From Acidobacteriota bacterium (GTDB lineage: Bacteria; Acidobacteriota; Vicinamibacteria; Vicinamibacterales; UBA8438): a stretch of 36,856 nt of DNA. The DNA lies in NCBI GenBank assembly GCA_022562495.1, contig JADFPE010000011.1, positions 1-36,856 of the forward strand. Direction: 5' to 3'. Shown here one piece after another: positions 1-36,856 of the stretch (the stretch's first letter is position 1; each line of letters begins with the position of its first letter). The notes under the pieces were generated by a model that was given only the letters and a program-made list of their open reading frames with translations, searched no databases and was not told the origin of the DNA. Both the position numbers and the translations under genes were made by a program.

Positions 1-220
1 GGAGCACGCCGTTTCAGATGAGGAAGTCTGGTGCCACGAAGTAGAGCTTCGCGAACATGCTCCGGGCGTGGCATCCTGCAAAAGTCGGCGTTGATCCATT
101 CGTCACAGGAATCGCATACTGCCGGTACACCCTACGTCGCGCCGTGCCATGGCCAGACGCGGCAATGAGGACGACACCGGAACACTTGTCCAGGCATCTC
201 TCTCACTCGGAACACGAATC

Positions 221-1582
221 ATGATCATCACCAAGAAAGCGCTGCCGCGGCGGACGTTCCTGCGCGGCATGGGTGCCACGATGGCCCTTCCGCTCCTCGA
301 TGCGATGGTGCCGGCCGCGACCGCCCTCGCGCAGACCGTCGCCAACCCGACACTGCGTCTCGGCTTCATCTACGTGCCGAACGGCGTCATCCAGGATCAG
401 TGGGTGCCGACCGCGACCGGTCGGGGCTTCGACTTCTCGCCGATTCTGAGCCCACTCGAGCCGTTCCGCGAGCAGGTATTGGTGTTGAGCGGCCTGGCGC
501 ATCGGCAGGCCGACTCGTTCGGCGACGGCAACGGCGACCACCCGCGCGCCACCGCGGTGTGGTTGAGCGGCGTGCACGCATGGGAGCGTCGCGGTCGTCA
601 GGGTCCGACCGACATCAAGCTCGGGATTACGGCCGATCAGATCGCGGCGCGTGCGCTCGGCACGCAGACCCCGCTGCCGTCGCTCGAGCTGGTGCTCGAG
701 ACACCGACGGCGATCGCCTGCGACACCGGGGACTGTTTCTACTCGAACACGATCTCCTGGCTCGATGAGACGACACCGCTCGACATGGAGGCACACCCCC
801 GTATCGTCTTCGAGCGGCTGTTCGGCGACGGCGGCAGCGCGGCGGATCGGCTCGCCGTGATGAAACGCACCGGCAGCATCCTCGACTCGGTCACACGGGA
901 AGTCGCCCGTCTCGAGCGGACGCTCGACCCGCGCGACCGGAACAAGCTGGACGAGTATCTCACCGCCGTCCGCGACGTCGAGGAGCGGATCCAGCGCTCA
1001 GAATCACGAGACGTGGAGTCGATCATCGAGCTGCCCGAACGGCCGGTCGATATTCCGGAGACGTTCGACGAGCACGCGATGCTCATGTTCGACCTCCAGA
1101 CGCTCGCCTTCCAGGCCGACATCACGCGGGTCTTCACGCTGATGATGGCCCGCGAAGCCAGCCCGAGGACCTATCCGGACATCGGGGTGCCCGACCAGCA
1201 TCACACCATGTCGCATCACCGGAACGATCCGGAGTACATGGCCAAGAAGGCGAAGATCGACACCTATCACATCCACCTGCTCGCCCGCTTCCTGGAGAAG
1301 CTGCGGAACACGCCGGACGGCGACGGCAACCTGCTCGACCACTCGATGATCGTCTACGGCGGTGGCATCGGGAACGGCAACCTGCACGAGCACACCAACT
1401 TGCCGTGTCTGGTGGCCGGGGGGGGCGGCGGCCGGCTCAAGGGCGGGCGTCACCTCGCCTACCCGGAAGACACGCAGATGGCGAACCTGCTACTCACCGT
1501 CCTCGACAAGGCGGGGGTGCAGGCGGAGCAACTCGGCGACAGCAGTGGCCTGCTGAACACCGGGACGCTCGCCGACGTGTAG
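221..1582 (+). CDS. DUF1552 domain-containing exported protein
   Basis: ORF 149-1582 with likely start ATG 221 (MIITKKALPRRTFLRGMGATMALPLLDAMVPAATALAQ, Tat-like RRTFLRG signal); DUF1552-type body (FIYVPNGV, GHADQHHTMSHH-like, DHSMIVYGGGIGNGNLHEHTNLPCLVAGGGGGRLKGGRH). Confidence 0.85.
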   Translation: MIITKKALPRRTFLRGMGATMALPLLDAMVPAATALAQTVANPTLRLGFIYVPNGVIQDQWVPTATGRGFDFSPILSPLEPFREQVLVLSGLAHRQADSFGDGNGDHPRATAVWLSGVHAWERRGRQGPTDIKLGITADQIAARALGTQTPLPSLELVLETPTAIACDTGDCFYSNTISWLDETTPLDMEAHPRIVFERLFGDGGSAADRLAVMKRTGSILDSVTREVARLERTLDPRDRNKLDEYLTAVRDVEERIQRSESRDVESIIELPERPVDIPETFDEHAMLMFDLQTLAFQADITRVFTLMMAREASPRTYPDIGVPDQHHTMSHHRNDPEYMAKKAKIDTYHIHLLARFLEKLRNTPDGDGNLLDHSMIVYGGGIGNGNLHEHTNLPCLVAGGGGGRLKGGRHLAYPEDTQMANLLLTVLDKAGVQAEQLGDSSGLLNTGTLADV

Positions 1583-1594
1583 TGGAATGGCCCG

Positions 1595-1768
1595 CCCCGG
1601 GTAACACGGGCCTTCAGGCCCATCGTCACAAGGCTGCTGCGCCCCGGTAGCACGGGCCTTCAGGCCCGTCGTCCCAAGGCTGCGTCCCGGTAGCGGGCCT
1701 TCAGACCGGTCGTCCCAAGGCTGCTGCGCCCCGGTAACAAGGGCCTTCAGGCCCGTCGTCCCAATGGT
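1595..1768. repeat. Four tandem ~44-bp imperfect copies of a GGGCCTTCAGGCCC palindromic repeat
   Basis: Copies at ~1595-1641, 1641-1684, 1685-1728, 1729-1768, consensus ccccggtaacacGGGCCTTCAGGCCCgtcgtcccaaggctgctgcg; each contains a GC-rich palindrome. Confidence 0.9.
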
Positions 1769-1872
1769 GTGTCCGGTGCTGATCGCATGCGATGAGCACG
1801 ACCGGCAGGCCAGCAGCCGCTGCTGACGATGTCGTGATCTCTCGAGGCCGCGCCCAGCCAACGCGGTCGTCC

Positions 1873-1892
1873 AGCCCCCGCGTAGCGGGGCT
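1873..1892. repeat. Dispersed hairpin repeat AGCCCCCGCGTAGCGGGGCT (copy 1)
   Basis: agcccccgcgtagcggggctgtgaga here and agcccccgcgtagcggggctgtaaga at 27155-27180. Confidence 0.8.
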
Positions 1893-1904
1893 GTGAGACA
1901 CGCT

Positions 1905-1933
1905 CGTCTAGCGAGGCGGAGCCTCGCTAGACG
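1905..1933. terminator. Perfect 13-bp stem hairpin between convergent genes, probable bidirectional terminator
   Basis: cgtctagcgaggc (1905-1917) gga gcctcgctagacg (1921-1933); the stem overlaps the stop codon of the minus-strand DUF1552 gene. Confidence 0.6.
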
Positions 1934-3270
1934 GTGAGGCGATCGAGCGGGCCCGTGCTGTCGCCGAAGGTTTCGACGGGAACCCCCAGCTTCTCCAGAA
2001 TCGTGACCCACAGGTTCGCCAGCGGCGTCCCCTTGGGGTAGCGGACGTAGCGGCCGCCTGTGATCCCGGCTTTCGTGCCACCGACCAATGCAATTGGCAG
2101 GTCGTCATAGAAATGCGTGTTGCTGTCGCTGATGCCGGTGCCATACAGGAGCAGCGTGTGGTCGAGCATCGTGCCGTCGCCTTCAGGCAACGCGGCCAGC
2201 TTCTCGACCAGATACGCAAACTGCTGGCAATGGTATTCGTTGATCTTGTGCAATCGCTCGAGCTTCGCGGGCTCATCCTGGTGGTGCGACAGCGGATGAT
2301 GCGAATCTGAGACGCCGACTTCCGGATATGCGCGGCCGCTGATCTCACGCGCGAGCATGAACGTGCTGATGCGGGTCAGATCGGTCTGATAGGCGAGCGC
2401 CAGCAGATCCATCATGAGCTTCGCATGCTCGCCGTAGTCGCTCGGCACCCCCACCGGCTGATTGACCACCGGGAGCTCCTGCGAATTTTGTCGCTCGGCC
2501 ATCTGGATGCGCCGTTCGATATCGCGCACCGCCTCGAGATACTCGTCGAGCTTGGCCCGGTCGCTCGACCCGATGACCTGCCCGAGCCCCTTCAGGGCGT
2601 CGCCGACGCTATCCAGAATGCTGCGGTCCCGGCGCATGCGGGCCAGCCGCGCCTCGGGATCGGTGCTGCCGGTCGTGCCGAACAGGAGCTCGAACACGGC
2701 GCGCGGGTCGTTCTCGATCGGAAGCGGCGTTGTCGGCGTACGCCAGGCGATTGTGTTCGTGTACGCGCAGCTTGCGCCACCGCACGAGCCCAGCATCGCG
2801 TTCGACTCGATGCCAAGCTCGAGTGAGGCCAGCTGTGTTTCCTTCGACAGCTCGCGCGCGGCGATCTGGTCCATCGAGACCTCGGCATACACGTCGGCGC
2901 CGTTGGTGGCCTTGAACGGCACACCGGTCAGGAAGGTGCCGGCAGCGCGGGCGTGGGCCCCCCCGCCCTTGACGAGGCTCGCCGCCTCGTCGTCGAGGCC
3001 GCCACACATCAGGATGTTGTCCTTGAACGCGCTCAACGACCGCAGCGTGGGCGGCAGCTCTGCGAGCGGCCCCTCGGTCTTCGGAGACCAGTAGGGCATC
3101 GACATCCCGTTGGGGACGTAAAAGATCCCAAACCGGCGGACCGGTGCCGCGGCGGTCTTGCTGAGGGCGGTCAGCGCCGGGACCATGCCGTCGAGTAGCG
3201 GTAACGCAATGGTCGCCCCGAGACCGCGCAAGACGGTGCGGCGTGGCAGATGCATCTTGCTGATGAACAT
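1927..3270 (-). CDS. DUF1552 domain-containing exported protein (second paralog)
   Basis: Likely start MFISKMHLPRRTVLRGLGATIALPLLDGMVPALTALSK; strong similarity to the 221-1582 product (FYVPNGM, DSHHPLSHH, LLYGTGISDSNTHFYDDLPIALVGG). Confidence 0.85.
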   Translation of the reverse strand: MFISKMHLPRRTVLRGLGATIALPLLDGMVPALTALSKTAAAPVRRFGIFYVPNGMSMPYWSPKTEGPLAELPPTLRSLSAFKDNILMCGGLDDEAASLVKGGGAHARAAGTFLTGVPFKATNGADVYAEVSMDQIAARELSKETQLASLELGIESNAMLGSCGGASCAYTNTIAWRTPTTPLPIENDPRAVFELLFGTTGSTDPEARLARMRRDRSILDSVGDALKGLGQVIGSSDRAKLDEYLEAVRDIERRIQMAERQNSQELPVVNQPVGVPSDYGEHAKLMMDLLALAYQTDLTRISTFMLAREISGRAYPEVGVSDSHHPLSHHQDEPAKLERLHKINEYHCQQFAYLVEKLAALPEGDGTMLDHTLLLYGTGISDSNTHFYDDLPIALVGGTKAGITGGRYVRYPKGTPLANLWVTILEKLGVPVETFGDSTGPLDRLTV

Positions 3271-3331
3271 GCCCAATCTCCTCTGTCCCCTGCGTGCGAC
3301 GCGCGACCTGTGGACGCGCGCCACTACGCGC

Positions 3332-5809
3332 CTATGGCTGTTGCGCGACCGCGGTCAGCGGCGCCGTCTCGCCCGCGCCCGGTGTGCGCTGCAACCGGAA
3401 CGGATCGCTCGCGACGATGTGCTGCAGGAGCGACGACCACCGGTAGTCGTCGCGTGCCACGTCGCGCACGATCTGCCGGATGGCCGGCGCGTCATAGTAC
3501 GCCACGCCGCGCCCCAGCGCGTAGGTGAGCAGCTTCTCGGTGACGGTCCTGATGAACGCGCCGTGGCCCTCACGCAGCAACGCCTCTCGAAACGCGCGCG
3601 GGCTGTCGATGGTCTCGCCCGACAGGCTGATGGTGGCATCAATGGCAGCCCTCCCGTCGGTCTCGCGCCATCGCCCGATCGCGTCGAAGTGTTCTAGCGC
3701 GAACCCCAGCGGATCCATGCGGCGATGGCAGCTTGCGCAGACGGGGCTGCGCCGGTGCGCCTCCATGCGCTCGCGCAGCGACGTCGGACTGCTCGCGTCG
3801 GCCTCCTCGAGCGGCGGCACATTGGCCGGCGGCGGCGGCGGCGGCGCGCCGAGCAGCGCCTCCAGCACCCATTTCCCGCGCAGCACGACCGACGTGCGAT
3901 TGGCATAGGACGTCACCGTCAGGAGACTCGCGTGCCCCAGCAGACCGTGGCGCCGGTCGTCGGTCCACGTCACCCGCCGAAAATGGCTGCCGTAGACGTC
4001 GTCCACCTCGTAGTGCCGGGCCAGCTGCTCGTTCAGGTAGGTGTAGTCGGCTCGCAACAGCTCCGGGATGGGCCGATCCTCCCGCACCTGACTCTCGAAG
4101 AACAGCTCCGTCTCGCTGACCATCGCCTTGCGCAGCGTGTCGTTGAACCCGGCAAAGAGGTTCCCGTCCGGATCCTGCGCGTGGATGTTGCGCATCTGCA
4201 GCCACTGCCCGACGAAATCGTTCATGAACCGCGTGGCGCGCCGATCGGCGAGCATGCGTCGCACCTGCCCGGCCACGACCGCGGGATCACTCAGCCGGTT
4301 GCGCGCGGCGAGATCGAGGAGTTGGTCATCGGGGATGCTTCTCCAGAGGAAGAACGAGAGCCGCGACGCCAACTCCAGATCGCTCAATCGGTACACGGTG
4401 CCTGGCGGCGAATCGACGGGCTGGGCTTCGACGCGGAGGAGGAACTGCGGCATCGCGAGCAGCGTTTCCAGCGCGCGCTCGATCCCCGCATCGAAGTCTT
4501 GGTCGGTGCGGCCCTCCCGATAGGTGTCGAGCAGCGCATCGACTTCCGCGTCAGTGACACCCCGTCGATAGGCGCGCCGCGCCAGCGAGGTGAGGATCTC
4601 GCGCGCGCACGCCTCCTCGGCCTCGTCGCTGCTATCGCTCGGGTAGCAGGTGAAGATCTGTCGCCGACTCGGGGTCTCCGTCGGTACCGTGCCATCGAAC
4701 GGGCCCGAGATAGTGAGCATGTCGACGCCGGGCAGATCGCTCACCGTGGCGGGCGACGGGGCGGCATCGGTGAACGCGACCGACACGAGTCGCGTGCCCG
4801 CCTCGAGCGGCACGCGCAGCTCCAGCTCGTCGTCGGCGGTCATCCGATACTCGTGAAGCCGCTGGCCCTCGACATCGCCCTCGCGCACCGCGACCAATTG
4901 CCCGGGGTCGGGTCCCGGGTACATGCCGCCGATGTCGAACGTCTTGACGAGGGCGCGGTCGACACGCACCTCGATGCGATGCGCGCTTTCCCCGATGCCC
5001 TCAATCGCCTGGGTCGTCCCGTTCCGCTTGAGGCGGATCGCGAAGACATAGTCGCCGTCGAGCGGAAAATGGTGGCGCACGGCCAGGCCGCCGTGGGTCG
5101 CGAACGGCATGTCCTCGTTCAGTCGGACGTCGCGCCGTTCGAACCCGGTCCGGTACACCTGCATGACCGGGCGGTTGTCGGGACTGCCGACCGCCGCGCG
5201 ACTGATCTTCGTGGCCGCGGTGATATACCGGGCCATCAGCGCCGGCGTGATCGAGAGCACCTCGGCGTTGTTGTCGAACCCGAAGCCGGCCATGTCGCTG
5301 GGCAGCAACGCCGTGCCGTCGATTTCCAGCGCGAGCAAATCTTCGATGGCATTGACGTATTCGACGCGATTCATCCGGTGCGCGACGACCCGTCCAGGGT
5401 TGGGGTCGGCCGCGGCCACCCGGTCGAGCGCCGTCTCGAGCGACGTGGCGAAGGCATCGATGGTCGACGCATCGGGTCGGGGCCGACCCTCCGGCGGCAT
5501 CTGCCCGCTGCGGAGCTTCTGCACGACCTTTTCCAGCATCTCGGCGTTCGCGGCGACCTGCTCGATGTCGAGCTGGTCGAGCAGGAGGCCGGCGGTCTGC
5601 AGCCGCTCGTTGTGGCAGGTCACGCAGTATCGATCGAAGAGCTCGCGTGACGGGGGTTGGGCCGCCGGAGCCGCCGCTTCCGTGCGCTGCGACGATCGGT
5701 TCGCCGCTGGCGCGCCCGCGGCCTGGACCTGGGCGAGTTGCAGAGACACGCCTCCGGCCACCGCGAGTCCAACCAGTCCGGCCGTGCTCAATATCGTCGG
5801 CATGTACAT
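3332..5809 (-). CDS. DUF1592/DUF1588/DUF1587/DUF1595/DUF1585-type cytochrome c-like protein
   Basis: Two CXXCH motifs (RYCVTCHNERL, CASCHRRMDPLGFALEHFDAIGRWR), N-terminal signal, DUF1592-family motifs (RLSFFLWRSIPDDQLLDLAARNRL); next to a DUF1552 gene on the same strand. Confidence 0.85.
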   Translation of the reverse strand: MYMPTILSTAGLVGLAVAGGVSLQLAQVQAAGAPAANRSSQRTEAAAPAAQPPSRELFDRYCVTCHNERLQTAGLLLDQLDIEQVAANAEMLEKVVQKLRSGQMPPEGRPRPDASTIDAFATSLETALDRVAAADPNPGRVVAHRMNRVEYVNAIEDLLALEIDGTALLPSDMAGFGFDNNAEVLSITPALMARYITAATKISRAAVGSPDNRPVMQVYRTGFERRDVRLNEDMPFATHGGLAVRHHFPLDGDYVFAIRLKRNGTTQAIEGIGESAHRIEVRVDRALVKTFDIGGMYPGPDPGQLVAVREGDVEGQRLHEYRMTADDELELRVPLEAGTRLVSVAFTDAAPSPATVSDLPGVDMLTISGPFDGTVPTETPSRRQIFTCYPSDSSDEAEEACAREILTSLARRAYRRGVTDAEVDALLDTYREGRTDQDFDAGIERALETLLAMPQFLLRVEAQPVDSPPGTVYRLSDLELASRLSFFLWRSIPDDQLLDLAARNRLSDPAVVAGQVRRMLADRRATRFMNDFVGQWLQMRNIHAQDPDGNLFAGFNDTLRKAMVSETELFFESQVREDRPIPELLRADYTYLNEQLARHYEVDDVYGSHFRRVTWTDDRRHGLLGHASLLTVTSYANRTSVVLRGKWVLEALLGAPPPPPPANVPPLEEADASSPTSLRERMEAHRRSPVCASCHRRMDPLGFALEHFDAIGRWRETDGRAAIDATISLSGETIDSPRAFREALLREGHGAFIRTVTEKLLTYALGRGVAYYDAPAIRQIVRDVARDDYRWSSLLQHIVASDPFRLQRTPGAGETAPLTAVAQQP

Positions 5810-5869
5810 GGTCGCCAGCCTCGTGAACGTGATTCTGGCCTGGATTTACAGCGTGGAGTATATCACCGC

Positions 5870-5898
5870 TTGTGACGGCGCGGCTCTCTGCGTATAGT
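5870..5898 (+). promoter_or_regulatory. Candidate sigma70 promoter for the ankyrin-repeat gene
   Basis: TTGTGA (5870-5875), 17-bp spacer, TATAGT (5893-5898), 41 bp upstream of ATG 5940. Confidence 0.5.
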
Positions 5899-5939
5899 TG
5901 TGCGTATCGCTGGTTGTGAGAACGAGGGGACAAGCACCT

Positions 5940-7526
5940 ATGGGCGCCACAGTGAATCGTCTGGCCGGCATGTGGGTGTGTCCGTTGGTCGTGGCTGTCG
6001 GCGTGGCGACGTCCGCCGGACAGGATCTGCGGCTGGTGCACGCCGTCGCGGACCAGGACACGCACGCGGTGCGCGCGCTGCTCGACGAGGGCGTCGATGT
6101 CAACACGCCGTGGGCGGACGGGTCGACGGCACTCCTCTGGGCGGCCCACTGGGACAACCTCGACATCGCAGACCGGCTGCTCGGCGACGGAGCCGACGCG
6201 AATGCGGCCGATGACCACGGCGTGACCCCGCTCGAGCGGGCCGCGGAGAACGCGAGTCTGGCCATGGTCGAGAAGCTGTTGGCCGCCGGCGCCGACACGA
6301 CCATGGCCCAGACCAGTGGGCTGACGCCGCTGATGACCGCCGCACGGACTGGCAATGTGCAGGTCGTCAGCGCGCTCCTGGCCGCCGGCGCGGACATCGC
6401 CGCGGCCACGACCGAAACCAAGAGCACGGCGTTGATGTGGGCGGTGGCGGAGTCACATCGGGACATCGTCGGTGTGCTGCTCGATGGCGGCGCCGACCCG
6501 CACAGCTCCACGGCGCAGGGGTTCACGCCGCTGCTGTTCGTCGCAGGCAACGGCGACATCGAAATGGCGGAGACCCTGATTGCCGCCGGTGTCGACGTGA
6601 ACGAGACCGGCGTGGACGGCACCCATGCCCTGCCGTATGCGATCGGGAGTGGCCAGGACGCGTTCGTCCGGTTTCTGCTCAGACAGGGCGCCGATCCCAA
6701 CGGCTCGATGGGTGGCATTCACGCGCTGCACGTTGCGGCGGGAGCCGTCGGCACCTGGTTGAGCGATTGGTCCCGCCACCATGGCCTGGGCGGCTCGTAT
6801 CTTGGAGGCGGGTTCGGACGGCGGAGCAGCCTCTCCGCGGATCGCCGGCTGCCGCTGGTGCTCGCGCTGCTCGAGCACGGCGCGGACCCGAACATCCGCA
6901 TCACGACCTCCGCCATGTTCATGAGCTACATCGGCCATCCCACGAAAGGGGCGTTCGAGCCGTTCTCGATCGGCACCGGAGATCTTCGAGGGGCCACGCC
7001 CCTGTGGGTGGCGGCCTACGCGGCAAATCGGAACGGCACCGGCGAGATCGAGATCATCCGGACGCTCCTGGCGGCAGGCGCAGACCAGCACCTGACGACC
7101 GATGACGGGACCACGCCGTTCATGGCCGCCGCGGGGCTCGGTCGCGGTTCGTATACGCCGCGGGAACCGCGTGGGGCCCGTTCGCCAAGTGCGGAGGCGG
7201 CGGTCAAGATGCTGCTCGAGGCGGGTGCTGACATCAACGCGGTCAACGAAGCCGATTTCACGGCCCTGCACGGTGCCGCGTTCCGCGGGTTGAACGAGGT
7301 GATCGCGTATCTGGTGGCCGAGGGCGCCGCCCTCGACGCGCGCGATTTTCGGGGACGTACCGCGTTCCGTATCGCGGAAGGCGCCAAGCAATCCTTCCAG
7401 TTCCAAGGCTGGCCGGAGACCGCCGAGCTGCTGAAGCAACTGGGCGCCGATACTCGCCTGGGCATTCCGGGAACGGTCCACGAGCGCCTGCGCGACGTTC
7501 CCGTCGCCGCAGACCAACAACCCTGA
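5940..7526 (+). CDS. Exported ankyrin repeat domain protein
   Basis: Signal-like N-terminus (MGATVNRLAGMWVCPLVVAVGVATSAGQ) and many ANK repeats (GLTPLMTAARTGNVQVVSALLAAGADI etc.). Confidence 0.85.
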   Translation: MGATVNRLAGMWVCPLVVAVGVATSAGQDLRLVHAVADQDTHAVRALLDEGVDVNTPWADGSTALLWAAHWDNLDIADRLLGDGADANAADDHGVTPLERAAENASLAMVEKLLAAGADTTMAQTSGLTPLMTAARTGNVQVVSALLAAGADIAAATTETKSTALMWAVAESHRDIVGVLLDGGADPHSSTAQGFTPLLFVAGNGDIEMAETLIAAGVDVNETGVDGTHALPYAIGSGQDAFVRFLLRQGADPNGSMGGIHALHVAAGAVGTWLSDWSRHHGLGGSYLGGGFGRRSSLSADRRLPLVLALLEHGADPNIRITTSAMFMSYIGHPTKGAFEPFSIGTGDLRGATPLWVAAYAANRNGTGEIEIIRTLLAAGADQHLTTDDGTTPFMAAAGLGRGSYTPREPRGARSPSAEAAVKMLLEAGADINAVNEADFTALHGAAFRGLNEVIAYLVAEGAALDARDFRGRTAFRIAEGAKQSFQFQGWPETAELLKQLGADTRLGIPGTVHERLRDVPVAADQQP

Positions 7527-7558
7527 TCGGACCTCGGGTAGACAGGCGCGCCGGAGGC

Positions 7559-7780
7559 TCACTCTCGCCGTCCCTGGCGCAACGCTCGATCGAGCACGTC
7601 GGTGACGGGGAGAATGTCTGGGCCCCTCCGCCAGGAGGCGTCGTCGAGCGGGTGCCCGTGCACCGCCACGATGCCGAGGATATCGCGCCACTGGCGGTCG
7701 GAGACCTCCTGGCCGCGGCGGTACCGACGGAGCTGCTGTCGGAGAATGTCTTCCGCCGTGGAGACGGAGAGAACGCGATC
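7559..7780 (-). pseudogene. C-terminal fragment of a nucleotidyltransferase-associated hypothetical protein
   Basis: Minus-frame peptide RVLSVSTAEDILRQQLRRYRRGQEVSDRQWRDILGIVAVHGHPLDDASWRRGPDILPVTDVLDRALRQGRRE*, resembling the C-termini of (S)AEDVILxKLRWYxxGGEVSDRQWRDVLGIL proteins; no N-terminal part present. Confidence 0.5.
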
Positions 7781-7782
7781 AG

Positions 7783-7896
7783 GCCCTGACCCTCGGCACC
7801 GCCGCCTACATGAGCCTGGAGCAGGCCAGGGGGAAACGCTCGACAATGCAGACCTACATCTTGGGCGTTTCCCTGGAGCACGGAGCACACCGATGA
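7783..7896 (+). pseudogene. Relic of a Ser/Thr protein kinase activation segment
   Basis: Translation from 7783: ALTLGTAAYMSLEQARGKRSTMQTYILGVSLEHGAHR*, matching the kinase consensus GTxAYMSPEQARGKxVDxRADIWAFG; no other kinase motifs nearby. Confidence 0.6.
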
Positions 7897-9590
7897 CGCC
7901 TCGCGTCGTGTCCACCATGTTGACCATGGTCCTCGGCCTGGCGTTCCTCGGGGCGCCCGCGCCGGCGACGGCACAGGTCGCCGACGTGTCGCCGGTCACC
8001 GACGCGATGCTGGCCGCGCCGTCCCCCGACGACTGGCTGCACTGGCGACGCACGCCGGACGGGTGGGGCTACAGCCCGCTCGACCAGATCACCCGCGAGA
8101 ACGTCGGGCAGCTCCGCATGGTCTGGTCGTGGGCCATGGAGCCCGGCATGCAGCAGACGACGCCGCTCGTCCACGACGGCGTCATGTATCTGGCCAGCCC
8201 CGGCAACATCGTGCACGCGCTCGACGCGGCCACGGGAGAGCTTCGGTGGGAATACCGCCGGGAGTTCCCGACCGCCGCCGGACGCCAGCGTCCGAACCGC
8301 AGCCTCTCGATCTACGGCGACAAGATCTTTCTCAACACCGCCGACGCGCATCTCGTGGCGCTTGACGCCGACACGGGCGAGGTGGTCTGGGACGTCGAGG
8401 TCGCCGATGCGGAGAAAGGGTTCCGCTTCACCAGCGGTTCGCTCCTGGCGCGTGGCAAGGTGATATCCGGCATCACCGGGTGCTCACGCTTCTGGGACGA
8501 GGGCTGCTTCATCACGGCGCACGATGCCGAGACCGGACGCGAGCTCTGGCGCACGTCGACCGTGGCGCGCCCGGGCGAGCCGGGCGGCGACACCTGGGGC
8601 GACCTGCCGATGCTGTTCCGTGGCGGCGGGGACGCCTGGATCACCGGCAGCTACGATGCGCAACTCGGTCTGATCTACTGGGGGGTCGCCCAGGCAAAGC
8701 CGTGGGCGCAGGTGAGCCGCACGACCAATGCCGACGCGCTCTACACCAGCTCGACGCTTGCGCTCGATCCGGACACCGGGGAGATGCAGTGGTATTACCA
8801 GCATCTGCCCGGCGAATCGCACGACATGGACGAGGTGTTCGAGCGGGTCCTGGTCGATGTCGACGGGCGGAAGTCGGTCTTCACCATGGGGAAGCTCGGC
8901 ATCCTGTGGCAGCTCGATCGGGAGACGGGCCGATTCATCCGCGCGACGGACCTCGGCTATCAGAATCTGGTCGATGTCGACCCGACGACCGGGCGGGTCT
9001 CCTATCGTCCCGGCAAGATTCCGCAGCTGAACGTCGAGCTCGAGTTCTGCCCGAGCCACTCCGGCTTCAAGAGCTGGCGCGCGATGGCGTACAGCCCGGA
9101 GACCGAGGCGTTCTACATTCCGCTCACGCTGAACTGTCAGAGGTCGATCTACATCGAGGTGGAGCAGCGCGAAGGGGGCGGCGGTGGCGGCCTCGGCCGG
9201 CGCGAGAACCTGCACCACCCGGCGAGCGACGGCAACCTCGGCGAGTTCGTGGCCATGCACGTGAGCGGCGAGATCCTGTGGTCGCACCGCACACGCACCC
9301 CGTTCAACTCGGCCGCGCTGACGACAGCGGGCGGACTGGCGTTCGTCGGCGACTGGGATCGGTTCATCCACGCCTACGACGTCGTGTCAGGCAACGCGCT
9401 GTGGGAGACACGGCTGCCGACCTCGGTCCAGGGGTTCCCGATCACCTACGCGGTCGACGGCACGCAGTATGTCGCGGTCCCGGTCGGCACCGGCTCGGGA
9501 AGCTGGTCGACGATTCCGCTGACTTTGACACCGGAGAAGCGACGTCCGGCAACCGGCAACGCGCTGTTCGTCTTCGCGCTGCCTGACTGA
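7893..9590 (+). CDS. PQQ-dependent alcohol/glucose dehydrogenase-type quinoprotein
   Basis: Signal peptide (MTPRVVSTMLTMVLGLAFLGAPAPATAQ); PQQ propeller motifs (YSPLDQITRENVGQLRMVWSWAM, ALDAATGELRWEYR, ALDPDTGEMQWYYQ, FTMGKLGILWQLDRETGRFI). Confidence 0.8.
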   Translation: MTPRVVSTMLTMVLGLAFLGAPAPATAQVADVSPVTDAMLAAPSPDDWLHWRRTPDGWGYSPLDQITRENVGQLRMVWSWAMEPGMQQTTPLVHDGVMYLASPGNIVHALDAATGELRWEYRREFPTAAGRQRPNRSLSIYGDKIFLNTADAHLVALDADTGEVVWDVEVADAEKGFRFTSGSLLARGKVISGITGCSRFWDEGCFITAHDAETGRELWRTSTVARPGEPGGDTWGDLPMLFRGGGDAWITGSYDAQLGLIYWGVAQAKPWAQVSRTTNADALYTSSTLALDPDTGEMQWYYQHLPGESHDMDEVFERVLVDVDGRKSVFTMGKLGILWQLDRETGRFIRATDLGYQNLVDVDPTTGRVSYRPGKIPQLNVELEFCPSHSGFKSWRAMAYSPETEAFYIPLTLNCQRSIYIEVEQREGGGGGGLGRRENLHHPASDGNLGEFVAMHVSGEILWSHRTRTPFNSAALTTAGGLAFVGDWDRFIHAYDVVSGNALWETRLPTSVQGFPITYAVDGTQYVAVPVGTGSGSWSTIPLTLTPEKRRPATGNALFVFALPD

Positions 9591-9591
9591 A

Positions 9592-9655
9592 GAAGTCAGA
9601 AGGGCGCAGGCAGAAGGCAGCAGACTTGTCCGCCGAAGCCTTGGCGCAGGCGGGA
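9592..9655. repeat. Dispersed repeat block: aagtcagaaggg..cagaaggcagcaga plus palindromic TCCGCCGAAGCCTTGGCGCAGGCGGGA
   Basis: The agaagtcagaaggcagaaggcagcaga unit recurs at 20054-20080 after another propeller gene; tccgccgaagccttggcgcaggcggga (9629-9655) has near-complementary ends. Confidence 0.6.
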
Positions 9656-9705
9656 GGGCTTCGCCAGCTGTGGGTCGAGCTGGGTGTTGGCGGGGAGGGG
9701 CAGCA

Positions 9706-10680
9706 ATGCAAGTCAACCGCGTGGACATCGTTCTTGGTTGCGTTTTCCTGTTCGCCCTCGGCCAGCCGGCGAGCGGACAGGTCGCCGAATACACCGAGGC
9801 GCCCGCCTGGCCCCGCCCGGCGACAACGGCGGCCGGGACGCCCGCGCCGTGGAACTTCGGTCAGGTGTCGGGGGTCGCCACGAGCGCGGATGGCAGCATC
9901 CTGGTGCTGCATCGCGGCGCGCAGCCGATCATGCTGTTCGACAGCGGTGGGCGGTTCGTCCGGGCCTGGGGCGACGGCCTGTTCAGCAACGGCAAGGTCG
10001 GCGGCATCCCGCCGGGCGATCGCGTGGCGGGACAGTCGGGCTACACCGCCGTCTACGGGCCGGCCGGATGCCATGCGTGCGGCGCGCACTCGGTGCGTGT
10101 CGATCCGGCGGGCAACATCTGGGCGGTCGATGCCCCGGGTCACGTCGTCTACAAGATGGACCGGCAGGGGCGCGTGGTCATGGAGCTCGGCACGAAGGGG
10201 GTCGCCGGCAGGAGCCGGCACACCTTCAACCTGCCGACCGACGTCGGGTTCGCCCCGAACGGCGATGTCTACGTCAGTGATGGCTATGGCAACGCGCGGG
10301 TGGTGAAGTACTCGGCCGACGGGCGGTATCTGCTCGAGTGGGGCACGCGCGGCACCGGTCCAGGCGAGTTCGGCCTGCCCCACAACCTGGTGGTCGACGC
10401 CGAGGGACACGTCTACGTCACCGACCGGGACAACCAGCGGGTCCAGGTGTTCACCCCGGACGGCGAGTTCCTGAACGAGTGGCCAGACATCGGCGGGGTC
10501 TCCGCGCTCGTCATGACGGACGAGCAACAGATCTGGACCGGCGGTACGCTGCGGAGTCTCGAGGGCGAGGCGGTCGCGACGTTACCCGGTGGCAACGGCG
10601 GGCACGGCATGACCGTGTCCGATGCGGGAGACGTCTTCGTGGCGCAGCTCAGCGGACGCGTGCAGAAGTTTGTCAGATGA
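9706..10680 (+). CDS. NHL-repeat exported beta-propeller protein
   Basis: Start MQVNRVDIVLGCVFLFALGQPASG; NHL repeats (VRVDPAGNIWAVDAPGHVVYKMDRQG, NLVVDAEGHVYVTDRDNQRVQVFTPDGEFL). Confidence 0.8.
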   Translation: MQVNRVDIVLGCVFLFALGQPASGQVAEYTEAPAWPRPATTAAGTPAPWNFGQVSGVATSADGSILVLHRGAQPIMLFDSGGRFVRAWGDGLFSNGKVGGIPPGDRVAGQSGYTAVYGPAGCHACGAHSVRVDPAGNIWAVDAPGHVVYKMDRQGRVVMELGTKGVAGRSRHTFNLPTDVGFAPNGDVYVSDGYGNARVVKYSADGRYLLEWGTRGTGPGEFGLPHNLVVDAEGHVYVTDRDNQRVQVFTPDGEFLNEWPDIGGVSALVMTDEQQIWTGGTLRSLEGEAVATLPGGNGGHGMTVSDAGDVFVAQLSGRVQKFVR

Positions 10681-10692
10681 TGGCAGGTGTCC

Positions 10693-11145
10693 TCAGTGCG
10701 CGCCGGTGCGTGTCAACGTCTCCGGCCACGCCTGAAGTCCGGATCGGGGTGCGATCTCCCATAGCTGACGATCAAACGTCGCCAGAACAACATCCTGGCC
10801 AATCGAGTCCTGCCAGGTGAGGGCCGCCGCGAGCTGTACGGCGTCGTACCCGCGCAGGCCGTGTTCCCAGGCCAAAGTGTGGGCCCGCGACACGAGCGCT
10901 TCGGTGACGGGAATTCTCGCGAGGTCTGGCCACTCTCCTGACAATCTGCGCTCCGCCCGCCGGCCGCCGTCGTTGTCCAGAACGCCGAGGCGAACCGCGC
11001 GGGCGAGCGCAGCGGCTACTTCGGCTCGACTGATGAGCGATGTTGCGACGGCCGCCGCTGCGGCCGTCAGGGCAATCACCTCTTCGGACCCGCGCTCGGT
11101 CACGTACCGTTTGACGAGCGCGCTCGCGTCCAGATAGAGAATCAC
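10693..11145 (-). CDS. PIN-domain (VapC-like) toxin, GTG start
   Basis: MILYLDASALVKRYVTERGSEEV...RAEVAAAL...GYDAVQLAAAL...LATFDRQL, PIN acidic residues retained; start overlaps the stop of the upstream antitoxin frame (GTGA). Confidence 0.8.
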   Translation of the reverse strand: MILYLDASALVKRYVTERGSEEVIALTAAAAAVATSLISRAEVAAALARAVRLGVLDNDGGRRAERRLSGEWPDLARIPVTEALVSRAHTLAWEHGLRGYDAVQLAAALTWQDSIGQDVVLATFDRQLWEIAPRSGLQAWPETLTRTGAH

Positions 11146-11339
11146 CTGCGGTTGTCAACGACGATGTCAGCCACGCCTCGCTGTCCTCGCGCGAGAACGT
11201 CAGGCGTTGTCGTCCCCAATCGACGACCACTCCACAGAATCGTGCCGGCGTCCGTCAGTGTCTGGAGTCGCTCGACTCGCGGACGCCCCTCGGGGATGAT
11301 ACGCGCCACTCGGCGCCCGCGCGGTGTTGCGCGCTTCGA
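11142..11339 (-). pseudogene. 5'-truncated or frameshifted type II antitoxin (Phd/YefM-like C-terminal half)
   Basis: Frame read from reverse complement: SKRATPRGRRVARIIPEGRPRVERLQTLTDAGTILWSGRRLGTTTPDVLARGQRGVADIVVDNRR*; no ATG upstream in frame before TAG; GTG at 11309 possible. Not in the ORF track. Confidence 0.6.
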
Positions 11340-11381
11340 CCAGGTAAGCGATGATGCGTGTGCTTCGACACGGGGGAAGAG

Positions 11382-12419
11382 ATGAGCCTACGCGATCGCG
11401 CGGTTGTCTCGGTGCTGCTGGTCGTGTGCGTGTCTTCCGCCGGTGCGCAGACCCCGTTCGAACCTCCGCGTCTACCCGATGGCAGGCCCGATCTCCAGGG
11501 GGTCTGGGACTTCCGCACGCTGACGCCGCTCCAGAGACCCGAGGATCTGGCGGACACGGCGGTATTGACGGCTGAAGAGGCTGCCGAGGTCGAATCGCAG
11601 GCCGCCGCGCGCACCGCCGAGGCGAACGCTCCAAGCGAGGTGCGGACAGAACCGTTACCGGTCGGCGGCAGCATCGGCGCCTACAACCGCTACTGGGTCG
11701 ACCAGGGCGCAAGGGTCGTCGACGACCAGCGGACGTCGCTCATCGTGGACCCGCCCGATGGACGCCTCCCGGCGCTACAGCCCGGCATCGAGATGGACGT
11801 GCTGTCGCTCGGCGAGGACCTGCCGGGTGTCCGTCCGGTGCGCGTCCGTGCGGCTGGGATCGGCGCCGACAGCCACGAGGACCGAGGTCTCTCCGAGCGG
11901 TGTCTCCTCGGATTCAACTCCGGCCCGCCGATTGTGCCCGCCGGCTACAACCAGAACATTCAGATCTTTCAGACGCCGGACCATGTCGTCATACTCCATG
12001 AAATGGTGCACGACGCGCGCATCGTGCCGCTGACGTTAGCTGGGCGCAACCCGCTGCCAGGCAGTATCCGACAGTGGATGGGCAGTTCGCGCGGCTACTG
12101 GGACGGTGATACGCTGGTGGTCGAGACGAGGAATTTTACCGACAAAATCGCCAGCTTCAACCCGTCGGTGACGACGGCAGCCGGCTCCGGCACCACCTTG
12201 CATCTGACCGAGCGCTTCCGTCGCGTGGGCGATGACACCCTGCTCTACACGTACACGGTCGAGGATGCTATGACCTTTACGCGGCCGTTTACGGCGGCCT
12301 TGCCGATGAAGCGAGGCGACGCAATGTTCGAGTACGCGTGCCACGAGGGAAACTACGGACTGTTCAACATGCTGTCAGGGGCGCGGGCCGCAGAGGCGGC
12401 GTCGGCGTCCGGGCAGTAG
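11382..12419 (+). CDS. Exported hypothetical protein, DGxPDLQGVW family
   Basis: MSLRDRAVVSVLLVVCVSSAGAQTPFEPPRLPDGRPDLQGVWDF...; co-linear similarity with 21951-22952. Confidence 0.75.
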   Translation: MSLRDRAVVSVLLVVCVSSAGAQTPFEPPRLPDGRPDLQGVWDFRTLTPLQRPEDLADTAVLTAEEAAEVESQAAARTAEANAPSEVRTEPLPVGGSIGAYNRYWVDQGARVVDDQRTSLIVDPPDGRLPALQPGIEMDVLSLGEDLPGVRPVRVRAAGIGADSHEDRGLSERCLLGFNSGPPIVPAGYNQNIQIFQTPDHVVILHEMVHDARIVPLTLAGRNPLPGSIRQWMGSSRGYWDGDTLVVETRNFTDKIASFNPSVTTAAGSGTTLHLTERFRRVGDDTLLYTYTVEDAMTFTRPFTAALPMKRGDAMFEYACHEGNYGLFNMLSGARAAEAASASGQ

Positions 12420-12445
12420 TTCGCACTGACGATAGGAGGGCTCTC

Positions 12446-13327
12446 ATGAGACGGATAGTGGTGCTGGGTGTGGTGCTCGTCGTGGGCGCCGTTGCCCTGG
12501 TCGGTCGTCTGGCTGCGCAGGGCAACGTGGCCGAGATCGAGCAGGTGAAGGACAACCTCTACGTCATCACGGGCGGGGGCGGCAACACCGCGGCCTTCGT
12601 GACCGAGGGCGGCGTCGTGGTGGTCGACACGAAAAACCCCGAGTGGGGTAGCGCCATCCTGGACAAGATTCGCACCGTGACCGACAAACCGGTCACGATG
12701 ATCATCAACACGCACACGCATGGGGATCACGTCGGGAGCAACATCGATTTCCCCCTGCCGGTCGAGTTCGTGGCACACGCGAACACGAAGACCAACATGG
12801 AGAAGATGGCGCCGTTCCAGTCGGCCACAGGGCGACAGTACCTGCCCAGCCGCACCTACACGGACAGGCTCTCGCTGCTCGACGGCGACGATCAGATCGA
12901 CCTGTACTATTTCGGTCGCGGTCATACCAGCGGTGACTCCATCGTCGTGTTCCGCGCACTGGGCGTCGCGCATACGGGGGATCTGTTCGCCTGGAAAGGT
13001 GTGCCGTACATCGACGTGGGCAACGGCGGCAGCGGAGTGGAGTACCCGAAGACGGTGCTGGCCGCGGTCGATGCCATCCAAGGTGTCGACACCGTCATTC
13101 CCGGGCACAGCCCGGTGATGACCTGGGCCGACTTTCGTGAGTTTGGCGAGTTCAACCGCGACTTCCTCGCGGCCGTGGAACGTGGGAAGGCCGAGGGCAA
13201 GTCGGCGTCGGAGGCCGCCGCGTCGCTGAACCTGCCGGCGCGTTACGCGAACTACGCGATGAGCCGCGGCACGCTGACCAGCGCCGAGTCCAACGCCGAG
13301 AAGATCTACGCCGAACTCAACCGCTGA
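12446..13327 (+). CDS. Exported MBL-fold metallo-hydrolase
   Basis: Signal peptide MRRIVVLGVVLVVGAVALVGRLAAQG; HTHGDH motif (INTHTHGDHVGSN), HTGDLF, VIPGHSPV. Confidence 0.9.
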   Translation: MRRIVVLGVVLVVGAVALVGRLAAQGNVAEIEQVKDNLYVITGGGGNTAAFVTEGGVVVVDTKNPEWGSAILDKIRTVTDKPVTMIINTHTHGDHVGSNIDFPLPVEFVAHANTKTNMEKMAPFQSATGRQYLPSRTYTDRLSLLDGDDQIDLYYFGRGHTSGDSIVVFRALGVAHTGDLFAWKGVPYIDVGNGGSGVEYPKTVLAAVDAIQGVDTVIPGHSPVMTWADFREFGEFNRDFLAAVERGKAEGKSASEAAASLNLPARYANYAMSRGTLTSAESNAEKIYAELNR

Positions 13328-13543
13328 TCCAGTACCAGCGCGTCGGTGAACGTGGTCCCGAACCCTGCGCGTCCGGCGCGAGAACATCGCCGTCGCCCTG
13401 GCTACCTGAGCCAGCCACGCCGGGAGCACGGCCCCTTCGGCCGCGGGACGCACACCTGGTACGGGCCGCTGAGACCCGCGTCACGCCTTGCCAGACCGGC
13501 GCATCGCCACCCTGTGGGTCCGCGCGACTCTCACCACGGACGG

Positions 13544-14908
13544 CTAGTCGTAATCCGCCGCCGCGAGCGAGACGCGGATGATCTCCTCGTCGTTCCGCAT
13601 GACGATGTGCCGGTTCGCATAGGCGGGATGGGACCAGACGACCCCACGGTCGCCCCACCGGCCGGTGGCGCCGCCCCGCGTGCGGGTGGCCGGGGCGAGC
13701 AACTGGGTCCGGCCGATCTCGGTGTAGCCCGCCGGCGTGAGACGGGCCACGATCAGCTCACCGGTGTCGTTGGTCACGAAGACCCGGTCGCCGTGCTGGA
13801 CGAAGAAGGCGGCACCCCAACGCTCGTGCCCGACCAGCTCGGTGGTCTCCCAGACCCGCTCACCGGTGCGCGCATCGAGACACCGCAGCTCGCCATAACT
13901 GCCAATGCCGTAGACGTAGTCGCCGATGATGAGCGGGGTCGTGATGAGCGCATGCAGGCCATCGGTCTCGCCGGGCAGCTCACTGCGGCTCTGCCCCCTC
14001 CAGAGTTCTTCCGCCGCCGGCCGGTCCTGATCGAGCCGCAACATCAGCGACCCGCGGAAGAAGTGGGTGACCAGCAGATAGGGACCGGTCGAGACCGGGG
14101 TGGCCACGGTCATACCGCCGATCGGCCACTCGTGCTCCCAGTAGACAGCCCCGTTCTCCGGGTCGAGCGAGCTGACCCCGCGGGGGTGCCAGAGAATGAG
14201 CTGTCGCGCGCCGCCTGATTCGTAGATCATCGGGGCGCTGTAACCGGTCTCGGACACCAGCGGCAGGGCGCGCCAGATCTCGTTACCGGTCCGCTTGTCG
14301 AACGCGACGATCAGCGCATCGGGCTCGCCGCCCACCACGACGATGAGCCGGTTCCCGTCGACGAGCGGCGAGCTGCTGACCCCGTAGACCGGGACGGTCG
14401 TACCGTACTCGGCGACGGTGTCAACCTGCCAGACGACCGCCCCCGTCTCGGTATCGACACACAGAATCATGCCGGCGGCGCCGACCACGTAGACCCGGTC
14501 GCCATCGACGCTCGGGGTCGCTCGCGGACCGGTCGCAAAGGTGCCGAGGAGGTTGCGATAGGTCGTGGGCCACTCGCGGCTCCACAACAGCTCGCCGGTC
14601 TCCTCGTCGAGACACAGCAGCCGTTCGGCGCCGTCCATCGTGCGGGAGCCTGGATTCTCCAGATAGTCGAGCACGAAGACCCGGCCTCCGGCGACCACCG
14701 GGCCGGCAAAGCCGGGGCGGATCGGCACGCGCCAGTCCACCTTCAGTCCCTCATCGGGAAACTGGTCGACGATGCCGGTCTCGGTCCAGACGCCGAGCCG
14801 GGTCGGCCCGCGCCATTGGGGCCAGTCGTCGGCGTGCGCTGTCGCCGCGAGCAGGAACAGCGCGAGCCAGGCAGCGGTCACGTGTCCTACGGGCGCGTGG
14901 GAGTGCAT
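13544..14908 (-). CDS. PQQ-binding-like beta-propeller exported protein
   Basis: Likely start MHSHAPVGHVTAAWLALFLLAATAHADDWPQWRGP; PQQ-like repeats; strong co-linear similarity to 18659-20035. Confidence 0.85.
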   Translation of the reverse strand: MHSHAPVGHVTAAWLALFLLAATAHADDWPQWRGPTRLGVWTETGIVDQFPDEGLKVDWRVPIRPGFAGPVVAGGRVFVLDYLENPGSRTMDGAERLLCLDEETGELLWSREWPTTYRNLLGTFATGPRATPSVDGDRVYVVGAAGMILCVDTETGAVVWQVDTVAEYGTTVPVYGVSSSPLVDGNRLIVVVGGEPDALIVAFDKRTGNEIWRALPLVSETGYSAPMIYESGGARQLILWHPRGVSSLDPENGAVYWEHEWPIGGMTVATPVSTGPYLLVTHFFRGSLMLRLDQDRPAAEELWRGQSRSELPGETDGLHALITTPLIIGDYVYGIGSYGELRCLDARTGERVWETTELVGHERWGAAFFVQHGDRVFVTNDTGELIVARLTPAGYTEIGRTQLLAPATRTRGGATGRWGDRGVVWSHPAYANRHIVMRNDEEIIRVSLAAADYD

Positions 14909-14987
14909 CCTTCGCGTTCTCAGGAGGTGGGTTGGGGAGGAGAAAGACCGGGGTGGGAGCACGCACGCTCCCACCCCCCTGCCACCG

Positions 14988-16043
14988 CTACCGCGTGTAC
15001 CGCGCCAGCTGGCGCGGACCGACCTCGGCGCCGAAGATGTTGCCGTTGGCATCAACCGCCACGCCCTCGGCCGCGCTGGTGCCGCCCGGCTCCGACGCCG
15101 GGTCCGGGATGAAATACATCACTTCGCCGGTCGCGGCGCTGCCGACCCGGATACCGCGATGCCAGCCTGGGTTCGACGTGTCGCTCGATTCGGAGTCGGC
15201 GCCATACAGTGTGTCGTCGGCCGTGATGAAGATGCCGCTCAGCCGACTGAACTGGCTCCACTCCTCCAGGAAGTTGCCCTCCTGATCGAAGATCTGGATC
15301 CGCTTGTTGCCGCGGTCCGCCACGAACAGCCGCCCACGGGAATCCCACGCCAGGCCATGCGGGGTCCGGAACTGGCCCGGCTCGGAGCCCAACCCGCCCC
15401 AGTGCATGATGTAGTTCCCCTCGGCGTCGTACTTGACGATACGGGCGACCTCTTCGGGTGGCGCGTTCGGGCTCTGCCCTCCGTGGCCATCGGCGACAAA
15501 AATCGACCCGTCTGGTGCGGTGATGACATCGCACGGCGTGTAGAGCAGATGGTCGGTCCCGTCCCCGGCCACGCCGGCCTCGCCTAGGACGAGCAGCACC
15601 TCGCCGGTCGGGCTGAACTTGATGACCCGGTGGCCCAACTCCGGCGCATCTTCGTTCGGTCCCTGCGCGTCGGTGATCCACACATTGCCGTCGCTGTCCA
15701 CGTGAATGCCGTGCGGGAAAATGAGCATCCCAGCGCCAAAGCTCGTGACCACGTTGCCGTCGGCGTCGAACTTCAGGACGGAGTCCAGGTCCGAGCCGGC
15801 ACAGCTGTTGGCCCCGCAGCGCTCACCGACCCAGATCGACGTGCCATCGATGTCGATGTCGACCGCGCTCGTCGAGCCCCAGGTCCGCCCGTCGGGCAGC
15901 GTGAAGTGGCCCTGGTGCGTCGTATACGGATTGGGCAGATCGTTGACCGCCTGGCCAAACGCCGGCATGGCAACGCCCACGACGGCGCCGAGCGCCATGA
16001 CCGTCGTGACCGACGTGACAAGAACGCGACGTGTGAATGTCAT
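14988..16043 (-). CDS. NHL-repeat exported beta-propeller protein
   Basis: Start MTFTRRVLVTSVTTVMALGAVVGVAMPAFGQ; repeats (GIHVDSDGNVWITDAQG, HGLAWDSRGRLFVADRGNKRIQIFDQEGNFLEEW). Confidence 0.85.
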   Translation of the reverse strand: MTFTRRVLVTSVTTVMALGAVVGVAMPAFGQAVNDLPNPYTTHQGHFTLPDGRTWGSTSAVDIDIDGTSIWVGERCGANSCAGSDLDSVLKFDADGNVVTSFGAGMLIFPHGIHVDSDGNVWITDAQGPNEDAPELGHRVIKFSPTGEVLLVLGEAGVAGDGTDHLLYTPCDVITAPDGSIFVADGHGGQSPNAPPEEVARIVKYDAEGNYIMHWGGLGSEPGQFRTPHGLAWDSRGRLFVADRGNKRIQIFDQEGNFLEEWSQFSRLSGIFITADDTLYGADSESSDTSNPGWHRGIRVGSAATGEVMYFIPDPASEPGGTSAAEGVAVDANGNIFGAEVGPRQLARYTR

Positions 16044-16215
16044 CAGAAGACCTTCCTCTTGGGAACCCCGTCGGTAAGACAACTCTTGTGGAAATTCAGG
16101 ATGCAAACCTACCCCAGACGCCATTCCCGTGCAAGCGTGGCCGCGGGCCGCGCACATGCGCGCCCCGCGGACGCGGAGTGGGGCGAAGGGGCCCCGCGAG
16201 CGGTCGCGTGGGGTT

Positions 16216-16230
16216 CGGGGCGAAGCCCCG
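16216..16230. terminator. GC hairpin after the DUF5916 gene
   Basis: cggggc gaa gccccg perfect 6-bp stem, just 3' of the minus-strand stop at 16239. Confidence 0.4.
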
Positions 16231-16238
16231 TCTAGGTA

Positions 16239-18536
16239 CTAGAACCGGAACAGCCGGTTCATCTTGACTACGAAGCCCCGATTCCGCAACTCGGTCCGCC
16301 GATCCGGCAGGAACGGGTCGGTATCGCGGTCCTCGGTGTACACCACGAACAGCTCGCTCCCCGGGGAGTATTCCCAGCGCAATCGAATGTTGGTGCTGAA
16401 GGTGTTGCCGCTGGAGTTGTGTTGCAGCAGCCCGCTGAAGAACATCCGCGGTGTGACGCTGTAGTTCACTCGCACCCGGCTCAGGCTGGTCGTGAAAGCG
16501 CCTTCCGGCAGGTGCACCCAGTTGAACGACAGACTCGGCTCGACCGACAGCTGCGGGGTGACCTCGATCCGGCCCCGGCTGAGCCCGACCGACGTGCTGT
16601 CGCCGCTCCAGAAGCTACCGGTGCGGACTGAGATCGACCCGCTGAGGGGCCGCTGCTGGCCGAACGAGTACGCGGCGCCCACGTCGCGAAAGTCGTAGCC
16701 GCCCACCGGCAGGGTGACACCGGGCGCAATGGTGAAAGAAGTGGTCAGCCGCTCATAGCGGTCGACGGCGGACACCGTGAAGCGGTCACTGTTCTCGAGC
16801 TGGATCTCGAGCTCGACGTCCTGTGTCCGGGTCTCGAGCAGACGGTTGTCGGCCGCCACGATGTAGTCGACACCACCCGACAGGCTGAACCGTCGGACCC
16901 AGTCGATCGACCGGGGCCGCGGGCTGAACCGGCCGGAGGCCGTGGTGCGACGGATGTTGTCCCGGCGCACGAAGCCGATCTCGGGGTTGAAGTTGTCCTC
17001 GATGACGAGATGGCCCAGGTCGAACCCGTAGCGGTCGCCGGCATAGCTGAACCGCCCGAGATAGCTGGCGTCCCGGCCACGTCTGCCGCGGGTGCTGGTC
17101 CGCGCCACATAGCCGAGCAGGTTCACGTCGTCGAAGAACGCGAACCGGCCGTCGAGCCCGTAGACCTGGTTGGACCCGTCGCCGACCAGCGACACCGAGC
17201 GGTTGGTGAAAATGCCGCCGATGGTGCTCCGACGCAGGATATCCCGCTTGACCCGGAGGACGGTAAAGTTGGTGGTCTGGGCCCCGGAGCGCAGCTCGTC
17301 GCCGGTCTGGATGTTCAACGCGCCGACATCGAACGCGCCTACCTTCCCGGTCAGCCGCCCACCGGCCAGAATCGGCACCACGTCGCTGCCCTGTAACCCG
17401 ATACGTCGGCTGAAAAACAGCGTGGGCGTCCCGGCGCCGCCCAGACCGGCTCCCCGCGCGAAGTCGAAGTTGCCGCGACCTTCGAGAAAGAACTCCCGTT
17501 TCTCCGGGAAGAATAGGCTGAACCGCGTCAGGTTCACCTGTTGTTCATCGACCTCGACCTGGGCGAAGTCGGTGTTGTAGGTGAAGTCGGCGGTCAGGTT
17601 CCGCGTCACCCCGTACTTCACGTCGAGCCCGAACTGCCCGTCCAGCGCGTTCCGTGTCGGGGGATCGGCGGTGCTGTCGGTAGTCATACCTCCGATGCCA
17701 TACGGCTTGATCTCGATCTTGCGGCTTCCGGACGGAACCTCGATTCCGACGAGCGACCCCGCCTGCGATACGCGCCACAGCCCGGCGATCACGCTGTTCC
17801 CGCGCGCGGCTGAGATGGGCAACGGCGTCAGATACGACGCCTCGGTCCGCCGCCGGATGATACGCCGCAGCTGGATCCCCCACACCTGGGTCGATGTGGG
17901 CCGGTAGCGCAGCGACTTGAACGGAATCTCGATCTCGACCGTCCAGCCGCCATCAAACCGATCGGTCCGCGAATCCCAGATGGTGTTCCAGTCGGTGTTG
18001 ACCCTCCCGCCCTCGTTCGAGATCGCGAAATCGGAAAACCCTCCGATCGGCGTCACCAGAAACGCCAGGCCGTTGCGCCGGTCGTAGAAGGTGTCGAGCA
18101 TCAGCGAGAACGAGTCGTTCTGCCGAAGCTGAATGACGTCCCGACGCATCTCGTTCGCCACCCACTCGCTCGGCGGGGCGGTGTCGTAGCACCGCGCCGA
18201 GATGTAGATGCTGTCGTCGTCGAACAGGACCCAGACCTCGGTGCGCTCGCTGCCGAGCGCTCCTTCATCCGGCAGCTGCTGGATAAAGTCGGTGATGTAC
18301 TGCACGGTCTCGTAGACCGGTTCGTCGAGCCGGCCATCGATCTGCAGTGGGGCCCTCAGCCGGGTCGCGCGCACCGTGGCCCGGCCCTGCGCGTCGCGGG
18401 AGACCACCTCCGGCGCCACCGGCGGCCGGGGACCCTGCAGCACCGCCAGCACGTCGCTGTCCAGCGGCTGGCCGGCCACTGGAGATCCGAAGACGAGGAC
18501 GAGACCGGCCACGGTCAACTGCTGTTTCGAAGACAC
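16239..18536 (-). CDS. DUF5916 / CBM9-like N-terminal outer-membrane barrel protein
   Basis: ATRLRAPLQIDGRLDEPVYETVQYITDFIQQLPDEG..., DTFYDRRNGLAFLVTPIGG, FAQVEVDEQQVNLTRFSLFFPEKREFFLEGRGNF; ends NRLFRF*. Start uncertain (GTG 18536 or GTG 18578). Confidence 0.85.
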   Translation of the reverse strand: MSSKQQLTVAGLVLVFGSPVAGQPLDSDVLAVLQGPRPPVAPEVVSRDAQGRATVRATRLRAPLQIDGRLDEPVYETVQYITDFIQQLPDEGALGSERTEVWVLFDDDSIYISARCYDTAPPSEWVANEMRRDVIQLRQNDSFSLMLDTFYDRRNGLAFLVTPIGGFSDFAISNEGGRVNTDWNTIWDSRTDRFDGGWTVEIEIPFKSLRYRPTSTQVWGIQLRRIIRRRTEASYLTPLPISAARGNSVIAGLWRVSQAGSLVGIEVPSGSRKIEIKPYGIGGMTTDSTADPPTRNALDGQFGLDVKYGVTRNLTADFTYNTDFAQVEVDEQQVNLTRFSLFFPEKREFFLEGRGNFDFARGAGLGGAGTPTLFFSRRIGLQGSDVVPILAGGRLTGKVGAFDVGALNIQTGDELRSGAQTTNFTVLRVKRDILRRSTIGGIFTNRSVSLVGDGSNQVYGLDGRFAFFDDVNLLGYVARTSTRGRRGRDASYLGRFSYAGDRYGFDLGHLVIEDNFNPEIGFVRRDNIRRTTASGRFSPRPRSIDWVRRFSLSGGVDYIVAADNRLLETRTQDVELEIQLENSDRFTVSAVDRYERLTTSFTIAPGVTLPVGGYDFRDVGAAYSFGQQRPLSGSISVRTGSFWSGDSTSVGLSRGRIEVTPQLSVEPSLSFNWVHLPEGAFTTSLSRVRVNYSVTPRMFFSGLLQHNSSGNTFSTNIRLRWEYSPGSELFVVYTEDRDTDPFLPDRRTELRNRGFVVKMNRLFRF

Positions 18537-18658
18537 GCTTGATTGAGCGGCGCGGGGGACGACAGTATAGACTTTCACACAAGACGCGAGTCGACCACAC
18601 CCTGGCCGGTTCAAGCATCGGTCGGCGGTCCGGCCGAGATAACAGGAGGAACGACGAT

Positions 18659-20035
18659 ATGACCCATCGCGTGATGACCCGCCAGATTCGGACACTCGTG
18701 CGGTGTCTCGCGCTTGCCGCATCCGTGTTGTGGACGGCACCGGCGGCGTTTGCGCACGACTGGCCCGAGTGGCGTGGCGCCGGCCGCGCCGGCGTGTGGG
18801 CCGACACCGGGATCGTGCAAGAGCTTCCGGCCGAGTTGAAGGTGAAGTGGCGGGTGCCGATCAACTCGGGGTTTTCCGGTCCCGCTGTCGCCGATGGCCG
18901 GGTGTTCATCACCGACTGGGCACAGGATCCGGCGTCTCGGACGATGGACGGGACCGAGCGGGCGATCGCGCTCGACGAGGACAGCGGCGAGATCTTGTGG
19001 ATCCGCGAATGGCCGACGTCCTATCGCATGCTGATGCAGTCGTACGCGATCGGGCCCCGGGCGACGCCAACGGTCAATGGAGACCGGGTGTATGTGGTGG
19101 GCGCGGCGGGCGATCTGTACTGCCTGGCCGTCGAGACCGGGGAGGTCATCTGGGAGAAGCACTACCTTACCGACTTCGACAGCTTCGTCCCGACCTGGGG
19201 TGTCGCGAGCTCTCCGATCATCGACGGCGACCGGCTGATCACGGTCGTCGGCGGGGAACCGGGCGGGTTGATCATGGCGTTCGACAAGCGGACCGGAGCC
19301 GAGGTCTGGCGGGCACTCGACGTGGTCGGCGAGATGGGTTACGGCCAGCCGATCATCATCGAGGCCGGTGGCGCGCGGCAGCTGATCGTGTGGCACGCGG
19401 CGGCGCTGGTGTCGCTCAACCCGGTCAGTGGCGAGGTCTACTGGGAGGAAGTGTGGGACGCGAGGGGCGGCATGTCGGTGGCCACCCCGGTGCACAGCGG
19501 GAACTACCTGCTGGTCACGCAGTTCTATCTCGGCTCGATGATGATGCAGCTCGACCAGGACCGGCCCGGCGCGACGATGCTCTGGAAAGGCCAGAGCCGC
19601 AGCGAGATGCCGGACCAGACCGACGGCCTGCACGCGCTGATCACCACGCCGCTGATCGAGGGTGACTACATCTACGGCGTCGGCAGCTACGGCGAGCTGC
19701 GGGGGCTGAACGCGCGCACCGGCGAACGGCTGTGGATGAGCGACGAGATGGTCGCGCAGGCACGCTGGGGTGCGGCGTTCATGGTCAAACAGGGCGACCG
19801 GTACTTGGTCGTCAACGACGACGGGTTCCTCATCAATGCCCAGTTCACACCAGAGGGCTATGTCGAGCACGGACGTACCCGGCTCATCGAGCCGACCAGC
19901 AATGCGGGGTACGGGCCTCGCAAAGCCTTCGATCGGCTGGTGAACTGGTCGCACCCGGCGTACGCCAACGGACACATCTTCCACCGGAACGACAACGAGA
20001 TCATCCGCGCGTCTCTGCGGGCGTCGGATTATTAG
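18659..20035 (+). CDS. PQQ-binding-like beta-propeller exported protein
   Basis: AGGAGG RBS at 18645-18650; MTHRVMTRQIRTLVRCLALAASVLWTAPAAFAHDWPEWRG; paralog of 13544-14908. Confidence 0.85.
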   Translation: MTHRVMTRQIRTLVRCLALAASVLWTAPAAFAHDWPEWRGAGRAGVWADTGIVQELPAELKVKWRVPINSGFSGPAVADGRVFITDWAQDPASRTMDGTERAIALDEDSGEILWIREWPTSYRMLMQSYAIGPRATPTVNGDRVYVVGAAGDLYCLAVETGEVIWEKHYLTDFDSFVPTWGVASSPIIDGDRLITVVGGEPGGLIMAFDKRTGAEVWRALDVVGEMGYGQPIIIEAGGARQLIVWHAAALVSLNPVSGEVYWEEVWDARGGMSVATPVHSGNYLLVTQFYLGSMMMQLDQDRPGATMLWKGQSRSEMPDQTDGLHALITTPLIEGDYIYGVGSYGELRGLNARTGERLWMSDEMVAQARWGAAFMVKQGDRYLVVNDDGFLINAQFTPEGYVEHGRTRLIEPTSNAGYGPRKAFDRLVNWSHPAYANGHIFHRNDNEIIRASLRASDY

Positions 20036-20053
20036 AGGTTACCCAAGCAGGGT

Positions 20054-20080
20054 AGAAGTCAGAAGGCAGAAGGCAGCAGA
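20054..20080. repeat. Second copy of the agaagtcagaaggcagaaggcagcaga dispersed repeat
   Basis: Matches 9592-9624; both lie just 3' of propeller-protein genes. Confidence 0.6.
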
Positions 20081-20147
20081 AGCTGGAGGGCTTCGTCCAC
20101 CCTCAACGTCCTTCCCACGATCTCATCCTCCCGTTGAAAAGGGACTC

Positions 20148-21947
20148 ATGACGGCCAAGCAGGGACACTCGCGGCGTGACTTCGTGAAGCAGGTCGGGGC
20201 AGCGGCCGGCGCGCTGGCCGTGTCGCCCACCGCGGTCGGGGCGGGCACGCAGCAGTCCCCGGTCGAAGTCCCGGAGGACACACCCCGGTCGGTGTTTCCC
20301 ACGCTGAATCGACGGACCCGCGGATGGCTGCGGTTTCTGTGGGACAAGACGACGACGGATGACGACTGGAGCTCGACCGGGGTGCCACACCAGTGGTGGG
20401 ACCGCTACTCCGTCCCGGTCGTGCTCAGCTACGGGCGGTTCGACCTGTCGTTTTCCTCCTACGCACTGCTGCTCATGGCAGACCAGACGCCGGCGTGGCG
20501 CGAGGTCTACACGCAGATTGCCGACGGGCTGGCCAGCCGCTATCCGACCTACTGGGGCGCGATCGACTGGCTGACACAGATTGGCGACGACCCGAAGCGG
20601 GAGAACTATCCACCCCGGGTCATGGGGGGCATCCCCGAGCGGTTGCGCGGGAACTACAACCGGTTCGGCTGGACCGCGAACGGCGTCGAACCCTGGGGAC
20701 TGCAGCCCGACCCTATTGGCGCCGACGGCTACCTCTTTTTTCGCGGCTGGTTCACCCTGCTGCTCTCGATCTACAAGTACGTCTCGGGCGACGACAAGTA
20801 CACCCGGCCGTTCCCGGTGACCGGCTACGGGGACCAGATGTTCGAGTGGGACCACCATCGCATCGCCGAGCAGATGGCGCGACAGTATCAGGCGCATCCG
20901 GAGGGACCGCAGTGCGAGAACACCAAGATCTGGTTCTACTGCAACAGCGCCGGCGGTCTCGGCATGTATCTCTACGACCGGGTGTTCGGCAAACAGACAC
21001 ACCGCGCCTTCCAGAACTTCCTGGAGTATGCCCGAGAGCACTACATGGGCGTCTCGAGCGACGGCAAGCTGGAGTGGATCACCAACTACTACGATCCGAT
21101 CGTCGAGTACAAGGCGAACGGTGGTCCTGGGAGCGGCGCCGCAACCGCGTTCATGGTGCTGCCGCAGAACCGCGAGCTGGCGACGACCATCTACGAGGCC
21201 GCGGCCAACGCGCTGGGCTGGAGCGATCCACAGGTGCCGATTCGCGCGAACGCCACCGGTCTGCTCCTGGCCCGCGCGCTGGGCGACCACACGGCGGTCG
21301 CCCGGCTGCGCGCCGCGGCTGAACGGGAGTACGACCCTCGCTTCTTCGGCGCGCACGACGAGAAGTTCGGCTGGTTTTTCCGGTTGAACGAGGCGTATCC
21401 GCGGGGGCAGCGGAGCGCGACCATGATGGTGTCCGAGGTCGGAAACGACGGTGACTGGATTCGGGCGTTCGAGGCGCCGTACCTGGACAAGTTCGAGGCG
21501 CCGACCGTCGAGGGCATCGACTTTCCCTCGCTCGGGCTGTATCAGGCGTGGAACGACACCGAGAGCGGGACCCTCTATGTCGGCACCTACCCCACGACCC
21601 CCGACCGACGCGGCATCGAGACGACCTGGCGCGTGACCACGCTCCCGAACACGGAGGACGTCTTCATCCTCTGCGACGGCGAGCCGTTCGAGCGGTTCGA
21701 GGTGACCGGCGACGGCACCATCCGGCTCGACACCACCATCGACACCCGGCAGTACCAGATCTTCACCGGGTATCGGGGCCCAGGAGGGCCGCCGACCGCC
21801 CGCCGGGGGCAGCCGCAGGATGGGCGTACGGCCGCTGGACTGGCCGCTGCCCGGCGACCGGCAGACCCCAACCAGACCGGCGCCCACCGCGCAAACCGCC
21901 AGCTTGTACAGGGCGATGCGCCGACCTGTCCCTGCTGCCCGGCGTAG
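20148..21947 (+). CDS. Tat-exported protein with linalool dehydratase/isomerase-like (alpha/alpha barrel) core
   Basis: Twin-arginine leader SRRDFVKQVGAAAGALAV. Segment RGWFTLLLSIYKYVSGDDKY...QCENTKIWFYCNSAGGLGMYLYDRVFGKQTHRAFQNFLEYAREHY resembles the recalled Castellaniella linalool dehydratase/isomerase segment [21 protein letters not shown]...[41 protein letters not shown], including identical C-to-C spacing. Confidence 0.6.
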   Translation: MTAKQGHSRRDFVKQVGAAAGALAVSPTAVGAGTQQSPVEVPEDTPRSVFPTLNRRTRGWLRFLWDKTTTDDDWSSTGVPHQWWDRYSVPVVLSYGRFDLSFSSYALLLMADQTPAWREVYTQIADGLASRYPTYWGAIDWLTQIGDDPKRENYPPRVMGGIPERLRGNYNRFGWTANGVEPWGLQPDPIGADGYLFFRGWFTLLLSIYKYVSGDDKYTRPFPVTGYGDQMFEWDHHRIAEQMARQYQAHPEGPQCENTKIWFYCNSAGGLGMYLYDRVFGKQTHRAFQNFLEYAREHYMGVSSDGKLEWITNYYDPIVEYKANGGPGSGAATAFMVLPQNRELATTIYEAAANALGWSDPQVPIRANATGLLLARALGDHTAVARLRAAAEREYDPRFFGAHDEKFGWFFRLNEAYPRGQRSATMMVSEVGNDGDWIRAFEAPYLDKFEAPTVEGIDFPSLGLYQAWNDTESGTLYVGTYPTTPDRRGIETTWRVTTLPNTEDVFILCDGEPFERFEVTGDGTIRLDTTIDTRQYQIFTGYRGPGGPPTARRGQPQDGRTAAGLAAARRPADPNQTGAHRANRQLVQGDAPTCPCCPA

Positions 21948-21950
21948 CAG

Positions 21951-22952
21951 CTATTGCGGCTCCGCGGCCGCCGCCTCCTCGGCACGAGCACCGGAGAGAA
22001 TGCCGGCTATCGCGTAATTCCCTTCGTGGCACGCGTACTCGAATATCGGCTCGTCCGAGTGCTTCAACGGAATCATGAGGGTCCAGGGCTGGGTCCAGGT
22101 GGCCGGGTCGTCGAAGGTGACCACATACTCGATGATGTCTGGCGCGACCCGGGTGAATCGCTCGACGACCCGGACGTTGTCGGTGGCACCGCGGTAGCTG
22201 CCGCGGCTCGAATAGTTGGTCGTTTCCACCACCAGCGTGTCTCCGTCCCAATGCCCGCGTGAGTCGCCGTGCAGCTGGCGCACCGTGGCATCCAGATGTG
22301 GCGAGTCGTCGATCGGGATGACACGCGCGTCGTGGATCAGCTCCTGCATGACGACGACGTGGTCGACCGACTGAAAGATCTGGAAGTAGCTGTTGTACCC
22401 GGCCAACAGATTCGGCACGCCATAGGAGATGCAGCGGTCCAGCAGGCTGCGGCGCTCGTGACTATCCGTCCGCTGCCCGACGGGCCGCGGCTGGTTGCGG
22501 CGCCGCTCGCGCGCCTCCTCCGTGACCGGCGGAATGCGTCCGTTCGGCGGGTCGGTAATCAAGGACGTCCGGTTGTCGAGCTCACGCTCGACCAGCCAGA
22601 ACGAGTTGTAGTTCCCGGTCCCGGCATCGAACTCCCGGAAGTTCGGGTCCTCCAGCACCTGTTGAAACAGGAGGGGACCGAGGAGATTGCCCGCCTGTTC
22701 GTTCGCGTGCAGCTTGGCCGCGCGGGCCTGATACACCGCCAGTTCCTCGTCGGTCAATCTGTCCTTTCCCTCGAACGCCGCAGGGCGCTCCATCGGCGTC
22801 GCCGAGTTGTTCGTCCAGACGCCCTGGAGATCTGGCTGGCCGTCGGCGGTGCGCGGCACCGTCCAGTTCTCCTGAGCCGACACCGTTCCCTGCGCCAGGC
22901 AGACCACCGCCGCAATACTGATCACGAGCCGGCACGGCACTCGACGTCTCAT
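21951..22952 (-). CDS. Exported hypothetical protein, DGxPDLQGVW family (paralog of 11382-12419)
   Basis: Signal peptide; TADGQPDLQGVWTNNS, GYNSYFQIFQSVDHVVVMQELIHDARVIP, GHWDGDTLVVETTNYS, FEYACHEGNYAIAGILSGARAEE. Confidence 0.75.
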   Translation of the reverse strand: MRRRVPCRLVISIAAVVCLAQGTVSAQENWTVPRTADGQPDLQGVWTNNSATPMERPAAFEGKDRLTDEELAVYQARAAKLHANEQAGNLLGPLLFQQVLEDPNFREFDAGTGNYNSFWLVERELDNRTSLITDPPNGRIPPVTEEARERRRNQPRPVGQRTDSHERRSLLDRCISYGVPNLLAGYNSYFQIFQSVDHVVVMQELIHDARVIPIDDSPHLDATVRQLHGDSRGHWDGDTLVVETTNYSSRGSYRGATDNVRVVERFTRVAPDIIEYVVTFDDPATWTQPWTLMIPLKHSDEPIFEYACHEGNYAIAGILSGARAEEAAAAEPQ

Positions 22953-23244
22953 CTCTCACCCTCCTCCTCGCGCGACGGATGTCGCACGGCCACCGCCGTT
23001 CGATGAGCCACATTATAGCTCCGGGAAGCTCACACAGGTCGGATGTGCCTGTCGTGACGGACGGCTCGCAGTCGCGTGTTCGCGGTAGGATCTATGTGGC
23101 CCGTATCGTAAGTAGGGCCGCATTCGGCCGCCGATGCATTCCGGCAGGGACGCCGTTCGGCTTCTGCGCAGCAGGGTCGAATACTGCCGGTATGCTCCCT
23201 CCTCGCGCCTTGCGGGGCGGGCGCCTCGACGCCCTCGGTGCGTA

Positions 23245-26097
23245 ATGACACGGACCACTACGGTTATGCGTACACGTCGTGACAGGACCATGGCGCCGAG
23301 CCTCGTCAGCCTGCTGTCGCTGGTCTTGGTCTGTGTGGCGACCGTTGCACCGGCCCAGGACCGTCGCGGCGATCCGGACGTGGTGCTGGCTGGCGCCCGC
23401 ATCATCGTCCTCCCCTTCCGCAACCTCTCGGGCGACCCCGACATCGGCTGGGTCGGGGACGGGATCGCCGAGGCGCTCGCCATCGATCTACAGGCGCTAG
23501 CCGACGGCGAGGTCATCGGCCGGAACGGCGTCGCGGCCACGTTGAGGGGGCTGGGACTGCCGGACGCCGACGCCCTCAGCCCGGCAGACGCGCTGGCCTT
23601 CGGGCGTCGGGCCGGCGCGCGATGGCTGGTCCACGGTGGATATCAGCGGGTTGGTGCGCAGATCTGGGTGACGGCGCGGGTCGTCGATTGCGAGACCGGA
23701 GCGGTCGTCCGCGCCACACGCGTCGATGGCCTCCTCGAGGAGCTCTTCGCCCTCCAGGATCGGATTCTTCCCGGTCTCGGCTGGACCGGCGGCACCGGAG
23801 AGGATCGACCGCCGCCGGCGGCCCGAGCGGCGCGCGACGAGACCGCTGGGGTGGCGCCGACACGGGGCGGTGGCCTGGCGATGGTCACCGGCGCCCCACC
23901 CCCTCCGATCCCGCCGGCGACCGTGTCCCGCAACGAGGCGGGTCAGGTCACGGTGCGCGCCGTCAGGCTGAGAGGCGGCGTCGACCTCGACGGGAGGCTC
24001 GACGAGGAGATCTACCGGACGGTGGAGGCGATCAGCGATCTCGTGCAGATCGAGCCGGACGCCGGAGCGCCGGCGACCGAGAAGACCGAGTTCTGGCTGT
24101 TCTTCGACGACACCAACTTTTACGTCTCGGCACGCGCCTGGCATTCGGCGCCGGAAGCGGAATGGATCGCCAACGAGATGCGGCGTGACAGTTTCACCTT
24201 GCTGAACAACGAGAACATCAGCTTTCTGCTCGACACCTTTTACGACCGACGGAACGGGGTCCTGGTCACCGTCAACCCGATTGGCGGACGGATGGACGGC
24301 CAGGTCACCAACGAGCGGGACTACAACGGCGACTGGAACCCGATCTGGGACGTGCGGACCGGACGGTTCGAGGGCGGCTGGACGTTCGAAGCGGAGATTC
24401 CATTCAAGTCGCTCCGCTATCGATCGGGACGGGGCCAGCTGTGGGGCATCCAGTTACGCCGCAACGTGCAATCGAAGAACGAGACCGCGTATCTGACACG
24501 GCTGGACCGCGGGCTCGGACGTGCCGCCATCTTTCAGGCCTCGCAGGCGGCGACACTGGTCGGCATCGAAGTCCCTGTCGGCGGCAGGTTGTTCGAGGTG
24601 AAGCCGTATCTGATCGGCGACGTCAGCTCGGTGGTCGACGGGTCACGGCAGGTCACTAGCGACCTGGCCGGCAATGTCGGTCTGGACGTGGTGAAATACG
24701 GACTCACCGAGAATCTGACGGCCGACTTCACGCTCAATACCGACTTCGCCCAGGTCGAGGCGGACACGCAGCAAGTCAATCTGACCAGGTTCAGCCTGTT
24801 CTTTCCAGAGAAGCGGGAGTTTTTCCTGGAGAACCAGGGTCTGTTCGCATTCGGCGGCGCGGGCGCGCGTGGGCCGTTCGGGGGCTCCGCCGAAACACCG
24901 ATCCTGTTCTACAGCCGGCAGATCGGGCTGAACGCCGGACGCGAGGTGCCGATTATCGCCGGAGGCCGGCTGACCGGTCGCGCCGGCAAGTTCAGCCTCG
25001 GGCTGCTGAACATCCAGACCGACGAGGAACCGATCGGCGGCGCACAGAGCACCAATTTCGCCGTGGCCCGGATCAAGCGCGACCTGCTGCGTCGAAGCAG
25101 CATCGGGGCGATCATCACGAACCGCTCGGCATTCGGGAGTCAGTCAGGGTCGAATCTCGCCGTCGGCGTCGACGGGGCGTTCGCTTTCTACGACAACGTG
25201 CTCGTCAACACCTACTGGGCACGGACACGTACGACGGGCGAGGCAGGGAAGGACAGCAGCTATAAAGGGGAGTTCCGGTACAACGGCGACCGGTACGGCC
25301 TCACTGCCGAGCACCTCTTTGTCGATGAGCGGTTCTCGCCCGGTGTGGGGTTCCTCCGGCGGCCCGACCTGCGCAAGAGCTTCGGGTCGCTGCGGTTCAG
25401 CCCGCGGCCGGCATCGATCGACTGGATCAGACGGCTCTCGTGGGACGGCTCGTACAACTACATCACCGACGCGAGTGGAACCGTCGAGACCCGCGAAGCG
25501 AGTGGGAGCTTCCAGATCGAGCTGGAGAACAGCGACCGGTTCAGCGCCTTCTTCACCAACACATACGACCTGCTGCAGCAGCCGTTCGAGATCGCCTCGG
25601 ACGTCACGATCCCGGTCGGCGGCTACAACTTCTCGAACACCCAGCTGTCGTACGCGTTCGGACCGCAGCGCCGTCTATCGGGCACCCTCTCGGTGGACCG
25701 TGGCAGCTTCTATGGCGGCACCAAGACCGCCGTCGCCATCGGCGGTGGCTTCGGTCCGGGCGGAGCCGGCCGGATCGAGCTGTCGCCCCGGTTCTCGCTC
25801 GAACCAGGGCTGTCGATCAACTGGGTGGAGCTGCCACAGGGCAGTTTTACTTCCCAGCTGGTCACGACCCGGACCACCTACACCTTCACCCCAACGATGT
25901 TTCTGAGCGCGCTCATCCAGTACAACTCCAGCAACAACGCGCTGAGCAGCAACATCCGGCTACGGTGGGAGTATCAGCCCGGCAGCGAGCTGTTCGTGGT
26001 GTACAACGAGCAGCGCGACACGCTGACCCCAAACAGCCTCCCCGAGCTCGAGAACCGCATCTTCATTATCAAGATCAACCGCCTGTTGCGGTTTTGA
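23245..26097 (+). CDS. TolB_N-like domain fused to CBM9-like/DUF5916 outer-membrane barrel protein
   Basis: N-terminus IIVLPFRNLSGDPDIGWVGDGIAEALAIDLQALADGEVIGRN...; then DUF5916 body (RLRGGVDLDGRLDEEIYRTVEAISDLVQ, FAQVEADTQQVNLTRFSLFFPEKREFFLENQG), ending INRLLRF*. Start uncertain (23245, 23266 or 23290). Confidence 0.8.
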   Translation: MTRTTTVMRTRRDRTMAPSLVSLLSLVLVCVATVAPAQDRRGDPDVVLAGARIIVLPFRNLSGDPDIGWVGDGIAEALAIDLQALADGEVIGRNGVAATLRGLGLPDADALSPADALAFGRRAGARWLVHGGYQRVGAQIWVTARVVDCETGAVVRATRVDGLLEELFALQDRILPGLGWTGGTGEDRPPPAARAARDETAGVAPTRGGGLAMVTGAPPPPIPPATVSRNEAGQVTVRAVRLRGGVDLDGRLDEEIYRTVEAISDLVQIEPDAGAPATEKTEFWLFFDDTNFYVSARAWHSAPEAEWIANEMRRDSFTLLNNENISFLLDTFYDRRNGVLVTVNPIGGRMDGQVTNERDYNGDWNPIWDVRTGRFEGGWTFEAEIPFKSLRYRSGRGQLWGIQLRRNVQSKNETAYLTRLDRGLGRAAIFQASQAATLVGIEVPVGGRLFEVKPYLIGDVSSVVDGSRQVTSDLAGNVGLDVVKYGLTENLTADFTLNTDFAQVEADTQQVNLTRFSLFFPEKREFFLENQGLFAFGGAGARGPFGGSAETPILFYSRQIGLNAGREVPIIAGGRLTGRAGKFSLGLLNIQTDEEPIGGAQSTNFAVARIKRDLLRRSSIGAIITNRSAFGSQSGSNLAVGVDGAFAFYDNVLVNTYWARTRTTGEAGKDSSYKGEFRYNGDRYGLTAEHLFVDERFSPGVGFLRRPDLRKSFGSLRFSPRPASIDWIRRLSWDGSYNYITDASGTVETREASGSFQIELENSDRFSAFFTNTYDLLQQPFEIASDVTIPVGGYNFSNTQLSYAFGPQRRLSGTLSVDRGSFYGGTKTAVAIGGGFGPGGAGRIELSPRFSLEPGLSINWVELPQGSFTSQLVTTRTTYTFTPTMFLSALIQYNSSNNALSSNIRLRWEYQPGSELFVVYNEQRDTLTPNSLPELENRIFIIKINRLLRF

Positions 26098-26175
26098 GGC
26101 TGCGGGCGGAACCCCTTCAGGCCAGCGATGGCGTCGCACCCTCGTCTGAACGCGTCTCGGCTGCAGCGCTTGCAT

Positions 26176-26202
26176 TGATATGTGTGTAGTGATATGTGTG
26201 TA
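26176..26202. promoter_or_regulatory. Tandem direct repeat upstream of the VapBC-like pair, candidate operator
   Basis: tgatatgtgtgtag tgatatgtgtgta (26176-26189, 26190-26202), 3 bp before ATG 26206. Confidence 0.5.
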
Positions 26203-26205
26203 TGT

Positions 26206-26451
26206 ATGAAGACGACCGTCGAGATTCCGGATGCGCTCCTCACCGAAGCCAAGCAACTGGCGGCCAGCCAGCAGACGACCGTCAGGGCGCTGATCGAACA
26301 GGGCCTGCACCGGGTCCTCGCCGAGAGGACAGGGCGCGCGGCCCATCGGCTGCGGCACGCGAGCTTCGCGGGGGAGGGCTTGCAGCGGGACATGCGGGAG
26401 GGAGCCTGGGAACGCCTACGCGAACTGGCCTATGAGGGTCGTGGCGGATGA
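26206..26451 (+). CDS. Type II antitoxin, VapB-like
   Basis: MKTTVEIPDALLTEAKQLAASQQTTVRALIEQGLHRVL...; 4-nt ATGA overlap with the downstream PIN gene. Confidence 0.8.
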   Translation: MKTTVEIPDALLTEAKQLAASQQTTVRALIEQGLHRVLAERTGRAAHRLRHASFAGEGLQRDMREGAWERLRELAYEGRGG

Positions 26452-26882
26452 TCGCCCTCGACACGAATCTCCTGGTCTATGCCCACCGGGAGGATTCTCC
26501 ATGGCACGAGCCGGCGACACGGTGTGTGACGGCGCTGGCCGAGGGCCGTGGCGACTGGGCCATTCCGTGGCCGTGCCTGCACGAGTTTCTCGCCATTGTG
26601 ACCCACCCCTGTATCTACCGGCCTCCGACCCCGCCTGAGCTGGCCCTCGACCAGGTCGCGGCCTGGATGGAAACGCCGACGCTCGTCCTGTTGGGAGAGT
26701 CCGTCGGGTACTGGGACCAGCTGCGCGCCGCGGTGCTGGAGAGCAAAGTGGCAGGCCCGCGGGTGCACGACGCCAGGGTGGCGGCGTTATGCTTGCACCA
26801 TGGCGTCGACGAGCTGTGGTCGGCGGACCGCGACTTCGGCCGGTTCGCGGGACTGAAGGTCACCAACCCGTTGGTGTCGTAA
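26448..26882 (+). CDS. PIN-domain toxin, VapC-like
   Basis: MIALDTNLLVYAHREDSPWHEPA...LHEFLAIVTHP...VHDARVAALCLHHGVDELWSADRDFGRF. Confidence 0.85.
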   Translation: MIALDTNLLVYAHREDSPWHEPATRCVTALAEGRGDWAIPWPCLHEFLAIVTHPCIYRPPTPPELALDQVAAWMETPTLVLLGESVGYWDQLRAAVLESKVAGPRVHDARVAALCLHHGVDELWSADRDFGRFAGLKVTNPLVS

Positions 26883-26927
26883 CGGCACCTTCCGAGGGGA
26901 CTGCGCCCTTCCCGGTGAGGCGCTTTC

Positions 26928-27092
26928 CTAGCAGTCCGTGGTGAAACCCCGCGTCGCACCGAGCACGGCGATGGGCCCGGCTGACAAGGCGCGCCGAGGG
27001 AGAAGACCGGCCTGTATTCGACCGAGAAGCAACGCCGGCAGCCGGGATGCAGCGCCGTTCGAATGCAGCGAGGCTTCACCACGGGCTGCTAG
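26928..27092. mobile_element. MITE-like / IS-remnant element with 25-bp imperfect terminal inverted repeats
   Basis: Left end ctagcagtccgtggtgaaaccccgc (26928-26952); reverse complement of right end (27068-27092) ctagcagcccgtggtgaagcctcgc: 22/25 identical, all differences transitions. Confidence 0.6.
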
Positions 27093-27156
27093 ACATCTCC
27101 TAAGGGTGATATCGTCACGTGTGAAGCGAGTGTTCATGACACGCGGAGATGTCTAG
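27089..27156. repeat. 12-bp perfect inverted repeat CTAGACATCTCC / GGAGATGTCTAG
   Basis: 27089-27100 and 27145-27156, 44-bp spacer; overlaps the right end of the MITE-like element. Confidence 0.75.
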
Positions 27157-27180
27157 CCCCCGCGTAGCGGGGCTGTAAGA
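27155..27180. repeat. Dispersed hairpin repeat AGCCCCCGCGTAGCGGGGCT (copy 2)
   Basis: Same sequence as 1873-1892, with downstream ctgtaaga versus ctgtgaga. Confidence 0.8.
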
Positions 27181-27291
27181 TAAGCTTCTGCTCGCGAGGC
27201 TGCGCCGTCTTCGCTCGTCGGTTTGAGGCGTAGTTTCGCTAGCCGCCCAACGCGCGTCTAAGCAGACAGTATGTGGAGGAGCCCGAAGATC

Positions 27292-27933
27292 ATGACGACC
27301 ACTCAGAGAGTGTCCGCACTACTCGCCATCGCGGCGCTGGTCGGAGGGGCGATGGCGCTCGTCACGGCCGAAGGACAGACCTCGGCGACACCCGTCGCCG
27401 CCCCCGGGCTGGCCAAGGCGACGTTCGCGGGGGGCTGTTTCTGGTGCATGGAGCCGCCATTCGACGAGCTCGACGGTGTGATCTCGACCACATCCGGCTA
27501 CACCGGCGGGGAACGGCAACATCCGACCTATGGCGAGGTGTCGTCCGGCCGGACCGCGCACGCCGAAGCGGTCGAGGTGGTCTATGACCCGGCGAAGATC
27601 ACCTACGCGCAGCTGCTCGACGTGTTCTGGCGAAACATCGACCCGCTGACCCGGAACCGGCAGTTCTGCGACCACGGCGCACAGTATCGGACAGCCATCT
27701 TCTTTCACGACGCGGAGCAGGAGCGGCTGGCCCGCAAGACAAAGCGGCAACTCGAGGAGTCGGGCCGCTTCGCAGACCCGATCGTGACCCAGATCGCCGA
27801 GGCGCACCAGTTCTGGGCGGCCGAGGACTACCACCAGGACTACTACCTGAAGAACCCGATCCGGTACAAGTTCTACCGGTTCGGCTGCGGCCGCGATCGT
27901 CGTCTGAAGGAGCTGTGGGGCGACGACAACTAG
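27292..27933 (+). CDS. msrA: Peptide-methionine (S)-S-oxide reductase MsrA, with N-terminal signal
   Basis: MTTTQRVSALLAIAALVGGAMALVTAEGQ leader; ATFAGGCFWCMEPPFDELDGVISTTSGYTGG, FWRNIDPLTRNRQFCDHGAQYRTAIFFH. Confidence 0.95.
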   Translation: MTTTQRVSALLAIAALVGGAMALVTAEGQTSATPVAAPGLAKATFAGGCFWCMEPPFDELDGVISTTSGYTGGERQHPTYGEVSSGRTAHAEAVEVVYDPAKITYAQLLDVFWRNIDPLTRNRQFCDHGAQYRTAIFFHDAEQERLARKTKRQLEESGRFADPIVTQIAEAHQFWAAEDYHQDYYLKNPIRYKFYRFGCGRDRRLKELWGDDN

Positions 27934-28214
27934 CAGCCGGTGGGGCGTTTTCACGCAATACGCAGGGACCGGACGGCGAACCGCAGATCGGAGAGGAAGC
28001 TCCTGTGCGCGGCGTACTCGGCCGCAGGCGGTTGGACGGAACCACTGGCCTCGGTGGTGCCCTCTCACCCCGGGATAGGTCTTCGAATGCTCCTGGGTCC
28101 AGGGTGTCCTGTCTCAGTCGTTCACATCAGGCAACCCCATGAAGGTGTCCAACAATCCGGAGATCCACTGTGGTTCACGTCTGAGTAGCACTTTGCAGTC
28201 CGCTTAACCTCCTC

Positions 28215-28620
28215 CTACCGCAGGTCGATGCCGTGCTCGATGTATCCCTTCAGGCACATCGCCATATGGGTCCAGCCGCTGCAATTGTCGTGTGACGCCT
28301 TGAGACCGTCGGCGTCGCTCTTCCATCCTTCCTCGCTGATGCTGAGCTTCGTGCCCCCGGTCTCCAGCGCCTCGAATTCGAAGACGATGAGGACCTCGTA
28401 GGAGTCGTCCTTCGTCTTCTGCCAACGCCGCGCGTCCAGCGCAAGCTCGATCCGTCGATCCTTCTCCATCTTCTTGACGGTCACCGGGAAGTCGCCCCAG
28501 TCCTCCCAGTGCCAGGTGATGCATGCGCCTTCGGCGAGATCGCCGCTGCTGCGCTCCGTGAAGTACCGGTTCAGCCTGTTGCTCGACACGATCGCGTCGT
28601 AGACCTGGGCGGGAGACTCG
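28215..28620 (-). CDS. SRPBCC / AHSA1-like domain protein (start uncertain)
   Basis: SNRLNRYFTERSSGDLAEGACITWHWEDWGDFPVTVKKMEKDRRIELAL...WTHMAMCLKGYIEHGIDLR; in-frame extension RPESPAQVYDAIVSSNRL looks like the native AHSA1 N-terminus but has no ATG before a TGA. Confidence 0.75.
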
Positions 28621-28630
28621 GGACGATCTG

Positions 28631-29017
28631 GTGTTCAAGGCGCTGGCGGGCGCGGACCGGCGCAAGATCCTGGACCTGCTGCACGATGCGCCGATGTCGA
28701 CGGGGGACATCGCTCGGCAGCTGCCCTGGCTGGACCGGACCACCGTCATGCTGCATCTCGGCGTGCTCGAGAAGGCGCGCCTCATCATCACCAGGAAAGA
28801 AGGGCGATGTCGGTGGAACTATCTCGACGTCAGCCCGATCCAGCGCATTCACGAGCGCTGGATTCAAGCCTACGCCGCGCCCTCGGCGAGGCTGCTCAGC
28901 CGATTGCAAGAGGATCTCGAAGAGGCCCAGTTCGTTGAGACCGGCACCCTGGTGCACGGCGAGGACGCCGCTCTGGCGGGCGACTTGCCAGACAGGAAGC
29001 GCCCATCTCCGCCGTGA
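28631..29017 (+). CDS. ArsR-family winged-helix regulator
   Basis: (V)FKALAGADRRKILDLLHDAPMSTGDIARQLPWLDRTTVMLHLGVLEKARLIITRKEGRCRWNYLDVSPIQRIHERW; GTG start. Confidence 0.8.
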   Translation: MFKALAGADRRKILDLLHDAPMSTGDIARQLPWLDRTTVMLHLGVLEKARLIITRKEGRCRWNYLDVSPIQRIHERWIQAYAAPSARLLSRLQEDLEEAQFVETGTLVHGEDAALAGDLPDRKRPSPP

Positions 29018-29045
29018 CCGGCGCTCCCTCTCCTCCTGCGGAGGG

Positions 29046-31214
29046 TCAGTTCGCCAGCGGGTTGGGTCGGAGCTGGAAGTGGACGACCGAGCTCCGCATG
29101 CCTTTGCCTCCTTCGATGTGCCAGTTGAGATTCGACCCGAAGTTGGCCCACAGACCGCGCCCCTGCCACCCGCCGTCGGGGTCGTCGATCCGACCGTCGA
29201 GGCCGCGCGCGAAAAAGCCGAGTGGATAGGGCACGCGCAGCACGACCCATTCCCCGGTCTCCGGCGTCAACGCGAGGAGCGAATCGGAGCCGGAGCCGGC
29301 CGCGATCGGAACGTTCGGGCCGAGCCCCAGCGTGTCGAACTGATCGACCCAGTTGTAGTAGTGGTAGTCGGCGCTGCCCGGGCCGGTCACACCCTTCATT
29401 TGCGGTCCGGGGGTGGCATAGAGGGTCCAGCCCTCGGGGCAGTGCTGCCCGGTCGCCTCGGGCCCGTTCAGGACGCGGCACTTGCTCCGATCGAAGCTCG
29501 CCAGGTGGCCGCTGCCCGACAACGCCGTCCAGATGACGCCGTTCCGGTCGACATCGACACCGCGCGGCGCGTGACCGGTCTTGGACGGGTCGACGTTTGG
29601 GTTTTCGATCGATGGCGGCTCGTAGACCTCGGCGATGCAGGTCTCCGGCGGATTGTCGCCGCGGTCGAGACGAACGAGTCGTCCGGGGAACGGCCCTGTG
29701 CGGGCGATCCAGGCGGTGTCGTCCACCGGGTTGACGACGACCCCGTAGGCGAACCCGGCGATCCGGGTGTCGCGGGTCGGGTCGACCGGGTCGCGCGGCT
29801 CGTTCCACGGCTTCGTGATCCGTCCGTCGCCGTTCGTGTCGAGGACCGTGGGACACCAGCCCTGCGACGCACGCTCGTCGCCCGTCTCGTCGAACATCCG
29901 GGTGTCGAGCCACCCGACGACGTTCGCATCGCCGCTGAACCAGAGCGTGTCGCCCGCGTCCTCGGCAAACTGCAGGTGGTGCGTGGCGTAGCAGCTGTCG
30001 ATCAGCGCGAATGTGTCGGCCGCCGGGTCGTACACCGAGATCTGCCGGCCGCTGCGCGGCACCGGGAAGTAGGTGGCCGAGGGATGCGTCGAACCCTCCT
30101 TGCACCACGCGGGATTGTCGCGGCGGCGGATCGTCGACGTCAGCCAGACACGGCCCTTGCCGTCCATCATCGGATTGTGCGGGTTCGCTGGCGCGTCGAA
30201 GAGGATCTCGTCGCCCCAGGAGGGCGACGGCTCGAACCCCGGCCGGGTCGGGAACATCGACGGCACCATGTCGCGCCCCTCGCGGAGGGGGATCTCGAGC
30301 TCGATCGACTGATGCTCGGCCGTGTCGGTGATCACCAGCTTGTCATGCGAGATCGACACGCCGTAGATGAGGCCGTTGGCGTTGACGGTGGGTCGGCGCT
30401 TGTCGGTCGTGACCTCGTCGTGGATGTACGAGGTCTCCTCCCCCCACTCCCACATCGTCAAGACGAGGTTGCGCTCGACCCCATGCGGGCGGGGCGGTGG
30501 GGGCGGTGTCTCGCCGGCGGCGATCCGATCGCTCCAGTCGGCGAACATCTCGAGCCCGCGCCCGCGGCCGAACCGGTTGAGCACGTTGCTCATCTGCGCG
30601 CCGCGCTGGCCGAACGTCACGCGATGGTCCCAGGCCGCCACGCTCGAGTCGAACCGGTCGAGGTGGCTGACGTCGAACGTGAACCGATTGCCCATCTGGT
30701 GACAGAGCTGGCAGCCCTGCTTCGTCACATCGACCCACGCCGCCTGGCTCTGGAGGGCGGCCGACACCCCGTTCCCGTCGGGCCCGGTGCCCGGAAACTC
30801 GCTCGGCGACGGCGGTTCGAGCAGCGAATACCAGTAGTTGGCGGGATAGACGCGCGCCGCCTCGCGTGGCGAGGCCGCCTGCGTCACGCGCAGCGTCAGC
30901 GTCTGTCCCGGCTCGGCCGTCACCGGGTCGGAATCGACCAGACCGTACCCGCGCACCCAGACCCGATAGGCCCCGGCGGGCAGATCGGGCACCAGGAATC
31001 GCCCGTCGTCGTCGGTCACGACGATCTTGCGAAAGCGCGTGTCGAGATCGTCGGTCTCCGCGATCACCCAGACGCCCGCTTCGCCGCCGGCCGAGCTGCG
31101 GACGACGCCCGCGAGATCGCCGTCACCACTCGACTGTCGGGCCGTCAGCGACCCGACCGCCACCGCCACACCGACCGCCACCAGTGCACACCCGATCCAC
31201 GTTCGCAACATCAT
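29046..31214 (-). CDS. Exported carboxypeptidase-regulatory-like / CXXCH / beta-propeller protein
   Basis: Signal peptide MMLRTWIGCALVAVGVAVAVGSLTA; GDLAGVVRSSAGGEAGVWVIAETDDL...FLVPDLPAGAYRVWVRGYGL; one CXXCH (GCQLCHQMGNR); later propeller-like repeats (GVDVDRNGVIWTALSGSGHLASFDRSKC). Confidence 0.75.
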   Translation of the reverse strand: MMLRTWIGCALVAVGVAVAVGSLTARQSSGDGDLAGVVRSSAGGEAGVWVIAETDDLDTRFRKIVVTDDDGRFLVPDLPAGAYRVWVRGYGLVDSDPVTAEPGQTLTLRVTQAASPREAARVYPANYWYSLLEPPSPSEFPGTGPDGNGVSAALQSQAAWVDVTKQGCQLCHQMGNRFTFDVSHLDRFDSSVAAWDHRVTFGQRGAQMSNVLNRFGRGRGLEMFADWSDRIAAGETPPPPPRPHGVERNLVLTMWEWGEETSYIHDEVTTDKRRPTVNANGLIYGVSISHDKLVITDTAEHQSIELEIPLREGRDMVPSMFPTRPGFEPSPSWGDEILFDAPANPHNPMMDGKGRVWLTSTIRRRDNPAWCKEGSTHPSATYFPVPRSGRQISVYDPAADTFALIDSCYATHHLQFAEDAGDTLWFSGDANVVGWLDTRMFDETGDERASQGWCPTVLDTNGDGRITKPWNEPRDPVDPTRDTRIAGFAYGVVVNPVDDTAWIARTGPFPGRLVRLDRGDNPPETCIAEVYEPPSIENPNVDPSKTGHAPRGVDVDRNGVIWTALSGSGHLASFDRSKCRVLNGPEATGQHCPEGWTLYATPGPQMKGVTGPGSADYHYYNWVDQFDTLGLGPNVPIAAGSGSDSLLALTPETGEWVVLRVPYPLGFFARGLDGRIDDPDGGWQGRGLWANFGSNLNWHIEGGKGMRSSVVHFQLRPNPLAN

Positions 31215-31242
31215 GGGTCCCTCCCGCGGGGTCACCGTGTAC

Positions 31243-31350
31243 TCAGTTCGCCAGGGGGTGCGGCCGGATCTGACACCGGATGACCTCGCTCGTCATCCCC
31301 ATGCCGCCTTCGTTGGGCCAGGTCACAGTGGAATTGTAGCTCGTCCAGCT
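31243..31350 (-). pseudogene. C-terminal stub of a tandem paralog of the 29046-31214 gene
   Basis: Minus-frame WTSYNSTVTWPNEGGMGMTSEVIRCQIRPHPLAN* aligns with WANFGSNLNWHIEGGKGMRSSVVHFQLRPNPLAN* at the end of the downstream gene. Confidence 0.7.
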
Positions 31351-31594
31351 GCCGGCGTCCGCACCGGTCGGGCTGCTGCGGGTGCCGGTGATGTCGCCGG
31401 ATGCGGCGGCGGTCGCCGAGCTGCCAGCGACCGACGCACAGACCGCACGAACTCCACGGTCATTTCGCTCCCTCGTCCCTCGCCCTGGACACGTGCCCGC
31501 GTTGCCGGACGTCCGTCGACGTCCGCGGTGCTGATGCCGTCAGCGATAGAATGAGAGTTTGGCCAGTGTGTGTACTCCGCCAGGAACGCTCTTC

Positions 31595-33922
31595 ATGCCA
31601 GACAGGTCGACCGGCCGGACCTTGGGACACCGTGTGTGGGCGCTGCTCGTGGGTGTCGGCCTGCTGGCCGGGCCCGCGGCGGCGCAACAGACCGTCGCCC
31701 ACGAGCAGACCGGGTCGGCGGCGGGCGGCACGCTGACCCTCAGCCGCAAGACCCGGGCACAGACCCCCAGCGAGCGCTACAACATCGAGCCGACCCGTAC
31801 CGCACAGCCGCCCCGGCTCGACGGCGTGCTGGAGGACGCAGAGTGGGGCAACGCCGCCGTCATCGACGAGTTCATCCAGCAGGAGCCCTCTGAGGGAGAC
31901 CCGGCGACCGAGCGCACCGTGGTGCGGCTGATGTATGACGAACACGCGCTCTACGTCGGCGTCGAGGCCTACGACTCGAACCCGAACGGCGTCATCGCCA
32001 CCGAGATGCGGCGTGACTCCCGCCAGCTGTTCGACGAGGACAACTTCCAGCTCATCCTCGACACGTTCAACGATTCCCGCTCTGGCTACATGTTCGTGAC
32101 CAGCCCGCTCGGCGCCAAGCTCGAGCAACAGATCGCCGAGGAGGGGGAAGGCGGCTACCGCAGGAGCAGCTCGAGTGTCAACGCGAACGTCAACCTGGAC
32201 TGGGACGGCGTGTGGGACGTGTCGGCGCAGCGCACCGACTGGGGCTGGGTCGCCGAGATCGCGATCCCGATGGTGACGATGCGGTTCCCGGAGGCGGCCC
32301 GCCAGGTCTGGGGCGTCAACTTCATGCGGAACATCCGGCGCAAGAACGAGCAGGTCTTCTGGGCGCCGATCGAGAAGGGCTATGGCCTGACCCGTGTCAG
32401 CCAGGCCGGCACCTTGACCGGTCTCGGCGGCGTGGACCGCGGGATGGATCTGCGGATCACCCCGTACGTGCTGGCCGGGGGCCGGCAGGACCGCGCCGCG
32501 ACCGCCGGACTCGCCGGCTCCGGGTTCAACGACGTCGGGCTCGATGTGAAATACGGCGTCACCTCGGGGCTCAACCTCGACGTGACGCTGAACACCGATT
32601 TCGCGCAGGTCGAGGTGGACGAACAGCAGGTGAACCTGACCCGGTTCCCGCTCTTCTTCCCTGAGAAGCGCGACTTCTTCCTCGAGAACGCCGGCATGTT
32701 CAGCGTCAAGTCGCAGGGCATCACCCGGCTGGCCGATCTGTTCTTCACGCGGCGCATCGGGTTGGCGGACGGCCAACCGATTCCGATCATCGCCGGCACC
32801 CGGCTGACCGGGAAGGTGGACCGGCACAACATCGCCGTGATGAACATCCAGACCCAGGAGATCGGGGCACGCCCGGGCGAGAACTTCTTCGTCGCCCGAT
32901 ACAGCCGCGACATCTTCGCGCGCTCGAAGGTGGGCGGGATGATCATCAACAAGGAGGCGATCGGCGGCGCGCACTACAACCGGACCTTCGCGATCGACAC
33001 GTCGCTGGCGCCGCATCCCTTCCTGTCGGTCACCGGGTTCATCGCGAAGACGGAGTCACCCGATCTGGCGAATGACGACCTGATGGGGCACCTGATGTTC
33101 TCGTGGCTCAGCCCGGGGTTCCGGGTCTACAGCGAGTACACCGACATCCAGGACAACTTCAACGCCGAAGTGGGGTTCGTGCCGCGGATCGGCATCCGCC
33201 GGTCGAAGATGCACGTCCAGTGGAACCCCCGCCCAGGCACATGGGGCATCCGGTCGATGGACCCGATGATGAACGTCGAGTACACGACCGACCAGAACAA
33301 TCGTCTGCTGAGCCGGCGGGTGCATCACATGATCGGCTTCCAGTTCGAGGACGGGTCGAGCTTCACCCTCATCACCAACAAGGTGTTCGAGCAGCTCGAC
33401 GTGCCGTTCGAGATCACCGATGAGGTGACGATTCCGGCCGGCACGTATCGCTTCTGGAGCCCGAGCATGCGGTACACCAGCGACCCGTCGCGGCGGCTCT
33501 CCGCCAGCGCCAGCTACTCGCCGCAGGGTTTCTTCGGCGGCACGCGGAGGGACTGGCGAACGTCCGTCACCCTCCGCGCGACAAGCCGGATCGCGGCGCA
33601 GGCCAGCTTCAGCCGGAGTGACGTCGACCTGCCGGGCGGGGCCTTCATCGCCGACCTGGCGTCCGCCACGTTCGACCTGGCGCTGTCGCCGGAGATGACG
33701 CTGCGCTCGGTGACCCAGTACAACTCGACGACCGACTCGATCAGCACGAGCGTTCGGTTCAACTGGATCTACAGCCCGGGCAGCGACATCTACATCGCCT
33801 ACGATGAATTGCGTCAGGACGATTTCCTCGCCCTCGACCCGACGCTGCGACATGCGGGCCGGGTGCCGTGGGTCCAGAATCGGCAGCTCGCCATCAAGAT
33901 GACGTATCTGCTGTCGCGGTAG
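31595..33922 (+). CDS. DUF5916 / CBM9-like N-terminal outer-membrane barrel protein
   Basis: Signal peptide ...HRVWALLVGVGLLAGPAAAQQ; PPRLDGVLEDAEWGNAAVIDEFIQQEPSEGDPATERT; FAQVEVDEQQVNLTRFPLFFPEKRDFFLENAGMF. Confidence 0.85.
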   Translation: MPDRSTGRTLGHRVWALLVGVGLLAGPAAAQQTVAHEQTGSAAGGTLTLSRKTRAQTPSERYNIEPTRTAQPPRLDGVLEDAEWGNAAVIDEFIQQEPSEGDPATERTVVRLMYDEHALYVGVEAYDSNPNGVIATEMRRDSRQLFDEDNFQLILDTFNDSRSGYMFVTSPLGAKLEQQIAEEGEGGYRRSSSSVNANVNLDWDGVWDVSAQRTDWGWVAEIAIPMVTMRFPEAARQVWGVNFMRNIRRKNEQVFWAPIEKGYGLTRVSQAGTLTGLGGVDRGMDLRITPYVLAGGRQDRAATAGLAGSGFNDVGLDVKYGVTSGLNLDVTLNTDFAQVEVDEQQVNLTRFPLFFPEKRDFFLENAGMFSVKSQGITRLADLFFTRRIGLADGQPIPIIAGTRLTGKVDRHNIAVMNIQTQEIGARPGENFFVARYSRDIFARSKVGGMIINKEAIGGAHYNRTFAIDTSLAPHPFLSVTGFIAKTESPDLANDDLMGHLMFSWLSPGFRVYSEYTDIQDNFNAEVGFVPRIGIRRSKMHVQWNPRPGTWGIRSMDPMMNVEYTTDQNNRLLSRRVHHMIGFQFEDGSSFTLITNKVFEQLDVPFEITDEVTIPAGTYRFWSPSMRYTSDPSRRLSASASYSPQGFFGGTRRDWRTSVTLRATSRIAAQASFSRSDVDLPGGAFIADLASATFDLALSPEMTLRSVTQYNSTTDSISTSVRFNWIYSPGSDIYIAYDELRQDDFLALDPTLRHAGRVPWVQNRQLAIKMTYLLSR

Positions 33923-33933
33923 AGGAGTGTGCC

Positions 33934-34275
33934 ATGGCTATCTATCAGGTCACCGCACGGTTCAACACCGACACGGCGGCGGAGCTGCGCCGCAGGCTCG
34001 ACGATGGTTCCATTGCCGCCCAGCAACCGGACGGCCAGGAGATGGTCGACTCGCTGCACCGGGCGGTGGTGACCGACGGCGGTGAGGTCATGTGGAGTGA
34101 ACTCTGCTATTGTAACCCGCCCCTGGCGCATGAACGCGCGACCATCCTCGACCACTACTTCGACGAGTTCGTCACCCAGCCGATCGAGGACTATCAAGCG
34201 TATGAGGGGCGGCCGTTCATGGACTACCTCGACGCGATTGTCGCGACGCCCACAGCCCAGGTCGATCCCAGCTGA
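33934..34275 (+). CDS. Small conserved-looking hypothetical protein
   Basis: MAIYQVTARFNTDTAAELRRRLDDGSIAAQQPDGQEMVDSLHRAVVTDGGEVMWSELCYCNPPLAHERATILDHYFDEF...; gaggag RBS-like sequence. Confidence 0.65.
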   Translation: MAIYQVTARFNTDTAAELRRRLDDGSIAAQQPDGQEMVDSLHRAVVTDGGEVMWSELCYCNPPLAHERATILDHYFDEFVTQPIEDYQAYEGRPFMDYLDAIVATPTAQVDPS

Positions 34276-34460
34276 CTCGCCTTCGTGTCTGACGCCTTCC
34301 CGTTCCGGTCGAGCATGATCGGGACACCGAGCCTGAGCTCTTCCGGGTGCACCATCTGCCGAACCGCGACGCCGCGTAGATCCGGCTGATGTCCTCCCCG
34401 CTCCGGTGGATCAGCTTCCAGCCAGGCACGTAGTCCCTGCGTGTGTGAATCGATTGAAGT

Positions 34461-35471
34461 GTGTTTGGCAGCCAGCTATACTTTGAATCGGTGCCCATCA
34501 AATCAGTTCCATCCCGGCTGCGTCGACCACCGCCGCGTGTGTGTCCTGGGCCGGTGACGCGGTGTCTGCTGGGTGTGGTCCTGTTGTCTGGCGTGATGAC
34601 GGGGGCGGAGCGTCCGTCGGCGAACGCGCAGGCTCAGACGGTGGAACGTCGCCTGTACGTCAGTGTGCTCGTAGACTCCGGCTCCCCGCTTCAGGGTCTC
34701 CGCGACGGCGATTTCTTCATCAGAGAAGATGGCATCGATCGAGAGGTGCTTCGCGCCGGCCCCGCGACGGCGCCGATGCAGATCGATATTCTGGTCGACA
34801 CCAGCGCGGCGGCGCGGCCGATCATAGGGGACCTCCGTCGCGCGCTCGAGAGCTTTGTCGAGGAGTTGCACGAGGGCAACCAAATCGCCGTGATCACCTT
34901 TGGCGGCACGCGCTACGTCCTGGTTCAACCGACAACCAGTCTCGACAGGCTGAAGTCTGGCATGTCGAAGCTCTTCAGTCGTCCCGATACGGCAACCTAT
35001 CTCGTGAACGCGCTGAACGACACGGCGAGCGGGTTCGAGCAGCGCGAGGCACTGCGCCCGGTCGTGGTTGTCGTGACGACGAACGGCGTCGATTTCAGCG
35101 AACAGGACCCCCAATCGGTCGTGACGCGACTGCGCGCCGCCGGCGCGGTCGTTCACGCCGTGATCATGCGTACGTCCAGGGTGCGGATGAACTTTACCGG
35201 CACCTTCGGGCTGGCAGTGTTTCCGTCGTGGGCGAGTCGCGCGCGGGATCTCATGCTGGACATCGGACCGGAGCAGACCGGCGGACACCGCTTCGATCTC
35301 TCGACCGTGAACGGGCTCGGGGAAGTGCTAGCACGGCTTGCCTTCGAGCTGTCCAACCAGTATCTGGTCGTCTACGCCGGCGCCAGGAGCCTGCTCCCGC
35401 CCCAGGTCCAGGTCGCTGTGAACAGCAGCGAGCCGGTCACCGTGCGTGCGGTGCCGGCGAGGTTTCGGTAG
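34461..35471 (+). CDS. VWFA-related (TIGR03436-like) exported protein
   Basis: RRLYVSVLVDSGSPLQGLRDGDFFIREDGIDREVL...IDILVDTSAAARPIIGDLRRALESFVEEL...VVVVTTNGVDFSEQDP. Start may be a downstream codon near 34494. Confidence 0.75.
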   Translation: MFGSQLYFESVPIKSVPSRLRRPPPRVCPGPVTRCLLGVVLLSGVMTGAERPSANAQAQTVERRLYVSVLVDSGSPLQGLRDGDFFIREDGIDREVLRAGPATAPMQIDILVDTSAAARPIIGDLRRALESFVEELHEGNQIAVITFGGTRYVLVQPTTSLDRLKSGMSKLFSRPDTATYLVNALNDTASGFEQREALRPVVVVVTTNGVDFSEQDPQSVVTRLRAAGAVVHAVIMRTSRVRMNFTGTFGLAVFPSWASRARDLMLDIGPEQTGGHRFDLSTVNGLGEVLARLAFELSNQYLVVYAGARSLLPPQVQVAVNSSEPVTVRAVPARFR

Positions 35472-35485
35472 ATCGGAGCGATACC

Positions 35486-36598
35486 GTGTCCCGAATCAGA
35501 CTCATCTCTGTGTCGTGTGTCCTCCTCGCTGCGTTGGCGGCAACGCTGTCGCTCCCTTCAGCGGCGAGAGCGCAGATGAGCGCCAGGATCCACGGGGTGG
35601 TGACCGACTCCGACGGCGAGCCGGTGCCGGATGCAACCATCGTGGTGGAGTTCCAGGGGGGGGTAGCTCGGAAATTCGAGTTGACCACGAACGACGAGGG
35701 GGAGTTCATCCAGATGGGGCTGCAGCGTGGTCCCTACAGCGTCTCGGTCGTCAAGGAGGGGGTTGGCGCCCTCAACGGCACCGTCACCCTCCGGGCGGGT
35801 GAGTCCTTCGAGATGAACATGGAGCTGTTGTCACCCGGCGAGGTGATCAGGGAGAGCCTGTCGGAGGCGCAGCTGGCGGAGCTCGAGGCGGCCGAAGCCA
35901 CCACCGACGCATTCAACCGTGGTCTCGCCGCGGCCCGCAGTGGCAACCTCGACGAGGCGGCGACGCTGCTCACCAGTGCGCTCGACGCCGTACCCGCGTG
36001 TGCGGAGTGCCAGCGCAACCTCGGCATCGTTTATACCCAGATGGCGGAGTACGCGCAGGCCGAGACCGCCTTCAAGGCGGCGCTCGCGTTGCAGCCGGAC
36101 AACGCGGCGTCGTACGTCGGACTGGCCGAGATCTATAACGCGCAGCGGCGGTTCGCTGATGCGGCCGAGGCCAGCGCCGCGGCGGTCAGGCTCTCGGGCG
36201 CCGCCGCCGGGGGCGGTGGTTTCCTGTTCTCGTCTCTGATTCGCGGTGGAGTGCGGGGAGTGAGGGGCACTCGTGACCTGTTGGCGAGGGTGCGGAAGCT
36301 GCCGGCGAAGCGCGCCGAGGTCCGGGCGCACCCACACGCCTTTCGCCGGACGCTAGCGACCGAGCTCGTCCGGGCGGGCGTGAGTCTGCCGGCGGTCCAG
36401 AAGATCCTCGGCCACGCGCAGCTGACCATGACCGCCGACTACGTCGACGTCCGGCAGGGCGAGATGCGAGTGGGCCTCGAGGTGTTTGCGCGCGATCGGC
36501 CCGAGTGCCAGGCTGGGGGCGATGGTCGTCTGGCTGCTACTGGCCTAGCTGGCGAGCAATGTCGGCTCTTCCCTGGAGTGCAACTCCTGGCGGGGTAG
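35486..36598 (+). CDS. Exported carboxypeptidase-regulatory-like + TPR protein, C-terminus fused to a tyrosine-recombinase fragment
   Basis: GTG start, signal peptide ...LAALAATLSLPSAARAQ; RIHGVVTDSDGEPVPDATIVVEFQGG; TPRs (ECQRNLGIVYTQMAEYAQAETAFKAALALQPDNA); then HPHAFRRTLATELVRAGVSLPAVQKILGHAQLTMTADYVDV. Confidence 0.75.
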   Translation: MSRIRLISVSCVLLAALAATLSLPSAARAQMSARIHGVVTDSDGEPVPDATIVVEFQGGVARKFELTTNDEGEFIQMGLQRGPYSVSVVKEGVGALNGTVTLRAGESFEMNMELLSPGEVIRESLSEAQLAELEAAEATTDAFNRGLAAARSGNLDEAATLLTSALDAVPACAECQRNLGIVYTQMAEYAQAETAFKAALALQPDNAASYVGLAEIYNAQRRFADAAEASAAAVRLSGAAAGGGGFLFSSLIRGGVRGVRGTRDLLARVRKLPAKRAEVRAHPHAFRRTLATELVRAGVSLPAVQKILGHAQLTMTADYVDVRQGEMRVGLEVFARDRPECQAGGDGRLAATGLAGEQCRLFPGVQLLAG

Positions 36599-36670
36599 CG
36601 GCTTCGAGTCGTTTCGCGCGTTTGCGATACAAGACAGATTGAATCGTGTAGTTAGTTCCGTAACGAGCTG

Positions 36671-36812
36671 CGCCGGTTGGGTAACCGATATTGATGCCCG
36701 GACCCTCTGCAAGTGGGTCGGGTGAATCTGGTCAGGTGCGAAAGCAAGCAGCCATAAGCTTTGTCCTGCTGTGCCGGAGGAAAATCTGGGTTGAGTCGGC
36801 TGCCCGCCGGCG
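36671..36812 (+). ncRNA. ffs: Signal recognition particle RNA (4.5S-like)
   Basis: Core GGTCAGGTGCGAAAGCAAGCAGCC (36730-36753) with GAAA tetraloop, then TGTGCCGG (36770-36777), as in SRP RNA. Flanking arms pair: CGCCGG/CCGGCG, GGG/CCC, CCGAT/GTCGG, CCCGGA/TCTGGG, CCTC/GAGG. Exact ends uncertain. Confidence 0.88.
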
Positions 36813-36856
36813 TGGTGTTACGGACTAGACGGGTGTGCGTTGCAAATCATGCAATC

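Follow-up and report, generated by a model that had tools for sequence, protein, structure and literature searches.

Linalool dehydratase/isomerases (LDI; EC 4.2.1.127 / 5.4.4.4) add, remove or shift a water-derived hydroxyl group on small oily alcohols and have attracted interest as a route from alcohols to alkenes. In the window, i.e. the complete stretch of 36,856 nucleotides from an acidobacterial MAG that was analysed here, one gene (20148..21947, + strand, ATG start, 599 aa) encodes a protein that an initial annotation likened to LDI on account of its cysteines. The locus raises the question whether an LDI-type enzyme is encoded here and what chemistry it may perform with a changed active site. 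In the open literature, no paper joins linalool dehydratase with Acidobacteria and none names the Pfam family PF18566.

Fold and family membership

The Pfam Ldi model (PF18566), against which the initial annotation had proposed a search, matches the protein with 57.7 bits (curated cut-off 26.1; E=1.8e-15; profile positions 66-287 of 318). In the PDB, LDI structures were matched weakly by the single sequence (E 0.02) and at E 1.7e-10 by a profile of nine family sequences; hhalign against a three-member Ldi profile (LDI and two strong Ldi relatives) gave 99.4% and E 4.9e-22 over columns 43-534. The resemblance to LDI exceeds by far what chance would give, at an identity of ~15%. The LDI sequence that the initial annotation had quoted agrees with PDB 5hlr, and the RGWFTLLLSIYKYVSGDDKY segment to which it drew attention is present in the window protein.

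The AlphaFold model, built with 30 family sequences, has a pTM of 0.81 and a mean pLDDT of 80 (core mostly >90). When it was compared with the PDB by Foldseek, LDI entries took all of the first 27 places (E from about 2e-10 to 4e-9; rmsd 5-6 Å; TM-score by target between 0.63 and 0.73). The two findings that would have spoken against an LDI-like protein, absence of an LDI match and a fold other than an alpha/alpha barrel, did not occur. Secondary structure, pLDDT (mostly >90), Foldseek and hhalign together delimit an LDI-like (alpha/alpha)-barrel domain at residues ~55-450 (20310..21497, +), followed by a C-terminal beta-sandwich of eight strands in the model (residues 453-539; 21504..21764, +). 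The sandwich is apparently common to two canonical Ldi relatives, L052 from the same phylum and L057 from Nocardioides immobilis, and is absent from the LDI of Castellaniella defragrans; it therefore seems to be an old feature that was lost in the latter. Together with the C-x-C-C tail described below, it adds to what the initial annotation had described.

The order of barrel and beta-sandwich is shared with GH127 enzymes, which use a Cys nucleophile beside zinc and have catalytic and zinc-bound Cys. The window protein might thus be a Cys-dependent enzyme of the glycoside type, its likeness to LDI being ancestral only. Next after LDI in the Foldseek ranking are indeed the (alpha/alpha) barrels of GH127, GH9 and GH76, led by the GH127 member HypBA1 (E 3e-5), at far weaker scores. 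The TM-score to GH127 is ~0.2 as opposed to 0.63-0.73 to LDI, no Pfam glycosidase family is matched, and the Cys spacing is exactly that of LDI. This explanation is quite unlikely.

The leader carries the twin-arginine motif SRRDFVK at residues 8-14 (20169..20189, +), and the NCBIfam model TAT_signal_seq (TIGR01409) scores 22 bits (cut-off 16.7), in agreement with the RR-type Tat leader recognized at the outset. Nearly all acidobacterial orthologues have SRRxF or TRRxF at this place. By score and fold, the window protein is a member of Pfam Ldi; within the LDI superfamily it represents a distinct, outlying branch whose active site is changed.

An invariant Cys pair in a changed active site

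The active-site residues of LDI are H128, Y44, D38, C179 and C170 (PMC12455561). In the window protein, the profile and hhalign alignments both place the Cys pair of the segment CENTKIWFYC (residues 256-265; 20913..20942, +) on C170/C179. The CE-x7-C spacing, which had been the starting point of the initial annotation, is present, and C256 and C265 are invariant in 31/31 aligned members; the pair is kept down to 44% identity in Acidobacteria, Gemmatimonadetes, Pseudomonadota, Actinomycetota and Chloroflexota. As judged from the alignment to C170/C179, the two cysteines probably lie in one pocket.

The position of the catalytic His128 is occupied by Trp201 (20748..20750, +). The RGW/KGH alignment is ungapped, as the initial annotation had read it, and all subfamily members have Trp or Phe here. 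The strong Ldi match L057 (292.6 bits) also has Phe at this position (GFH); therefore, the Cys pair, not the His, is the constant of the family. For the other two residues, hhalign pairs Asp66 and Asp72 (20343..20363, +) with D38 and Y44 of LDI, at lower local confidence, so that this part of the alignment is uncertain; D72 is invariant among family members, and D66 is mostly Asp/Glu. D99/Y105, a pair of equal spacing, was considered for D38/Y44 and rejected, as hhalign puts F98/Y105 on Y65/Y72 of LDI.

These residues bear on the possibility that the protein is a true periplasmic monoterpenoid enzyme, either a linalool/geraniol isomerase or a myrcene hydratase, comparable to LDI of C. defragrans or to the linalool isomerase Lis of Thauera linaloolentis, the residue changes being neutral. 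The LDI fold and the Cys pair would suit such an enzyme, and L057 demonstrates that members of the Pfam family can lack His128. Against this stand the replacement of H128 and, by alignment, of Y44 throughout the subfamily, the extra domain and tail of the window protein, and the absence of recognizable monoterpene pathway genes in the window. Linalool activity is putative at most; one of the active-site features tested, His128, is lost, and a true linalool enzyme is unlikely.

C-terminal tail, genomic neighbours and distribution

The beta-sandwich is followed by a disordered, poorly conserved linker (residues 546-593; 21783..21926, +; pLDDT <50 from 554), in which the mean majority-residue fraction is 0.40 as compared to 0.76 in the core. 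At its end, the alignment of C-termini reveals a C-x-C-C tip (C594/C596/C597; 21927..21938, +) in 27/27 of the aligned C-termini long enough to include it. Among the 954 ORFs of the examined loci, all that end in CxCC are LDI-like, which argues against chance or a sorting tag as the origin of the tail. The tip also occurs in Tat-bearing gammaproteobacterial copies (L068, L069) and in Tat-less Porticoccaceae and proteobacterial copies (L046, L051); because the latter keep it, it is not a purely periplasmic adaptation. It is missing in the actinobacterial (Nocardioides, G885) and Ktedonospora copies. On the tree, the tail label needs four changes; two rows whose C-terminus is not readable (L012, L013) inflate this number. 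Literature matches to CXCC mostly concern other contexts, e.g. metal chaperones.

Swinging arms are known from SoxY and from the tail of class I ribonucleotide reductase. The strict conservation of the tip on an unconserved linker could accordingly mean that the tail is the working part of an exported metal-scavenging or thiol-carrier protein for which the barrel is a scaffold. Yet the actinobacterial and Ktedonospora members keep barrel and Cys pair without the tail; the barrel therefore has a function of its own, and a mere scaffold role is improbable. Most likely, the tip is a mobile thiol (or metal-holding) arm.

The gene upstream encodes a PQQ_2/BamB-like propeller of 458 aa (18659..20035, +; PF13360 1.6e-34), which ends 112 bp before the LDI-like gene on the same strand. 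Its position is as the initial annotation had described, and the two proteins could form one functional unit, e.g. in an alcohol oxidation step; the genome encodes PqqC, and the adjacency, when its conservation was checked as had been proposed, recurs in four other genomes (L031, L032, L033, L038). Most orthologues, however, have other neighbours, the window genome contains ~71 PQQ_2 stretches, and the propeller has only two Cys in all (C16, C155) and no vicinal pair. Among named families, those that it matches best are of BamB type, or its scores fall far short of the cut-offs of PQQ-dehydrogenases: for PQQ-dependent alcohol dehydrogenase, TIGR03075 gives 51 bits against a cut-off of 480. The functional link is weak, and a common unit with the propeller is very unlikely.

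Downstream, a convergent gene (21951..22952, -) encodes an exported protein starting with PDLQGVW, which lacks a Pfam match and occupies the same place in L031 and L038. It is one of two window members (the other at 11358-12419) of an exported acidobacterial family; copies are also found near the LDI-like genes of L035, L041, L042, L049, L073, L074, L077 and L080, and the family may simply be abundant. Elsewhere in the window, two DUF1552 (HXXSHH) proteins are clustered with a PSD/planctomycete cytochrome c protein at 149-5809, all of them exported and uncharacterised. A single ORF at 34541-36598 has matches to CarboxypepD_reg, TPR and, terminally, phage integrase, possibly a fusion or a frameshift read-through, and positions 36618-36836 hold a signal recognition particle RNA of the bacterial large type (Rfam RF01854, 90.7 bits; gathering 60).

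Orthologues were found in 26-27 genomes of the order and class of the window genome, all within two families; any Ldi match at all occurs in five of 396 genomes drawn across the phylum. The acidobacterial orthologues have no constant neighbour gene. In the Actinomycetota (Nocardioides L047, G885 L070 and the Streptomyces plasmid L082), an alpha/beta-hydrolase, a partner of ~200 aa and the LDI-like gene lie tightly together, with only weak similarity between the hydrolases of Streptomyces and Nocardioides. The partner genes (L046:7321-7962, L051:4989-5588, L047:7391-7954, L070:10008-10568, L082:11336-11953), whose hosts are Actinomycetota and Gammaproteobacteria, are directly upstream of, and often overlap, Tat-less LDI-like genes; L046 and L051 also belong to this group. 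The partner is lacking in all seven acidobacterial genomes tested and in both of the Tat-bearing gammaproteobacterial ones. Where searched, it has no Pfam or convincing NCBIfam family, and its model (pLDDT 48.5) renders structure matches meaningless; an SCP2-like identity, proposed by eye, was discarded for lack of a family match and in view of weak PDB matches. Two forms of the LDI-like protein appear to exist, one exported and free-standing, the other Tat-less and with the partner; Ktedonospora has neither. Related copies sit with alpha/beta-hydrolase, acyl-CoA dehydrogenase, MaoC and SDR genes.

Three genomes (G133, G134, G135) each carry two diverged LDI-like paralogues, ~65% and 70% identical to the copy in the window, which suggests subfunctions; the second paralogue of G134 is fragmented. 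The sequence CALQBJ020000191.1 (L039), titled ‘Bifidobacterium breve’, carries an acidobacterial LDI-like gene and matches the order relative G020; the title looks wrong.

Proposed function and comparison with known systems

The best reading, with a probability of roughly one half, is that of a hydro-lyase/isomerase that works in the periplasm on a hydrophobic alkenol, depends on thiols and carries a mobile arm with thiols or metal. The protein would act in the following manner: It folds in the cytoplasm, is exported through the Tat pathway and acts in the periplasm, where it may perform LDI-type acid-base chemistry on a hydrophobic unsaturated alcohol or a related lipid. C256 and C265 would handle protons while a hydroxyl group is removed, added or shifted. 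Because His128 is replaced by Trp/Phe and Tyr44 apparently by Asp, carboxylates, presumably the conserved D72, D66 and E257 in place of His and Tyr, probably act as the other acid/base, and the substrate and exact reaction probably differ from those of linalool/myrcene; a terpenoid or alkenol substrate is putative. The C-x-C-C tip on its flexible linker may maintain C256 and C265 in their reduced state in the periplasm or, alternatively, may bind metal. Export by Tat in the folded state, combined with such an arm, would be one means of preserving reduced thiols beyond the cytoplasm. A thiol-protecting tail is plausible because Lis needs a reductant and LDI is described as oxygen-sensitive (PMC4791888). 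A more far-reaching version, possible if doubtful, is an undescribed Tat-exported branch of the LDI superfamily: a hydro-lyase/isomerase of a non-terpene hydrophobic substrate that lacks the active-site His and whose C-x-C-C arm swings in for redox self-repair or metal delivery.

A widespread subfamily in which the His and apparently the Tyr are replaced and the Cys pair is invariant is a natural experiment on the residues that the chemistry needs, and the conserved CxCC arm makes it possible to test directly how a thiol enzyme that is sensitive to oxygen could survive outside the cytoplasm.

The closest characterized system is LDI/LinD of C. defragrans (PDB 5HLR/5G1U/5I3T, PF18566), with which the window protein shares the alpha/alpha-barrel, the position of the CE-x7-C pair and periplasmic export; it differs in the residues at His128 and, apparently, Tyr44, in the added beta-sandwich and CxCC tail, and possibly in the Tat type of its leader. 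According to PMC4791888, LDI and Lis were the sole representatives of the linalool/geraniol-isomerase class. In Lis of T. linaloolentis 47Lol, the Ldi-type domain is part of a protein of 644 aa, which becomes active only on reduction by dithionite, DTT or Fe(II) and whose UV-VIS spectra reveal no cofactor (PMC4791888). By description, the catalytic domain of Lis is cytosolic, and four transmembrane helices lie in its N-terminal part (PMC4791888), in contrast to the Tat-exported window protein. The canonical relatives L052 and L057 share the Cys pair, the Glu after the first Cys and the apparent C-terminal beta domain, but they match Pfam Ldi with ~290 bits as opposed to 57.7; L052 retains SGH at the His position, where the window protein has Trp, and neither a Tat leader nor a CxCC tail, both present in the window protein, is seen in the two.
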